From Mesorhizobium sp. YIM 152430 (GTDB lineage Bacteria > Pseudomonadota > Alphaproteobacteria > Rhizobiales > Rhizobiaceae), in NCBI RefSeq assembly GCF_029210365.1, contig NZ_JARGES010000015.1, positions 62,001-126,000 of the forward strand: a stretch of DNA of 64,000 nt. Direction: 5' to 3'. The first letter of the stretch is position 1; every line of letters begins with the position of its first letter. Below, piece after piece: positions 1-64,000 of this stretch. The translations under genes and the position numbers were made by a program. The notes under the pieces are model-generated. The model was given only the letters and a program-made list of their open reading frames with translations, did no database searches and was not told where the DNA came from.

Positions 1-465
1 GACGATCCGGCTGTCCTTGCCCGCTTCGAGGAAGCCGCCGGCGATCGCCTTGGCGCGGGTCGCGAGCGCCTTGTTGGCGCGCCCCATGACGGCGTTCTGC
101 TCATGGAGCATGGTCGGCACGCCGCGACGCGTCGCGGCATAGAGCGGCGGCAATGTCGGATAGCCGCCGAAGCCGATGACGACCTTCGGGCGGATTGTCT
201 CGATGATCTTCGAAGCCTGCCTCACGCCCGACCACAGCGCCCAGAAGGTGCGCGCGAGCGCGATCGGGTTCTTCGAGCCGATCGTGGCGGAATGGACCGG
301 ATGGACCTTGGAGGCCGGAAAATCGCCGGCGAAGCGCCCTGCCCGGTCGTCGGTCGCCAGATGGACGAGCCAGCCGCGCGCGATCAGTTCGTGGGCGAGC
401 GCCTCTGCCGGGAAGAGATGACCGCCCGAACCGCCGGCCGACAGGAGCATCAAACCCTTGCTCAT
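1..465 (-). CDS. murG: MurG, UDP-GlcNAc:lipid I N-acetylglucosaminyltransferase (5' part only)
   Basis: MurG transfers GlcNAc to lipid I on the cytoplasmic face of the inner membrane to make lipid II. Only the first 155 codons are in the window; the C-terminal acceptor half lies beyond the left edge. The N-terminus carries the glycine-rich motif SAGGSGGH (residues 9-16), typical of the MurG lipid-binding loop, followed by a conserved FGGYPTLP stretch. The ATG at 465 sits one base after the ftsW stop, so the two genes are translationally coupled in the dcw operon. The call is firm from sequence and gene order. Confidence 0.95.
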
Positions 466-466
466 G

Positions 467-1636
467 TCATTCCGCCGCCGGCAGGGGTTCGGTCATCGGC
501 TGGGCGCCGAAGCCGCGGCCGGAAAGAACGCTGCGCCGCTGAGGCTTCTTGCGCGACAGCGCGAGCACCATGCCCATCGAGATCGCCATCGCGACGAGCG
601 ACGAGCCGCCATAGGAGATGAAAGGCAGCGTCATGCCCTTGGCGGGAAGAAGCTGGAGGTTCACGCCCATATTGATGATCGACTGGAAGCCGAAGAGGAT
701 GACGAGGCCGCTGATCGCGAAGCGGGAGAAATCGTCGCTCTCGCGGCTTGCCGCCGCGATGCCGCGCAAGACGACGAAGGCGAAGAGGCCGGCGATGATC
801 AGGCAAAGGATGAGACCGAATTCCTCGGCCGCGACCGCGAAGACGAAATCCGTGTGGCTGTCCGGCAGGATGCGCTTGACCGAGCCTTCGCCCGGCCCCT
901 GCCCGAGCCAACCGCCGCGCACCATCGCCTCGTGGCCCATATCGGTCTGGTAGTTGTCGCCCTCGCCGGTGAAGAACCGGTCGATGCGGCCCTGGACGTG
1001 ATCGAAGGAGAAATAGGCGCCGGACGCGAATGCGACCGCGATGCCGCCGAGGACGACGATCCACAGCCACGGCAGCCCGGCCATGAAGAACATCACGCCC
1101 CAGGTCGCGACGACCAGGATCGACTGGCCGAGATCGGGCTGGGCGACGAGAAGCGCCAGCACGACGCCCAGCAGCATCATGGAGAAGAGATTGCCGGGGA
1201 CGGCATTCGACCGCGCCCGTTCGGCAAAGAGCCAGGCGCAGATCACCACGAAAGCGGGCTTCATGTATTCCGATGGCTGGATCGAGATGCCGGCCAGATG
1301 AAGCCAGCGCCGCGAGCCCTTGATCTCGGCCCCGACGAAAAGCACCGCGACCATCATGACGAGCGAACCGACGAGCATGACGAGCGCGAGACGCCGCACG
1401 AGCCGCGCATCGAGGAAGGAAACCAGCAGCATCACGACGAGCGCCGGCACCATGAAGATGATCTGGCGGGTGACGAAGTGGAAGCTGTCGAGGCCGATGC
1501 GCTCGGCGACGGCCGGGCTTGCGGCGAAGGAGAGCACGACGCCAAGCAGCATCAGTGCCATGAACGCCGCCAGGAACCAGCGGTCGATGGTCCACCACCA
1601 CTGCGCGACAGGACTGCGGTCGACGCGACTGATCAT
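467..1636 (-). CDS. ftsW: FtsW, SEDS-family septal peptidoglycan polymerase
   Basis: This 389-residue polytopic membrane protein of the SEDS family polymerises lipid II at the septum together with the transpeptidase FtsI. It has about ten hydrophobic segments, an early [10 protein letters not shown] stretch, and C-terminal SEDS signatures ([20 protein letters not shown] and the following SYGGSS). Its ATG overlaps the murD stop (ATGA), and murG starts one base after its own stop, so murD, ftsW and murG form one translational chain. Confidence 0.96.
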
Positions 1637-3036
1637 TGGGAAGTCCCTCCGAAAGAAACGAGCCCGTCGAGCGCATGGACCGCGCTGCGGAAGGCTTCGC
1701 CACGAACCTCGAAATTCTTGAACTGATCGAAACTGGCGCAGGCCGGCGAAAGCAGCACGACCGGTTCGCTCGAGGCGTCACCAGCAGCATCGCGCGCGGC
1801 GTGCGCGACGGCCGCGTCCAGCGTGCCGGCGATTTCGAACGGTGCCGCCTCGCCAAGAGTGGCGGCGAAGGCGGGTGCGGCCTCGCCGATCAGATAGGCA
1901 CGCGCGATGCGCGGGAAGAAGGCACGCAGCGGCTCGATGCCGCCTTCCTTGGGCAGGCCGCCGGCTATCCAGTAGATGCGCCCGAAGCTCGACAGCGCGG
2001 GCGCGGCGGCTTCCGCATTGGTCGCCTTGGAATCGTTGACGAAGAGGACGCCCCGGCGCGTGCCGATGATTTCCATCCGATGTGCAAGACCCGGAAAGGT
2101 CGAAAGGCCGGCCTGGATTTCCGCACGCGTCAGCCCAAGCGCGTCACACGCGGCAATTGCGGCGAGCGCATTTTGGGCATTGTGCTGGCCGCGCAGCGTG
2201 CCGATGCCTTCGAGCGAGGCGACCGTCTCGCGCCTGCCGCCGGACGCGCGGACGAGATCGGTGCCGGCGGCGAAATAGCCATCCGTCAGTTCAAGCCGCT
2301 TGGAGATGCGGATGACGATATGGCCCGCCGCTTCGAGCCGCGCTGCGATCTGCTCGCAGTGAACGTCGTCGACGCCGACGATTGCGGTATTGCTGCCGGC
2401 GACGAGGCGTTCCTTGATCGCCGCGTAGTGCTGCATCGTGCCGTGGCGGTCGAGATGGTCTGGCGTCAGATTGAGGAGGATGCCGACGGTCGGATCGAGC
2501 GACGGCGCGAGGTCGATCTGATAGGAGGAACACTCGACGACATAGTGGCGCTCGGGCGTGATCGACTCCAGCGTCATCACCGCCTTGCCGATATTGCCGC
2601 CCATCTGCGTGTCGCGGCCCGCATGGGAAAGGATGTGGGCGATGAGCGCCGTCGTCGTCGACTTGCCGTTGGTGCCGGTGATGGCGACGAGCGGCGCTGC
2701 TGGCGCGCTGCGCCGGCGCTCGCGCGCGAAGAGTTCGATATCGCCGATGATCTCGACGCCGCTGCCGCGCGCCAGGTCGACCGTCCAGTGGGGCTTGGGA
2801 TGCGTGAGCGGCACGCCGGGCGCCAGCACGAAGCTGGCGAAGCCGTTCCAGTCTGCCTGGCGCAGGTCTCCGACGGGAACGCCTGCCGCTTGAGCGGTCT
2901 CGACGCTCTGCGGATTGTCGTCGAAGGCCATGACGTCGGCACCGCCCTCGACCAGCGCGCGAGCGGTGGCGACACCGGAGCCGCCGAGCCCGAAAAGCGC
3001 GACCTTGCGATTGGCGAAGGAGGCGGCCGCGATCAT
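1633..3036 (-). CDS. murD: MurD, UDP-MurNAc-L-alanine:D-glutamate ligase
   Basis: This cytoplasmic Mur ligase adds D-Glu to UDP-MurNAc-L-Ala using ATP. The 467-residue product has an N-terminal Rossmann-like UDP-binding domain ([12 protein letters not shown] near residues 13-24), the ATP P-loop GTNGKST at residues 121-127 and a C-terminal ligase domain with FVNDSKATN and a late [12 protein letters not shown] signature. The length is normal for the family. Its stop overlaps the ftsW start, and it lies four bases after mraY. Confidence 0.97.
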
Positions 3037-3040
3037 GACG

Positions 3041-4123
3041 TCACCGCAGCTTCAAAGACGAAAGGCCGACAAGGGCGAGGATGACAGCGATGATCCAGAA
3101 CCGGATCACGACCTGGCTCTCCGTCCAGCCGAGCTTTTCGAAGTGGTGATGGATGGGCGCCATCAGGAACACGCGCTTGCCGGTCATCTTGAACCAGCCG
3201 ACCTGGATGATGACGGACAGCGCCTCCATGACGAAGAGCCCGCCGATGATGGCAAGCACGATCTCGTGCTTGGTGGCGACCGCGACCGTGCCGATGAGAC
3301 CGCCCAGCGCGAGCGAGCCAGTGTCTCCCATGAAGATGGCGGCGGGCGGCGCGTTGAACCAGAGGAAGCCGAGCCCCGCCCCGATCACGGCGCCGAGAAT
3401 GACGGCAAGCTCGCCCGTGCCGACCACGAAATGGATTTGCAGATACTCGGCGAAGACGGCATTGCCCGACAGATAGGCGATGACGCCGAACGCGCCGGCC
3501 GCCACCATCACCGGGACGATGGCAAGGCCGTCGAGGCCGTCGGTCAGGTTCACGGCATTGCCCGCGCCGACGATGACGAAGGCGGCGAAGGGGACGAAGA
3601 ACCAGCCCAGGTTGAGCAGGAAGTCCTTCACGAACGGAAAGGTCAGCGAGGAGGAGAACGGCGCCTCGCCGGCATTCATGATGACGAAGGCCGCAGTCCC
3701 GGCAATCAGGAATTCGACGGCAAGGCGCGCCTTGCCGGAAAAGCCCATATGCGACTGCTTGGTGACCTTGAGATAGTCGTCGTAGAAGCCGATGGCACCG
3801 AAGCCGAGCGTGACGAGCAGCACCGTCCAGACATAGATGCTGGTCAGGTTTGCCCATAGCAGCGAGGCGCCGATGATGCCCGTCAGCATCATCAGCCCGC
3901 CCATCGTCGGCGTTCCGGCCTTCTTGAAATGGGTCTGCGGTCCATCGGCGCGGATCGGCTGGCCGCGCCCCTGCCGGATGCGCAGCGAATCGATGATCAT
4001 CGGCCCGAAGATGAAGACGATCAGCGCCGAAGTGATCAGCGCGCCGCCGGTGCGGAAGGTGATGTAGCGGAAGACGTTGAAGGCCGAAACCTGGTCCGCC
4101 AGCGCTACGAGAAGCAATAGCAT
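3041..4123 (-). CDS. mraY: MraY, phospho-MurNAc-pentapeptide transferase
   Basis: MraY transfers phospho-MurNAc-pentapeptide to undecaprenyl phosphate, making lipid I at the inner membrane. The 360-residue protein has about ten membrane segments. Family signatures include [10 protein letters not shown], the catalytic-loop segment [21 protein letters not shown] and the C-terminal [13 protein letters not shown]. It lies between murF and murD, as in other alphaproteobacterial dcw clusters. Confidence 0.97.
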
Positions 4124-4147
4124 TGTTGTTCTTGTCTCCGCCTGGCC

Positions 4148-5593
4148 TCAGGCCGTGTTTACTTCGTCCGCAACAAGGGTCTGCGCTGCGGGAAACGTAT
4201 CGCGCAAGGCTGTCACGAGCCTTGATGAGCCGATGCTCTTCGACGACTTGATCATGACGACGTCGCCGGCGCGCACCATGCCCAGAAGCACCGGCTGGAG
4301 GTCGGCAACGCTATCGCGGTGCTCGACGCGCAAACTGTCGGGCAGCGCTTCGGCGAGCGCCTTCATCTCGGGGCCCGCAAGAAGCACGACGCCTGTTGCC
4401 TGCGGATCGATCGCCTCGGCGAGTTCCGCATGGAGTTTTCTGGAATGTTCGCCCAGTTCCAGCATGTCGCCAAGGACCGCGATCCGCCGGCCATGGCCGT
4501 TGATCGGCGCGGCCTGCAACACGTCCATCGCGGCGCGCACCGATGCCGGATTGGCGTTGTAGCTCTCGTCGATCAGGAGGAATTCGCCCTGGCGGTGGCG
4601 CAGGCGGTGGCGTGCGCCGCGCCCCTCCTCCGCCGAAAGGTCGGCCAGCGCATGAGCGACCTTCGCCATGTCCGCGCCCGCGAGATAGGAGGCGGCGAGA
4701 ACGGCGATGGCGTTCTGCACCATATGTCGGCCCGGCGCCCCGATCTTGGCGACGAGTTCCTCGCCCGCCATCTTGGCGGTGAAGGTCGAGCCTTCCGGCA
4801 TAAGCTTGGTCTTGACCAGCTTGAAGGTCGCGCGCGAATGCTCCCCGAAGCCCCAGACATTCTCGACGCCGGCTGCGCGCGCAGCCTTTTCGAGCTGCTT
4901 GAAGCGGGTATCGTCGCGATTGATCAGCGCGTGTCCGCCCGGCTCGACGCCTTCGAAAATCTCGGCCTTCGCCGTCGCGATCTCTTCCAGATTGCGGAAA
5001 TGGCCGAGATGCGCAGCGGCGATCATGGTGACGATGGCGATGTGCGGGCGCACCAGCTTGACCAAGGGACGGATCTCGTCCGGGTGGTTCATGCCGATCT
5101 CGAACACGGCATAATCGGTCTCCGCCGGCATCCGCGCAAGCGTCAGCGGCACGCCCCAGTGATTGTTGAACGACTTGTCGGAGGCGTGGACGCTGCCGAC
5201 CGACGACAGCGCCTTGCGCAGTGCTTCCTTGGTGCTCGTCTTGCCGGCCGAGCCGGTGACGGCGATGATCTTGCCCTTGGCGCGCGCGCGCGCGGCGATG
5301 CCCGCCTTCGACAGGGCTTCGAGCACGTCCGGGACGACGATCATCGGACCGTGCAGGCGGCCGAGGGCCGGCAGCTTCCCCTCGGAAACGACCAGCAGGC
5401 CGGCGCCGGCCTTGATCGCGGCGGTGGCAAAGTCATGCCCGTCGAACTGGTCGCCCTTGATGGCGAAGAAGGCGTCGCCTGGCTTCAATGTCCGGCTGTC
5501 GATGGAAATGCCGGTGATGCCTTCCGGCATCGTGCCGACGGGACGGCCAGCCATGGCAGCGACGAGATCGGCGGTGGTCCAAAGCAGGCTCAT
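4148..5593 (-). CDS. murF: MurF, UDP-MurNAc-tripeptide:D-Ala-D-Ala ligase
   Basis: MurF completes the cytoplasmic pentapeptide precursor by adding D-Ala-D-Ala. The product is 481 residues, with an N-terminal substrate domain ([17 protein letters not shown]), the P-loop GSAGKTST at residues 114-121, a central [11 protein letters not shown] motif and a C-terminal ligase domain with [11 protein letters not shown]. Its ATG overlaps the end of murE by four bases, and there is a 24-base gap to mraY. Confidence 0.97.
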
Positions 5594-7041
5594 GCTGCGC
5601 GCTCCCTCAGCGCCGCCCGCACCTCGTCATGATCGGAGAAGGGCAAAGTGACGTCGCCGACCGTCTGCCCTTCCTCATGTCCCTTGCCTGCGACGATCAG
5701 CGTGTCGCCCTGGCCGAGTTGCGCCACCGCCTGGCGGATCGCCTCGCGGCGATCGCCGATCTCGGTGGCGCCGGGCGCGGCTTCCAGGATCGCGGCGCGG
5801 ATGGATGCCGGTTCCTCGGAGCGCGGATTGTCGTCGGTGACGATCACGAGATCGGCGAGACGGGCGGCGATTTCGCCCATGATCGGCCGCTTGCCCCTGT
5901 CGCGGTCGCCGCCGCATCCGAACACCACGATCACTCGGCCCGTGGTGAAGGGCCGGACGGCGGACAGGACGTTTTCGAGCGCTTCGGGCTTGTGCGCGTA
6001 GTCGACATAGACCGGCGCGCCGGCCCTGGTCGTGCCGACGAGTTCGAGCCGGCCGGACGCGCCCTCGAGCTTGCGCAGCGCCGCCATCGCGGTTGAAGCC
6101 GGTGTGCCGGTCGCCATGCACAGACCGGCCGCGACGAGCGCGTTCGAGACCTGGAACTCGCCGGCGAGCGGCAGGTCGACCTCGTAGATCGTGCCGGCAT
6201 GGCAGATCTCGGTGCGCTGGCGGTGGCGGCCGTGCTCGACCCGCTTCAGTTCGAGGAAATTGCCGGCGCGGCCGACGGTCAGGACGTCGAGCCCCGCAGT
6301 GTTGCTGGCATCGATCGCGCGCGCCGACCACGGATCGTCCGCGAAGATCACGGCCGGCGCGGATTCCGCCATCAGCGTATCGAAGAGGCGCATCTTGGCG
6401 TCGAAATATTCGTCCAGCGTCGCATGGTAGTCCATGTGATCGCGGCCCAGATTGGTGAAGCCGGCGGCCGCGAGGCTGACGCCGTCGAGGCGGCGCTGGT
6501 CGAGACCGTGGCTCGACGCCTCCATCGCCGCATGGGTGACGCCTTCGCCGGCGAGTTTCTTCAGAAGCTGGTGCAGCGCGACGGGATCGGGGGTCGTCAG
6601 CGACCCGTATTCGGTGAAGTTCGGCGAGATGACGCCCGTCGTGCCGATACTGGCGGCGGCAAAGCCCTCATGCGCCCAGATCTGGCGCGCGAAGCTGGCG
6701 ACCGACGTCTTGCCGGCCGTTCCGGTGACGGCGACCATGGTCTGGGGCTGCGCGCCGTAGAAGGCGGCGAGGGCGAGTGAGAGGCTGCGGCGCGGATCGG
6801 CGGTTTCGATCAGTGGCACGCCGGCGGGAATTTCGGTGCCGGGCATGGCGAGAACGGCAACCGCTCCCCGCGCAACCGCGTCGGACACGAACTTCGCGCC
6901 GCTCGTCTTCGCGCCGTCGAAGGCGGCGAATACGTAGCCGGGCTCGACCTTGCGCGAATCGAGCGCAAAGCCCGCCACTTCGATCGCGCCGGCTTCCGGC
7001 GGAACGATGGCTTGGGCGGTGGCGAGGTCGGCGAGTTTCAT
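5590..7041 (-). CDS. murE: MurE, UDP-MurNAc-L-Ala-D-Glu:meso-diaminopimelate ligase
   Basis: MurE adds the third stem-peptide residue. The 483-residue protein has the Mur ligase P-loop GTAGKTS at residues 107-113. The DNPRSEE motif in the C-terminal domain identifies meso-diaminopimelate, not lysine, as the substrate (established for MurE). It lies 48 bases downstream of ftsI and overlaps murF. Confidence 0.97.
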
Positions 7042-7089
7042 TCGTTTCCAGTCGGATGGCTGCCGGCGGTCGTGCGTCGCTGGCGGGAA

Positions 7090-8814
7090 TCACTGATAGG
7101 CGGCGAGCAGAGCCCCACTTTCATGGCTGAAATCTGGCTTGACGCCAAGAAGCGAGGCCGAGCGACGCACAATGTTACCAGCCATCGGGGCAGCGTTGAG
7201 ACCGGCCGTCGCACCGAGGCCGGGTTGTTCGGGTTTGGGTTCGTCGATGATGGTCAAGACGATGTATTCGGGATCGTTGAGCGGGAAGCCGGCGAGGAAA
7301 GCATTGAAGCGGATGCCGCTGACATAACGCCCGTTGACGACCTTTTCGGCCGTTCCGGTCTTGCCGCCGACGAAGTAGCCGGGCACGTCCGCCCGGCGGC
7401 CCGAACCGCTTTCGGTGTTGTAGCGGAAGAGATAGCGCATCGCATCGCTGGTCGACGGATTGAGCACCTGAAGCGCCGACCCCATCGCCTGTTCCTCGGT
7501 GCGCGGCAGGAAGGTCGGATTGATCAGCCGCCCCCCGTTCAGCACCGCCGCCGTGGCCACCGCCGTCTGCAACGGCGTCGTCGCCACGCCATGTCCGAAG
7601 GAGATCGTGATCGAGTTGATCTTCCTCCACGTCGCCGGCTCGGTGGGGCGGGCGACTTCCGGCAGTTCCGTGGTCATGCGGTCGAGGAGGCCGAGCCGTT
7701 TCAGATAGTTCCGGTGTCCCTCGATGCCGAGGACGTCCGCCATGCGGGCGGTGCCGATGTTCGACGAATATATGAAGACTTCCGGCACCGTCAGCACACG
7801 GCCCTTGCCGCGAAAGTCGCGGATCGTGTGGCCGCCGATGCGGATTGGCGCCGTCGCGTCGAAGCGGTCCGACATCTTCACGAGGCCCGAATCGAGCGCC
7901 ATCGCGGTGGTGAAGCCCTTGAAGGTGGAGCCCATTTCGAAGACGCCCGCCGACATGCGGTTGAGCCTGTCCTTTTCGAGCGCATTGAATGGATTGTTGG
8001 GGTCGTAGTCCGGCAGCGACGCCATGGCGACCACTTCGCCGGTCTTGGCGTTGAGCACGACGGCGCCGGCGGCAATGGCCTGGTATCTCTCCATCGCCTG
8101 CGTCAGTTCGTCATGGACGATATGCTGGACGCGCAGGTCGATCGAGAGCTTGACCGGAGCCAGGTCGCCGGCAATCGCCAGACCGCTCGCCTGAAGATCG
8201 GCAAGGCCCTGGTCGTCGATGTATTTTTCCATGCCCGCCGTGCCGCGATTGTCGACATTGACGAGGCCGAGAATATGGGAAGCGGTTGCACCGCCCGGAT
8301 AGAAGCGTTTCTTTTCGGTGCGGAAGCCGACGCCGGGAATGCCGAGCGCCATGATGTCGGCCTGCTGGCGCGGCGACAATTGCCGGCGCAGCCAGACGAA
8401 GCCGGCGTCCGTGGAGAGGCGCTGATAGGTGCGGTTGTAGTCGAGATCCGGCAGCACCGTGCGCAATTTCTCGATCGCCTCGTTGGGGTCGACGATGCGG
8501 CGCGGCTCGGCGAAGAGCGAGGCGGATTTGATGTCGGTCGCCAGCACCAGTCCGTTGCGGTCGACGATGTCGGGCCGGTTGGCCGTGACGCGCGAGGGGG
8601 GCGGGCCGCCGGCCGGCAATTCCTCGATGCCCAGATAGACGATCCGCCCGCCGATGACCGCATAGACGCCCATGAAGAGCGCGAAGGTGATGGCCATGCG
8701 CGAGCGGGTCGAGCCGCCCGAACGCTTGCGCGCGCCGTCGACCACGATGGCCGCCTCGTCCGTGCGCCGTGTCGAGCGCTTGAGGAGCGAGGTGATCCGG
8801 CTGACGATCCTCAT
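7090..8814 (-). CDS. ftsI: FtsI (PBP3), septal peptidoglycan transpeptidase
   Basis: This class B penicillin-binding protein crosslinks septal peptidoglycan as the partner of FtsW. The 574-residue protein has a short cytoplasmic N-terminus, one membrane anchor (around the ITFALFMGVYAVIGG segment), a pedestal domain and a transpeptidase domain. The active-site motifs are STFK (catalytic Ser), SSN and KTGTA. Its ATG overlaps the ftsL stop, giving the usual ftsL-ftsI coupling. Confidence 0.97.
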   Translation of the reverse strand: MRIVSRITSLLKRSTRRTDEAAIVVDGARKRSGGSTRSRMAITFALFMGVYAVIGGRIVYLGIEELPAGGPPPSRVTANRPDIVDRNGLVLATDIKSASLFAEPRRIVDPNEAIEKLRTVLPDLDYNRTYQRLSTDAGFVWLRRQLSPRQQADIMALGIPGVGFRTEKKRFYPGGATASHILGLVNVDNRGTAGMEKYIDDQGLADLQASGLAIAGDLAPVKLSIDLRVQHIVHDELTQAMERYQAIAAGAVVLNAKTGEVVAMASLPDYDPNNPFNALEKDRLNRMSAGVFEMGSTFKGFTTAMALDSGLVKMSDRFDATAPIRIGGHTIRDFRGKGRVLTVPEVFIYSSNIGTARMADVLGIEGHRNYLKRLGLLDRMTTELPEVARPTEPATWRKINSITISFGHGVATTPLQTAVATAAVLNGGRLINPTFLPRTEEQAMGSALQVLNPSTSDAMRYLFRYNTESGSGRRADVPGYFVGGKTGTAEKVVNGRYVSGIRFNAFLAGFPLNDPEYIVLTIIDEPKPEQPGLGATAGLNAAPMAGNIVRRSASLLGVKPDFSHESGALLAAYQ

Positions 8815-9167
8815 TGAATGATGCTCCCGGTGGCGATTTCGTCGATCAGCCCATCGCCGGCGATCAAGTCCTCGATCGCGAGCGGACGGCGGGGCAGTTC
8901 GGAAATGGTGGCGAATTGATAGGGCTGGACCGGATAAAGCTGGAGCTCCTCCGTGAAGGTTTCCTTCAGCCGTTGCAGCCGCGAAGGCTGGTTGAGCAGG
9001 CTCCAGTCGGCGTTCAGCACGTCGATGGAGTCCTTCTCGAAGGCGATCTGGTTTTGCAGGCGTCGCACTTCGGCAAGCTGGTTTTCCGCGTCGTGCTTGG
9101 TCTTGTAGGTAAAGGCGGCTGCCGAAACCATGACCATGATGAGAACGATGTCGGTTGTGCGGAACAT
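8811..9167 (-). CDS. ftsL: FtsL, bitopic divisome protein
   Basis: This small bitopic division protein recruits and activates FtsWI with FtsB. The frame stays open far upstream, but the credible start is the ATG at 9167, one base after the rsmH stop, giving 118 residues. From there the protein has a short N-terminus, one membrane span (IVLIMVMVSAAAFTY) and a periplasmic coiled coil rich in heptad Leu/Asn (ENQLAEVRRLQNQIAFEKD). FtsL sequence is poorly conserved, so the call rests on topology and on its position between rsmH and ftsI. Confidence 0.9.
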   Translation of the reverse strand: MFRTTDIVLIMVMVSAAAFTYKTKHDAENQLAEVRRLQNQIAFEKDSIDVLNADWSLLNQPSRLQRLKETFTEELQLYPVQPYQFATISELPRRPLAIEDLIAGDGLIDEIATGSIIQ

Positions 9168-9168
9168 G

Positions 9169-10188
9169 TCAGTTCGTCTCCTCGGCGTCGCCGATGGCGG
9201 GCAGTTTGGGCAATCCGAAAATCGAGAAATCGGCGGCGCGCGGCACCGTGTCGGTGCGCGTCGCGGCGCGAAGTCTGGCCGAACGGGCGCGCGGATTGGC
9301 CTCGGCCTCCGCCTCGCTGGTGGCGACGGCCTTGCCGGCATCGGTGAAGGTCGGGGCGATGAAATGCGCTTCCGGCAGATGCCGCGAGCCCGATGCCCTG
9401 CCCGCGCGGTCGGCGATGAAACGCTTGACGATGCGGTCTTCCAGCGAATGGAAGGTGACGACGACGAGCCGTCCGCCCGGTTTCAGCACCCGTTCGGCGG
9501 CGAAGAGCGCGCGGGCGAGTTCGCCGAGTTCGTCATTGACGTGGATGCGCAGCGCCTGGAAGACGCGCGTCGCCGGATGGATCTTGTCCTTCGGCCCGCG
9601 CCCGACCAGCGTCTGGATGGCATCTGCGAGTTCGGCGGTACGCGAGAAGGGCCGGCGCGCGCGCTTGTCCTCGATCATGCGGGCGATGCGCCCGGCCTGG
9701 CGCTCCTCGCCGAGGAAGCCGAAGACGCGGGCGAGATCGCCGAGCTTGTAGGTGTTGACGACGTCGGCCGCGCTCGCGCCCTTGCCCGACATGCGCATGT
9801 CGAGCGGCCCGTCATGGCGGAAGGAAAAGCCGCGCTCGGCCTCGTCGATCTGCATGGAGGAGACGCCGATGTCGAGCACGACGCCGTCGACGGTTCCCTC
9901 GGCATATTCGTCGAGCCGCGAAAACGGTCCTTCGACGAGCCTCAGGCGGCCGGAAAATTCGGTCACCATCGCGCGGCCGGCCGCGATCGCGGTCGGGTCG
10001 CGGTCGATGGCGACGACGCTGGCGCCTGTTTCGAGGATCGCGCGCGTGTAGCCGCCCGCGCCGAACGTGCCGTCGACGATCGTGTGGCCGGCCTTGGGCC
10101 GGAGGGCGTCGAGCACCTCGGCCAGGAGGACCGGAATGTGACGGACCGGTCCGCCACCGGCACCCTCGTCGCCGGGGCCCGCCATCAT
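9169..10188 (-). CDS. rsmH: RsmH (MraW), 16S rRNA m4C1402 methyltransferase
   Basis: RsmH N4-methylates C1402 of 16S rRNA using SAM. The 339-residue protein starts with [13 protein letters not shown], has the SAM loop [13 protein letters not shown] and [10 protein letters not shown], then the family signature [21 protein letters not shown] (split across the SAM-domain lobes), and ends with the [15 protein letters not shown] block. Two tandem ATG codons (10188 and 10185) overlap the mraZ stop; I chose the first. The frame continues upstream through mraZ without a stop, but that extension is not protein-like. Confidence 0.96.
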
Positions 10189-10649
10189 TCCGATTCTCCG
10201 CGCCGGTTGGCTGCTGCGGCCTGCCTGAGCCTCAGGAGACGCGCCCGCACGGCTTCGCCATGTGCCTTCAGCCGCGACGGCTCCCACATCTGGAAAAACG
10301 TGCCTCGGCCGACAAAGGCCACCTCCGCCTCGATGCCGGTATGTTCGCGCAGGAAATCCGTGACCGTGATCCGCCCGTCCTGGTCGAGCTTCAGGAACGC
10401 GCCATCGCCATGGCAGAAGAAGGACATGTCGTCCGCCGTCTGCAAAAACGGATCCTCCAGCGCGATCCGTTCCTCGTAGCGGTCGAGAAGGTCGAGGCCG
10501 CCCACATCCAGCGCCGGCACGTCGAGTGCCCGCAAGGCATAGAGATCGCCATAGCCGCGCTTTTGCACGACCGCCCGGAAATGCGCCGGAACCGACACCC
10601 GGCCCTTCGAATCGATGCGGTTGATCGCGCTGGAAAGAAAGCGGTCCAT
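10185..10649 (-). CDS. mraZ: MraZ, transcriptional regulator of the division and cell-wall cluster
   Basis: MraZ is a ring-forming DNA-binding protein of the SpoVT/AbrB fold that represses its own dcw operon in species where it has been studied. The 154-residue protein begins [21 protein letters not shown] and carries two AbrB-like repeats; the second has [17 protein letters not shown]. It is the first gene of the cluster. Direct repeats 60-77 bases upstream of its start resemble MraZ boxes and suggest autoregulation. Confidence 0.95.
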
Positions 10650-11038
10650 CAGCCGGCTCGCCGAAAAGCGGCGCGCTCATATCGCGCTCGATGGCCCAAA
10701 TTCTTTTCTCCCCTGCCGTCCCCTGCAAGCCGTCGAATTTCCAGAAGAGCGCGCGCGCCCGAGCGAATGCCGCGGACCTTGAGGACGCTCGAACAGGAAC
10801 TGGAACGACGACTGAACCGGGCTCTAGGGCTATCATGGGCGAATATGGGCGTCAACGGGATCGATTGGTCTAGAGGATCACGAAACGCAATCCCCGAGAG
10901 GCTTCTCGCCATCCTCGTTTATGCTCCATTAAGCCTAATGAACCGTTTACCCCGAAGGGTCGGCTGCCATTGCGGTCTTGCGGAAAAAAGTGGCGCAGCA
11001 TAGCGTCCGCCCCTCGCTCAGAAGCCAGGGTTTCCGAA
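10650..11038 (-). promoter_or_regulatory. Intergenic region with probable dcw promoter
   Basis: These 389 bases separate divergently transcribed mraZ and the PLP-enzyme gene and hold no credible gene; the 87-codon minus-strand frame here lacks coding character. On the minus strand, TTGACG at 10855-10850 is followed 17 bases later by TAGCCC, a weak but correctly spaced promoter candidate for the dcw operon. A direct repeat of GCAGGGGA lies closer to mraZ. No convincing plus-strand promoter could be picked by eye. Confidence 0.4.
10709..10726 (-). promoter_or_regulatory. Candidate MraZ-box direct repeat
   Basis: On the minus strand the octamer GCAGGGGA occurs twice with a 10-base period. MraZ boxes in other bacteria are short G-rich repeats (TGGG type) with 10-base periodicity upstream of mraZ. 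Spacing, orientation and position fit; the core here is AGGGG, and a clear third copy is not visible. The assignment is an inference from position and periodicity. Confidence 0.4.
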
Positions 11039-12154
11039 ATGACCGACGACGTTTCCAACCGCGCAGCCGCGCTCTCGCATCTTCGCCGCGGCAAGCTTCA
11101 AAAGGGCGATCCGGTCGCGCTGCCGCTGACGATGGCGTCTATGTTTCATCTGCCCGGCGCGCCGGCGGGGTTCGCGCAGTACGGGCGCTTTTCCAACGAC
11201 ACCTGGGAAGCCGTCGAGGAGTTACTCGGCCATCTGGAGGGTGCGCCGGCGCTCGGCTTTCCCTCCGGCATGGCGGCGATTGCGGCAGCCTTTTTCGCGA
11301 CACTCGAGGCGGGTGACAAGATCCTGTTGCCGTCCGATGGCTACTACACGACGCGCGTGCTGACCGAACGCTTTTTGACCCGCCTCGGCGTGACCTACGA
11401 GACGCGACCGACGGCGACCTTCCTCGATGGCGGGTTCGATGGATTCAAGCTGGTCTTCCTCGAAACCCCGGCCAATCCGGGCCTCGACCTTTGCGACATC
11501 AAGGCGGTGGCGGATGCCGCCCATGCGTCCGGCGCGATCGTCGTCGCCGACAACACCACCATGACGCCGCTCGGCCAGCGCCCGCTGGACCTCGGCGTCG
11601 ATATCGTCGTCGCCTCCGACACCAAGGCGCCGAACGGGCACTCGGACGCGCTGTTCGGCCATGTCGCCAGCCGCGATGGTGAGATCATGCAGGCCGTTTC
11701 GGACTGGCGGAAACTCGCCGGCGGCATACCAGGTCCTTTCGAAGCCTGGCAGGTCCACCGCGGCCTGGAGACGCTGGACGTGCGCTTTGAGCGCATGTGC
11801 GACACGGCCGAGTTCCTCGCGGAAAAGCTGCGGGGGCGCGATGATGTGAAAGCCCTGCGCTACCCGGGTCTTAGCGGCGACCCATCGCACAATCTCGCCC
11901 GCGCCCAGATGCTGCGCTTCGGCTTCCTGATCGGACTGACGCTCGAAAGCGAGGCCAAGGCGGAAGCCTTCATCGACGGCTGCGCCCTCCTCCAGCCCGC
12001 GACCTCGTTTGGCGGCGTCCATTCCTCGGCCGAACGACGCGCGCGATGGGGCGATGCGGTCGATCCGGGCTTCATCCGCCTGTCGGTCGGCTGCGAGCCG
12101 GCGGGCGAACTCTGGCGCGCGATCGAAGCCTCGCTTGATGCGGCCAGACGCTGA
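11039..12154 (+). CDS. PLP-dependent Cys/Met metabolism enzyme (cystathionine gamma-synthase/lyase family)
   Basis: This 371-residue cytoplasmic enzyme belongs to the fold-type I trans-sulfuration family. Signatures are FPSGMAAI, VVADNTTMTPLGQRPLDLG and SDTKAPNGHSD with the PLP-binding lysine, then VHSSAERRARWG near the substrate carboxylate site. The frame is open 23 codons upstream, but the ATG at 11039 (MTDDVSN) gives the family-like N-terminus. Whether it acts as cystathionine gamma-lyase, beta-lyase or a sulfhydrylase cannot be settled from sequence. Confidence 0.88.
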   Translation: MTDDVSNRAAALSHLRRGKLQKGDPVALPLTMASMFHLPGAPAGFAQYGRFSNDTWEAVEELLGHLEGAPALGFPSGMAAIAAAFFATLEAGDKILLPSDGYYTTRVLTERFLTRLGVTYETRPTATFLDGGFDGFKLVFLETPANPGLDLCDIKAVADAAHASGAIVVADNTTMTPLGQRPLDLGVDIVVASDTKAPNGHSDALFGHVASRDGEIMQAVSDWRKLAGGIPGPFEAWQVHRGLETLDVRFERMCDTAEFLAEKLRGRDDVKALRYPGLSGDPSHNLARAQMLRFGFLIGLTLESEAKAEAFIDGCALLQPATSFGGVHSSAERRARWGDAVDPGFIRLSVGCEPAGELWRAIEASLDAARR

Positions 12155-12198
12155 TTCGGTTTTGAAGCAAGCACCCAAAAGCTTTTGATAAGAAAAGC

Positions 12199-12594
12199 GT
12201 CAGTCGGCCTGTAAGCCGGGTTCTGTATGGCCCCGGCGCCCGAAGGCGCCGGAACGTGGCGGCCATTCTTCTGGGACGCGTCTTGCGACGCGCCTCAAGC
12301 AACCAACCCGGACGGCCGGGCCGGAAATGCCCTGAGGGTTGCCCCTCGCGCCGTCCCTATTCGGTTTTGCTCCCGGTGGGGTTTGCCGTGCCACTCCCGT
12401 TGCCGGCAGCGCGGTGGGCTCTTACCCCACCCTTTCACCCTTGCCGAACCCCGAAGGGCGCGGCGGTCTGCTCTCTGTTGCACTTTCCCTGGGGTCGCCC
12501 CCGCCGGCAGTTAGCCGGCACCGTTCTTCCGTGGAGCCCGGACTTTCCTCCCCGCAAGGCAAGCCTCGCGAAGCGGCCGCCCGGCCGACTGACC
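12199..12594 (-). ncRNA. rnpB: RNase P RNA (M1-type)
   Basis: This is the catalytic RNA of RNase P, which matures tRNA 5' ends. On the minus strand the conserved P4 5' strand GGAAAGTCCGGGCTCCACGG lies near the 5' end. It is followed by the conserved GAAAGTGCAACAGAGAGCA region, by GGTAAGAGCCCACCG, and at the 3' end by AGAACCCGGCTTACAGGCCG, which pairs with the 5' CGGTCAGTCGGCC strand. Its length of about 396 nt fits alphaproteobacterial rnpB. The ends are inferred from the terminal pairing and from the promoter just upstream, so they may be off by a few bases. Confidence 0.96.
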
Positions 12595-12599
12595 GGGCG

Positions 12600-12628
12600 T
12601 ATAAAGGATGGCGGCGCTGAAAATTCAA
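12600..12628 (-). promoter_or_regulatory. rnpB promoter
   Basis: On the minus strand TTGAAT (12628-12623) and TTTATA (12605-12600) are separated by exactly 17 bases. They sit about seven bases before the predicted 5' end of RNase P RNA. Spacing and position fit a housekeeping sigma-70 promoter. Confidence 0.75.
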
Positions 12629-12656
12629 CCGAATTCGGCGCCACTCCTTTGGTTCC

Positions 12657-13250
12657 TCAGGCGCCCGCCATGATCCGCTGCACCTTGGCGCAATAGTTCG
12701 CCGAGATCGGGTTCATGCGCTTGGCGCCGTGGCCGGCATTGTATTTGAGGATCGTGCCGCAGGTCGTGCCGTCGCCGACGGCCTGCGCCTTGGCGAGATA
12801 TTTCATGCCGAAGCGGATATTGGTTTCCGGGTCGTAGAGCCCCTTCGCGCTGCCCGAATAGCCCATCATGCGCGCCGTCGCCGGCTTGATCTGCATCAGG
12901 CCGATTTCGCCCGCGCGGCCGGTGACGTTCGGCCGGTAGTTGCTCTCGACGCGGATGACCGCATGGGCAAGCGCCGGCGGGACGCCGTGCTCGGACGCGT
13001 ATTTGGCGACGATGTTGGCGAATTTGGCATCGGTGATCGCCGCCGCCTTGGCTTCGCCGGCCTCGGTTGCGGCGATCGAAGCGGTCGTCTGCGGGTCTAC
13101 GCCCGGCAGGCCGTTGTCTCCGGTTTCATCGGGCTTGGCGAGACCGGCATGGGCCTTCATGGCGTGTAGGTCGGTTTCGGCAAGCGAATAATTGGCAAAG
13201 GAGGTCACTCCGGCGGCAAGAGCCGCCGCCGCAAAGGTCAGCTTCGTCAT
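12657..13250 (-). CDS. Exported lytic transglycosylase (SLT domain)
   Basis: This periplasmic muramidase-like enzyme cleaves glycan strands non-hydrolytically. The 197-residue protein has an N-terminal signal peptide (LTFAAAALAAGVTSFA), a low-complexity linker and a C-terminal Slt domain. The domain carries the catalytic Glu in VIRVESNYRPN, then GEIGLMQIKPATA and LKYNAGHG. An in-frame ATG at 13265 exists, but the ATG at 13250 is preceded by AGGA at proper spacing and begins the signal peptide directly. It lies near an AmpD-like amidase, so this stretch is rich in peptidoglycan-turnover genes. Confidence 0.9.
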   Translation of the reverse strand: MTKLTFAAAALAAGVTSFANYSLAETDLHAMKAHAGLAKPDETGDNGLPGVDPQTTASIAATEAGEAKAAAITDAKFANIVAKYASEHGVPPALAHAVIRVESNYRPNVTGRAGEIGLMQIKPATARMMGYSGSAKGLYDPETNIRFGMKYLAKAQAVGDGTTCGTILKYNAGHGAKRMNPISANYCAKVQRIMAGA

Positions 13251-13414
13251 GAGTTCCTGTGTCATGTGGGCGTCGTGATCGATACACGACTGGGTGGTCG
13301 GGTTGGGGCTGGCGAGCGCTGCCCCGGCGTCTGCATGGACGGGGAATTGGGGGCCGAACCCGCCGCAAAGATGGCCCGGCGAATCACAAAGAGTTTCGCG
13401 GCGTTACGTGAGGT

Positions 13415-14185
13415 TCAGCGTGTGGCGAGCCCCGCCGGCAGTGCGGAGAGCAGCCGGTGCAGCGTTTCGATGGTCGAGCGGTCGGCGACACCGTCGACGC
13501 GGCTCTGCCTGAAATGGCGCTGAAATGCCTCGACCACGCGCCGCGTCTGGTCGTCGAAGACCGCGTTGATCTCGACGTCATATCCATAGAGCGCCAGCAT
13601 CGACTGCAACGCCTCGACCGGCTCTCCCCTGTCGCCGGCGGCCAGGAACCTGCCGCCCTGGACGGGCGTCGGCGCGACGAAATGACCGACCCCGGCAGCG
13701 GCCAGCACCGCCCACGGAAAGCGCTCGCCCGGATCGACCTTGCGGCCCGGCGCGACATCGGAATGGGCCAGAACGCGCTCGGGCGCGATGTCGTTGCGCG
13801 CGAGGATGTCCCTGGACAAGGCGATGACGGCGTCGATTTGCGCATCGGGAAAGGCCGGCAATCCGCCATCATGGCCTGGATTGACGATCTCGATGCCGAT
13901 CGAACAGGAATTCATGTCGCGGCAGCCACGCCAGAAGGACTGGCCCGCGTGCCAGGCACGATCGGTCTCGCGCACCATCTGCACCACGCGCCCATCCTCA
14001 TGGACGATGTAGTGCGAGGAAACCGAACTCGCCGTGTCGCACAGCCAGGCTTCCGCGCTCTCGCCGCTCGGCATCCCGGTGTAGTGGAGGATCAGGCTGT
14101 CGACCGCCACGCCGTCTCGGCGCGGGCCGAAATTGGGGGAAACGCGCGGTTCGGCCGAAGCATAGTCGACGACGAAACCCGTCAT
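13415..14185 (-). CDS. AmpD/AmiD-type N-acetylmuramoyl-L-alanine amidase with peptidoglycan-binding domain
   Basis: This zinc amidase cleaves the MurNAc-L-Ala bond. The 256-residue product has an amidase_2 domain with the metal-binding His in LILHYTGM and the second His/Asp pair in VLAHSDVAPGRKVDPGERFPW. A C-terminal peptidoglycan-binding domain follows (VEALQSMLALYGYDVEINAV). The ATG at 14185 overlaps the stop of the upstream J-domain gene. There is no obvious signal peptide, which favours a cytoplasmic AmpD-like recycling role over AmiD. Confidence 0.9.
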   Translation of the reverse strand: MTGFVVDYASAEPRVSPNFGPRRDGVAVDSLILHYTGMPSGESAEAWLCDTASSVSSHYIVHEDGRVVQMVRETDRAWHAGQSFWRGCRDMNSCSIGIEIVNPGHDGGLPAFPDAQIDAVIALSRDILARNDIAPERVLAHSDVAPGRKVDPGERFPWAVLAAAGVGHFVAPTPVQGGRFLAAGDRGEPVEALQSMLALYGYDVEINAVFDDQTRRVVEAFQRHFRQSRVDGVADRSTIETLHRLLSALPAGLATR

Positions 14186-14892
14186 GCGTGCATCCGCTGG
14201 CGCTCGATCATCTCGAACGCGGCATTGATGGCGGCAAGCCGGGTGGTTGCGATCGCGACGAACTCTTCGGGCACCCCGCGGGCGATCAACCGGTCGGGAT
14301 GGTTTTCGGCGACGAGTTTTCGATAGGCGCGCCTGACCTCGTCGAAGGGAAGATCGGCCGGGATTCCGAGCACGAGATAGGGATCGCTGTCGCCGCCGAA
14401 TGTGTGCCGGGCCAGGATGCGCTCGAAATGCCCACTGTCGATCTCGAAGATTTCGGCCACGTCGCCGAGGAAGGCGAGTTCCCGCTCGTGGATGTAGCCG
14501 TCGGCCTTGGCGATGTGGAACAATCCGTCGAGAATGTCTTCCAGCATGGCGCAGTTCCGTTGACCGGAACCGCACAGCGCGGCCATCTGGCGCGCATAGG
14601 CGTCGAATCCGGCGACGTCCTGCTTGGCGAGGTCATAGAGCCGCGCGACATTGCGCGCTTCCTCATCCGGGATCTCGAATATTTCCTGGAACGCATTGAC
14701 TTCGCGCGCACTGACGATTCCGTCCGCCTTGGCCATCTTGGCCGAAAGCGCGATCATGGCGATCGAAAATGCCACGCGGCGGCGAAGTTCTGGATCGGTC
14801 GCGAAGATGGAACGGATGGTGTCGGCAAGCGAGAACAGCGCGTTTGACGACACGCGCGAAACGAAATCTCCGAGGCGGAACCAGATCGACAT
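14182..14892 (-). CDS. DjlA-like protein with TerB-like and J domains
   Basis: The 236-residue protein has an N-terminal TerB-like helical domain (ALSAKMAKADGIVSAREVNAF and GLFHIAKADGYIHERELAFL, two acidic loop repeats). A C-terminal DnaJ domain follows (DPYLVLGIPADL then NHPDRLIARG, with the HPD motif that stimulates Hsp70 ATPase). Unlike E. coli DjlA it lacks a clear N-terminal membrane segment. The start at ATG 14892 gives MSIWFRLGDFV. It is coupled to the amidase downstream through an ATGA overlap. Confidence 0.85.
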   Translation of the reverse strand: MSIWFRLGDFVSRVSSNALFSLADTIRSIFATDPELRRRVAFSIAMIALSAKMAKADGIVSAREVNAFQEIFEIPDEEARNVARLYDLAKQDVAGFDAYARQMAALCGSGQRNCAMLEDILDGLFHIAKADGYIHERELAFLGDVAEIFEIDSGHFERILARHTFGGDSDPYLVLGIPADLPFDEVRRAYRKLVAENHPDRLIARGVPEEFVAIATTRLAAINAAFEMIERQRMHA

Positions 14893-14968
14893 CGATTCCA
14901 GTCTTACGAAGATTGTCACGGCTTGGCGACCCCGGATCGCGTCGGGGCACGCGTCCGATGCGCGCATG

Positions 14969-14996
14969 AAAAAGGGCCGGCAAAAGCCGACCCTTT
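14969..14996 (-). terminator. Rho-independent terminator of the small lipoprotein gene
   Basis: On the minus strand an 11-base stem (AAAGGGTCGGC against GCCGGCCCTTT, one mismatch) with a TTTT loop ends in a run of five T. It lies just after the lipoprotein stop. Confidence 0.75.
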
Positions 14997-15019
14997 GGGA
15001 TAGTTCCGATGAAGGCTGC

Positions 15020-15208
15020 TTATTCAGCCGGAGCCGGAGCCATGCCGTCCGTAGCGGGCGGTGTGGTTGTGTCGGCCGGAGCCGCTGCCGGATCCTCGTT
15101 CATGACCGGTGCGCCAGTGTCAACGGCCGCCGGATCCTCGGCGTCGGTGCAGGCAGCAAGACCCATCAGGGCCAGACCGGAAACGGAAGCAAGAATGATC
15201 TTCTTCAT
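15020..15208 (-). CDS. Small Pro/Ala/Thr-rich lipoprotein, function unknown
   Basis: The 62-residue precursor begins with a lipoprotein signal (MKKIILASVSGLALMGLAAC) with lipobox LAAC. The mature part of about 43 residues is acidic and rich in Ala, Pro, Thr and Asp with no recognisable domain. An AGGAGA ribosome-binding site precedes the ATG at 15208, and a clear hairpin terminator follows the stop, so it is a stand-alone expressed unit. Function cannot be assigned. Confidence 0.75.
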   Translation of the reverse strand: MKKIILASVSGLALMGLAACTDAEDPAAVDTGAPVMNEDPAAAPADTTTPPATDGMAPAPAE

Positions 15209-15397
15209 TTGGATTTCTCCTTCTCTCATTGGCGCCCGCCGTAGCAGGCGTTCGGGATAGAAATGCCTGGTCGGCGGGATCGTTTCGTAACGTTGAATGA
15301 CTCGGTGTTACAGCGACCGGTGAAGTAAGCCCGGTGCCCGTTGCCCCCCGCACGAAAGCCGACTACCACCAGACGCGAAACCAAGAGGGAGTTGGCC

Positions 15398-18300
15398 ATG
15401 CCGGGTATGATGTCGGGACGCTGGGATTTCTGGATCGATCGTGGCGGCACGTTCACCGACGTCATCGGCCGCGACCCTGACGGCAACCTTCATGCGCGCA
15501 AGCTCCTCTCCGAAAACCCGGAAGCCTATCGCGACGCCGCCATCCAGGGCATCCGCGACCTGATCGGCGTCGAGAAGGGCGCGCCGATCCCGGCCGGGCG
15601 CGTCGGCGACATCAAGATGGGAACGACGGTCGCGACCAATGCGCTTCTGGAGCGCAAGGGCGACCGGGTGCTGCTGCTGATCACCAGGGGATTCCGCGAC
15701 GCCCTGAAGATCGCCTATCAGGCGCGGCCGGACATCTTCGCCAAGGAGATCATCCTTCCCGAACAGCTCTATGAACGCGTGATCGAGGTGGACGAACGCG
15801 TGCGCGCGGATGGAACGGTCGAGGCGGAACCCGACCTGGGCTTGGTCGAAGCGGAACTCGCCAAGGCCCGCGCCGACGGCTTCGACGCCGTTGCGGTCGT
15901 CTTCATGCATTCGTGGAAATTCCCGGCCCATGAAGAGGCCGTGGCAGGGCTCTGCGAGAAGGCCGGCTTCGGCCAGATTTCCGTGTCGAATCGCGTCTCG
16001 CCCCTGATGAAACTCGTCGGACGCGGCGACACGACGGTGGTCGATGCGTATCTGTCGCCGATCCTCGCGCGCTACGTGGCGCAGGTCGCGGGGGAATTGG
16101 GTGCGACGCCATCGGCCGAAGGCCGCAAGCCCGACCGGGCGTCGGCCGGTCAGGCCAGCGAGCAAAGCGAGCGCTCCGCCGTGAGCCCGAGATTGATGTT
16201 CATGATGTCCTCCGGCGGCCTGACCGCTGCCGACAAGTTCCAGGGCAAGGACGCGTTGCTCTCCGGTCCGGCCGGCGGCGTCGTCGGCATGGTGGAGACG
16301 GCGAAGCTCGCCGGCTTCGACAAGGTCATTGGCTTCGACATGGGCGGCACGTCCACCGACGTCGCCCATTATGACGGTGAATATGAGCGCGCCTTCGACA
16401 CCGAGGTCGCGGGCGTGCGCGTGCGTGCGCCGATGACGCGCATTCATACGGTCGCCGCCGGCGGCGGCTCGATCCTGCATTTCGAGGCCGGCCGGTTCCA
16501 GGTCGGCCCGGATTCGGCCGGCGCCAATCCCGGCCCTGCCTGCTACCGGCGCGGCGGGCCGCTCGCCGTCACCGACGCGAATGTCATGCTGGGCAAGCTC
16601 GTGCCCGACTATTTTCCGGCGATCTTCGGCCCGAACCAGGACGAGAGACTGGATACCGATGTCGTCCATGCGCATTTCGCGGACCTTGCTGAACGGGCTG
16701 GCGACGGCCGCACGCCGGAAGCCGTTGCCGAAGGCTTCGTCACCATCGCGGTCGAGAACATGGCCAACGCCATCAAGAAGATTTCGGTGCAGCGCGGCTA
16801 CGACGTCACCGAATATCTGCTCAACTGCTTCGGCGGCGCGGGGGGCCAGCACGCCTGCCTCGTCGCCGACGCGCTCGGCATGGAAGCGGTGCTCGTCCAC
16901 CCGTTCTCCGGCCTGCTCTCGGCCTATGGCATCGGCCTCTCATCCGTCTTCGCCTCGCGCCAGCAGGCGCTGGTCAAGCCGCTCGACGACACCGCGCGCG
17001 GCGACATCGATGCAACGATCGACGATCTGCGCAAGGCCGTCTTCGCCGAGCTTGCCGAACAGGGAATAAGCGAGGCGGACCTGTCCTGGCGGCCGATCCT
17101 TCAGATTCGATACGACGGCACCGACACCGCCCTGCCCGTTCCCTTCGAAGGCTCGCTGGATGAGGCCCGCAAGGCATTCGAGATCGCGCACAAGGCGCAG
17201 TTCGGCTTCGTCTACGACAACAAACCGATGATCGTGGAAGCAATCAGCGTCGAGGGCCAGGACGCGCGCGCGGCCCACCGCGACGAGGCGGATGTGGCGG
17301 CCGAAGACGCCATCGCGTCGACCGACGAGCGCCGGCGCATGTTCTGCGAAGGCACCTGGCACGACGCCGGTGTCTATCGCCGCGAGGGGCTGGCTCCCGG
17401 CAACAGGGTCACCGGGCCGGCTCTGATCATCGAGAGCCACCAGACCATCGTCGTCGAGCCGGGCTGGCAGGCTGAGATCACGCCGAAGAACCATGTCCTG
17501 ATGCGCCGCGTCGAGAAGAAGCGGCGGCTGGCAGCGCTCGGCACGGAAGCCGACCCGGTCATGCTGGAGGTCTTCAACAACCTCTTCATGTCGATCGCCG
17601 AACAGATGGGCGTGACGCTCCAGAACACGGCCTATTCGGTCAACATCAAGGAACGGCTGGACTTTTCCTGCGCGGTCTTCGACCGCACCGGCGCTCTCGT
17701 CGCCAACGCGCCGCACATGCCGGTGCATCTGGGCTCGATGGACCGCTCGGTGGAGACGATCATCCGGCTGAACGAGGGCGACATCCGTCCGGGCGACGTC
17801 TTCGCGCTGAACGCACCCTATAATGGCGGCACGCACCTGCCCGACATCACGGTGGTGACTCCGGTGTTCGACGATGCAGGCAAGGAAATCCTCTTCTACT
17901 CCGCCTCGCGCGGCCACCATGCCGATGTCGGCGGCACGGCGCCGGGCTCGATGACGCCGCTCGCGACCACCGTCGACGAGGAAGGCGTGCTGTTCGACAA
18001 TTTCCGCATCGTCGAGCGTGGCCGGTTCCGTGAAAAGGAACTGCACGACCTTTTGACCGACCATCCCTACCCGGCCCGCAACCCGCACCAGAACATCGCC
18101 GACCTGAAGGCGCAGATCGCCGCCAACGAGAAGGGCGTCGCCGAACTGCGCAAGATGGTGACCCATTTCGGGCTCGACGTGGTCGAAGCCTATATGGGCC
18201 ATGTGCAGGACAACGCGGCCGAAAGCGTCGCCCGCGTCCTCGAACGCTTGCCCGACATGTCGGAATACGAGTATCCGACGGACACCGGCCAGGCGATCAG

Positions 18301-19093
18301 GGTGAAGATCACCGTCGACCGCGACAGGCGCGAGGCGACGGTCGACTTCACCGGCACATCGCCGGTCATGAAGAACAATTTCAACGCGCCGGAACCGGTC
18401 GCGCGCGCGGCGGTGCTCTACGCCTTCCGGGTGATGGTCGAAAACAACATCCCGATGAACGCGGGCTGCCTGCGGCCGATCAACATCATCATCCCCGATG
18501 GCTGCATGTTGCGTCCCGCCTATCCGGCGGCCGTCGTCGCCGGCAATGTCGAAACGTCCCAGCATGTGACCAACGCCATGTTCGGCGCGATGGGCGCGCT
18601 TGCCAATGCGCAAGGCACGATGAACAACCTGACCTTCGGCAACACGCAATACCAGTATTACGAGACGATCTGCTCCGGCTCACCGGCCGGCCGCATGAAT
18701 GACGGCCGCGGCTTTGGCGGCACGTCCGGCGTTCACACTCACATGACGAACTCGCGCCTCACCGACCCCGAAGTGCTGGAACTGCGCTTCCCCGTCCTGC
18801 TCGAGGATTTCCACATCCGCGAGAATTCAGGGGGAACGGGCAAATGGAACGCCGGCAACGGCACGCGCCGCACCATCCGGTTCCTCGAAAAGATGGAATG
18901 CGCGATCCTTTCCTCCCACCGCTCCCACCCGCCCCGCGGCGTCGAAGGCGGCGGCGATGGGAAGGTCGGCAGAACGGAAGTGCGCCGGCTGTCGGGCGAG
19001 GTCGAGACCCTGAAAGCCTGCGACCAGACCGTTCTCGAAGCAGGCGAAGCGGTGATCGTGACGACGCCGACGGCGGGCGGGTTCGGGCGGTAG
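15398..19093 (+). CDS. Fused hydantoinase A/B protein, 5-oxoprolinase type
   Basis: This cytoplasmic ATP-dependent amidohydrolase opens cyclic amides; full-length fusions of this type are 5-oxoprolinases. The 1231-residue protein has a HyuA half (residues about 1-700), with nucleotide-binding [12 protein letters not shown] near the start and [11 protein letters not shown] later. A HyuB half follows (from about residue 720), with [24 protein letters not shown] and [20 protein letters not shown] precedes the ATG at 15398. Residues about 236-262 look like an extra low-complexity insertion in the HyuA half. The exact substrate is uncertain. Confidence 0.88.
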
Positions 19094-19096
19094 TTC

Positions 19097-20455
19097 CTAC
19101 GCGCCCGCCGCGACCAGTGCCGCGATCATCGGTGCCGGCGAATAGTCGAGGCTGGATGGCGTGAGGCCGAGACGCAGCACGATCAGACTGCGCGACGGGA
19201 TGATCGCCATCGACTGCCCGTCATGGCCGCGCAGCCAATAGGTGTCGGCGGGCAACTCGGCCTGGCGACCGCGGCCGGGTCCGGCGAACCAGAGCTGGCC
19301 GCGGCCATAAACGCCGTTGGAAGCGGGAGCGGCTTCGCGCATCCAGTCGACATATCCGGCGGGCAGGATCTGTTCGCCGTTCCACTCGCCGTCCTGAAGC
19401 AGGAACTGGCCGAAGCGCGCCCAGTCGCGCGCGGTGGCATAGAGATAGGACGAGCCGACGAAGGTGCCGCTGGCGTCGGTTTCGAGAACGGCGCTTTCCA
19501 TGCCGAGCGGGCCGAACAGCGCGCGGCGCGGCCAGCCGAGCGCCTGCTGAGGGTCGTCGAAGCGATCCTGCCACAGACGCGACAGGATCACGCTCGTACC
19601 GCTCGAATAGCTGAAATCCTCGCCATGCGGGTGGATAAGCGGCTTGGCCGCGGCAAAGCGGGCCATGTCGGATTCGAGATAGAGCATCCGCGTGACATCG
19701 GCGACGGCGCCGTAGTCCTCGTTGAACTCGAGCCCGCTCGACATCGCCATCAGATCGGCGAGCGTGATGGTTCCGCGATCATCGGACCAGTCGGCGTGCA
19801 ACGAAGCGGCATCGCGCGCGAGGCGGTTGTCGAGCGTTCCGAGAATGGCGGCGGTCACGGTCTTGGTCATCGACCAGCCGAGCAGCGGCGTCGCGGCCGA
19901 GAATCCCTCGCCATAGCGCTCGCCGACGATCTGCCCGTCGCGCACGACGACCACGGCGCGCATTCCCGGACCGACCATGTCCGCATCGTCGAGGATCGCG
20001 GCGACTGCCGGGTCTTCGGCGGCCACGGTTTCGCCTGCCGGCCATGGCGCGGCCTCGTCGCGCTCTGCCGTCTCGACCCGGGCTGAAGCACCGAGCGCGG
20101 GGACACGCTCGATCGCGCCCGCCGGAACGCTCGCGCAGCCGAGCCCTTCGCGGTGAACGGCCTGATTGCGCCCGAAAAGACCGAGCAGCGCAGCCGAGAC
20201 GGTTTCGCGTTCCCGGTCGACATTGACCGAGATGAAGCCGAGCAGCGGATGGCCGGGTGCCTGGACGTCGACGGCCAGAACCTCCTGCGGATCGCGCCCG
20301 GCGATGAAGACGTTGGAACAGACGATCTTGGCGGTATAGCCCGTTCCGACGCGGATCAGGTCCGGCGGCGCGAAATAGAGCCAGCCGGCCAGCCCGGTCA
20401 TCGCAATGAGAACGAGAACCAGGGCGCCCTTGAGCATCTTCACCAAAAGCCGCAT
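19097..20455 (-). CDS. Membrane-anchored beta-lactamase-family serine hydrolase
   Basis: The 452-residue protein has an N-terminal membrane segment (ALVLVLIAMTGLAGWLYF), an extended linker region and a C-terminal class C beta-lactamase-like domain. The active-site motif is SMTK (Ser-x-x-Lys) in LLGWSMTKTVTAAILG. A second-motif candidate YSSGTS and a final HDGQSM segment in the position of the KTG motif follow. The ATG at 20455 has GGGAGGG upstream. It is probably a periplasmic esterase or D-alanyl peptidase, not a resistance enzyme. It ends three bases from the convergent oxoprolinase gene. Confidence 0.82.
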   Translation of the reverse strand: MRLLVKMLKGALVLVLIAMTGLAGWLYFAPPDLIRVGTGYTAKIVCSNVFIAGRDPQEVLAVDVQAPGHPLLGFISVNVDRERETVSAALLGLFGRNQAVHREGLGCASVPAGAIERVPALGASARVETAERDEAAPWPAGETVAAEDPAVAAILDDADMVGPGMRAVVVVRDGQIVGERYGEGFSAATPLLGWSMTKTVTAAILGTLDNRLARDAASLHADWSDDRGTITLADLMAMSSGLEFNEDYGAVADVTRMLYLESDMARFAAAKPLIHPHGEDFSYSSGTSVILSRLWQDRFDDPQQALGWPRRALFGPLGMESAVLETDASGTFVGSSYLYATARDWARFGQFLLQDGEWNGEQILPAGYVDWMREAAPASNGVYGRGQLWFAGPGRGRQAELPADTYWLRGHDGQSMAIIPSRSLIVLRLGLTPSSLDYSPAPMIAALVAAGA

Positions 20456-20635
20456 CGAATCCCTCCCCGCGGACATAACGGCCGTGAATTCATCGCGTCG
20501 GCGAATGGAAAGCAAGTGTTGCCGCAGGGTCATCGCGCGCGGATCGACCCGTTGTTAACGTGGCCTCAACCATGTGAGCCCGATCTTTCGCGGATACGAA
20601 TCGCCGGCGCCGTCCGGCCAGCACCCGGATTTTTC

Positions 20636-21469
20636 ATGCGCGCACTCATCGCAGCCCTTCTCGCCGCAACGCTCGCCGGCTGCTCCTCGACGGGGCTCGA
20701 CCTCGCCGCCATCGCGCCGACCGCGGCGAACGCTTCGCCGGCGGCAATGGCCGTGGATGCGCCCGTCATGGTGACCAATCCGCGCTTCGGCGACCGCAAG
20801 CCGGTCGACTGGAAGGGCAAGACGCCCTGGTCCTACGCGGTCCACGGCACCGACGTCTCGCGCTACCAGAGCGACATCGACTGGCCGACGGCGAAGGCGG
20901 CCGGTATCTCCTTCGCCTTCATCAAGGCAACCGAAGGCGGCGACCGCGTCGATCCGATGTTCGCGCAGAACTGGGCCGCGACGCGGGCCAACGGCATCCC
21001 GCGCTCGGCCTACCATTTCTACTATTTCTGCCGGCCGGCGATCGAGCAGGCTGAGTGGTTCATCCGCAACGTGCCGAAGGAGGCAGGCACCCTGCCCCAC
21101 GTCCTCGACATGGAATGGAACCACCTTTCGCCCTCCTGCAAGCTTCGGCCGAACTGGCAGGTCGTCCACCGCGAGATGAAGGTGTTCCTCGACGCGATCG
21201 AACGCCATTACGGCCAGCGTCCGATCATCTACACCTCGGTCGATTTCTACGAGGACAACCGGCTCGCCAGCTTCAAGGGCTACGACTGGTGGCTGCGCTC
21301 GGTCGCCGCACATCCGCACGACCGCTATGGCGGCGAAAACTTCCTGTTCTGGCAGTATACGGGCACCGGCATCGTGCCGGGCAAGACTGGCGACGCCGAC
21401 ATCAACGTCTTCAACGGCTCCGTGCGCCAGTGGCGCGACTGGGTGGCGAGGAACACGTCGACGAGTTGA
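20636..21469 (+). CDS. GH25-family lysozyme lipoprotein
   Basis: The 277-residue precursor has a lipoprotein signal ending in LAGCSS, so it is probably anchored to a membrane facing the periplasm. The glycoside hydrolase 25 domain begins at GTDVSRYQSDIDW. It contains FAFIKATEGGDRVD, AYHFYYFC and the catalytic DMEW acid pair, then IIYTSVDFYE and FWQYTGTG. GH25 enzymes are muramidases. The start ATG at 20636 is set by the signal peptide. It converges on the downstream minus-strand gene with three bases between stops. Confidence 0.9.
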   Translation: MRALIAALLAATLAGCSSTGLDLAAIAPTAANASPAAMAVDAPVMVTNPRFGDRKPVDWKGKTPWSYAVHGTDVSRYQSDIDWPTAKAAGISFAFIKATEGGDRVDPMFAQNWAATRANGIPRSAYHFYYFCRPAIEQAEWFIRNVPKEAGTLPHVLDMEWNHLSPSCKLRPNWQVVHREMKVFLDAIERHYGQRPIIYTSVDFYEDNRLASFKGYDWWLRSVAAHPHDRYGGENFLFWQYTGTGIVPGKTGDADINVFNGSVRQWRDWVARNTSTS

Positions 21470-21472
21470 GCG

Positions 21473-22003
21473 TCAGCTCCGCGTGCGCAACTCGCAGCGG
21501 CGCCAGAACTTCGCGCCTTCGCTGGCCGGCATGACGTTGAGCCCCCGCACCGGGAAGCCGCCATTGCTGTAGACCCAGTTGGCGATGTCGTGGGAATGCT
21601 CGGGATCGTGCCGGCGGATGCGCTCCCATTTGCGCACGCCGCCCAGGTCCTGCGCGCGAAAGACGCTGGCCTTGTGAAAGCCGAAGGTGGCGCGCTTGGT
21701 GATGCAGACGCGTTCGCGCGCGACGTCGGCGAAGATCGCGCAGGCCGAGGCGCACTGGCCGTCGATCACGACGCGCTTGCCGCTACGGCGGATTTCCTTG
21801 GCGGCGGCGAGGAACTTGCGCACGTCGCCGCCCGGATTGTCGCGGATGATGCAGGTATTGCCCCGGCAGGCGCCGAAGACGGATTCATAGGCGGAACCGC
21901 GCGATTGCGCATGGGAAATTGAACTCGTCGCCAAGAGTGCGACGAAGGCGGCCGCAATCGCCAGTGATAGCTGCATTCCAAGACCCCGCATTTGGTCCGA
22001 CAT
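21473..22003 (-). CDS. Periplasmic ClpP-like protein (COG3904-type), function unknown
   Basis: The 176-residue protein has a signal peptide (LSLAIAAAFVALLATSSISHA). Its mature domain resembles the ClpP/crotonase-fold exported proteins: NPGGDVRKFLAAAKEIRRSG, then VVIDGQCASACAIFA with the Ser between two Cys residues, and ATFGFHKA. In that family the CxSAC serine and following His are proposed active-site residues. No substrate is known. The assignment to the family is by motif, not by search. Confidence 0.65.
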   Translation of the reverse strand: MSDQMRGLGMQLSLAIAAAFVALLATSSISHAQSRGSAYESVFGACRGNTCIIRDNPGGDVRKFLAAAKEIRRSGKRVVIDGQCASACAIFADVARERVCITKRATFGFHKASVFRAQDLGGVRKWERIRRHDPEHSHDIANWVYSNGGFPVRGLNVMPASEGAKFWRRCELRTRS

Positions 22004-22086
22004 GTCCCTGCGGCATCATCACGACATGGAGAGCGCGTTTCTCCAATTAACTTTTATCTATTTGAACGAAATGTGATCGGGAGCGC

Positions 22087-23307
22087 TCAATCGGCCATCG
22101 TTTCGAGGCTTGCAAATCCTTCCGGCGCGCTCCCCTCGTCGAACGGCGTCGCCACCTCGACGAAGGTGTCGGGATAAAAGCCGTTGAAGCGCGTGCGCAG
22201 CGACAGCGAATAGGCGCCGATATGGCCGATCTCGATCCAGTCGCCCGTATCGACCGTTTCGGGCAGCCAGAACGGCCGCGACAGGATGTCGACCGAATCG
22301 CAGGTCGCGCCGCAGACCTTGAACGGCACGATGTTCTCCGCCTTGCCGTTGCGCGAGCGGATCGCCGGGTCGGGAATGAAGCGCGCCGGCAGCGTGATCT
22401 TGCCGGTCCATGAATCCGACAGCGACGCCCAGATGCCGTCATTGATGTAGAGCCGGCGGCCCTTGCGCAAAAGGACGCGCACGATGAGCGAAAAGGCGCG
22501 CGCGACGATGACGCGGCCGGGTTCGGCGACGAGCGGCACGTCCGAAAAGCCCCATTCGTCGATGTCGTTGCGCAGCCGCGACATCAATTGCCCGAGCGAA
22601 GGCATGACGGGCTTCTTGCGGTTAGGGTCATGGCCGTATTCGGCCGGGAACCCGCCGCCGACATCGAGCCCGGCGATCGGCACGCCGCAGCGGTTGCGCA
22701 CCCAGTCGGCCGAAGCAAGGGCGCGCTCATAGGTGTCGGGGTCCTCGATCTGGCTGCCGACATGGAAGCAGATGCCGACCTTGTAGCCCTGCCGGTGCAG
22801 GCGCTGCATCAGTTCCACCGCTGCCGCCGGCCCCGCCCCGAACTTCTTCGACAGTTCATAGGCAGCGCTGCCCTTGGTCTGGATGCGCACGAAGACGGTG
22901 ATCTGGCCCGGATCGATGTCGAGCGCGCGCACCACGCGCGTCAGCTTGGTGATCTCGTCCTCATGGTCGAGCGAGATGACGCGGATGCCGTAGGTTTCGA
23001 GCGCCAGCCGGATGTCGGACTGCGCCTTGACCGGGTGCATGTAGAGCATCTCGGCATCGGGCGCGACGCCGCGCACGGCGGCGAACTCGGCAGGCGAAGC
23101 CACGTCGAAGGCGTCGACGCCGATTTCCGACAGCGCCTTCAGCACCATCGGCTCGCCATTGGTCTTGACCGCATAGGCGGTCTTTCCGGGGAACATGCCC
23201 ATGAACTGGCGCGCATCCTCCTTCAGGACGTCCGGCCGGAAGCAATAGACCGGATCGTCGGGACGAAGGGCGAGCGCGGCCTCGCGCGCATTGTCGAACT
23301 TCTGCAT
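22087..23307 (-). CDS. PLP-dependent ornithine/lysine/DAP-type decarboxylase (fold III)
   Basis: The 406-residue enzyme belongs to group IV amino-acid decarboxylases, which form polyamines such as putrescine or cadaverine. It has the PLP lysine in AYAVKTNGEP, the phosphate-binding GLDVGGGFPAEYG, and the intersubunit active-site Cys/Asp in CGATCDSVDIL. HVGSQIEDP is the classic barrel histidine region. The length is close to bacterial ornithine/arginine-type enzymes. Ornithine is the most likely substrate given the CDS motif, but lysine is possible. Confidence 0.85.
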   Translation of the reverse strand: MQKFDNAREAALALRPDDPVYCFRPDVLKEDARQFMGMFPGKTAYAVKTNGEPMVLKALSEIGVDAFDVASPAEFAAVRGVAPDAEMLYMHPVKAQSDIRLALETYGIRVISLDHEDEITKLTRVVRALDIDPGQITVFVRIQTKGSAAYELSKKFGAGPAAAVELMQRLHRQGYKVGICFHVGSQIEDPDTYERALASADWVRNRCGVPIAGLDVGGGFPAEYGHDPNRKKPVMPSLGQLMSRLRNDIDEWGFSDVPLVAEPGRVIVARAFSLIVRVLLRKGRRLYINDGIWASLSDSWTGKITLPARFIPDPAIRSRNGKAENIVPFKVCGATCDSVDILSRPFWLPETVDTGDWIEIGHIGAYSLSLRTRFNGFYPDTFVEVATPFDEGSAPEGFASLETMAD

Positions 23308-23460
23308 GGAATCTCCTGCGAACCTGGCCAGACCCTAACGCACGAGCATGACGGAGAGAACCGACACGCCCCGGCAAAGCGGTTGATAAGCTGGACCAAG
23401 CTTTTCGGGTGGCGGGCGTCGACGGCCGGGCGTAGGGAGCGGTTCAATGAGGAATTTCGC

Positions 23461-24381
23461 ATGTCGACCGTCGCCATTTCCGCCCCGACCTACATGTCCT
23501 TTCGCGATTGGACGATGCTCGTCCTGCTCGGCCTTTTGTGGGGTGGATCGTTCTTTTTCGCCCGTGTCGCGGTGCTTGAGATCGACCCGCTCGTCCTCGT
23601 ATTGCTGCGTGTTTCGATCGCGGCCGCCGCGCTCCACATCTATCTTTCCGTTCGCGGGCCGTCCTTCGCCACCGCTCTGCCCATGGCAGGCGCGTTTTTC
23701 GGCCTCGCCATGCTCAACAACGTCATCCCGTTCTCGCTGATGTTTTTCGGCCAGACCGAGCTGGGAGCCGGCCTCGCCTCGGTGCTGAACGCGACGACCC
23801 CGTTCTGGACGGTCATCCTCGCCAACGCCTTCACTGCCGACGAGAAACTGACCGGACGCAAGCTCGCCGGCATCGGTCTCGGCATCGCGGGAACGGCCGT
23901 GATGATCGGTCCCGGCCTCTTCGCCGGTCTCGGCGGTCCGGTATGGGCGAAGTTCGCCCTCGTCGGCACCGCGATGTCCTATGGCTGCGCGGCGATCTTC
24001 GCACGCCGGTTCCGCGCCCTTCCCGCGCCGATCGTCGCAACCGGCCAGTTGACGGCGTCGACGGTCGTCATGGTGCCCGTCGTGCTTTTGACGGGAGGGC
24101 TTGGAATGCTTGCCGACACGTCGCCGCAAGCCTGGGCCTCCGTCGTCGCGCTGGCGCTTTTATCGACCGCGATCGCCTACATCCTCTACTTCTCGCTGAT
24201 CGCGTCTGCCGGCGCCACCAACGCGTCGCTGGTGACGCTGATCGTCCCCGTCTTCGCCATACTGCTCGGCGCACTCTTCCTTGCCGAAAGGCTGGCCTTG
24301 TTCGAACTGGCCGGCATGGCGCTGATCGGTTCGGGCCTCGTCGTCATCGACGGGCGCCTCTTGCGACGCAGGACGGACTGA
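23461..24381 (+). CDS. EamA/DMT-superfamily transporter
   Basis: The 306-residue inner-membrane protein has ten predicted helices in two EamA repeats (LLGLLWGGSFFFARVAVLEIDPL in repeat 1, AMSYGCAAIFARRF at the start of repeat 2). GAGGAA precedes the ATG at 23461. Members export amino acids, metabolites or drugs; the substrate is not evident. It is divergent from the decarboxylase gene. Confidence 0.85.
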   Translation: MSTVAISAPTYMSFRDWTMLVLLGLLWGGSFFFARVAVLEIDPLVLVLLRVSIAAAALHIYLSVRGPSFATALPMAGAFFGLAMLNNVIPFSLMFFGQTELGAGLASVLNATTPFWTVILANAFTADEKLTGRKLAGIGLGIAGTAVMIGPGLFAGLGGPVWAKFALVGTAMSYGCAAIFARRFRALPAPIVATGQLTASTVVMVPVVLLTGGLGMLADTSPQAWASVVALALLSTAIAYILYFSLIASAGATNASLVTLIVPVFAILLGALFLAERLALFELAGMALIGSGLVVIDGRLLRRRTD

Positions 24382-24519
24382 AACGGCACAATTTCGACGC
24401 TTCGGCGTCTCATTTATGAACAGGTCGTTAAGCGCGGATTGCTGAATGAATTGAACGGGATGCCCATCACGGCAGGTCGCATTTTCTACAGACGTGTCGC
24501 ATTGCAGCAATATTTCTTC

Positions 24520-24547
24520 TTGCTTGAATAGGGAACTCGCCTAGATT
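24520..24547 (+). promoter_or_regulatory. Candidate promoter of the 28-residue membrane peptide gene
   Basis: TTGCTT and TAGATT are separated by 16 bases and lie about 36 bases before the small gene. The sequence around is AT-rich compared with its surroundings. Confidence 0.4.
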
Positions 24548-24582
24548 CCAGTCTCGCGAAGTCTGTAGAGGAGGCACCGCTT

Positions 24583-24669
24583 ATGGGACTGGCCCGGCCT
24601 ATCAACGCCTTGATGATTTGTGCTGCGTTTGCGTTCATCGGCGCCTTGGTCATGGGAATCGTCGTCTAG
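24583..24669 (+). CDS. 28-residue single-span membrane peptide
   Basis: A tiny open frame encodes MGLARPINALMICAAFAFIG followed by ALVMGIVV, which is one hydrophobic span with a short positively charged N-terminus. A strong GAGGAGG ribosome-binding site lies nine bases upstream, a candidate promoter precedes it and a perfect hairpin terminator follows. That is the complete architecture of a stand-alone expressed gene. Function unknown; it resembles the small inner-membrane proteins often missed by annotation. Confidence 0.6.
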   Translation: MGLARPINALMICAAFAFIGALVMGIVV

Positions 24670-24706
24670 CGACGAGGAACCCGACAAGACCGATCAGACG
24701 ACAAGG

Positions 24707-24730
24707 AAAGGCCGGGTTCGCCCGGCCTTT
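24707..24730. terminator. Bidirectional hairpin terminator
   Basis: A perfect ten-base stem (AAAGGCCGGG / CCCGGCCTTT) with a TTCG tetraloop lies between the small peptide gene and the convergent metF. T-rich ends on both strands mean it can serve both genes. Confidence 0.85.
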
Positions 24731-24737
24731 CTGCATT

Positions 24738-25649
24738 TCAGGCCGCGATGCTCGCCTCTTCGGCGCGCGGGCGTATGCCGATCAGGTGGCAGATCGCGAA
24801 GACGAGGTCGGCGCGGTTCATCGTGTAGAAGTGGAAATCGTCGACGCCGCGCTCGATCAGATCGAGCACCTGTTCGGCCGCGACCGCCGAGGCGATCAGC
24901 GCATGGGTCTGCGGATCGTTTTCGAGGCCGTCGAACCGGTCGGCGAGCCAGGCCGGCACATGCGCGCCGCAGCGTCCGGCAAAGCCGGCGACCTGTGCGA
25001 AATTGTGGATCGGCAGGATGCCCGGAACGATCGGTATGTAGATGCCGGCCCGGCGGACGCGCTCGACATAGCGCTCGTAGACGTCGTTGTCGAAGAAGAA
25101 CTGGGTGATGGCGCGGGTGGCGCCGGCATCGACCTTGCGTTTCAACACATCGATGTCGGTGGCGAAATCGGCGCTTTCGGGGTGCTTTTCGGGATAGGCC
25201 GAGACCGAGACGTCGAACCCGCCGATGCCGCGCAGCGCGGCGACGAGTTCGGCGGTATTGCGATAGCCGTCGGGGTGCGGCCGGTAGACCGCGCCTACGC
25301 CCTCGGCCGGATCGCCGCGCAGCGCGACGAAGCGGCGGACGCCGAGAGCGGCGAACTCGCGGATCACCGCATCGACCTCGTCGCGGCTTGCATCGACGCA
25401 AGTCAGATGCGCGGCCGGTGCAAGCCCGCTCTCCTGGCTGAGCCGCGCTAAGGCGCGCGTCGTGCGCTCCCTGGTCGATCCGCCCGCACCATAGGTCACC
25501 GACACGAAATGGGGCGCCAGCGGTTCGAGCCGCGCGATCGTTTCCCAAAGGCGCGCTTCCATAACGTCATTCTTCGGCGGAAAGAACTCGAAGGAAACGT
25601 CGATACGGCTGCCGAGGTCGGAACGGCGGGAAAACTGGGAATCCTTCAT
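24738..25649 (-). CDS. metF: MetF, 5,10-methylenetetrahydrofolate reductase
   Basis: This flavoenzyme reduces methylene-THF to methyl-THF, the methyl donor for methionine synthesis. The 303-residue product has the N-terminal FEFFPPKN motif, HLTCVDASRDEV, VALRGDPAEG and the TQFFFDNDVYERYV strand/helix. It overlaps the upstream ArsR-methyltransferase gene by an ATGA junction, so the pair is one operon and its expression is probably tied to SAM/SAH status. Confidence 0.95.
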   Translation of the reverse strand: MKDSQFSRRSDLGSRIDVSFEFFPPKNDVMEARLWETIARLEPLAPHFVSVTYGAGGSTRERTTRALARLSQESGLAPAAHLTCVDASRDEVDAVIREFAALGVRRFVALRGDPAEGVGAVYRPHPDGYRNTAELVAALRGIGGFDVSVSAYPEKHPESADFATDIDVLKRKVDAGATRAITQFFFDNDVYERYVERVRRAGIYIPIVPGILPIHNFAQVAGFAGRCGAHVPAWLADRFDGLENDPQTHALIASAVAAEQVLDLIERGVDDFHFYTMNRADLVFAICHLIGIRPRAEEASIAA

Positions 25650-26674
25650 CAGACGAGCGCCTTTTTCGATGTGGATTGGAAGGGAGAGGCGATTTCGACG
25701 CGCGGATCGCGCGCGATCCAGATTTTCACGGTCAGGCGCTGGTCCCCTGCGTGGTCATGCGGAACGGTCTCGTTCGCTTCGAGATCGAGACCCGCTTCGC
25801 CGAGCCAGTCGGCGATCTGCGCATCCGACACGCCCAGACGGACATGCGCGTGGTCCTCGCGCAGGAAATCGAGCGCGTGGGGGGCGAAATCGACGATCGC
25901 CAGCCGGCCGGCGGGCCGCAGCAGACGGGCCGCCTCGCGCACGGCAAGCGCCGGTTCCTCGAGATAGTGGAGAACCTGATGCATGGCGATCAGGTCGAAA
26001 CTGTCGCGCTCGACCGGCGGGGCATAGAGGTCGCCGAGACGCACCTGCGCCTGGGTGATCCCCGCCTTGTCGAGATTGGCGCGGGCGACCGAAAGCATCT
26101 CGCGCGACAGGTCGATGCCGGTCGCGCGGCGATAGAGCGGCGCGAAGAGTTCCAGCATTCGGCCGGTGCCGGTGCCAAGGTCGAGCATCGCCTGGAACGG
26201 CTTCTTGCCGATCAGCCGCGTGAGCGTGGCTTCGACGGCCTTGTCCGGCGCATGGAGGGAACGCAGCCGGTCCCATTCGGCCGCGTTTGTGCTGAAATAG
26301 TCGCTCGCACGCGCCTGCCGGCGCTGCTTGACCGCGTCGAGCCGCTCCTGGTCGCGCTCGATGGTCGGGTCGGCGGCATCGAGCCGCGCGATCATCGCGG
26401 AGAGGAAGTCGCGCACCCAGTCGCTGTCCGACAGGCCGAAATAGGCCCAGGAACCTTCCTGGTAGCGCACGATCAGGTCCGATTCGAGCAGGAGTTTCAA
26501 ATGGCGGGAGACGCGCGGTTGCGACTGGCCGAGGATTTCGGTCAGGTCCGACACGGTCAGATCGCCGCGTGACAGAAGCACGAGAATGCGCATCCGGCTG
26601 GATTCGGCCGCGGCCTTCAAGCTATCAACGAGCGAGGCCAGATTGATGGCTGGCGTGGACGGGGAGGCAATCAT
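25649..26674 (-). CDS. ArsR-family regulator fused to a SAM methyltransferase domain
   Basis: The 341-residue fusion has an N-terminal winged-helix ArsR domain (residues about 10-95; LTVSDLTEILGQSQPRVSRH is the recognition region). A class I methyltransferase domain follows (LDLGTGTGRMLELF, then GIDLSREML, and LHYLEEPALAVREA). In alphaproteobacteria, regulators of this architecture sit beside metF and methionine-cycle genes. Sensing SAM or SAH through the methyltransferase-like domain is a reasonable inference. The ATG at 26674 was preferred over 26695 because GGAG lies seven bases upstream and the longer start would place the operator inside the coding region. Confidence 0.82.
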   Translation of the reverse strand: MIASPSTPAINLASLVDSLKAAAESSRMRILVLLSRGDLTVSDLTEILGQSQPRVSRHLKLLLESDLIVRYQEGSWAYFGLSDSDWVRDFLSAMIARLDAADPTIERDQERLDAVKQRRQARASDYFSTNAAEWDRLRSLHAPDKAVEATLTRLIGKKPFQAMLDLGTGTGRMLELFAPLYRRATGIDLSREMLSVARANLDKAGITQAQVRLGDLYAPPVERDSFDLIAMHQVLHYLEEPALAVREAARLLRPAGRLAIVDFAPHALDFLREDHAHVRLGVSDAQIADWLGEAGLDLEANETVPHDHAGDQRLTVKIWIARDPRVEIASPFQSTSKKALV

Positions 26675-26691
26675 CGACGACTCCGACAAAG

Positions 26692-26711
26692 ACATAAAGA
26701 TATGTTTATGT
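26692..26711 (-). promoter_or_regulatory. Candidate operator of the ArsR-methyltransferase regulator
   Basis: ACATAAA and TTTATGT form a perfect seven-base inverted repeat around a six-base centre (GATATG), 17 bases upstream of the regulator start. AT-rich palindromes of this form are typical ArsR-family operators. Its place in the narrow divergent region with trmO suggests autoregulation and possible effect on both sides. Confidence 0.6.
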
Positions 26712-26752
26712 ATTTTCGCACGCTTGGCAAGAGTGCAGGCGAGGCTTTTTGC

Positions 26753-27256
26753 ATGAACGCAATACGGGACAGTGAGGAAGCCCTGACTTTCGACCCGGTC
26801 GAATTGCCCGGCGACGGCCATGTCGTCTTCATCGGGCGCATCGCTTCGCCATGGGCTAGCCGGGCGGACTGCCCGAAGAACATGGCGGCCGCGCGGGACA
26901 CCGGACGCCCGGCGCAGGCCATCGTCGATGAGGAATACCGCCGCGGCCTTCTTGGGCTGGAGAGTGCGAGCCACGTCATCCTTTTGACCTGGCTCGCCGA
27001 TGCGGGGCGCAACCTCATCCGCCAGCGCCCGCGCCACAGGTCGGAGGCAACCGGAACCTTCGCCCTGCGCTCGCCGGTGCGGCCGAACCCGATCGGATTG
27101 CATGTCGTGCGCTTGCTGGGCGTGGACGAAATGAATGGCATCCTCGACCTCGAAGCGATCGATGTCCTCGACGGCACGCCGCTTCTCGACATCAAGCCCT
27201 ATTTCGCCTCGACCGATGCGATGCCCGACGCGATCATGGCCAGGAGGGATGCGTGA
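26753..27256 (+). CDS. trmO: TrmO (TsaA-like) tRNA m6t6A37 methyltransferase
   Basis: This 167-residue protein has the single TsaA/UPF0066 domain: IGRIASPWASRADCPKN near the N-terminus, then LRSPVRPNPIGLHVVRLL, and LLDIKPYFASTD near the C-terminus. In E. coli the orthologue TrmO N6-methylates t6A37 of tRNA-Thr. The ATG at 26753 with GCGAGG upstream is preferred to an ATG at 26702 that would overlap the operator. Its stop overlaps the GTG of the next gene. Confidence 0.85.
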   Translation: MNAIRDSEEALTFDPVELPGDGHVVFIGRIASPWASRADCPKNMAAARDTGRPAQAIVDEEYRRGLLGLESASHVILLTWLADAGRNLIRQRPRHRSEATGTFALRSPVRPNPIGLHVVRLLGVDEMNGILDLEAIDVLDGTPLLDIKPYFASTDAMPDAIMARRDA

Positions 27257-27570
27257 AGCCCTCGACGGGCCGTCAGAAGGCACTGGCGAAGGCGCTCACC
27301 GCGCTCATTCCGCTGGCGCCGTTTTCAGACGCCGAAGCGATCCGCGAGGCCGCCGGCCAGCGCAAGCTGCGCGAACTGCCGCCTTCCATCGCCGTGTGGA
27401 TCGCCACCGTCGCCCATGTCCGCCACGAGCACAGCGACTATGACGCGCTGCTCGACGAAGGCTACGATCGCGACTCCGCCCGGCATTTCGTCATCGACCA
27501 GATGAATGCCGTGCTGACGACCTGGCGGGCGACGCGGTTGGTGGAGGGGGATGAGGATGAAGGGGAGTAA
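27253..27570 (+). CDS. DUF2293 family protein
   Basis: The 105-residue protein is a DUF2293 protein (LRELPPSIAVWIATVAHVRH, then YDRDSARHFVIDQMNAVLTTW). The domain is common in alphaproteobacteria with no known activity. The GTG start at 27253 overlaps the trmO stop, and AGGAGG lies upstream, so it is co-translated with trmO. The conserved aromatic/charged core suggests a small nucleic-acid or protein binding module, but that is not shown. Confidence 0.75.
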   Translation: MKPSTGRQKALAKALTALIPLAPFSDAEAIREAAGQRKLRELPPSIAVWIATVAHVRHEHSDYDALLDEGYDRDSARHFVIDQMNAVLTTWRATRLVEGDEDEGE

Positions 27571-27648
27571 GGGAGTAAGGGGGATCGCGCCTGGTCCGCG
27601 AAGGTCAAGCAGATTTACTCCACCTATTCCCCTACTCCCCTATTCCCT
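27562..27648. repeat. Imperfect inverted G-run/C-run repeat between convergent genes
   Basis: Plus-strand runs GGGG, GGG and GGGGG separated by AGTAA (27562-27583) face a C-rich arm with the same period (27624-27648) across a 40-base spacer. The arms can pair over about 20 bases imperfectly. It may act as a bidirectional terminator, and each arm has G-quadruplex-like spacing on opposite strands. Confidence 0.55.
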
Positions 27649-28262
27649 CACCTATACACCCACTGCTCCGGCACCCGCACCGACACCGCCTCGCCCGTCT
27701 CGATGACGCCCGGCTTCTCGATCCAGGCGACGAGGCCGCGCAGGCGGCGACCGAATTTAGGGAAGGCCAGTTCGCCGGCCTGAATATCCGGCATCCCAGC
27801 GTGCTCGGCAACCGAGCGGCCGGCGAGACGGCAAGGAACGTTCTGCCCGTCGACCTTGAGCGTCACGCCGCCCTTGAAGAACAGCATCGTGCCGGACGGC
27901 AGCATGGACAGGCGCGGCACGCCGTCGAGGACAAGATTGGCGCCGATCCATTCGGGCGCGATGCGCGCGATGCCCATGCTCTTGGCGATGGCGGCGAGCT
28001 CGTCGGTGGCGACGATCGACAATTGCCGCTCGTTGCGCATTTCGGTGCCACGCGGATACCACGGCTCGCGCCCGCCCGACCGCCGCGTCTCGCCATAGTG
28101 AACATCACCGACGACGCCGCGAAAGTCGAGCGTCAGCCCGTCGACCTTCTGCGTGACGAAATCTTGCCCCGGCGCCTGAAGGACAGCGGATACGGACCCG
28201 AGCAGCTTTCGTGCGGGATGGATTTCGGGTTCGTCGGCGCGGCGTTCGAACAATTCGGCCAT
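27648..28262 (-). CDS. MOSC-domain protein
   Basis: This 204-residue protein has the MOSC (molybdenum cofactor sulfurase C-terminal) fold. Signatures are FRGVVGDVHYGETRRSG early, ERQLSIVATDEL, and the conserved cysteine in GQNVPCRLAG. Stand-alone MOSC proteins are proposed to carry or transfer sulfur to molybdenum or other metal centres. Direct family evidence is the Cys motif; the partner enzyme is unknown and no Mo-enzyme gene is nearby. Confidence 0.85.
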   Translation of the reverse strand: MAELFERRADEPEIHPARKLLGSVSAVLQAPGQDFVTQKVDGLTLDFRGVVGDVHYGETRRSGGREPWYPRGTEMRNERQLSIVATDELAAIAKSMGIARIAPEWIGANLVLDGVPRLSMLPSGTMLFFKGGVTLKVDGQNVPCRLAGRSVAEHAGMPDIQAGELAFPKFGRRLRGLVAWIEKPGVIETGEAVSVRVPEQWVYR

Positions 28263-28356
28263 GCTGTCTGTCTCCGGCTGGATGCGGCTAGGTGACAGAG
28301 TTCAGGCGCGAAATCCAGTAAATTGCCGCGATGGCCGCATTCGCTTCCCTGATGCG

Positions 28357-29478
28357 TCACATCATCCGAAGGAGTACGCCACCGATCGAATAGCCCGCAC
28401 CGAAAGCGCATAGCAGGCCGAAATCGTTCGGCTGCATGTCGCGATGGTTCTGCTCGAGTGCGATGATCGCGCCGGCTGCGGCCGTGTTGCCGAGTTCCTC
28501 CAGAACCATCGGGGCGCGGTCGTGACCGACCTCGTGGCCGAAGGAGAGCTTCAGGATCATCGCGTTCATCCGCGCATTGGCCTGGTGCAGCCAGAAGCGG
28601 CGGATGTCCTGTGGCGTGTGGCCGTGTTCCTTCAGAAAATCGACGATGAAGCGATGGCCGGCCACGGTCACTTCCTTGAAGACCTTGTTGCCGACCTGCT
28701 TGATCATGTTGCCTTCCATCGGAACGGAAGACGGGTCTTCGAGGCCGGCCCGGTTGAGGAAGCCGAAATTTGTGCGGATGTTGTTGGAGAACTGGGTCCA
28801 GCTTCGCGTATCGACGATCTCGAAGCGGCCGCGCCGTTCCTCCGCTTCGTCGACGCCTTCGAGCAGAAGCGCCGTCGAGGCGTCGCCGAAGATGAAATGG
28901 GTCTGCCGGTCGCGGAAATTCAAGTGAGCGGTGATGATCTCGGGCGTGACGACGAGAACGCGGCGCTGCGCCCCGGTCCTGACGAGATTGAACGCCACAT
29001 GGAGGCCGGCCACGGCCGACGAGCAGCCGAGGCTCATGTCGAAGGCGGCGCCCGATGTGCCGAGTGCCTTCTGGATTTCGATCGCCTGCGCGGGATAGGG
29101 CCGCTGCTGGTGAGCGGCAGCGCAGATCACCATGTCGATGTCGGCAGGATCGACCCCCGCATCGGCGATCGCCTTGCGGGCCGACTTCGCGCCGAACTCG
29201 GCCATGACCGACAAATCATCGTCGTCGCGCTCGGCGATGCGCGGCGTCATCCGGTGCGGGTCGAGAATGCCCTCGCGCGTGTGGACGTGCCGGTTCTTGA
29301 CGCCCGACGCATAAACGATGAACTCGCTGTCGGATTTTGCCAACGGTTGCTCGCCGCGGGACACACGCTTCGGATTTTCGAGGTCGACCCAGGCGTTGAA
29401 GCTCTCGACCAGTTCGTCGTTGCTGATGGATTCGGAGGGAATCTCGATTCCGATGCCGCTGATGATGACGCGTTTCAT
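28357..29478 (-). CDS. Beta-ketoacyl-ACP synthase III-like (FabH family)
   Basis: This 373-residue thiolase-fold ketosynthase has the FabH triad: Cys in DMSLGCSSAVAGLH, His in WLHQANARMN and Asn in ELGNTAAAGAI. It is longer than the usual FabH (about 320 residues) and diverges at the N-terminus, so it may prime a dedicated fatty-acid or lipid pathway, not housekeeping type II synthesis. No acyl-carrier protein lies beside it. The ATG at 29478 begins MKRVIISGIGIEIP. Confidence 0.85.
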   Translation of the reverse strand: MKRVIISGIGIEIPSESISNDELVESFNAWVDLENPKRVSRGEQPLAKSDSEFIVYASGVKNRHVHTREGILDPHRMTPRIAERDDDDLSVMAEFGAKSARKAIADAGVDPADIDMVICAAAHQQRPYPAQAIEIQKALGTSGAAFDMSLGCSSAVAGLHVAFNLVRTGAQRRVLVVTPEIITAHLNFRDRQTHFIFGDASTALLLEGVDEAEERRGRFEIVDTRSWTQFSNNIRTNFGFLNRAGLEDPSSVPMEGNMIKQVGNKVFKEVTVAGHRFIVDFLKEHGHTPQDIRRFWLHQANARMNAMILKLSFGHEVGHDRAPMVLEELGNTAAAGAIIALEQNHRDMQPNDFGLLCAFGAGYSIGGVLLRMM

Positions 29479-29675
29479 GCTCGCTCGTTCGCCGGTTCGC
29501 CGGTCCCGATCAGGGACCAAGTCTAAAGCCGCACGCCTCTTCCCCCGCCGGCCGGAACTTTCAAGGTCGCGCAAGCACCTTTATGCCCGATTAAGCCGAG
29601 CAGGAAAATGGCGGCGATGCACCGCACAATCGCCGATCCGCACGCAGGATGTGACTTTCTCCACAGAAAGCGACC

Positions 29676-30059
29676 TCAGCGTTGCCGCACGGCCTTCACC
29701 AGGCTGCCGGACACGTCGTCCATCGTATAGGGCTTCTGCAGGATCGTGTTGCCGTGCCAGGCTTCCGGTAGGCCCGCCTGTCCGTAGCCGGTGGCAAAGA
29801 TGATCGGGATGCCCTTGGTCGCCAGTTCCTCGGCGACGGGAAAGACCAGTTCTCCGGCAACGTTGACGTCAAGGATCGCGACGTCCGCCTGAAGCGCGTC
29901 GGCGAGCATCTCTTGCGCCCTGGCGACGCGCATCGCCGGCCCGACGATCGTGCAGCCCAGATCCGCCAGCATGTCTTCCAGGTTGAGCGCGACCAGCGCC
30001 TCGTCCTCGACGACGAAGACGCTCAATCCCTGAAGTTCGCTCGATGCGTCAATCGACAT
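29676..30059 (-). CDS. Single-domain response regulator
   Basis: The 127-residue receiver has VFVVEDEALVALNLEDML with the acidic pocket, the phosphoacceptor Asp in VAILDVNV, the Thr/Ala switch in IIFATGYG and Lys in ILQKPY. No output domain is present. It overlaps the end of the HWE kinase gene, so it is the cognate partner. Start 30059 gives AGGG upstream; an ATG at 30074 is an alternative. Similar pairs in alphaproteobacteria act in general stress or light responses. Confidence 0.85.
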   Translation of the reverse strand: MSIDASSELQGLSVFVVEDEALVALNLEDMLADLGCTIVGPAMRVARAQEMLADALQADVAILDVNVAGELVFPVAEELATKGIPIIFATGYGQAGLPEAWHGNTILQKPYTMDDVSGSLVKAVRQR

Positions 30060-31518
30060 GCTTGACCCTGCCATAGGAGGAATAAGGAATGGTCAACACG
30101 CAGGCAAAGCCGTGCGGTTCGTAGCGGGTCTCGAAGGCGCCGTTCAGTTCGCCGCGCATGACGAGGCTCATCATCCGCGAGCCGAAGCCGCTGCGCGAGG
30201 GCGCCGTGACCGCGGGACCGCCGCTCTCGACCCAGTCGATCCGCAGTTCGCCATCGGCCTCGTCGACCCGCCAGGAAAGGTCGAGCCGCCCCTCCTCACC
30301 GCTCAGCGCTCCGTATTTTGCTGCGTTCGTCGACAGTTCGTGCAGGACCATGGCGACCGCGATGGTCGCCTTGGGGGTGAGCACCACGGCAGGCCCGGAC
30401 GCGGCGATGCGCGTGCCGTCATAGTGGCTGAGTTCGTGGCAGACGAGCGACGCCATCGTCGTCGAATCCCACGCCGTCTGGGAAAGCAGATTGTGCGCCT
30501 TGGAGAGCGCGACCAGGCGGCCTTCGAAATCCTTGCGGGCTGTTGCCAGGTCCGGCGCGGCCCGCATGGTCTGCGCCGCGATCGATTGCACGGTCGCCAG
30601 CGTGTTCTTGACCCGATGGTTTAGTTCATCGAGCAGAAGCCTTTGATGCTTCAATGTCTTCACGGCTTCCGTGCGATCCATCCCCTGGACGAAGACGCCC
30701 GTGACCTCGCCATCGAGATTGCGCACGGCGTCATAGGAGAAGTCCAGATAGCGTTCCTGCAATTCTCCGTTTCCAGACTGGAGCAGCACGCGCGTGCCCT
30801 CGCCGCCGCGCGTTTCGCCGGTCGCATGGACATGGTCGAGCATTTCGATGAAGCCCTGTCCGCTGATCTCGGGCAAAGCCTGCGCGACCGTTTTTCCGAT
30901 GACCTGTCGTCCGCCGACCAGGCGGATGTAGGAATCATTGGCGAACGCGAAAACATGATCGGGGCCCGTCAGAACCGCGATGAAGCCCGGTGCCTGCTCG
31001 AACATGCGCCGGAATTCCGCGCTTTCGGCTAGAAGATTTCGATGGGCGGTTTCGGCCTCGCGCGCGCGCTCGACAAGCTGCGTCTCGGGCGAATAGCTGC
31101 GATAGGGGAGCGATGCGACTTCGCGCAACCGCACCACGTCGGTCACGTCGACCGTGTTTTGCGCCAGATAAGCGACATCTCCTTTGTCGTCGGTCAGCGG
31201 CACATGGACAGCCGTCCAGTAGCGCTTCTCCATGCCGCCGCCCTGACTTTCCGGACGCGGAATATCGTAGGGAATATAGGCGATCGTGTCGGTCTCGCCC
31301 GTCGCGAACACGCGCTCGAAGGAAGCGCGCAACGCCTTTCCGCTCTCGCCTTCATTCGGAAAGACGTCGAAGAGCGACTGGCCCTCGATCTCGCCCAGCG
31401 ACCGCATCACGGCCTTCTCATAGGCCGGATTCACCGCGACATAGCGATATTGCCTGTCGATGATCATGTAAGGGCTGGTGAGCCGATGGAAGAGTTGCTT
31501 GAAATCGATGTCCGGCAT
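30049..31518 (-). CDS. PAS-PAS HWE-family sensor histidine kinase
   Basis: The 489-residue soluble kinase has two PAS domains (residues about 5-125 and 165-290) and an HWE/HisKA_2 catalytic region. The phosphoacceptor box is LLLDELNHRVKNTLATVQSI, the N-box LHELSTNAAKYGAL, and WVESGGP supplies the W-x-E hallmark. No membrane segment is present, so it senses a cytoplasmic or membrane-permeant cue; a cofactor-binding Cys for LOV is not seen. It is followed by its receiver gene. Confidence 0.9.
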   Translation of the reverse strand: MPDIDFKQLFHRLTSPYMIIDRQYRYVAVNPAYEKAVMRSLGEIEGQSLFDVFPNEGESGKALRASFERVFATGETDTIAYIPYDIPRPESQGGGMEKRYWTAVHVPLTDDKGDVAYLAQNTVDVTDVVRLREVASLPYRSYSPETQLVERAREAETAHRNLLAESAEFRRMFEQAPGFIAVLTGPDHVFAFANDSYIRLVGGRQVIGKTVAQALPEISGQGFIEMLDHVHATGETRGGEGTRVLLQSGNGELQERYLDFSYDAVRNLDGEVTGVFVQGMDRTEAVKTLKHQRLLLDELNHRVKNTLATVQSIAAQTMRAAPDLATARKDFEGRLVALSKAHNLLSQTAWDSTTMASLVCHELSHYDGTRIAASGPAVVLTPKATIAVAMVLHELSTNAAKYGALSGEEGRLDLSWRVDEADGELRIDWVESGGPAVTAPSRSGFGSRMMSLVMRGELNGAFETRYEPHGFACVLTIPYSSYGRVKHVD

Positions 31519-31586
31519 GTTTTCTGAACGACGCTTTGCGCCGCCAGCCCCTTACCCTCATTAAGCCCGCAAACTCTTCTGCCGAC

Positions 31587-31627
31587 AAAAAGTTCCGGCC
31601 GCCATAACAATTGTTTGCGGCCGGAAC
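31587..31627 (-). terminator. Rho-independent terminator of ettA
   Basis: A perfect 11-base stem (GTTCCGGCCGC / GCGGCCGGAAC) with a 14-base AT-rich loop is followed on the minus strand by TTTTT. It starts 14 bases after the ettA stop. Confidence 0.85.
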
Positions 31628-31640
31628 GTAATTCGTACGA

Positions 31641-33290
<1,650 letters not shown>

Positions 33291-33491
33291 GGCGCGCGTC
33301 GAACTCCGTTCTTCGGGGTCGGGGGAATTTCGTCGCGCCGTATGTAGGTGAAACGGGCGCCGGGAGCAATGCGTGCGATGGCCCGCCCGCCCTTTCCATC
33401 CGCATCATGATCGGCTAGAGGGTGCGCCCTTCCCTCACTCGCACGAATTGCGCGTTACGCGCCGGTGCGGCGCATTTCAAGATGAGACCCC

Positions 33492-34751
33492 ATGTCCACC
33501 ACCGCCTGCGGCATCGATTTCGGCACCACCAACTCGACCGTCGGTTTGTGCAAACGCGGGGCAGAGCCACGGCTGATCCCGCTCGAAGGCCATCACCTGA
33601 CGATCCCCTCGGCGCTGTTCTTCAGCCTCGAGGATGGCGGGACCTATTTCGGCCGGGCGGCCGTGTTCGAATATATGGACGGCGCGGAAGGCCGGTTCAT
33701 GCGGGCGCTGAAATCGATCCTAGGCACCTCGCTGATGAAGGAGACGACGCAGGTCGGCCGCAACCGCATGACCTTCGAGGGCCTGATCGGGCGCTACCTG
33801 CGCCATCTGCGCGAAGGGATCGAGGGGCAGGAAGGGGCCGTGCCGGAAGCCGTCGTGCTCGGCCGGCCGGTCCGGTTCGTCGACGAGGACGACACGGCGG
33901 ATGCCGAGGCGCAGGGCCAGCTTGAGGCGGCGGCGCGCGCCGAAGGCTTTTCGCATATCGAGTTCCAGTTCGAGCCGGTCGCCGCCGCGCTCCACTATGA
34001 ACGGCTGATCGATGGCGAGGAACTGGCGCTGGTCGTCGACATCGGTGGCGGCACGTCCGACTTTTCCGTGCTGCGTCTGTCCCCTGAACGCGCCCGCGAT
34101 CTCGACCGTTCGAGCGACATATTGAGCACGGCCGGCGTCCATGTCGGCGGCACGGACTTCGACCGGCATCTGAACATCGCCAAGGCGATGCCGCATTTCG
34201 GGCTCGGTTCGGGCACCAGGGACGGAAAGCGCCAGCTGCCGGTCTGGTATTTCAACGACATGGCGACCTGGCACCGCATCAACACGCTCTATACGCCCAA
34301 GAACGCGCGCGACGTTCAGGCGCTGACGCGCGAGGCGGCGGAGCCCGAGAAACTCGACCGCTACGCCCATCTCCTGAAGCACCGTTCCGGCCATCGGCTG
34401 GCCGCCGAGGTGGAGAAGGCCAAGATCGCGCTCACCGACGAGGACGCGGCGCGCATCGCGCTCTCCGAGCCCGGCCTCAGCCTCGATGTAGCCGTGAGCC
34501 GCGCTGAGTTCGACGAGGCGACGGCCGAACTCGTTTCGCGTATCGGGGCGTCCATCGAGGATGCGCTGTCGAAAGCGGGCATCGGCGCGGACCAGATTTC
34601 CACCGTCATCCTGACCGGCGGCGGCGCACTCGTGCCCGCCGTTCGCACAGTTGCGGAAGTCCGGCTTCCTGCTGCGCGCTTCACCGCCGCCGACCAGTTC
34701 GGTGCGGTCGGGCTGGGGCTTGCCATCGATGCCGCGCACCGCTTCGGCTGA
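33492..34751 (+). CDS. yegD: YegD-type Hsp70-family protein
   Basis: The 419-residue actin-fold ATPase begins CGIDFGTTNSTVGL (phosphate 1), has VVDIGGGTSDFSVL (phosphate 2) and ILTGGGALVPAV (adenosine motif). It lacks the long Hsp70 substrate domain, which is the YegD pattern. Its biological role is unknown. It is divergent from ettA, and the intervening 200 bases hold no gene. Confidence 0.88.
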   Translation: MSTTACGIDFGTTNSTVGLCKRGAEPRLIPLEGHHLTIPSALFFSLEDGGTYFGRAAVFEYMDGAEGRFMRALKSILGTSLMKETTQVGRNRMTFEGLIGRYLRHLREGIEGQEGAVPEAVVLGRPVRFVDEDDTADAEAQGQLEAAARAEGFSHIEFQFEPVAAALHYERLIDGEELALVVDIGGGTSDFSVLRLSPERARDLDRSSDILSTAGVHVGGTDFDRHLNIAKAMPHFGLGSGTRDGKRQLPVWYFNDMATWHRINTLYTPKNARDVQALTREAAEPEKLDRYAHLLKHRSGHRLAAEVEKAKIALTDEDAARIALSEPGLSLDVAVSRAEFDEATAELVSRIGASIEDALSKAGIGADQISTVILTGGGALVPAVRTVAEVRLPAARFTAADQFGAVGLGLAIDAAHRFG

Positions 34752-34791
34752 CGATCAAACTCTCGCCACGGTCGTCCCGCAGGGGAAGTGG

Positions 34792-35442
34792 ATGCGGGGA
34801 CACGAAGTGAATCGACGATCCATCACCCTTTGCGCGCTGATCGCCACAGTCATGCTGGCGTCCGCCTGCCAGTCCGGCGACGCCGCGGGCGCGGGCACCG
34901 AAACGGCGGCCGCTTCGGCCTTCATCGGCCCGATGCAATGCACGACGCGCCTGCCCTCCGGCCCGCCGCCCAAACCCGAACGCCTGTCCGCCTTCGGCAC
35001 CGCGACGGCCTGGAACGTCGGCAAGAATGTGGGCCGCGGCGCGATCACCAGCGCCGGCACCATGGTTGCCGGCCCTGTCGGCGGCGCGGTCGCGGGCACC
35101 GTGGCCGCGCGCGCCCTGCCGTCCGAATTCGACATTCGCGGAACATGGCAGGCGACCGACGGCGCACCCGATTGCGGCTGTTCGCTGACGATCCAGACGC
35201 AATCGAGTTGGAGCGGCGCAAACCCCGCGCGCGGCACCGCGCAATCCTCCGGCTGCCGCAACTCGGCACTCGCCAACGCCAATGACTGGCGGCTCGACGA
35301 AACGATGACCGGGCTCGAAGCCGAGTTCCTGCTTTATGCCGCGAATGGCAACCGCATCGCGGTCCTGAAGCGCGACGGACCGGACTATTATTCCGGCCAA
35401 CTCGCCAACGGCACGCCGATCACGCTCTGGCGCCAGCGATAA
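34792..35442 (+). CDS. AprI/Inh-like protease-inhibitor lipoprotein (Omp19-like)
   Basis: The 216-residue precursor has a lipoprotein signal (ITLCALIATVMLASAC), then a region with a glycine-rich hydrophobic stretch (AGPVGGAVAGTVAARAL). Its C-terminal Inh domain runs from GTWQATDGAPDCGCSLTI to GTPITLWRQR with the paired Cys around the loop. This domain inhibits metalloproteases in Pseudomonas/Dickeya; the Brucella lipoprotein Omp19 has the same domain. The ATG at 34792 has AGGGGA upstream; a GTG at 34807 is also possible. Confidence 0.7.
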   Translation: MRGHEVNRRSITLCALIATVMLASACQSGDAAGAGTETAAASAFIGPMQCTTRLPSGPPPKPERLSAFGTATAWNVGKNVGRGAITSAGTMVAGPVGGAVAGTVAARALPSEFDIRGTWQATDGAPDCGCSLTIQTQSSWSGANPARGTAQSSGCRNSALANANDWRLDETMTGLEAEFLLYAANGNRIAVLKRDGPDYYSGQLANGTPITLWRQR

Positions 35443-35502
35443 CGCTCTGGACCGCGCCGGCGACTGGCTCTACAGGCGGGGCGACCAGATGAAAGACCTG
35501 AC

Positions 35503-36177
35503 ATGATCCCTTGGGTGGAACTCGATTCCGCGGAAGCGCCCGGCGGCAGGGAGCGCCTGCGGCTCAAGCAGCGCGGCACCGAATTTTCCATCATGCTCGG
35601 CGCGAACGAACTGATGAACAGCCGCCTTTCCGGTTCGGAGGAGGCGCTGGCGACGCTGACGCAGGAACGTCTCGCAAATGTCGCGAAGCCGACCATCCTG
35701 ATCGGCGGCCTCGGCATGGGCTTCACCCTTCGCGCCGCGCTCGCCGCCTTCCCGGCCGAAGCGCGGATCCAAGTCGTCGAACTCGTGCCGGCGGTCGTGC
35801 GCTGGGCGCGTGGGCCGATGGCCGAACTCCATGCCGGCAGCCTCGCCGATCCGCGCGTGACCATCGTCGAAAGCGATGTCGCCAAGGTCATCGCCGAGGC
35901 GAATGCCGTCTACGATGCGATCCTGCTGGACGTCGACAACGGCCCCGAAGGGCTGACGATCGAAGCCAATGACGCGCTCTACGCGCATCGCGGTCTCGCC
36001 GCCGCGCGCGTGGCTCTGAAGCCCGGCGGCATCCTCGCCGTCTGGTCGCAGGGGCCGGATGCGCGCTTTGCCGCGCGCCTCAAACGGTCTGGCTTCGCCG
36101 TCGAGGAAATGCGCGTGCGCGCCAGCCGCTCGAAGCGCGGTGCGCGTCACGTCATCTGGCTAGCGAGGCGCGCTTAA
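35503..36177 (+). CDS. Spermidine-synthase-like SAM-fold protein
   Basis: The 224-residue protein has a Rossmann fold resembling spermidine synthase and related methyltransferases: ILIGGLGMGFTLRAAL, VVELVPAVVRWAR, AILLDVDNGPEGLT and PGGILAVWSQGP. The N-terminal tetramer domain of true SpeE is absent, so polyamine synthesis is not assured. An ornithine-type decarboxylase lies 12 kb away, but there is no operon link. It overlaps the end of the convergent ABC permease. Confidence 0.7.
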   Translation: MIPWVELDSAEAPGGRERLRLKQRGTEFSIMLGANELMNSRLSGSEEALATLTQERLANVAKPTILIGGLGMGFTLRAALAAFPAEARIQVVELVPAVVRWARGPMAELHAGSLADPRVTIVESDVAKVIAEANAVYDAILLDVDNGPEGLTIEANDALYAHRGLAAARVALKPGGILAVWSQGPDARFAARLKRSGFAVEEMRVRASRSKRGARHVIWLARRA

Positions 36178-36950
36178 GCCTGCGCCAACTGGCTGCGGTG
36201 CGCCCAGCCGGTCATCCGCATTTCGATCCACGCCATGACGGCATACATCGCGATGCCCTCGACGGCGAGCATGATGAGCCCCGCCCAGACCAGCGGCACG
36301 TTGAACTGCGACTGGGCGGCGAGCATCATGTGGCCGAGGCCCGAATTCGCCGCCACCGTCTCGGCGATCACCGACCCGACGAAAGCGAGCGTGATCGCGA
36401 TCTTCAGGGAGCCGAAAAAATAGGGCATCGAACGCGGGATGCCGACCTTCAGCATGATGTCCATCTTCTTGGCGCCGAGCGCCCGAAGCACGTCCTCCAT
36501 CTCCGGCTCGATGGTGGCGAGCCCCGTGGCGACGTTCACGACGATCGGGAAGAAGGCGATGAGGAACGCCGTCAATACCGCCGGGATCGTGCCGATGCCG
36601 AACCAGATGACCAGGATCGGCACCACCGCGACCTTGGGGATCGCGTTGAAGCCGATCATCAGCGGATAGAGCCCGGCATAGATGAAGCGCGACCAGCCGA
36701 TGGCGATGCCCAGTCCGAGGCCGAAGACGACGGCGAGGATGAAACCGACGGTGGTCGTATAAAGCGTTTGCAGCGAATTCTTCCAGATCGCCGGCCAGAA
36801 CTGGATGATGGCTTCCAGGATGCGCGTCGGCGCCGGCAGGATGAATTGCGGGATCGCGAAGGCGCGAACGATCAGCTCCCACACGATGAAGAGGCCGGCC
36901 GTATAGAGCCACGGCGCGAGCTTGATCCAGTTGATCTTGGAAGTGGTCAT
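36174..36950 (-). CDS. ABC transporter permease, NitT/TauT type
   Basis: The 258-residue inner-membrane protein has six predicted spans and the EAA-like loop GLATIEPEMEDVLRALGAKK. It is the last gene of the binding protein-ATPase-permease operon, overlapping the ATPase gene by four bases. The family imports nitrate, sulfonates, taurine, pyrimidines or aromatic acids. Confidence 0.9.
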   Translation of the reverse strand: MTTSKINWIKLAPWLYTAGLFIVWELIVRAFAIPQFILPAPTRILEAIIQFWPAIWKNSLQTLYTTTVGFILAVVFGLGLGIAIGWSRFIYAGLYPLMIGFNAIPKVAVVPILVIWFGIGTIPAVLTAFLIAFFPIVVNVATGLATIEPEMEDVLRALGAKKMDIMLKVGIPRSMPYFFGSLKIAITLAFVGSVIAETVAANSGLGHMMLAAQSQFNVPLVWAGLIMLAVEGIAMYAVMAWIEMRMTGWAHRSQLAQA

Positions 36951-37738
36951 GCGGCCTTCCTCGCATCGGCGATGTTGCCGCGCAACTCATGAACCACGTC
37001 GTTGAAATCGGCCTGGTAGAGCAGCTCCAAATCGCGCGGGCGGGCAAACGGCACCGTTCGTTCCTTGGTGATGCGCCCCGGCCGTGCGCTCATCACGAAG
37101 ATACGGTCGGCGAGGAACACCGCCTCGCGCAGATCATGCGTGACGAGCACGATGGTGACGCCCTGCGCGGCGTGGAGGTCGCGGATGACGCACCACAATT
37201 CCTCGCGCGTGAAGCTGTCGAGCGCGCCGAACGGCTCGTCGAGCATCAACAGTTCCGGCTCATGGATCAGCGCGCGGCAAAGGTTCGCGCGCTGCTGCAT
37301 CCCGCCCGAAAGCTGCCAGGGAAATTTCTCGCCGAAGCCCTTGAGCCCGACGGTCTCGAGCAGCTTTTCCGCCTTGGCGACATATTCGCCCCTGTGCTTG
37401 CGCAGGCGCTTGCGGTGACGGTCGACGACTTCGAGCGGCAAGAGGATGTTGTCGAGCGTGGTCCGCCAGGGCAGCATGGTCGGGTTCTGGAAGGCCATGC
37501 CCACGATCGACACCGGCTTCGTCACCCGCTCGCCGGCGACCGTGACCTGCCCCGCCTGCGGGATGTAGAGCCCGGTGACGAGCTTCATCAGCGTGGACTT
37601 GCCGCAGCCGGATGGCCCGACGACAGCCGCGAACTCGCCCTTGGCGATGTCGAGCGTCAGCCCCTCGACGGCAAGCAAGCCGTCCGCGCCGCCATAGCGC
37701 ATGTCGACATCGTTGATGGTGACGAGTGGTTGAGCCAT
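36947..37738 (-). CDS. ABC transporter ATP-binding protein, NitT/TauT type
   Basis: The 263-residue ATPase has Walker A GPSGCGKST, signature LSGGMQQRANLCRAL, Walker B LLMLDEPFGALD and the H-loop VLVTHDLREAVFLADR. It is coupled to the permease by a four-base overlap. The start at 37738 follows the family-like N-terminus MAQPLVTINDVDMRYGG. Confidence 0.93.
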   Translation of the reverse strand: MAQPLVTINDVDMRYGGADGLLAVEGLTLDIAKGEFAAVVGPSGCGKSTLMKLVTGLYIPQAGQVTVAGERVTKPVSIVGMAFQNPTMLPWRTTLDNILLPLEVVDRHRKRLRKHRGEYVAKAEKLLETVGLKGFGEKFPWQLSGGMQQRANLCRALIHEPELLMLDEPFGALDSFTREELWCVIRDLHAAQGVTIVLVTHDLREAVFLADRIFVMSARPGRITKERTVPFARPRDLELLYQADFNDVVHELRGNIADARKAA

Positions 37739-37809
37739 GGGAATGCCGCGCGAAGCAGGAGCGCCCCCGTTAAAGGGAGCGCCGGTTGTCGTGGAAGGTC
37801 TCAACGCCG

Positions 37810-38838
37810 CTATTGCAGCATCCGCTCTTCCTTGGCGGGCAGGAACGAAGCGTCGAAGACGGCCGCACCGTCGACATTGCCCTCAAGGCCCATCGAGACC
37901 TTCAGATACTCGATCGACTGCGCAAGCTTGGCGTCGTCGACGCCGCCGAACCCGTTTTCCTGCACATAGGCCGTGTTGATGTTGAGTTCGTTCGCCATTT
38001 CGAGACGTTCGAGCTCGATCTCCTTGGTCAGGATTTCGTTGCGCTTCATCACCGCCTCGACGCCCGCTTCCGGATCGGCGACGGCATCGGCGAAGCCTTT
38101 GGCGAGCGCGCGCAGGAAGCCTTTCACGGCATCCGGGTTCTGCTCGGCGAAGTCCGTGTTGACGAGGATCGAGTTGCCGTAGAGGTCGAGGCCGTTCTCG
38201 GCCATCAGGATCATCGAGATGTCGTCCTCCGCCACCCCTTGAGCCTTGAGATTGAGCACCGAAGAGAAGGCGAAGCCGAAGATACCGTCGACCTGGCCCT
38301 GCGCCAGCATCGGCTCGCGCACCGGGAAGCCGACGCTCTCGATCGTGACCTTGCTTTCGTCGATGCCGGCGGCCTCGACGAAGGCGGGCCACTGGGCGAA
38401 CGCGCCGTCAGGCGGCGGCGCGCCGAGCTTCCTGCCCTCGACCGACTTCGGATCTTCCGTGATGCCCTGGCTCTTGCGACCGATGATGGCGAATGGCGGG
38501 CGCTCATAGACGACCATGACCGCCTTCACCTTCTGCGCCGGGTCCTCGTCGAGGAACTTGATCAGCGAGTTGATGTCGCCGAATCCCATCTGGTAGGTGC
38601 CGGTCGCAACGCGCGGGATCGCCTCGACCGAGCCATTGCCCGAATCGATCGTCACGTTCAGCCCTTCGGCCTCGAAGTGCCCGTTGTCCTGCGCCAGGAA
38701 GAAACCGGCCGCCGGCCCCTCGAACTTCCAGTCAAGCGTGAAGTTGATGGCGGTGGTCTGGGCGGAAGCCGGCATGGCAGCCACGAAACCGCCGAGCACC
38801 GTTGCCGCAGCAAGCGTGAACAAACGTCTTGTTATCAT
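37810..38838 (-). CDS. ABC transporter substrate-binding protein (NMT1/SsuA-like)
   Basis: The 342-residue periplasmic protein has a signal peptide (LFTLAAATVLGGFVAAMPASA) and an NMT1/THI5-like fold: FTLDWKFEGPAAGFFLAQDN, GDINSLIKFL, and VEGRKLGAPPPDGAFAQWPA. These proteins bind pyrimidine precursors, taurine or aliphatic/aromatic acids. GAGGGG lies upstream of the ATG at 38838. The specific ligand is not clear from sequence. Confidence 0.85.
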   Translation of the reverse strand: MITRRLFTLAAATVLGGFVAAMPASAQTTAINFTLDWKFEGPAAGFFLAQDNGHFEAEGLNVTIDSGNGSVEAIPRVATGTYQMGFGDINSLIKFLDEDPAQKVKAVMVVYERPPFAIIGRKSQGITEDPKSVEGRKLGAPPPDGAFAQWPAFVEAAGIDESKVTIESVGFPVREPMLAQGQVDGIFGFAFSSVLNLKAQGVAEDDISMILMAENGLDLYGNSILVNTDFAEQNPDAVKGFLRALAKGFADAVADPEAGVEAVMKRNEILTKEIELERLEMANELNINTAYVQENGFGGVDDAKLAQSIEYLKVSMGLEGNVDGAAVFDASFLPAKEERMLQ

Positions 38839-39026
38839 TGTCGGAACCCCTCTGGCGCCTTTGTCTTTGTCGGCTCCATAAAAGCGCCGGTCCACAACCT
38901 TGGCAAGCGCCTTTTGCCCAAGTCTTGATCAAAATTGTGTATTGCACATGGTCTACGCATTCACCCGCGACGCTTCTCAAGCGCACCGCGCGTCTATAGC
39001 CTGTCGCCTTCGCAGGAGCCTGCCGC

Positions 39027-39956
39027 ATGGCCTTCACCCGTACGATCGCCCACCCCTCGCCGACCGGCGCGACGCTGAACGTCCATTTCCGTGAGGCCGA
39101 AGGCGAGCCGCGCGGCGTCATCCAGGTCAATCACGGCATGGCCGAGCACGCCATCCGCTACGAACGCTTCGCCGATACGATGGCGGCCCATGGCTTCCAT
39201 ACCTATGCACACGACCATCGCGGCCACGGGCAGACGACCGCGCCCGACGCGCCACTCGGCCATTTCGGCACCGAACCGGCGCATGGCAAGGTTCTGGGTG
39301 ACGTCGATGCGATTCACGACCTGATCGCGCGCAACCACCCGGGCCTGCCGGTCATCCTGTTCGGCCATTCGATGGGCGGACTGATCGCCCTGAACTACCT
39401 GATGGGGCATTCCTCGCGGGTCGCCGCCGCAGCGATCTTCAACGCGAACTTTTCCGCCGGCGCACTTGGCCGCGCGGCGCAGGCGATCCTTGCCTGGGAA
39501 CGGTTTCGTCTCGGCTCCGACGTGCCCTCGCACATCCTGCCGAAATTCACCTTCCAGGCCTGGGGCAGACAGGTGCCGAATGCGAAGACCGCCTTCGACT
39601 GGCTGTCGCGCGACGAGGCCGAGGTCGCGAAATATGTCAACGATCCGCTGTGCGGCTTCGACGTGTCGGTCGCGACGTGGCGCACGGTCTTCGACTTCGT
39701 CTTCCGCGGCGCCGACGACCGCAACTTCACCATCATCCCGCGCGACCTGCCGGTCCTTCTCGTCGGCGGCAAAAAGGACCCGGCGACGGACGGCGGCACG
39801 GCGGTCGAAAAGCTGGCCGCCCGGATGCGGGCGATGGGCTTTTCGAATCTGCGATCAATCATTTACGCCGACACCCGGCACGAATCCCTCAACGAGGTGA
39901 ATCGCGACATCATCACCGCCGCCTTTGCCGAATGGGCCCGGACCGCCGTGGCCTGA
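39027..39956 (+). CDS. Alpha/beta-hydrolase, lysophospholipase/monoacylglycerol-lipase-like
   Basis: The 309-residue enzyme has the nucleophile elbow GHSMGG, an oxyanion region VNHGMAEHAIRYERFAD, the YAHDHRGHGQT strand-turn and a catalytic His in DTRHESLNE. This is the PldB pattern. It has no signal peptide and probably acts in the cytoplasm. It is transcribed divergently from the ABC operon, with 188 bases between the start codons. Confidence 0.85.
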   Translation: MAFTRTIAHPSPTGATLNVHFREAEGEPRGVIQVNHGMAEHAIRYERFADTMAAHGFHTYAHDHRGHGQTTAPDAPLGHFGTEPAHGKVLGDVDAIHDLIARNHPGLPVILFGHSMGGLIALNYLMGHSSRVAAAAIFNANFSAGALGRAAQAILAWERFRLGSDVPSHILPKFTFQAWGRQVPNAKTAFDWLSRDEAEVAKYVNDPLCGFDVSVATWRTVFDFVFRGADDRNFTIIPRDLPVLLVGGKKDPATDGGTAVEKLAARMRAMGFSNLRSIIYADTRHESLNEVNRDIITAAFAEWARTAVA

Positions 39957-40028
39957 TCCAATCCGGGTTCCGTGGCCCGGCGCGGTCTGCTAGGCAGGCT
40001 GGGAACGAGGGAGCTTCGCGTCAAATCC

Positions 40029-41204
40029 ATGTCCCAGCCACCGCTCAAGGGCGTTCGCGTCATCGAACTCGCCCGCATTCTCGCCGGACCGTGGGCCGGA
40101 CAGATGCTCGCCGATCTCGGCGCCGACGTCATCAAGATCGAGAACCCGGACGGCGGCGACGACACACGCAAATGGGGGCCGCCCTTCGTCACGGGCCATG
40201 ACGGCGCCAATCTGTCGGCGGCCTACTATCACTCCACCAATCGCGGCAAGCGCTCCGTCGCGATCGACTTCTCGACGCCGGAAGGCGCCGAACAGGTGCG
40301 CAGGCTGGTCGCGACCGCCGATGTGATGATCGAGAATTTCAAGCTCGGGGGCCTTAAGAAATACGGCCTCGACTATGAGAGCCTGAAGGCGATCAATCCC
40401 CGCCTCGTCTATTGCTCGATCACCGGCTTCGGCCAGGACGGGCCATATGCTCCACGCGCGGGCTACGACTTCATCATCCAGGGCATGTCCGGCATGATGT
40501 CGATCACCGGCGAGGCCGGCCGCGAGCCGCAAAAAGCGGGCGTCGCGATCTCCGACATCTTCACCGGGCTCTATTCCGTCATCGCCATCCAGGCCGCCTT
40601 GCGCCACGCCGAGGCCACCGGCGAAGGCCAGCATATCGACATGGCGCTGTTCGACACGCAGGTCTCGGTGCTTGGCAACCAGAACCTCAACTATCTCGTC
40701 TCCGGCAATCCACCGAGGCAGATGGGCAACGCCCATATGAACATCGCGCCCTATGAGGTGCTGCCCTGCAAGGATGGCCACTTCATCCTTGCAGCCGGCA
40801 ATGACGGCCAGTTCCAGCGTTTCTGCAAGGTCGTCGGGCTCGACCATCTGGCGGCCGACCCGGACTTCGCCACCAACCCCGCCCGCGTCGTCAATCGTGA
40901 CCGCTTGCGTGCGACGATGATCGAGACGCTCGCCACCTGGACCCGCGCCGACCTGTTGCCGAAGCTCGACGCGGCCGCCGTGCCGGCAAGCCCCATCAAT
41001 AACATCGCGGAAAGCTTTTCCGATCCGCAGACCATCGCGCGCGGGATGCGCATGGACCTCGACGACGGCCACGGCAACAAGCTGCCTTCGGTGCGCGCGC
41101 CGATGGTCATGTCGGCGACGCCCTGCGTGTATGAACGCCCCTCGCCGCGGCTTGGCGAGCACACGGAAGAAATACTGAAGGAAATCGAGGAGAAGGCACG
41201 ATGA
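40029..41204 (+). CDS. CaiB/BaiF-family (family III) CoA-transferase
   Basis: The 391-residue CoA-transferase has LKGVRVIELARILAGPWAGQ, DLGADVIKIENPDGGDD (catalytic Asp is in the family-conserved segment), and GLGxLKKYGLDYE-like NFKLGGLKKYGLD. Family III enzymes move CoA between organic acids. It overlaps the next gene (a ThDP enzyme) by four bases, as in formyl-CoA transferase/oxalyl-CoA decarboxylase pairs, though the substrate here is not known. Confidence 0.85.
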   Translation: MSQPPLKGVRVIELARILAGPWAGQMLADLGADVIKIENPDGGDDTRKWGPPFVTGHDGANLSAAYYHSTNRGKRSVAIDFSTPEGAEQVRRLVATADVMIENFKLGGLKKYGLDYESLKAINPRLVYCSITGFGQDGPYAPRAGYDFIIQGMSGMMSITGEAGREPQKAGVAISDIFTGLYSVIAIQAALRHAEATGEGQHIDMALFDTQVSVLGNQNLNYLVSGNPPRQMGNAHMNIAPYEVLPCKDGHFILAAGNDGQFQRFCKVVGLDHLAADPDFATNPARVVNRDRLRATMIETLATWTRADLLPKLDAAAVPASPINNIAESFSDPQTIARGMRMDLDDGHGNKLPSVRAPMVMSATPCVYERPSPRLGEHTEEILKEIEEKAR

Positions 41205-42850
41205 GGACTGGCGGACAACTGATTGTCGACGCACTCGAAGCCAATGGCGTCGAGCGCATCTATTCGGTGCCTGGCGAAAGCTACCTCGCCGTCCTCGACG
41301 CGCTTCACGATTCGAAGATCGAGAACATCGTCTGCCGCCAGGAAGGCGGCGCGGCCATGATGGCCGATTGCGAAGGGCGAATGACCGGCAGGCCAGGCAT
41401 CTGCTTCGTCACGCGCGGCCCCGGCGCCACCAACGCGTCGGCCGGAATCCACATCGCCCAGCAGGACTCCAACCCGATGATCCTGTTCGTCGGCCAGATC
41501 GCCCGCGGCATCAAGGAGCGCGAGGCGTTCCAGGAAGTCGACTACAAGGCGTTTTACGGATCGATGGCCAAGTGGGTGGTCGAGATCGACGATGCCAGAC
41601 GCATCCCCGAACTCGTCACCCGCGCCTTTGCGGTCGCGACCTCGGGCCGGCCGGGTCCGGTCGTCGTGTCGCTGCCGGAGGACATGCTGACCGATGAGGC
41701 CGAGGCACCCAAGCCGCTGCCTTTCACACCGGTCGAGACCCGTCCGGGCCAGCCCGAAATGGACCGCCTCGTCGAATTGCTCGAGGGTGCGGAGCGGCCA
41801 TTCCTCGTTCTCGGCGGCACACGCTGGACCGAAGAGGCGGTCAGGCAGATCTGCGCCGGCATTTCGAAATGGAAGCTGCCCGTCGGCTGCTCCTTCCGCC
41901 GCCAGACGCTCTGCGACCAGTTGCACGAATGCTATGCCGGTGACATCGGCATCGGCGCGAACCCGAAATTAGCCAGCTACATCAAGGATGCCGACGTCGT
42001 GCTTCTCGTCGGCTGCCGCTTCGGGGAAATGCCGTCGGCCGACTACACGCTCCTGAAAAGCCCCTATCCCGACCAGAAGCTCGTCCACATCTTCCCCGAC
42101 CCGGAAGAACTCGGCCGTGTCTTCCGGCCGGACCTGGCGATCAACGCGTCGAACACCGCCTTCGCCGAAGCCTTTTCGCGCACCGGCCCCGACGCCTCGC
42201 CCGTCTGGGCGAACCGCACCGAACAACTCCACCAGAGCTATCTCGACTGGTCGACCCCGCCGACCGACGGCCCCGGCGCCGTCAAGATGGGCCCGGTCAT
42301 GGCGTGGCTGGAGGAGAACCTGCCCGAAGACGTCATCGTCGCCAACGGCGCCGGCAATTTCGCCACTTGGATGCACCGCTTCCACCGCTACCGCCGCTTC
42401 AACGGCCAGGCCGCCCCGACATCGGGCTCGATGGGCTACGGCGTGCCCGCCGGCGTCGCCGCCAAGGGGCTGTTTCCCGAACGCGAGGTGGTCGTGTGGG
42501 CCGGTGACGGCGATTTCCAGATGCACGGCCAGGAATTCGCCACCGCGATCCAGTATGACCGGCCGATCATCGTCGTCATTTTGAACAACGGCATCTACGG
42601 CACGATCCGGATGCACCAGGAACGCGACTACCCCGGCCGCGTCTCCGGCACGACGATGAAGAACCCGGACTTCGCCGCGCTGGCCCGCGCCTATGGCGGC
42701 CACGGCGAGACGGTCGAGCGCACCGAGGATTTCGGCCCGGCCTATGAGCGCGCGCGGGCAAGCGGAACCTCCGCGATCATCGAAATCCGGCTTGATCCCG
42801 AGGCGATCACGCCGACGAAGACGCTGACGCAGATTCGCGAGGGGCGTTAG
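41201..42850 (+). CDS. Thiamine-diphosphate enzyme (acetolactate-synthase-like decarboxylase)
   Basis: The 549-residue protein has the ThDP-enzyme three-domain layout: N-terminal Pyr domain with the catalytic Glu in RQEGGAAMMAD and VTRGPGATNA. A central domain follows, then a C-terminal PP domain with GDGDFQMHGQEFATA (the ThDP-binding GDG-N motif ends in NNGIYG). It is co-translated with the CoA-transferase. Oxalyl-CoA decarboxylase, acetolactate synthase and benzoylformate decarboxylase are all in this superfamily; the exact reaction cannot be inferred. Confidence 0.85.
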   Translation: MRTGGQLIVDALEANGVERIYSVPGESYLAVLDALHDSKIENIVCRQEGGAAMMADCEGRMTGRPGICFVTRGPGATNASAGIHIAQQDSNPMILFVGQIARGIKEREAFQEVDYKAFYGSMAKWVVEIDDARRIPELVTRAFAVATSGRPGPVVVSLPEDMLTDEAEAPKPLPFTPVETRPGQPEMDRLVELLEGAERPFLVLGGTRWTEEAVRQICAGISKWKLPVGCSFRRQTLCDQLHECYAGDIGIGANPKLASYIKDADVVLLVGCRFGEMPSADYTLLKSPYPDQKLVHIFPDPEELGRVFRPDLAINASNTAFAEAFSRTGPDASPVWANRTEQLHQSYLDWSTPPTDGPGAVKMGPVMAWLEENLPEDVIVANGAGNFATWMHRFHRYRRFNGQAAPTSGSMGYGVPAGVAAKGLFPEREVVVWAGDGDFQMHGQEFATAIQYDRPIIVVILNNGIYGTIRMHQERDYPGRVSGTTMKNPDFAALARAYGGHGETVERTEDFGPAYERARASGTSAIIEIRLDPEAITPTKTLTQIREGR

Positions 42851-42913
42851 ACAAGCTAGAAAAGGCCGGAATTCGCTGCCATTATAGAGGCAACAGTTAT
42901 CCAGGAGCCGAAT

Positions 42914-43216
42914 TTGCCGCAGGATACCGTAAACATACAGTTTTTGGGCAAGCAGTTGCAGGGCCTGATCGAAGAGACGCGTCACCTGCGAAAGGAAGTG
43001 TCTGATGTGCGGTCACTGACTCTGCAGACCTATGAGTTCCCCAAGCGTGTCGAACGACGGAATGCTGAACTCAAGGACGATCTGGAAATCACCATTAAGA
43101 TGGAACTGGGTGGTGGGCTCAAAAATCTTCAGGCGGCGATCGAGGGATCGCTTGCCAGAATCGAGGGTCTTGAAGAGCGCGTATCCGTCATCGAAAGTTC
43201 ACCCGGCGCTCGATAA
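42914..43216 (+). CDS. Short coiled-coil protein, function unknown
   Basis: A 100-residue product begins at a TTG (42914) after CAGGAG. It is mostly helical and charged, with heptads in VNIQFLGKQLQGLIEETRHL and in KELKDDLEITIKMEL-like segments near residue 60, and then GLKNLQAAIEGSL. No domain is recognised. The base composition looks less GC-rich than its neighbours, so it may be a recent arrival. It may be real (ribosome-binding site, helical periodicity), but homologues were not checked. Confidence 0.55.
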   Translation: MPQDTVNIQFLGKQLQGLIEETRHLRKEVSDVRSLTLQTYEFPKRVERRNAELKDDLEITIKMELGGGLKNLQAAIEGSLARIEGLEERVSVIESSPGAR

Positions 43217-43218
43217 TC

Positions 43219-44298
43219 TCAAGCCGCGTCGAAATCCAGCACCAGTCTTTTCGAGGTCGGGCGCGTCTGGCAGGCAAGCGTGAAGCCAGCTTCGATCTCC
43301 CAGGGCTGCAACGAATAGTTAACGGCCATCTCCGCCTCGCCTTCCACCACCCGGCAGCGGCAGGTGCAGCACATGCCATTGGCGCAGGAATAGGGAAGTT
43401 CGAGCCCCTTGCGGTGCGCCGCCTCGAGCACGGTCGCGTCCTGGTCGATCATGTCGAACGAGCGCCGCACGCCGTCGACCACCACCTCGATGGCGATGCC
43501 GTCCTGCGCGGCCTTTTCGGCCTCGGCCGAGCGCGGGCGCGGCTTCGGCGCATCGCCGGAAGGCGTGAAGCGCTCGAATCGCACCTTGTCGGCGTCGACG
43601 CCAAGCGCCGTCAGTTCCGCCGAAACGCTGTCGATCATCTCGCCGGGACCGCAAAGAAAGATGCCGTCCGCCGCCAGCGGGTCGATCGCGCCGCGCGCGG
43701 CAAGTTCGCGGATGCGCGCGCCATCGATGCGGCCGTTCAGAAGCTCGACGTCCTGCGTCTCGCGCGAGAGCACATGGATCAGGCTGAACCGGCGCATGTG
43801 CCGGTCCTTCAGGTCTTCGAGTTCTTCGAGGAACATGATCTGGTCGGAAGCGCGGTTGCCATAGATCAGCGTGACGGTGCTGTCCGGCTCATGGCCGAGC
43901 ACCGTGCGGGCGATGGAGAGCATCGGCGTGATGCCCGACCCGGCAGCGATCAGGATGTAGTCGTGGCGTTCGCCGACAAGCGAGGTAAAGCGGCCTTCCG
44001 GCGGCATGACGCGGATCACGTCGCCGATGGACAGCGTCTCATTGACGAAGGAGGAAAAGCGCCCATCCGCCACCCGCTTGACGCCGACGCGCAAGTGCGG
44101 GTCGCCGGGGGCGGAACAGATCGAATAGGACCGGCGCGCTTCCTTGCCGTCGATATCAGTCGAGAGGGTCAGATACTGGCCCGGCTTGAAGGCGAAGATT
44201 TCGCGCAATTCGTCGGGCACGTCGAAGGCGACGGCGACGGAATCGGGCGTCTGCCGCTCGATGCCGGAAACCTTCAATTCGTGAAAATGCGGCGCCAT
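43219..44298 (-). CDS. paaE: PaaE, phenylacetyl-CoA epoxidase reductase
   Basis: This 359-residue electron-transfer subunit passes NADPH electrons to the diiron PaaABC core. It has an FAD/ferredoxin-reductase module (YSICSAPGDPHLRVGVKRV, AAGSGITPMLSIARTVL) and a C-terminal 2Fe-2S ferredoxin domain with Cys in CANGMCCTCRCRV and a final Cys in FTLACQTR. It ends the paaABCDE operon. Confidence 0.95.
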   Translation of the reverse strand: MAPHFHELKVSGIERQTPDSVAVAFDVPDELREIFAFKPGQYLTLSTDIDGKEARRSYSICSAPGDPHLRVGVKRVADGRFSSFVNETLSIGDVIRVMPPEGRFTSLVGERHDYILIAAGSGITPMLSIARTVLGHEPDSTVTLIYGNRASDQIMFLEELEDLKDRHMRRFSLIHVLSRETQDVELLNGRIDGARIRELAARGAIDPLAADGIFLCGPGEMIDSVSAELTALGVDADKVRFERFTPSGDAPKPRPRSAEAEKAAQDGIAIEVVVDGVRRSFDMIDQDATVLEAAHRKGLELPYSCANGMCCTCRCRVVEGEAEMAVNYSLQPWEIEAGFTLACQTRPTSKRLVLDFDAA

Positions 44299-44305
44299 CG
44301 GGACC

Positions 44306-44803
44306 TCAGATGCATTTGAAATAGTCGAACGGTTCGCGGCACGACGTGCAGCGATAAAGCGCCTTGCAGGCGGTCGAGCCGAATTCGGAGACGCGTGTCG
44401 TCTCGCTCGAGCCGCATTGCGGGCAGGCGACGACAGTTTCGCCGAAAAGCGAGCGGATCGAGTTCGACCCGTTCACCGGCGGCGCGATACCATAGGCGCT
44501 GAGTTTCTCGCGGCCTTCCTCGGTGATCCAGTCCGTCGTCCAGGCCGGCGAGATCACCCGCTCGACGCGGGCATCGAATCCGGCATCGCGAAGTGCGGCT
44601 TCGACGGCGAGTTCGATCGCCAGCACGGCCGGGCAGCCCGAATAGGTCGGCGTGACCCTGGCGACGGCAACGCCATCGATGATTTCGACGGAGCGCAGGA
44701 TGCCGAGATCGGCGACGGTCACGCAGGGAACTTCGGGATCGAGCACGGCGGCCGCCGCTGCATAGGCGCGGCGCTGGTCGAGGGTGGTGTCGACAGCAAG
44801 CAT
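44306..44803 (-). CDS. paaD: PaaD, phenylacetyl-CoA epoxidase iron-sulfur assembly factor
   Basis: The 165-residue protein has a MIP18/DUF59-like domain with the active Cys in PTYSGCPAV. Its C-terminal zinc-ribbon-like CPQCGSSETTRVSEFGSTAC region continues through CTSCREPFDYF. PaaD helps mature the epoxidase in E. coli. The ATG at 44803 is chosen; a GTG at 44815 would overlap paaC. Confidence 0.9.
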   Translation of the reverse strand: MLAVDTTLDQRRAYAAAAAVLDPEVPCVTVADLGILRSVEIIDGVAVARVTPTYSGCPAVLAIELAVEAALRDAGFDARVERVISPAWTTDWITEEGREKLSAYGIAPPVNGSNSIRSLFGETVVACPQCGSSETTRVSEFGSTACKALYRCTSCREPFDYFKCI

Positions 44804-44808
44804 CGCGC

Positions 44809-45564
44809 CTACCACACCGCCCCCGGAAACGTCCGCTGCATGTATTGCAGGTCGGCCAGCAGGAAGCCCATCGCCTCGCCGTGCCTCCCTTCGCGCCCGC
44901 CGCGCTGGGCGAACGGCGCGGTCGGCATGTCCAGGAACGCCTCGGAAAAGATCGTCGCGATCGTCCGGTCGAAGGATTGGCGCAGCGCTGCCGGCTCCGG
45001 CGCGATGCCTGCGTCCACCATCGTCCGCGTCACCGCGTCGGCATCGAACAGTTCATCGACATAAGGCGCCAGTTCCTCCACCGCCTGCTTCATGCGCGCC
45101 GCGCTTTCCTCGGTGCCGTCGCCAAGCCGGATCACCCATTCGCCCGCATGGCGGATGTGGTAGGCGACTTCCTTGACGGCCTTGGCGGCGATGCCGGCCA
45201 GCGTCTCGTCCTTCGATGTCGCCATGGCGCGCCACAACGGTTCCATGAAGGCGGCGAAATAAAGCTGACGCAGCATGGTGTGTGCGAAGTCGCCATTCGG
45301 CCGCTCGACCATCAGGCAGTTGGTGTATTCCCGCTCGCGCCGCAGATAGGCGAAGTCATCTTCCGTGCGGCCCTTGCCTTCGATCTCGGCGGCATACTGG
45401 TAGAGCGCGCGCGCCTGTCCGATGAGGTCCAGCGCCATGTTCGGCATGGCGAGGTCCTCTTCCAGCATCGGCGCATGGCCGCACCATTCCGACAGGCGAT
45501 GGCCGAGGATCAGGTGGTCGTCGGCGAGCCGGACGACGAAGGCGAGAAGCGCGTCGTTCGCCAT
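44809..45564 (-). CDS. paaC: PaaC, structural subunit of phenylacetyl-CoA epoxidase
   Basis: This 251-residue helical ferritin-like protein forms a catalytic core with PaaA. It has LADDHLILGHRLSEWCGHAP, EDLAMPNMALDLIGQARALY and HIRHAGEWVIRLGDGTEES. PaaC has the ferritin-like fold but does not carry the active diiron site. Its start overlaps the paaB stop. Length is as usual. Confidence 0.95.
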   Translation of the reverse strand: MANDALLAFVVRLADDHLILGHRLSEWCGHAPMLEEDLAMPNMALDLIGQARALYQYAAEIEGKGRTEDDFAYLRREREYTNCLMVERPNGDFAHTMLRQLYFAAFMEPLWRAMATSKDETLAGIAAKAVKEVAYHIRHAGEWVIRLGDGTEESAARMKQAVEELAPYVDELFDADAVTRTMVDAGIAPEPAALRQSFDRTIATIFSEAFLDMPTAPFAQRGGREGRHGEAMGFLLADLQYMQRTFPGAVW

Positions 45565-45851
45565 CACATATGCCCCACTTCGTCGGGAATCTTGTAAAAG
45601 GTCGGATGACGATAGACCTTGGAGGCGGCCGGCTCGAAATTCTCGTCCTTGTGCTCGGGATCGGAGGCGGTGATCGCCGCCGACGGCACGACCCAGATCG
45701 AGACGCCCTCGCCGCGCCGGGTGTAGACATCGCGCGCCGCGTTCAGCGCCATCACCTCGTCGGCCGCGTGGACCGAGCCGCAATGCTTGTGCGACAGGCC
45801 GTTGCGCGGCCGGATGAAGACTTCCCAGAGCGGGATTTCGTTCTTCGCCAT
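45564..45851 (-). CDS. paaB: PaaB, phenylacetyl-CoA epoxidase subunit
   Basis: This 95-residue subunit bridges the PaaAC dimers. It contains the conserved PLWEVFIRPRNGLSHKHCGS, VHAADEVMALNAARDVYTRR and GEGVSIWVVPS segments. The ATG at 45851 follows paaA by five bases. The frame extends upstream into paaA but without protein-like character. Confidence 0.96.
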   Translation of the reverse strand: MAKNEIPLWEVFIRPRNGLSHKHCGSVHAADEVMALNAARDVYTRRGEGVSIWVVPSAAITASDPEHKDENFEPAASKVYRHPTFYKIPDEVGHM

Positions 45852-45856
45852 ATCTC

Positions 45857-46852
45857 TCACTCCGCTGCGATCTTGGCCGCCGCGCGGCGGGCCTTGCGCT
45901 TTTCGGCATGGGCGAGCGCGGCTTCGCGCACCCATTCGCCGTCTTCCCAAGCCTTCTTCCGCGCTGCGATGCGCTCCTTGTTCATCGGGCCGCCACCCTT
46001 GACCACGCGCCAGAACTCGTCCCAGTCGATCGCGCCGAAATCATAGTGTCCGCGCTCCTCGTTCCATTTCAGGTCCGGGTCGGGCAGCGTCAGGCCGATG
46101 AAGTCGGCTTGCGGAACGGTGGAATCGACGAATTGCTGGCGCAGTTCGTCATTGGTGAAACGCTTGATCTTCCAGGCCATCGACTGGTCGCCATGCTGGC
46201 TGTCGCCATCATGCGGCCCGAACATCATCAGGGACGGCCACCACCAGCGGTTCAGCGCGTCCTGCGCCAGTTCCTTTTGCTCGGGCGTACCTTGCGCCAG
46301 CGTCATCATGATCTCGTAGCCCTGGCGCTGGTGGAAGCTTTCCTCCTTGCACACGCGGATCATCGCGCGCGCATAGGGCCCGTAGGAACAGCGGCAAAGC
46401 GGAATCTGGTTCATGATCGCCGCGCCGTCGACCAGCCAGCCGATGGCGCCGATATCGGCCCAGGTCAGCGTCGGATAGTTGAAGATCGAGGAATATTTCG
46501 CTTTTCCCGACAGAAGCTCCTCGGTCATCTGCTCGCGGGAAACGCCCAGCGTTTCGGCGGCGGAATAGAGATAGAGGCCGTGCCCGCCCTCGTCCTGCAC
46601 CTTGGCGAGCAGCGCCGCCTTGCGCCTCAGCGACGGCGCGCGGGTGATCCAGTTGCCCTCCGGCAGCATTCCGACGATCTCGGAATGGGCGTGCTGGCCG
46701 ATCTGGCGGATCAGCGTGCGCCGATAACCTTCCGGCATCGGATCGTTGGGTTCGATCTTTTCCTCGGCGTCGATGCGCGCCTGAAAGGCGGCGAGGAAGG
46801 CTTCGTCCTCGGTCGTCTCGGTTTTCGCGCCGATCAGGCCCTGGCTGTACAT
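45857..46852 (-). CDS. paaA: PaaA, catalytic diiron subunit of phenylacetyl-CoA epoxidase
   Basis: PaaA epoxidises the phenylacetyl-CoA ring, the first committed step of aerobic phenylacetate degradation. The 331-residue subunit has the carboxylate/His iron ligands in [13 protein letters not shown] and [13 protein letters not shown], and an earlier [15 protein letters not shown]. The strong GGAGGAATTGCC ribosome-binding site marks the ATG at 46852. It leads the paaABCDE operon on the minus strand. Confidence 0.97.
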
Positions 46853-46888
46853 GGCAATTCCTCCGTGATCCGTTACGATCCGATTTCC

Positions 46889-46935
46889 AATATGTAACAA
46901 AAAATCGGCATGACGGCAAGTTTTCGTAACATATT
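46889..46935. promoter_or_regulatory. Inverted repeat in the paaA/thioesterase divergent region
   Basis: AATATGTAACAAAA and TTTTCGTAACATATT form an imperfect inverted repeat (13 of 15 matched positions) with an 18-base spacer, between the divergent starts of paaA and the thioesterase gene. A further GTTAC copy lies at 46872. The pattern suggests a regulator site controlling both genes. It does not match the PaaR-like palindrome found near paaI. Confidence 0.45.
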
Positions 46936-46949
46936 TTCCAGGAGGGGTA

Positions 46950-47369
46950 ATGACGGCTTTTGGCATCGAGGACGCGGAGCATCTGATGCGCACGATGTTC
47001 GCGCCGTGGGTCGGCGAATTGAACCTGAAGGCGATCGCCTTCGACGCGGCCGGCGGCGACTTTATGATGCCCGCAAACCCGCGACTCGTCCATGGCGGCG
47101 GCGTCGTCTGCGGTCAGGCTACGGCGTCAGCCGCCGATACGGTGGCCGTCATGACGCTGTCCGCGCTGAATGGCAGGTTCCGTCTCTGCACGACGGTCGA
47201 TCTGACGACGCACTTCATCCGGCCGCTCAAGCCCGGCAACGTCGACATCCGCGTCGACGTGCTCTCGAACGGAAAACGCATGGCCTATGTTCGCATCGAG
47301 ATGCGCGCCAGCGGCGACGCGCGCATCGCCGTCAGCGCCACCGGAGCCTTCGCCTACATGGCGGATTGA
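46950..47369 (+). CDS. PaaI-like hotdog thioesterase
   Basis: This 139-residue hotdog-fold protein has [18 protein letters not shown], a PaaI_thioesterase-type core (the usual HGG motif), and [16 protein letters not shown]. It probably hydrolyses acyl-CoA thioesters. GGAGGGG precedes the ATG at 46950. Its 3' end overlaps the end of the convergent HPr-kinase-like gene by 16 bases. It is separate from paaI at 53060. Confidence 0.83.
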
Positions 47370-48541
47370 TCGTCGCGCTGGATGAAGCCCGCCGCATCGA
47401 GTTCCGCGAATAGCGCGCGCGTGTCGCGCGAGATTCGCGCGGCCGGCTCGTCCGGAAACGCCTCGCACAAGATCGCCTCAGCCTCGCGCGCGGAAATCGG
47501 ATCTGCAAGCAGGTTCCAGATGCCGGTGCCGATCGCATTGAGATGGTAGATTCCCGCGCCATCCGCATCGGCAAGGAAAAGATCGCCCTCGACCTGACGC
47601 AGTTCGATGCCGTCGGCCTGCCGGAACGGGCGATCGGCGCTGAAGCCGTCTGCGGCGTCGCCCGCCACGGCCTCCGTCGCCGCGCTCCGGTAAACGCTGA
47701 GATCGTCGGTCGCGATCGGCCATCGCCGGAAGCGGCTTTCCAGAAGCGACACCCCATCTTCCAGATCGCTGTAGGTGAGCTTGAGGCAGGGCAGCCCGGC
47801 GACGAGCAAGTGCAGCCGGTCGAGTTGCCGCGCAGCCTGGTCGTCGCCGGTGAAATTCTGGCGGATCAGCGTCTGCAAGGTCTCGCTGTCGGTGGCCCGC
47901 GAAAAGCGCGCTTGTATTTCATCCTGTCGATCGAGAAGCACGACTGCGCCGATTTCGCGTGATGTGCCACGCGGTGCGAGTGCGCCGCAATCGGCATCAA
48001 GATAGAGATAGCGGCCGTCCGATGCGGCCGTATTGTCGGCCACGAACCGGCCGAAGGAGGCGCTGGCCCCCACCGGCAGCGGCAGGCGCAGGCGCGGCGC
48101 GATGCCAAGCGCGATTCCCTGCCGGTCGTCGTCGCTCAGGGGCAGGATGTCGTCTCCAAGAACGGTATGGCCTGCGCTCGCGAGCCGGGCCGTCAGCGTG
48201 CTCTTTCCGGCATGGGAATGGCTGGGAAAAATCACCAGCCGCCCGCCGAACTCCACCGCTGCGCAATGCAGCCAGAGCCGGTTCGGTGCCTCCGCGATGG
48301 CCGCGTCCGCGACGTCGACGATCAGGCCGCAGACCGCCTCGACGGCACTTGCCGCGACCGGCTCGCGGCCTGGCGATTCCAGCAGATACCGGCCACCAGC
48401 CGGCACGACGCGGCTGACCGGCTCGCCGGACGCCACCTCCGTCACCGACCAGTCGAAGGCCGCGGCCCGCAACGCCTGTTGAAACTCGACAGCGGCGGGG
48501 ATATCGACGACGATTTCGGTCTCTTCGAAACGAACGAGCAT
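47354..48541 (-). CDS. HPr-kinase-like domain fused to a PqqD domain
   Basis: The 395-residue cytoplasmic protein joins two modules. Residues about 90-290 hold an HPr-serine-kinase-like P-loop fold: SHSHAGKST (Walker A, residues 107-115) and LGDDILPL (residues 128-135). Residues about 308-392 are a PqqD domain (YHLNAIGTGIWNLL at 332-345 and ALFAELDAAGFI). PqqD domains bind leader peptides of RiPP precursors; HprK-like domains phosphorylate or bind proteins. The ATG at 48541 has GAGG upstream; a GTG at 48544 is also possible. It is the last gene of the S8 peptidase-peptide-kinase unit. Confidence 0.75.
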   Translation of the reverse strand: MLVRFEETEIVVDIPAAVEFQQALRAAAFDWSVTEVASGEPVSRVVPAGGRYLLESPGREPVAASAVEAVCGLIVDVADAAIAEAPNRLWLHCAAVEFGGRLVIFPSHSHAGKSTLTARLASAGHTVLGDDILPLSDDDRQGIALGIAPRLRLPLPVGASASFGRFVADNTAASDGRYLYLDADCGALAPRGTSREIGAVVLLDRQDEIQARFSRATDSETLQTLIRQNFTGDDQAARQLDRLHLLVAGLPCLKLTYSDLEDGVSLLESRFRRWPIATDDLSVYRSAATEAVAGDAADGFSADRPFRQADGIELRQVEGDLFLADADGAGIYHLNAIGTGIWNLLADPISAREAEAILCEAFPDEPAARISRDTRALFAELDAAGFIQRDDQSAM

Positions 48542-48587
48542 CACATCCTCGATAGACGGGCCGGCAGGGCGCCGGCCCGCCTATCCG

Positions 48588-48800
48588 TTATCGGCTGAAG
48601 GAGCGGCGTGAGAAGCTGCGCCGCGAAAAGCTGCGGCGGTCACCACGGATCGGACGGCGCGGACGGCCGCGACCGCTGAAGCTCGACGCCTTGGCCTCGC
48701 CGATTTGCAGCAGGACCGGCGCTGCGTAGATTGCGCCTGCGGCAAGCCCGAGTTTCGCCAGCATGGCGCGGCGGGAAAGCTTTGCGTCGGATCGGTCCAT
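48588..48800 (-). CDS. 70-residue precursor-like peptide with twin-arginine-type leader and RSFSR repeats
   Basis: The peptide begins MDRSDAKLSRRAMLAKLGLA and continues with a hydrophobic stretch (LGLAAGAIYAAPVL) and an A-x-A cleavage site (AKA, residues 36-38), a Tat-like leader. The mature part (residues 39-70) has 12 Arg and only one Asp, and ends in three tandem RSFSR pentads (56-70). It is preceded by AGGAGA and lies between the protease and the kinase/PqqD genes on the same strand. It is probably the substrate of those two proteins. No family is recognised. Confidence 0.75.
   Translation of the reverse strand: MDRSDAKLSRRAMLAKLGLAAGAIYAAPVLLQIGEAKASSFSGRGRPRRPIRGDRRSFSRRSFSRRSFSR
48591..48635 (-). 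repeat. Three tandem 15-base units encoding RSFSR
   Basis: The three coding units end the small peptide gene. They are identical in protein but differ at several third-codon positions (for example Ser as TCG, TCA and AGC; Phe as TTT and TTC). They are thus not a recent slippage product. Confidence 0.85.
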
Positions 48801-48886
48801 GGTCGTTCTCCTTTTCGTTCCATCCCTTCGATACATGGGCAGAACGACCCTGATGCCATTTTATTCCATGACGATTTCGTCAGAAA

Positions 48887-50158
48887 CTAACCGCCGGCCG
48901 GAATGACCGGCGCAGCGCCGGCGGCATTGCAGATGTCGGGCGCCTGCACGAGACCCCAGCCGAAGGTCGCGTCGCGCCCCGGATCGCCCAGATCGACCAC
49001 GCCTTGCGCAAGCGCATCGATGAGGTCCTTGGAATTCGCGTCCGGCGTCGAAGCACGCGCCGCCGCCAACGCCGCCGAGACGAAGGGCGCGGCATAGGAT
49101 GTGCCTGAGCGATAGCGCCCGCCGCTGACCGAGGCGGCGGTCCACAGCTGGACGCCGGGTGCTGCGAAATCGACGTGATCGCCGGCATTGGCGCGGCGAT
49201 AGACCCGGCTCCGGCTGTCGACGGCCGTCACCGCGACCACGCCCTCATAGGCGGCGGGGAAGAGCGGATCGGCGTTCGGCCCGGCATTGCCGGCCGCCGC
49301 GACGAGGATCATGTCCTTGGCGAGCGCCGCATCGACGATGGTCTTCAGCACCGCATTGTCCGGCCCGGTGAAGCTCAGATTGACGACGCCAATGTCGCGC
49401 GTGACCATCTCGTCCAGCGCACGCACGACGTCGAACGTGTCGGCCGCGTCGTTGCCGCTCGCATCCTTGTGGAATGCCTCGGCGGCGACGATCCGCGCGC
49501 CCGAAAGCAGCCCCGGCGTGCGCGTATCCGCCCGGCCAGCCATCAGGATGGCGACCGCGGTGCCGTGAACCGCGCCGCCCGGCTGGCGCCCGTCGGCGAT
49601 GACCGGAAACGTCTCGATCGGCACGTCGGCCAGCGCGGCGTGGTCGCGATTGACGCCGGTGTCGACCATGCCGATCACCGTGTCGGCTGGGCAGCCATGG
49701 GCGGCGCTTTTCCATCCGATCAGGTCGAAGGCGGCGCAGCTCTCTTCCCCGCACGGCATTTCCTCGGGCCGGTAGATCGCATTGACGTCGAAGATCGCCG
49801 CCGGCACCAGCCCGGCGATCTGCTGGCGCGCCTGTTCGATGGTGAGGTTCGCAGGCACCACGAAGCGCGCGAGTTCGGATGCCGTCGCGGCGATGCTCGC
49901 CTGCGAGAGAAGGTCGTAACCTTCAGCCGAGATGGCGGCGATGGCTGCGGCATCGGGCGCGCTGACGACGATTTCAGGGCGGGGCGGCGGCGGGGCGGCG
50001 CGCCGTGCCGGTCGCGCACGGCGAACCGGTGCGCTGAACGACACGGACGATGCGTGCGCCCGTCCCAGCGACATCAGGACCGGCGTCGAATAGACGGCCC
50101 CGGCCGCAAGGCCCAGGCGCATCAGCGTCCGCCGGCGGCTCGGGTCGAATTCGGTCAT
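48887..50158 (-). CDS. Exported subtilisin-family (S8) serine protease
   Basis: The 423-residue protein has a twin-arginine-type leader (residues about 7-38, with LGLAAGAVYSTPVL) that matches the leader of the neighbouring 70-residue peptide, a Pro/Arg-rich linker, an inhibitor-like pro-region (residues about 62-125) and an S8 domain. The catalytic triad is Asp166 (GMVDTGVN), His198 (VHGTAVA) and Ser354 (SGTSYAAPF), with oxyanion Asn291. It is expected to be active outside the cytoplasm. The ATG at 50158 has GGGAG upstream. It is the first gene of the unit. Confidence 0.9.
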   Translation of the reverse strand: MTEFDPSRRRTLMRLGLAAGAVYSTPVLMSLGRAHASSVSFSAPVRRARPARRAAPPPPRPEIVVSAPDAAAIAAISAEGYDLLSQASIAATASELARFVVPANLTIEQARQQIAGLVPAAIFDVNAIYRPEEMPCGEESCAAFDLIGWKSAAHGCPADTVIGMVDTGVNRDHAALADVPIETFPVIADGRQPGGAVHGTAVAILMAGRADTRTPGLLSGARIVAAEAFHKDASGNDAADTFDVVRALDEMVTRDIGVVNLSFTGPDNAVLKTIVDAALAKDMILVAAAGNAGPNADPLFPAAYEGVVAVTAVDSRSRVYRRANAGDHVDFAAPGVQLWTAASVSGGRYRSGTSYAAPFVSAALAAARASTPDANSKDLIDALAQGVVDLGDPGRDATFGWGLVQAPDICNAAGAAPVIPAGG

Positions 50159-50191
50159 GGCTGTGCTCCCAGGGTTCACGGCCCGCAAACG

Positions 50192-50220
50192 GATATAGCG
50201 CAGCTTTATTCCCGCGTCAG
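50192..50220 (-). promoter_or_regulatory. Candidate promoter of the S8 protease operon
   Basis: On the minus strand CTGACG (50220-50215) and TATATC (50197-50192) are spaced 17 bases. The -35 element overlaps the paaX stop codon. Transcription would start about 25-30 bases before the protease ATG. Confidence 0.5.
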
Positions 50221-51119
50221 GACACGAGGTCTTGAGGGGCCGGCAGGGACGCGCCGCCCGCAAAGCGCTGCGGCCCTTGCGGCGACGGCAGCCCGGCATC
50301 GTCGAGCCAGTCTTCGCTTGGCGCGTAGAGCGCGCCGTAGATTTGCCGGACTCCTCCCCGTGCCTCCTCGCCGGGCCAGTCGGCCGGCAGGAGATCGATC
50401 GGCAGGCCGGGGTCGCGCAGGACGATGCGCCGCCAGTTGTGGATGACGAGGATGCGCGCCGCCATCGCGTCGACGCCCGAAAGCCGCGCCCCTCCGTCAA
50501 GCGCGGCTTGCAGCGGCATCAGTGTCGCTATCAGCGTGCGATACGCCTCGGCGATCTCGCGCGAGGGCCAGAGTTCATGAAACGCTTCGGGGTGCTCGGC
50601 GCTTTCGCCATGCACGATCAGCGCGCCGGCAAGCGCATCGTCGAGCCCGATCGCGCCTTCGGTTTCAGGCCGCAGATAGACGCCGCCATTGATCCGCACG
50701 AAACCGAGCCCCGTCGCATCGGCCAGAACATCCGTCTCGCCATTGGGCGGCGCGATCGCCACCGTCCAGGCGCCGTTCCAGGCCGGCGGTCCCCTGGAAT
50801 AGATGCGCCTTGTCGCCAGATCGAAGGCGTGCCGGCCTTCCTCGGCAAGCCGGTAGTGCGAGTTGCGCCCTTCCCGCTCGCGGATGACCCAGTGGTCGGA
50901 GGCAAGGCGCGACATCGCGGTGCGCAACGCTCCGGGCTCGATGCGCAACCGGCCCATCACGTTCTGGAGCACGCCGAGCGGCACCTGTCCGCCGCGCGGA
51001 ACCACCGCGTCGCCGAACATGGTGATGACGAGCGACCAGACCCGCAGCCGGCCCCTGGCATGGAGCCGGTCGATCAGGCTTTCGAGCGCCTTTTGCGCCG
51101 GATTGTGATGTACGCCCAT
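50217..51119 (-). CDS. paaX: PaaX, phenylacetyl-CoA-responsive repressor
   Basis: PaaX represses paa genes and is released by phenylacetyl-CoA. The 300-residue protein has the winged-helix N-terminus (LRVWSLVITMFGDAVVPRGG, then LRTAMSRLASDHWVIREREG) and the PaaX C-terminal domain (GAWTVAIAPPNGE, then WPSREIAEAYRTLIA). The ATG at 51119 lacks a strong ribosome-binding site. It follows paaR on the minus strand, so it is likely co-transcribed with paaI-paaK-paaR. Confidence 0.88.
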   Translation of the reverse strand: MGVHHNPAQKALESLIDRLHARGRLRVWSLVITMFGDAVVPRGGQVPLGVLQNVMGRLRIEPGALRTAMSRLASDHWVIREREGRNSHYRLAEEGRHAFDLATRRIYSRGPPAWNGAWTVAIAPPNGETDVLADATGLGFVRINGGVYLRPETEGAIGLDDALAGALIVHGESAEHPEAFHELWPSREIAEAYRTLIATLMPLQAALDGGARLSGVDAMAARILVIHNWRRIVLRDPGLPIDLLPADWPGEEARGGVRQIYGALYAPSEDWLDDAGLPSPQGPQRFAGGASLPAPQDLVS

Positions 51120-51159
51120 CTTTTCGCATTCGCACGGCGCAACGCCGCCTGCAAGGATG

Positions 51160-51753
51160 TCAGAGCGATTTGACGCCGCCGACGAGAATTCGCGTGGCAA
51201 GCCTTGCATAGTCGGCGCGGCTGACCGGCCCGCCCTCGCGGAACCACATATAGAACCAGTTGAGCATCCCGAAGAGACTCATCGTCACCGGCTTGATCAG
51301 CGGCCGACCATCGAAAAGCGCAGGGTGAAGCGTGCGGATCGCTTCGGCGAAGATCGCGACGAGTTCGCGTTCGAGCGCTTTCAGCCTCTCCTGGTCCTCG
51401 GCGGGCAGGAGCCGCAGCCCGGTTATCTGAACCTTGTGCTCGGCATCGGCATCCCGATAGGCTTCGAGAAGCGCCGAAACCAGGGCTTCGAGACGCCGCT
51501 CGGGATCGAGTTGCGGTTCGTCCGCCTCGCTGACGGCCGTGACGAGATCCTGCAAATGGCTCTCGATGATGTCGAAGAGCAGCGCCTCTTTTGACGCATA
51601 ATAGTGGTAGAGCAGCGCCTTGGAGACCCCGCATTCGGTGGCAAGCTGCGCCATCGAGGCGCGGTCGTAGCCGTCGCGCGCAAAGACGATCGCCGCATGG
51701 TGCAGCATCGCCTGGCGCTTGTCGTCATAGTCCTTGGCGCGGGTGCGGGCCAT
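51160..51753 (-). CDS. paaR: PaaR-like TetR-family regulator
   Basis: This 197-residue TetR-family protein has the HTH in ASMAQLATECGVSKALLYHYY and a C-terminal ligand domain with MSLFGMLNWFYMWFREGGPV. It overlaps the paaK stop. TetR-type PaaR in other proteobacteria senses phenylacetyl-CoA and binds ACCG...CGGT palindromes; such a palindrome lies at 53539-53552 upstream of paaI. The gene name is assigned from context. Confidence 0.8.
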   Translation of the reverse strand: MARTRAKDYDDKRQAMLHHAAIVFARDGYDRASMAQLATECGVSKALLYHYYASKEALLFDIIESHLQDLVTAVSEADEPQLDPERRLEALVSALLEAYRDADAEHKVQITGLRLLPAEDQERLKALERELVAIFAEAIRTLHPALFDGRPLIKPVTMSLFGMLNWFYMWFREGGPVSRADYARLATRILVGGVKSL

Positions 51754-53063
51754 CAGTTCTTCGGCCGGTTGTCGACGATGCGCTGCGCCTTGCCCTGGCT
51801 GCGCGCGATCGTCTCCGGCGCGCCGACATCGACGCGAACGGTCACGCCGACGATGTCCTTGATGAGGTCGCGCAGGCTCGCGGCATTCGCCTTGCGCGCG
51901 TCGTCAGAAGCTGCTCCCGCCGTCGCCTCCACATGGACGACCATCTCGTCCATCCGCCCCTCGCGCACCAGCTCGACCTGGAAATGCGGGCTGAGGCCCG
52001 GCACTTTCAAGATCTGCTCCTCGATCTGCGTCGGAAACACGTTGACACCGCGCAGGATCATCATGTCGTCGGAGCGGCCGGTGATCTTTTCCATGCGCCG
52101 CATCGAGCGCGCCGTGCCGGGCAAAAGCCGCGTCAGGTCGCGTGTGCGGTAGCGGATGATCGGGAAGGCTTCCTTGGTCAGCGAGGTGAAGGCGAGCTCG
52201 CCCTTCTCGCCATCGGCGACCGGCTGGCCGGTCTGCGGATCGATGATCTCGGGATAGAAATGATCCTCCCAGATGTGCAGCCCGTCCTTGCTCTCGACGC
52301 ATTCGTTGGCGACGCCCGGACCCATCACTTCCGACAGCCCGTAAATGTCGACCGCGTGCATGTCGAACGCTTCCTCGATCTCCGAGCGCATGGCGTTCGT
52401 CCAGGGCTCCGCACCGAAGATGCCGACCTGCAACGGGCTCTTCCGGGGGTCCAACCCCTGCGCGCGGTATTCATCGAGGATCGACAGCATGTAGGAGGGC
52501 GTGACCATGATGGTCGAGGCCCTGAAATCCTCGATCAGCGTCACCTGCCGTGCCGTCATGCCGCCCGAGACCGGCACCACCGTGCAGCCGAGCCGTTCGG
52601 CGCCGTAATGCGCGCCGAGCCCGCCGGTGAAGAGCCCGTAGCCATAGGCGATGTGGACGATGTCGCCCGGTCGCGTGCCCGACGCGCGCATCGACCGTGC
52701 GACGCATTCCGCCCAGATTTCGATGTCGTTCTTCGTATAGCCGACGACAGTCGGCTTGCCGGTCGTGCCCGACGAAGCATGGATGCGTGCCACCTTCTCG
52801 CGCGGGACGGCGAACATGCCGAACGGATAATTGTCGCGTAGATCCGACTTCACCGTGAAAGGAAAACGGGCGAGGTCGGCAAGGTCGTTCAAATCATACG
52901 GATGGACGCCCGCCGCATCGAAGCTCGTCCTGTAGAACGGCACGTTGTCATAGGCGTGCTTCAGCGACCATTTCAGACGGGTGAGTTGAAGCGCCGCAAT
53001 CTCGTCGCGCGAGGCGATCTCGATCGGGTCGAGGTCCTCGCGGCGTGGCGTCAGATCCTTCAT
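51753..53063 (-). CDS. paaK: PaaK, phenylacetate-CoA ligase
   Basis: PaaK activates phenylacetate to phenylacetyl-CoA with ATP. The 436-residue enzyme has the AMP-binding P-loop IHASSGTTGKPTVVGYT, the IYGLSEVMGPGV motif and the C-terminal hinge TGRSDDMMILRGVNVFPTQIE. It overlaps paaI upstream and paaR downstream. Confidence 0.96.
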   Translation of the reverse strand: MKDLTPRREDLDPIEIASRDEIAALQLTRLKWSLKHAYDNVPFYRTSFDAAGVHPYDLNDLADLARFPFTVKSDLRDNYPFGMFAVPREKVARIHASSGTTGKPTVVGYTKNDIEIWAECVARSMRASGTRPGDIVHIAYGYGLFTGGLGAHYGAERLGCTVVPVSGGMTARQVTLIEDFRASTIMVTPSYMLSILDEYRAQGLDPRKSPLQVGIFGAEPWTNAMRSEIEEAFDMHAVDIYGLSEVMGPGVANECVESKDGLHIWEDHFYPEIIDPQTGQPVADGEKGELAFTSLTKEAFPIIRYRTRDLTRLLPGTARSMRRMEKITGRSDDMMILRGVNVFPTQIEEQILKVPGLSPHFQVELVREGRMDEMVVHVEATAGAASDDARKANAASLRDLIKDIVGVTVRVDVGAPETIARSQGKAQRIVDNRPKN

Positions 53064-53500
53064 TGTCCATCCTCCCCGAAATGCCTGCCCTCGATGGCGC
53101 GCGAGGCGCCGCGGAACTCGGCGATCACCTTGCCGGTATCGTCGGTGACGCGAACGTCGTAGAGCCCGCTGCGCCCCGACCGCGTCACCTCATGCGCCTT
53201 CGCCGTCAGCCGCGCGCCGAGCCGGCCCGGCCGCAGGAAGCTGATCGTATTGTGCTGCGCGACGACGAGTTGATTGTAGGAATTGCAGGCGAAGGCGAAG
53301 GCGCTGTCGGCCAGCGTGAAGATGTAGCCGCCATGGCAGATGTCGTGGCCATTGGTGTGATGCCGCTCGACCGTGAAGGAGGTCGTCGCCGTCCCCGGAC
53401 CCACAGCGTCGAGGCTCATGCCGAGCCATTTGGAGGCGTCATCGCGCGCCCACATCGCCTCCGCGCTCTTGCGCGCGATCTCTTCAGGGCTCAGCGTCAT
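53060..53500 (-). CDS. paaI: PaaI, phenylacetyl-CoA-pathway thioesterase
   Basis: PaaI is a hotdog thioesterase that removes dead-end hydroxyphenylacetyl-CoA products. The 146-residue protein has ICHGGYIFTLADSAFAFACNS (the HGG and Asp motif) and VAQHNTISFLRPGRLG. It starts the paaI-paaK-paaR-paaX unit. Confidence 0.93.
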   Translation of the reverse strand: MTLSPEEIARKSAEAMWARDDASKWLGMSLDAVGPGTATTSFTVERHHTNGHDICHGGYIFTLADSAFAFACNSYNQLVVAQHNTISFLRPGRLGARLTAKAHEVTRSGRSGLYDVRVTDDTGKVIAEFRGASRAIEGRHFGEDGQ

Positions 53501-53530
53501 CGTTCCTCCCCGCCTCTCCTAGAGGAAAGC

Positions 53531-53559
53531 TTGCATAAACCGGCCGGACGGTCAATAAT
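53531..53559 (+). promoter_or_regulatory. P450 promoter with PaaR-like operator
   Basis: TTGCAT (53531-53536) and AATAAT (53554-53559) are spaced 17 bases. Within that spacer lies the palindrome ACCGGCCGGACGGT (53539-53552), which fits the ACCGnCCGGnCGGT form associated with TetR-type PaaR. The site also lies 39 bases upstream of the divergent paaI start, so it could repress both directions. Confidence 0.6.
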
Positions 53560-53597
53560 ACATCCGTCGATGCAGGAGGCGTCGCGAGGAGGATCGA

Positions 53598-54842
53598 TTG
53601 GCGGACCAACATTCGCAGACGCAGGCGCACGACGGCGATCAAGCACTCGCGCGCGATTTCGATATCGGCGCAGTGACGAGAGCCTTTGCCGACGACCCCT
53701 TCCCCACCTATCGCGCGCTTCTCGAGCACGCGCCCGTCAAGCGCTTTGCGGACGGATCTGTGATGCTGTCGCGCTATGCCGATCTCGATCGCGTCTACCG
53801 CGACACCAGGGCGTTCTCGTCCGACAAAAAGGTCGAGTTCAAGCCCAAGTTCGGCGACACCCCGCTTTACGAGCATCACACGACGAGCCTCGTCTTCAAC
53901 GATCCGCCGCTTCATACGCGCGTGCGCAAGATCATGATGGGCGCGCTGACGCCGCGCGCCATTGCCGCGATGGAACCCGGCCTTATCGCGCTCGTCGACG
54001 GCCTGCTCGATCGGATGGCGGAGAAGGGAAAGGTCGACCTGATCGAGGATTTCGCCTCGGCGATTCCGGTCGAGGTGATCGGCAATCTCTTCGTCATGCC
54101 GCACGAGGAACGCGGGCCGCTGCGCGAATGGTCGCTGGCGATCCTCGGCGCGCTGGAGCCGACGCTGACGGCTGAGCAGCGGGATTGGGGCAACCGCTCC
54201 GTCACCGAATTCAAGGCTTATCTTGCAGACCTCGCCGCACGCCGCCGCGCCAATCCCGGCGATCCCGCGACCGACGTGCTCACCCGCCTCATCAACGGCA
54301 ATGAAGGCGAGCAGTTGTCCCACACCGAACTGCTGCAAAACTGCATCTTCATTTTGAATGCCGGCCACGAGACGACGACGAATCTGATTGGCAACGCGCT
54401 CTACGAACTCCTTGAATGGCCTGAAGAAAAAGCGCGGCTAGAAGCCGATCCGTCGATGATCGACACCGCCATCGACGAGTTCCTGCGCTTCCAGTCGCCC
54501 AACCAGCTCGGCAACCGGCTGGCGGTCGAGGACGTCGTGTTCGACGGCGAAGCGATTTCCGCCGGAACCCGCATCCATTTGTGCATCGGCGCCGCCAACC
54601 GCGACCCGCGCCAATACGACCGCCCCGACACGCTCGACCTCTCCCGCAAACCCAACCGTCACCTCGCTTTTGCCCAGGGCCCGCATCTGTGCGCCGGCTT
54701 CTCGCTCGCCCGCATGGAAGGCCGCATCGCGATTGCGCGGTTCCTGAAGCGTTTTCCGGATTATCGGCTGGGTGGTGAGGCGCGGCGGACAGGGCGCGTA
54801 AGGTTTCGCGGGTTTGCGACGCTGCCGGCGAAAGTGAACTGA
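53598..54842 (+). CDS. Cytochrome P450 (CYP), bacterial class I
   Basis: The 414-residue soluble monooxygenase has the I-helix AGHETT (residues 255-260), the ExxR pair (Glu294/Arg297) and the heme Cys365 in FAQGPHLCAGFSLARME. It starts at TTG 53598 after GAGGAGG. It lies divergent to paaI and eleven bases before paaZ, which suggests an aromatic or phenylacetate-related substrate. No ferredoxin gene is beside it. Confidence 0.9.
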   Translation: MADQHSQTQAHDGDQALARDFDIGAVTRAFADDPFPTYRALLEHAPVKRFADGSVMLSRYADLDRVYRDTRAFSSDKKVEFKPKFGDTPLYEHHTTSLVFNDPPLHTRVRKIMMGALTPRAIAAMEPGLIALVDGLLDRMAEKGKVDLIEDFASAIPVEVIGNLFVMPHEERGPLREWSLAILGALEPTLTAEQRDWGNRSVTEFKAYLADLAARRRANPGDPATDVLTRLINGNEGEQLSHTELLQNCIFILNAGHETTTNLIGNALYELLEWPEEKARLEADPSMIDTAIDEFLRFQSPNQLGNRLAVEDVVFDGEAISAGTRIHLCIGAANRDPRQYDRPDTLDLSRKPNRHLAFAQGPHLCAGFSLARMEGRIAIARFLKRFPDYRLGGEARRTGRVRFRGFATLPAKVN

Positions 54843-54853
54843 AAGGATCAAAC

Positions 54854-56881
54854 ATGACCCTCTCCCTCCAATCCTTCGCCGCCGGCAAATGGATCGCCCC
54901 CTCCGGCAGGATCGCGCAACTGAAGAGCGCCGTCACCGGAGACATCATCGCCGAACTCGGCTCCGGCGATCTCGACTTCGCCGCCATGGCCGATCACGCC
55001 CGCACCATTGGCGGGCCGGCGCTGCGCGCGCTTACCTTCCACCAGCGCGCCCATCTCCTGAAGGCGGTCGCGCAACATCTCAACGAGCGCCGCGACGCGC
55101 TCTACGAACTCTCCTTCGACACCGGCGCAACCAAACCCGATTCGATGATCGACATCGACGGCGGCATCGCCACGATGTTCGTCTATTCCTCGAAGGGCCG
55201 GCGCGAACTGCCTGACGACACGATCTATATCGACGGCGGCCTCGAACAACTTTCGCGCGGCGGAAACTTCGTCGGCCAGCACGTCGCCACCTCGCTTCAG
55301 GGCGTCGCCCTCCACATCAACGCGTTCAACTTCCCCGTCTGGGGGATGCTGGAGAAACTGGCCCCCACGCTGCTCGCCGGCGTGCCGGCCATCGTCAAGC
55401 CAGCCTCCTCCACCGCCTGGCTTGCCGAAGCCGCCTTCCGCATGATCGTCGAGTCCGGCATTCTGCCGGACGGCGCGGTGCAGTTCATCGCCGGCTCGAC
55501 CGGAGACCTGATCGATCGGCTGACCTGCCAGGACGTCGTTTCCTTCACCGGGTCGGCCGCGACCGCCTCGATGCTGCGCGCCAATCCGCACCTGATGAAG
55601 AACTCCGTCCGCTTCGTCGCCGAGCAGGATTCGCTCAACGCCTCCATCCTCGGCCCCGACGCCGAGCCCGGCACCCCCGAATTCGACGCCTTCATCAAGG
55701 AAGTTCATCGCGAGATGACGGCCAAGGCGGGCCAGAAATGCACCGCCATCCGCCGCATCATCGTGCCCGGCGCGCACCGCCCGGCGGTCATCGAGGCGCT
55801 GTCCGACCGCCTCGCCAAGACGACCATCGGCAACCCGCGCGACGAGGCGACCCGCATGGGCGCGCTCGCAAGCCTCGCCCAGCGCGACGACGTGCGCGAG
55901 AAGGCCGGGCAACTGGCGCGTGACGCGCAACTCGTCTTCGGCGCGCTCGACCATGTCGAGGTCGCCAATGCCGACGCGAAGGCCGGGGCGTTTCTTTCGC
56001 CACTGCTCTTCGATTGTGCCGATCCCGATCGCGCCACGACCGTCCACGAGGTCGAGGCTTTCGGCCCCGTATCCACCGTGATGGGCTATCGCGATCTCGG
56101 CCATGCGCTCGCCATCGCCAATCGTGGCGCCGGCTCGCTCGTCGCGTCGGTCTTCACCCATGACGGCGCCATCGCGCGCAAGGTCGTCGAAACGGCTGGC
56201 GCGTTCCACGGCCGGCTCTATTTCGCCAACCGCGACACCGGCAAGGAGGCCACCGGTCACGGCTCGCCGCTCCCCCACATGGTCCATGGCGGGCCGGGCC
56301 GCGCCGGCGGCGGCGAGGAAATGGGCGGCATCCGCGGCGTCATGCACTACATGCAGCGTACCGCGATCCAGGCGAACCCGGACCTGATGACCGCGATCAC
56401 CAGGAACTGGACGGCCGGATCGAAGACCGTCGAAAAGGACACGCACCCCTTCCGCATGAGTTTCGGCGATCTCGACATCGGCCACACGATCTGGACCGAA
56501 CCGCGCATCGTTTCGCTCGAAGACATCGAGCATTTCGCGGACTTCACCGGCGACACTTTCTACGCCCACATGGACGAGGAAGCGGCGAAGGCGAACCCGT
56601 TCTTCCCCGGCCGCGTCGCGCACGGCTACCTGATCCTCAGCTTCGCCGCCGGCCTCTTCGTCGAGCCCGCGCCGGGGCCGGTGCTGGCCAATTACGGCCT
56701 CGATAATCTGCGCTTCATGAAGCCGGTCTCCCCCGGCGACAGCCTGAAGGTGCGACTGACGGCGAAGCAGAAGGCCCGCCGCAACGACGAGTATGGCGAA
56801 GTGCGCTGGGATGTCGGCGTCTACAATCAGGACGGCGACCAGGTGGCGGCTTATGAACTTCTGACGATGAACGCGATGTAG
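54854..56881 (+). CDS. paaZ: PaaZ, oxepin-CoA hydrolase / 3-oxo-5,6-dehydrosuberyl-CoA semialdehyde dehydrogenase
   Basis: This 675-residue bifunctional ring-opening enzyme has an N-terminal aldehyde dehydrogenase domain (catalytic Cys in KAGQKCTAIRR, about residue 297). Its C-terminal MaoC-type hydratase domain (from about residue 530) has FADFTGDTFYAHMD and FFPGRVAHGYLI. It follows the P450 gene on the plus strand, with AAAGGATC upstream of the ATG at 54854. Confidence 0.95.
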   Translation: MTLSLQSFAAGKWIAPSGRIAQLKSAVTGDIIAELGSGDLDFAAMADHARTIGGPALRALTFHQRAHLLKAVAQHLNERRDALYELSFDTGATKPDSMIDIDGGIATMFVYSSKGRRELPDDTIYIDGGLEQLSRGGNFVGQHVATSLQGVALHINAFNFPVWGMLEKLAPTLLAGVPAIVKPASSTAWLAEAAFRMIVESGILPDGAVQFIAGSTGDLIDRLTCQDVVSFTGSAATASMLRANPHLMKNSVRFVAEQDSLNASILGPDAEPGTPEFDAFIKEVHREMTAKAGQKCTAIRRIIVPGAHRPAVIEALSDRLAKTTIGNPRDEATRMGALASLAQRDDVREKAGQLARDAQLVFGALDHVEVANADAKAGAFLSPLLFDCADPDRATTVHEVEAFGPVSTVMGYRDLGHALAIANRGAGSLVASVFTHDGAIARKVVETAGAFHGRLYFANRDTGKEATGHGSPLPHMVHGGPGRAGGGEEMGGIRGVMHYMQRTAIQANPDLMTAITRNWTAGSKTVEKDTHPFRMSFGDLDIGHTIWTEPRIVSLEDIEHFADFTGDTFYAHMDEEAAKANPFFPGRVAHGYLILSFAAGLFVEPAPGPVLANYGLDNLRFMKPVSPGDSLKVRLTAKQKARRNDEYGEVRWDVGVYNQDGDQVAAYELLTMNAM

Positions 56882-56884
56882 CGA

Positions 56885-57946
56885 TCAGTCGAGCGGCCGA
56901 AACTCCAGCCCATCCAGCAGCGCACCCGTATTACGCAGCGCCACGCCGGTCGCCACCGCCATCTGCGGCAACAGCATCCATTCGAGCGTCCAGGCAGCGC
57001 CCGAGCGCTCGTTCTCGTGGACGAGCGACTGGTGCATTCCCGCAAGCAAGGTCGCGTTGAACCGCGCGAGCGTGACCAGCACCTCCGCGCCGACCGGGTT
57101 CTGCTTGTGCGGCATGGCGGACGACCCGCCGCCGCTGGCAAGCTTGACCGCGCCGACCTCATTTTGCGCCATCAGCGCGATGTCCTGCCCCATCTTGCCA
57201 AGGCTGCCCGTCACCAGCGACAGCCAGTTGGCGAGCGCCGCCTGCCCGTCGCGCTCCGAATGGTGCGGATGCTCGACGTCACGAAGGCCGAGCACGGCAG
57301 CCATCCGCGCACGGACCGCCGGCCCCTTGTCGCCGAGCTTTTCCAGTGTTCCGGCAGCCCCGCCGAATGTCAGGACAAGCACGTCGCGGCGCACCGTTTC
57401 AAGCCGGTCGAGATGCCGTTCAAGGGGTAGCCTCCAACTTGCAATCTTACGCGCGGCTGTGACAGGGATCGCCGCCTGCATCCGCGTATGCGCCATCACC
57501 TCCACGCCGCCCTGCGCGGCTTCGAGGCTTTGCAGCATGGCGACGACGCCGCGCAGCCGCTCTTCCAAAATCCCCAGCACATCGCCCAGCCGCAGCGCTA
57601 AGCTCGTGTCGATCGCATCCTGACTGGTCGCGCCGAAATGCACCTTCTCGCCGTGCGGATTGCCAACGGCCTGTCGCATCGCCTCGACCAGCGCCGGTAT
57701 CACCACGCCGTCCTGCGCCACGCCGTCACGCAAGGCAGCGAAATCAGGCTTGAAATCGGCGAGCCCCCGCTCAATGGCATCGGCTGCATCCGCACCGATC
57801 ACACCTGCGTCCGCCTCCCCCCGCGCCAAGGTGATCTCGAACCGCACCATCGCCGCGATATCGGCCTTTGCGCTGAACTGTGCGGAAATTTCCGCATCGC
57901 CCAGGAGACCGGAAAGAAACGGATGATCGAACGGCAATGCGGTCAC
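56885..57946 (-). CDS. pcaB: PcaB, 3-carboxy-cis,cis-muconate cycloisomerase
   Basis: PcaB lactonises 3-carboxymuconate in the protocatechuate branch. The 353-residue protein has the fumarase/aspartase-superfamily signature GSSAMPHKQNP and FGATSQDAIDTSLALRL. The start is GTG 57946, with a GAGG Shine-Dalgarno that overlaps the pcaG stop. It is shorter than typical PcaB (about 400-450 residues), but the frame contains the full active-site region. Confidence 0.92.
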   Translation of the reverse strand: MTALPFDHPFLSGLLGDAEISAQFSAKADIAAMVRFEITLARGEADAGVIGADAADAIERGLADFKPDFAALRDGVAQDGVVIPALVEAMRQAVGNPHGEKVHFGATSQDAIDTSLALRLGDVLGILEERLRGVVAMLQSLEAAQGGVEVMAHTRMQAAIPVTAARKIASWRLPLERHLDRLETVRRDVLVLTFGGAAGTLEKLGDKGPAVRARMAAVLGLRDVEHPHHSERDGQAALANWLSLVTGSLGKMGQDIALMAQNEVGAVKLASGGGSSAMPHKQNPVGAEVLVTLARFNATLLAGMHQSLVHENERSGAAWTLEWMLLPQMAVATGVALRNTGALLDGLEFRPLD

Positions 57947-57954
57947 GTGGAGCC

Positions 57955-58569
57955 TCAGATGTCGAAAAAGATCGTTTCCTTCTCCCCCTGGAGATGGATG
58001 TCGAAGCTGTAGGTCGAACCCTCGCGCGGCGCAATCAAGGTCGCGACGCGCACGCGATGCTCGACGCGCGCCAGCACCGGATCTTCGCCGTTCGCCTTCT
58101 CCTCGTCGCCGAAATACATCCGCGTGTGGAGGCCGATATTGATGCCTCGCGCCACCACCCAAAACGTGATGTGCGGCGCTTGGCTGCGTCCGTCCTTGAA
58201 AGGCACGCGGCCGGGCTTGATCGTCTCGAAGCGGAACTCGCCCGTGTCCATGTCGGTCGGGCAGCGGCCCCAGCCGGTGAAATTGGCGTCCGCCGAGCCG
58301 CGCATCTCCGACGGCGAATTGTAGAGCCCGTCCGCATCGGCCTGCCAGACCTCGACCAGCGCATCCCGAAGCGGCGTGCCCGTGCCGTCAAGCACGCGGC
58401 CGACAATGGTGATTCGCTCGCCCTTGGTCTTGTCGTTGACCATCGACGTGCCGAGGTCTTGCGAATAGACGCCGCCGATTTCGGCGAAGTTCGGCGTCAG
58501 GCCGATATGCACGTAAGGCCCCGCCGTCTGCGACGCGCTTTCCTTGAGCTGGTTCAATGGCTGGACCAT
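57955..58569 (-). CDS. pcaG: PcaG, protocatechuate 3,4-dioxygenase alpha subunit
   Basis: PcaG is the non-catalytic-iron partner of PcaH; the heterodimer cleaves protocatechuate intradiol. The 204-residue subunit has QTAGPYVHIGLTP, VGRVLDGTGTPLRDALVEVW and QAPHITFWVVARG. The ATG at 58569 follows the RelE stop by ten bases, and AGGAGG lies just after that stop. It is separated from pcaH by the toxin-antitoxin genes. Confidence 0.94.
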   Translation of the reverse strand: MVQPLNQLKESASQTAGPYVHIGLTPNFAEIGGVYSQDLGTSMVNDKTKGERITIVGRVLDGTGTPLRDALVEVWQADADGLYNSPSEMRGSADANFTGWGRCPTDMDTGEFRFETIKPGRVPFKDGRSQAPHITFWVVARGINIGLHTRMYFGDEEKANGEDPVLARVEHRVRVATLIAPREGSTYSFDIHLQGEKETIFFDI

Positions 58570-58579
58570 GATGTTCCTC

Positions 58580-58852
58580 CTAGCGGTAAACTTTCGAGCG
58601 GCGCTCGACATCGATGACGACGACGACCACCCGATGATCGTGTATCTCGCAGATCACGCGATAGTCGCCGACCCTGTAGCTCCAGTACTCGTCCATATTT
58701 CCCTGGAGCGGTTTTCCGATCGCGCGTGGATCGGCGGCACCCGCGATCCGCTCGAGCAGGAAACGGGTGACGCGCTTCGCAACGCTTCGATGGAGCTTTG
58801 AAAGCTGCCGCTCGGCAGCGACGGAGACTTCAATCGTCCAGGCCGAGTTCAC
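58580..58852 (-). CDS. RelE-family toxin
   Basis: This 90-residue RelE/ParE-superfamily protein has AERQLSKLHRSVAKRVTRFL, LQGNMDEYWSYRVGDYRVIC and a C-terminal RRSKVYR. RelE toxins cleave mRNA at the ribosome. It starts at GTG 58852 inside the end of the antitoxin gene, and pcaG starts ten bases after its stop. It can inhibit growth if the antitoxin is lost (family knowledge). Confidence 0.9.
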   Translation of the reverse strand: MNSAWTIEVSVAAERQLSKLHRSVAKRVTRFLLERIAGAADPRAIGKPLQGNMDEYWSYRVGDYRVICEIHDHRVVVVVIDVERRSKVYR

Positions 58853-59057
58853 GCATCACCTGCTCCAGGGGCTTCGTTGTCTCTTCTCCACGCCGGATAC
58901 GCTCCGAAACTTCCTCAGCACGGTAATACGCTTCAAGGTCGTCGAGACCTTCTTCGATGAGGTGCCTTAGATAATATGCCTTCGTGCGTCCGGTCTTTTG
59001 AGCAAGCGCGTCGAGGCGGGCTTCAGTCTCCGGCTCCAGTCTGATCGATGTGGGCAT
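58830..59057 (-). CDS. Ribbon-helix-helix antitoxin of the RelE pair
   Basis: The 75-residue protein has an N-terminal RHH DNA-binding stretch (IRLEPETEARLDALAQKTGR, then TKAYYLRHLIEEGLDDLE) and a C-terminal toxin-neutralising tail. GGAGG lies six bases before the ATG at 59057; an ATG at 59069 lies before that site and is not used. A palindromic operator directly upstream fits autoregulation. Confidence 0.9.
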   Translation of the reverse strand: MPTSIRLEPETEARLDALAQKTGRTKAYYLRHLIEEGLDDLEAYYRAEEVSERIRRGEETTKPLEQVMRELGLDD

Positions 59058-59069
59058 ATCAGCCTCCAT

Positions 59070-59098
59070 AGTGAATACATGTATTCAATGTATTCACT
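59070..59098 (-). promoter_or_regulatory. Operator of the toxin-antitoxin pair
   Basis: A perfect 16-base palindrome TGAATACATGTATTCA is followed by a third half-site ATGTATTCACT. The outer arms AGTGAATACAT and ATGTATTCACT are also exact inverted repeats across seven bases. It lies 13-41 bases before the antitoxin ATG and after the pcaH stop. Multiple half-sites suit ribbon-helix-helix dimers. Confidence 0.85.
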
Positions 59099-59116
59099 AT
59101 CCGTGATCTACGCAAA

Positions 59117-59872
59117 TCAATTCCCGTCCATGCGGTTCTCGAACAGCGTCGAGCGTCTCCCGCGCAGCACCATGTCGAACTTGTACGCCCGCGAATCCAT
59201 CGGGATCGTCGCGTTCATGTCGAGCGCGGCCGTCAGCCCCTCGATCGCCGCGCGGTCGTTGATCGTCTTCACGATCGGGCATTTCCAGATTAGTGGATCG
59301 CCCTCGAAATACATCTGCGTGATGAGGCGCTGCGCGAAGCCGTGGCCGAAGAGCGAGAAATGGATATGCGCGGGGCGCCAGTCATTGACGCCGTTCGGCC
59401 AGGGATAGGGCCCCGGCTGAATGGTGCGGAAGGAATAATTGCCGTCCTCGTCCGTGATGGTGCGCCCGCAGCCGCCGAAATTCGGGTCGAGCGGCGCGAC
59501 ATACCCTTCCTTGCGGTGGCGATAGCGCCCGCCGGCATTGGCCTGCCAGAATTCGAGCAGCGCGCCCGGCACGCCCTTGCCGCGCTCGTCGAGCACGCGG
59601 CCATAGACGATGATGCGCGGGCCGATCGCCATCTCGCCCGGCTTGGCGAAATTGGTGATGAGGTCGTTGTCGCGTTCACCGAGAATGTTGTGCCCGAAGA
59701 CCGGTCCGGTGATCTCCGACAGCGTGTTGTCGAGCGAAAGCAGTGCCTTTTGCGGCGAGCGCAGGACGGATGTCTTGTACCAGGGCGTATAGGCCAAAGG
59801 ATGCCATTCGCGGTCGCGCTGGAAGAACGCGCCCGTTTCCGGCTTGCGGTTGGAAATGTGGCTGTCGCTCAC
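59117..59872 (-). CDS. pcaH: PcaH, protocatechuate 3,4-dioxygenase beta subunit
   Basis: PcaH carries the catalytic Fe(III). Positions matching the known ligands are all present: Tyr117 (GGRYRH), Tyr156 (PGPY) and His169/His171 ([11 protein letters not shown]). The 251-residue protein starts at GTG 59872, overlapping the pcaC stop. Its partner pcaG lies 548 bases downstream, with the toxin-antitoxin unit between. Confidence 0.95.
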
Positions 59873-60264
59873 GGGTTCTGCCCTCCGTCCATCTCGTCGA
59901 GAACCTGTTTGACGATCTTGATCGCGTGGTTGGCGCGCGGCACGCCGGCATAGATGGCGACATGCAGCATCGCCTCCATGATGTCGTCGCGCGACGCGCC
60001 GGTATTGGCGGTGGCTCGCGTGTGCAGCGCCAGTTCCTCGAAATTGCCGAGCCCGGCGAGCAGCGCCAGGGTCATCATCGAGCGCTCGCGCTTGGTGATC
60101 GTGTCACGCGACCAGACATGGCCCCACGCGGCTTCCGTGATCAGCGTCTGGAACGGCTCGTCATAAGTGCTCGATTTTTTGGTGGCGGCGTCGACATAGG
60201 ATGCGCCGAGCACGGAGCGGCGCGTCGCCAGGCCCTGATGATAGCGTTCTGATTTTTCGGTCAT
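59869..60264 (-). CDS. pcaC: PcaC, 4-carboxymuconolactone decarboxylase
   Basis: This 131-residue all-helical AhpD-like protein has [40 protein letters not shown] and the conserved [16 protein letters not shown]. It decarboxylates the muconolactone to 3-oxoadipate enol-lactone. It is coupled to pcaH downstream and lies nine bases after pobA. Confidence 0.93.
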
Positions 60265-60273
60265 CTCATCTCC

Positions 60274-62423
<2,150 letters not shown>

Positions 62424-62426
62424 ACG

Positions 62427-62451
62427 AAAAAGGGGCGGTCGCCCGCCCCTT
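62427..62451 (-). terminator. Rho-independent terminator of the downstream ABC binding-protein gene
   Basis: A perfect nine-base stem (AAGGGGCGG / CCGCCCCTT) with a TCGC loop is followed on the minus strand by a TTTTT run. It sits between the convergent pobR and the binding-protein gene. Confidence 0.8.
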
Positions 62452-62475
62452 CCGAACTGTCGATGCGGCCGGGCC

Positions 62476-63471
62476 TTACTGAAGCTGGTCAGTGACCACT
62501 GTCGAGAACGCGCCTTCCGGCTCCGTGGTGATCGCCGGATTGTCGGGCGAGACGGCGGAGAGCAGCGTCTGCACCGTCTGCTCGTAGGCGGCCGGATCGA
62601 GCGCCGCGCTGTCGCCGACGAGGCCGGCGGCGACTTCCACCTGCCAGAGCTGGCTTTCCTCGGTCAGCGCACCGGAGAGATCGTTTTCGAGCACGATCCC
62701 GGCGGCCTCTTCGATGTTTTCTCCGGCATATTCCCAGCCGCGCATCGAGGCGCGCACGAAGCGAACCATCTGGTCGACGAACTCCGGATCGTCGAGACGA
62801 TCTTCCATCACGTAGAGGCCGTCTTCGAGCATACCGACGCCTTCGTCGGCATAGTTGAAGACCTTGAGGCTGTCTTCCGGCACGCCCGCGTCAAGCAACT
62901 GCTTGAACTCGTTGTATTGCATGGTTGAGATGCAGTCGGCTTGGTTCTGTAGGAGCGGGTCGACATTGAAGGCCTGGCGAAGCACTTCGACGCCCTCTTC
63001 GCCGCCTTCGGTCGGCAGGTCGAGCTTGGCCATCCAGGCGTAGAACGGATATTCGTTGCCGAAGAACCAGACGCCGAGCTTCTTGCCCTTGAAATCGTCG
63101 GTCGATTCCACGCCGCTTTCTTCCGAGCAGACGAGTTGCAAAGCCTGATTGGCGAAGGGCTGGGCGATGTTGACCAGCGGCACGCCGCGTTCGCGTGCGG
63201 CCAGACCTGCCGCCATCCAGGTCGTGATGACGTCGGCGCCGCCACCGGCGATCACCTGCTCGGGCGCGATGTCCGGCCCGCCCGGATTGATCGTGACGTC
63301 GAGCCCCTCTTCCTCGTAGAAGCCCTTGTCCTTGGCAACGAGATAGCCGGCGAACTGGCCCTGATTGACCCATTTCAACTGGAAGGTGATCGGATCGAGA
63401 TCCTGCGCCATGGCCGGCAGAGCGGCCGTGGCGACGGTGGAGGCGAGAACCCCCGCAATAAGCTTCATCAT
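62476..63471 (-). CDS. ABC transporter substrate-binding protein (NMT1/THI5-like)
   Basis: The 331-residue periplasmic protein has a signal peptide (IAGVLASTVATAALPAMA) and NMT1-like segments: FQLKWVNQGQFAGYLVAKDK, DVTINPGGPDIAPEQVIAGG and KGKKLGVWFFGNEYPFYAWM. Such proteins bind pyrimidine precursors, aromatic or sulfonated acids. Its place beside pob/pca genes makes an aromatic substrate possible, but this is inference only. The ATG at 63471 has AGGGGAATGAC upstream. Confidence 0.85.
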   Translation of the reverse strand: MMKLIAGVLASTVATAALPAMAQDLDPITFQLKWVNQGQFAGYLVAKDKGFYEEEGLDVTINPGGPDIAPEQVIAGGGADVITTWMAAGLAARERGVPLVNIAQPFANQALQLVCSEESGVESTDDFKGKKLGVWFFGNEYPFYAWMAKLDLPTEGGEEGVEVLRQAFNVDPLLQNQADCISTMQYNEFKQLLDAGVPEDSLKVFNYADEGVGMLEDGLYVMEDRLDDPEFVDQMVRFVRASMRGWEYAGENIEEAAGIVLENDLSGALTEESQLWQVEVAAGLVGDSAALDPAAYEQTVQTLLSAVSPDNPAITTEPEGAFSTVVTDQLQ

Positions 63472-63494
63472 GTCATTCCCCTTTTTTCTTATGT

Positions 63495-64000
63495 TCACGT
63501 CTTTCCACCACGGATCGACGGATGCCAGAAGGTCACGCCGCGCTCGATGAGCGCGATGAGACCGTAGAAGACCGAGCCGGCAAGAGCGGCCACCGCGATT
63601 TCAGCCCAGACCATGTCGACGTTCAAGCGCCCGATTGCGGACGAGATGCGGAATCCCATCCCCACGACCGGCGTGCCGAAGAATTCGGCAACGATCGCGC
63701 CGATCAGCGCCAGCGTCGAATTGATCTTGAGCGCGTTGAAGATGAAGGGCCACGCCGCCGGCAGCCGCAGCCGGAACAATGTCTGCCAGTGGCTCGCCGC
63801 ATAGGTGCGCATCAAATCGCGCTCCATCTGGTTCGACGCGTTGAGGCCGGCGACGGCGTTCACCAGCATGGGGAAGAATGTCATCACGACCACGACCGCC
63901 GCCTTCGACTGCCAGTCGAAGCCGAACCACATGACCATGATCGGCGCGATGCCGACGAGCGGCAGGGCGGACACGAAATTGCCCACCGGCAGCAGTCCGC
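63495..64000 (-). CDS. ABC transporter permease, 3' part only
   Basis: The gene enters from the right edge, so its N-terminus is outside the window. The visible 168 codons have membrane segments and a permease loop (GLNASNQMERDLMRTYAASH). It is the permease partner of the binding protein at 62476, with its stop 23 bases upstream of that gene's start. The type is NitT/TauT-like. Confidence 0.85.
   Translation of the reverse strand, partial: GLLPVGNFVSALPLVGIAPIMVMWFGFDWQSKAAVVVVMTFFPMLVNAVAGLNASNQMERDLMRTYAASHWQTLFRLRLPAAWPFIFNALKINSTLALIGAIVAEFFGTPVVGMGFRISSAIGRLNVDMVWAEIAVAALAGSVFYGLIALIERGVTFWHPSIRGGKT

Follow-up and report, generated by a model that had tools for sequence, protein, structure and literature searches.

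A candidate peptide phosphorylation locus in Mesorhizobium: an HprK-like kinase-PqqD fusion encoded beside a serine-rich peptide with a Tat-type leader

Background

Peptide phosphorylation by an HprK-type kinase acting together with an RRE (RiPP-recognition) domain is known experimentally in Bacillota, where HprK homologues phosphorylate serine in the Linear Polyphosphorylated Peptides (LPP; Popov et al. 2026, PMC13381572) and in paeninodin (PMC9266682). In the LPP clusters the RRE has a gene of its own; a SipW-like signal peptidase, an MsbA-like transporter and an NTP transferase are encoded as well, and the authors describe the system as restricted to Bacillota (PMC13381572). In the phosphorylated lasso peptides (PadeK, ThcoK, PsmK; PMC9266682), the rings are formed by B2 and C enzymes and the kinase modifies the C-terminal serine of an RRE-dependent precursor. 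An HprK-like kinase is also paired with a PqqD-family protein in the HPr-rel-A system (TIGR04352, HprK_rel_A; TIGR04353, PqqD_rel_X).

A 64,000 nucleotide stretch of Mesorhizobium DNA (the window) carries an operon that a preliminary description had interpreted as an undescribed peptide-maturation system consisting of a subtilisin-like S8 protease, a small peptide and an HprK/PqqD fusion. That interpretation was partly supported. The LPP and paeninodin systems are relatives, so the system is not wholly without precedent; a search of the open-access literature found no description of an HprK-PqqD fusion with Tat/YxxP peptides. We consider it reasonably probable that the locus encodes a serine kinase that is guided by an RRE and acts on exported peptides, best read by analogy as a Tat-borne relative of the LPP systems.

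Results and discussion

Organization of the locus

As had been described, the three genes lie together on one strand (minus, 47354-50158; Table 1); they form one operon. The gap between the S8 and peptide genes is 86 nt and that between the peptide and kinase genes 43-46 nt. The ATG of the peptide gene is preceded by AGGAG, and the fusion protein has 395 residues from the ATG at 48541, with an alternative GTG one codon earlier. The surrounding genes belong to a paa cluster, with the operon between paaX and paaA; it is missing from the corresponding interval in another genome of the genus (G004). A second, diverged copy of the system is present in the host genome. A connection of the intervening thioesterase-family gene with the kinase-peptide system is doubtful.

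Table 1. Features of the operon and its surroundings (window positions)
Feature	Position	Strand	Basis or remarks
HprK/PEPCK-fold kinase (about residues 1-285) with C-terminal PqqD/RRE domain (about 305-390)	47354..48541	-	profiles, alignment, predicted model
Precursor peptide, 70 aa	48588..48800	-	Tat-type leader, YAAPVL in the hydrophobic core, AKA cleavage motif, Ser/Arg tail
Peptide leader region	48675..48797	-	leader alignment; input of profile A3
S8 (subtilisin-like) protease, 423 aa	48887..50158	-	Peptidase_S8; Tat/YxxP leader (YSTPVL), then a short Ser/Arg-rich stretch
paaX	50217..51125	-	borders, on one side, the interval found short in G004
paaA	45857..46852	-	other flank of the same interval
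Thioesterase-family gene	46950..47369	+	between paaX and paaA; 3' end overlaps that of the kinase gene

A Pfam scan of the 10 flanking proteins (43219-54842) bore out the claim that radical SAM, YcaO, lanthionine and lasso cyclase genes are lacking (0/10), and it revealed no B2 protease, SipW-like signal peptidase or MsbA-like transporter. Lanthipeptide, sactipeptide and lasso chemistries were rejected on the basis of this result and of the tails of the 33 peptides described below, none of which contains cysteine.

The resemblance to the LPP systems lies in 1) a kinase, here putatively HprK-like, 2) a PqqD-family RRE, 3) the lack of a cyclase, here among the 10 flanking proteins, and 4) short precursors having a conserved N-terminal part with YxxPx[LV] and variable C-termini. 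However, kinase and RRE here form a single protein, the precursor has a Tat-type signal as its leader, an S8 protease is present at some loci and neither a dedicated exporter nor a signal peptidase was found among the neighbors scanned. Only the YxxPx[LV] part of the LPP leader consensus, YxxPxVLxHQxIxFETxxS, is present, the remainder being the Tat-type signal. The locus looks, by analogy, like a Gram-negative cousin of the phosphorylated peptide systems of Bacillota. It differs from the paeninodin type in having neither a cyclase nor a B2 protein among its neighbors and in that the window peptide ends in arginine.

The PqqD domain and the peptide leader

The PqqD domain scored above the Pfam cut-off (PF05402, E 4.2e-9, 37 bits against 23.4). 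Its closest profile relatives are lasso and LPP RREs solved with their leaders (5v1u/5v1v, 9x90, 6jx3 and 9x8z), the matches being TbiB1, PbaB1, TfuB1 and LppB (9x8z, E 1.8e-6). Asp70 of LppB, which hydrogen-bonds the leader tyrosine (PMC13381572), aligns with Asp374 of the fusion protein, a residue retained in 34/34 aligned sequences.

YxxPx[LV], the motif bound by RREs in lasso and LPP leaders, was located within the Tat hydrophobic core in all 33 leaders found beside kinase genes. The peptide finder demanded YxxP, so that tyrosine and proline are fixed by construction in these statistics. The tyrosine lies 14 or 15 residues past the twin arginine in 31 leaders, the second residue after the proline is leucine in 32 and valine in one, and the alignment has further conserved columns at RR, LGL and [AS]xA. 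The motif was also seen in peptides detected by similarity only, except at L053, L057 and L062. The first of these (in G110) has a Tat leader without the tyrosine, in a genome without a kinase match; the other two are likely chance matches. In G015, a peptide with YxxP lies at the end of a contig (L052), and the genome has no kinase match. It may be added that the motif sits in the core of a signal peptide, where the sequence is also constrained by export.

As a control, placement of the motif was examined in the 24 PF10518 matches of the host genome, many of them with poor E-values. Among the 23 that were readable, none had [YW]xxP 14-15 residues after the twin arginine; the motif occurred anywhere within 60 residues in three, in one of them 9-22 residues after the twin arginine (+21). 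The PF10518 search of the host genome (E<=10) did not recover the peptide or the S8 protease of the window. TatC is encoded in the host genome (E 6.3e-70).

Peptide tails and recurrence

The 70-residue, Tat-type peptide with its RSFSR tail was confirmed; the tail is rich in serine and arginine and ends in three SFSR repeats. Serine was found in all 33 tails, at 11-40%, while the other residues vary among loci (G, R, H, P) and threonine was frequent in only one (L074).

Kinase loci were found in Alpha- and Gammaproteobacteria. The 38 loci considered comprise 13 from one match set (19 rows, 11 genomes), after exclusion of a fragment (G003:C15), the second half of G108, the broken G074 and three weak G082 rows, and 25 from a second set of 33, after exclusion of repeat contigs (L063-L065, L071, L076, L087, L092 and L094). 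A peptide gene lies directly upstream of the kinase at 33/38. Three of the others have less than 300 bp of upstream DNA (L084, L086, L095), one has 2 bp and a peptide downstream (L048), and one has an apparent frameshift with the leader still visible (L060).

In 385 genomes of the class, the kinase profile (E<=1e-25) and the leader profile (E<=1e-8) each matched 35 genomes, of which 33, in 17 families, were shared; these strict cut-offs were set post hoc, and scoring was confined to the few top candidates of each genome. The leader alone was found in G233 and G494 and the kinase profile alone in G305 and G431, the G431 match being to the PqqD part only. With the cut-offs originally used in the searches, the leader profile matched 39 genomes, and 33 of them were among the 59 matched by the kinase profile. 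In 398 genomes of the phylum, the eight with a kinase match (E<=1e-20) were the same as the eight best leader genomes, three of which (G000, G148, G278) were also in the class sample. Related genomes within these counts are not independent of one another.

Clustering of the neighbors revealed no widely shared family besides the kinase; ABC transporters and short-chain dehydrogenases, which formed the largest clusters after it, look generic. A conserved third partner was consequently rejected. This result also bears on an unlikely alternative, in which the kinase modifies the peptide but phosphorylation primes a further nucleotidyl or sugar transfer, so that the end product is not a phosphopeptide. 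Such transfers have been discussed for PsmN and LppN, an NTP transferase is a core gene of LPP clusters (PMC13381572), and NTP_transf_5 (PF14907) genes occur close to the pair of kinase and PqqD in G179 and G257, while G335 and G500 have related ORFs. However, PF14907 had no match in the host genome at E<=0.01, and no such family was widely shared among the loci.

The S8 protease

The subtilisin-like protease was confirmed (Peptidase_S8, E 1.6e-26). The order S8-peptide-kinase recurs in three other genomes of the genus (G001-G003) and on a Shinella plasmid, and S8 also adjoins the kinase on a Paracoccus plasmid. Across the survey, in which the flanks were of unequal length, it was present at 10/38 kinase loci and 0/11 Halomonas loci (E<1e-20). 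S8 is accessory and was rejected as a core enzyme. It shares the Tat/YxxP leader with the small peptide and was the third match of the leader profile in the host genome, so the window-type protease is probably a second client of the RRE. The maturase role suggested in the preliminary description may apply as well. The leader was not seen in the paralogue-type S8 proteases (L003, L047, L060); in the G001 paralogue only a short, weak S8 piece was present.

The shared leader could also mean that the main task of the fusion protein is to regulate or chaperone the export of S8, in which case the small peptide would act on the RRE as a decoy or compete for it. The proximity of S8 to the kinase in Mesorhizobium and on the two plasmids, together with ECF sigma and putative anti-sigma genes adjoining several copies, is in keeping with this idea, yet the peptide-kinase pairing persists at the many loci without S8, and the paralogue-type proteases lack the leader, making it improbable.

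The kinase domain

The two domain assignments of the preliminary description fared differently in profile searches, since the HprK part, in contrast to PqqD, fell below the cut-offs (Pfam PF07475, 12 bits against 33.3). Its best NCBIfam match was TIGR04352 (E 5.6e-12, 45.3 bits against a curated cut-off of 200). The window protein had no match to TIGR04353 at E<=1, and the PqqD protein of a split-gene relative (L198) reached 20.8 bits against 35. With both scores far under the curated cut-offs, membership in HPr-rel-A was rejected.

The predicted structure was confident (mean pLDDT 92.8) and supports an HprK/PEPCK-type fold for the kinase part. The top fold matches were PEP carboxykinases, and HprK-HPr complexes were also among the matches. 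PEPCK rows filled the VIA-align list, so the PqqD part was assessed by sequence profile and by its fold matches to 5v1v/5v1u. His93, AGKS 112-115, Asp132 and Arg151/153 are, like Asp374, invariant in the 34 aligned kinases; the usual P-loop motif lacks its first glycine in the window kinase. The weak family scores and the best fold matches, small-molecule enzymes, would suit a domain that is inactive or acts on a small molecule, leaving the RRE alone to matter, for instance as a Tat-signal chaperone, but there is little likelihood of this given the invariant residues, the HprK-HPr complexes and the related kinases that act on peptides in a similar gene setting.

Proposed mechanism

Returning to the RRE-guided serine-kinase system, three steps proposed in the preliminary description, namely docking of the leader by the PqqD domain, modification of serine by the kinase and Tat-like export, were together strengthened by the comparative sequence data: YxxP is conserved, the tyrosine-fixing aspartate is invariant, co-occurrence is strong and serine is present in every one of the 33 tails. 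In the cytoplasm, the RRE would bind YxxPxL, which is hidden within the Tat signal of the peptide and, in the window type, of the S8 protease as well. The fused kinase would then phosphorylate serines of the tail. Once the RRE lets go, the Tat signal would be uncovered, and the phosphopeptide would leave through Tat and be cut after AxA by signal peptidase. At loci with S8, this protease may process the peptide, or its own chain, outside the cell.

Tat proofreading chaperones of the TorD/DmsD type hold a Tat signal until modification of the cargo is complete. A tentative extension, which we consider possible but not probable, is a kinase-coupled quality control of this sort, in which the RRE would read YxxP and retain the serine-repeat peptide and S8 until the tail is phosphorylated and export can follow; equally tentatively, the retained tail would be a repetitive Ser/Arg or Ser/Gly sequence. 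The fold is unrelated to that of TorD/DmsD, and the signal would here be bound by an RRE that is part of the modifying enzyme itself. If so, the exported peptide would be of low complexity and phosphorylated at multiple sites, with a make-up like that of SR-repeat proteins or silaffins, and would serve as a bacterial surface material; we know of no description of such a material.

Should the RRE-guided kinase reading prove correct, this type of peptide phosphorylation would extend from Bacillota to Alpha- and Gammaproteobacteria, kinases now annotated merely as 'PqqD family' would acquire a concrete substrate, and a Tat export signal could serve at the same time as a RiPP leader. Two or three small genes would then suffice for a direct test of what HprK/PqqD gene pairs do.

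Split-gene relatives

At L050 and L198, the kinase and PqqD are encoded by separate adjacent genes, and separate matches occur in many genomes of the class, which suggests that the two work jointly as a pair. The cores of the split-gene relatives may be rich in proline, glycine and cysteine, with few serines and sometimes threonine (FPTPC, TPCPPP); no count was drawn, since leader parsing picked the wrong ORF at about 8/30 loci. Serine repeats are thus not universal.

Pairing of the peptide and kinase genes

A pattern-based scan of one genome per species (84,980 species) gave 33 loci, in Hyphomicrobiales, other Alphaproteobacteria, Halomonas and uncultured Gammaproteobacteria. A peptide gene lay upstream of the HprK-PqqD fusion kinase, on the same strand and at a distance of about 20-254 nt, in 33 of 38 non-repeated loci; among the 34 loci whose upstream DNA exceeded 1 kb, the count was likewise 33. 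Neighbour clustering around the kinase revealed no other gene family that was nearly as widely common to the loci. Six plasmid homologues were annotated as "PqqD family protein" in PLSDB.

The kinase and the leader, a Tat signal with YxxPx[LV], also occurred together in genome samples. Among 385 alphaproteobacterial genomes, each profile was found in 35, the kinase at E<=1e-25 and the leader at E<=1e-8, cut-offs that were picked post hoc, with 33 genomes from 17 families in common; at the original search cut-offs, 33 of the 39 leader genomes fell within the 59 kinase genomes. In the phylum sample (n=398), the eight kinase genomes were the eight top-scoring leader genomes, and eight more leader genomes were all at 2e-5 or weaker. 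In these genomes the peptides may lie tens of kilobases from the kinase or in tandem, and in many of them the kinase and PqqD were separate matches (split relatives).

Leader and tail

The leader consensus was RRRxLAxLGLxAxAAYAAPxLxxLxQAxAS, with Tyr 14 or 15 residues past the twin Arg in 31 of 33 leaders. None of the 23 readable Tat-like signals in the window's own genome, where TatC was found, had a YxxP-type motif at 14-15 residues. The related motif [Y/W]xxPx[LVIFA] is described as being read by discrete lasso RREs and as partly common to the leaders of Linear Polyphosphorylated Peptides (LPPs; PMC13381572). In the LPP RRE, LppB, Asp70 is reported to hydrogen-bond the leader Tyr, and contacts with Asn33 and Phe74 to fix the Pro region (PMC13381572). 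In profile alignments, where the spacing suggested that chain numbers differ by 18 from those of the paper, Asp70 aligned with Asp374 of the window protein, which was kept in 34 of 34 sequences, Asn33 with Asn336, in a column of Asn or Asp, and Phe74 with Leu378, at least 90% conserved in an 11-sequence alignment.

The tails of the 33 loci were of several kinds, including RSFSR, SYSRP, SRGSRG, SKSRSR, GSGGG and SVSSP. Ser made up 11-40% (median 18%), Cys was absent from all 33, and Thr, frequent in one locus (L074), accounted for 1.3% overall. Some cores in other split-gene relatives resembled PSPCPPPG and contained Cys, sometimes also Thr, so that the family as a whole shows more variety than the window type does. 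Halomonas peptides ended in PSRW in 10 of 11 cases (L072, L078-L081, L083, L088, L090, L091, L093) and in PPRW in L089, so this C-terminus is conserved.

Proposed mechanism

The system probably operates in the following order: 1) the RRE would bind the peptide leader, 2) the kinase would then phosphorylate Ser of the tail, 3) Tat would export the peptide and 4) signal peptidase would cut the exported product, which the S8 protease may trim. The proposed chemistry is drawn mainly by analogy with the lasso-peptide kinases PadeK, ThcoK and PsmK (PMC9266682) and the LPP kinase LppK (PMC13381572), reported to phosphorylate Ser of RRE-dependent precursors.

The window system would work like the LPPs, which, with paeninodins, are limited to Bacillota according to the LPP authors (PMC13381572). 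However, LPP systems have an NTP transferase, for which the window's own genome gave no PF14907 match at E<=0.01, and a signal peptidase and exporter, neither of which was among the ten window-operon neighbours scanned, whereas the window system has a Tat leader and an RRE fused to the kinase. The word "kinase" is absent from the main texts of two RRE-Finder papers (PMC7470986, PMC12710340).

The S8 protease

S8 was present at 10 of 38 loci in the earlier set of non-repeated loci: four window-type loci, three of the four paralogues, Chelativorans, Aquamicrobium and MAG ECS31B3. Outside this set, S8, peptide and kinase followed one another on a Shinella plasmid as they do in the window, preceded by divergent sigma and putative anti-sigma genes; on a Paracoccus plasmid S8 adjoined the kinase. 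In G028, a leader-bearing S8 gene and the kinase were on different contigs. The S8 proteins of the window type and of Shinella have the peptide's leader followed by a Ser/Arg-rich stretch and are therefore likely second clients of the system; the paralogue-type S8 is not likely to be one.

Contig C1 of the window's genome carries a diverged second set, with a kinase-PqqD protein 33% identical to the window's, a 136-residue peptide that is rich in Gly and Ser and has a leader of this kind, an ECF sigma gene, a putative anti-sigma gene and a further S8 protease, whose N-terminus differs from that of the window S8 and has no YxxP.

Genomic setting and other loci

Besides paa genes, the ten operon neighbours scanned with Pfam comprised two thioesterases, one TetR regulator and one P450. 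In G004, a genome of the same genus, the paaX and paaA ORFs, named from similarity to the window genes, were 78 bp apart, and there was no kinase match at E<=1e-5 or peptide match at E<=0.01. Consequently, one lineage has genes in the paaX-paaA interval where another has none. A thioesterase gene likewise lies inside this interval, nearly empty in G004.

An HlyD gene related to that of G417 was near the split kinase/PqqD pair of G148. The PepSY-like peptide of G088 adjoined genes resembling a two-component system, and two further YxxP Tat peptides were on other contigs of this genome. HldE-like (PfkB/cytidylyltransferase) genes lay near split-type peptides in G417, G419, G494 and G500; these and the MmcB-like genes, found in four genomes, were called from a Pfam scan of one member each.

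Coordinates of features observed at the window and other loci
Feature	Genome	Location
Thioesterase gene, 3' end overlapping the kinase gene, opposite strand	window	46950-47369
Two tandem YxxP Tat peptides adjoining a 1977-aa RTX-repeat protein	G201	L182 7870-8443, 8551-14484
ABC and HlyD genes of type I secretion adjoining split kinase/PqqD pair; related HlyD gene in G148	G417, G148	L186 4129-7808, L183 10092-13868
YxxP Tat peptide with C-terminal PepSY-like domain, just under cut-off	G088	L048 2688-3464
MmcB-like gene near split-type peptides		L182 14736-15179
MmcB-like gene near split-type peptides		L184 7213-7677
MmcB-like gene near split-type peptides		L188 7210-7767
MmcB-like gene near split-type peptides	G494	L200
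Unannotated peptide gene, frame seemingly broken after YAAP	Paracoccus plasmid	L232 around 4270-4670
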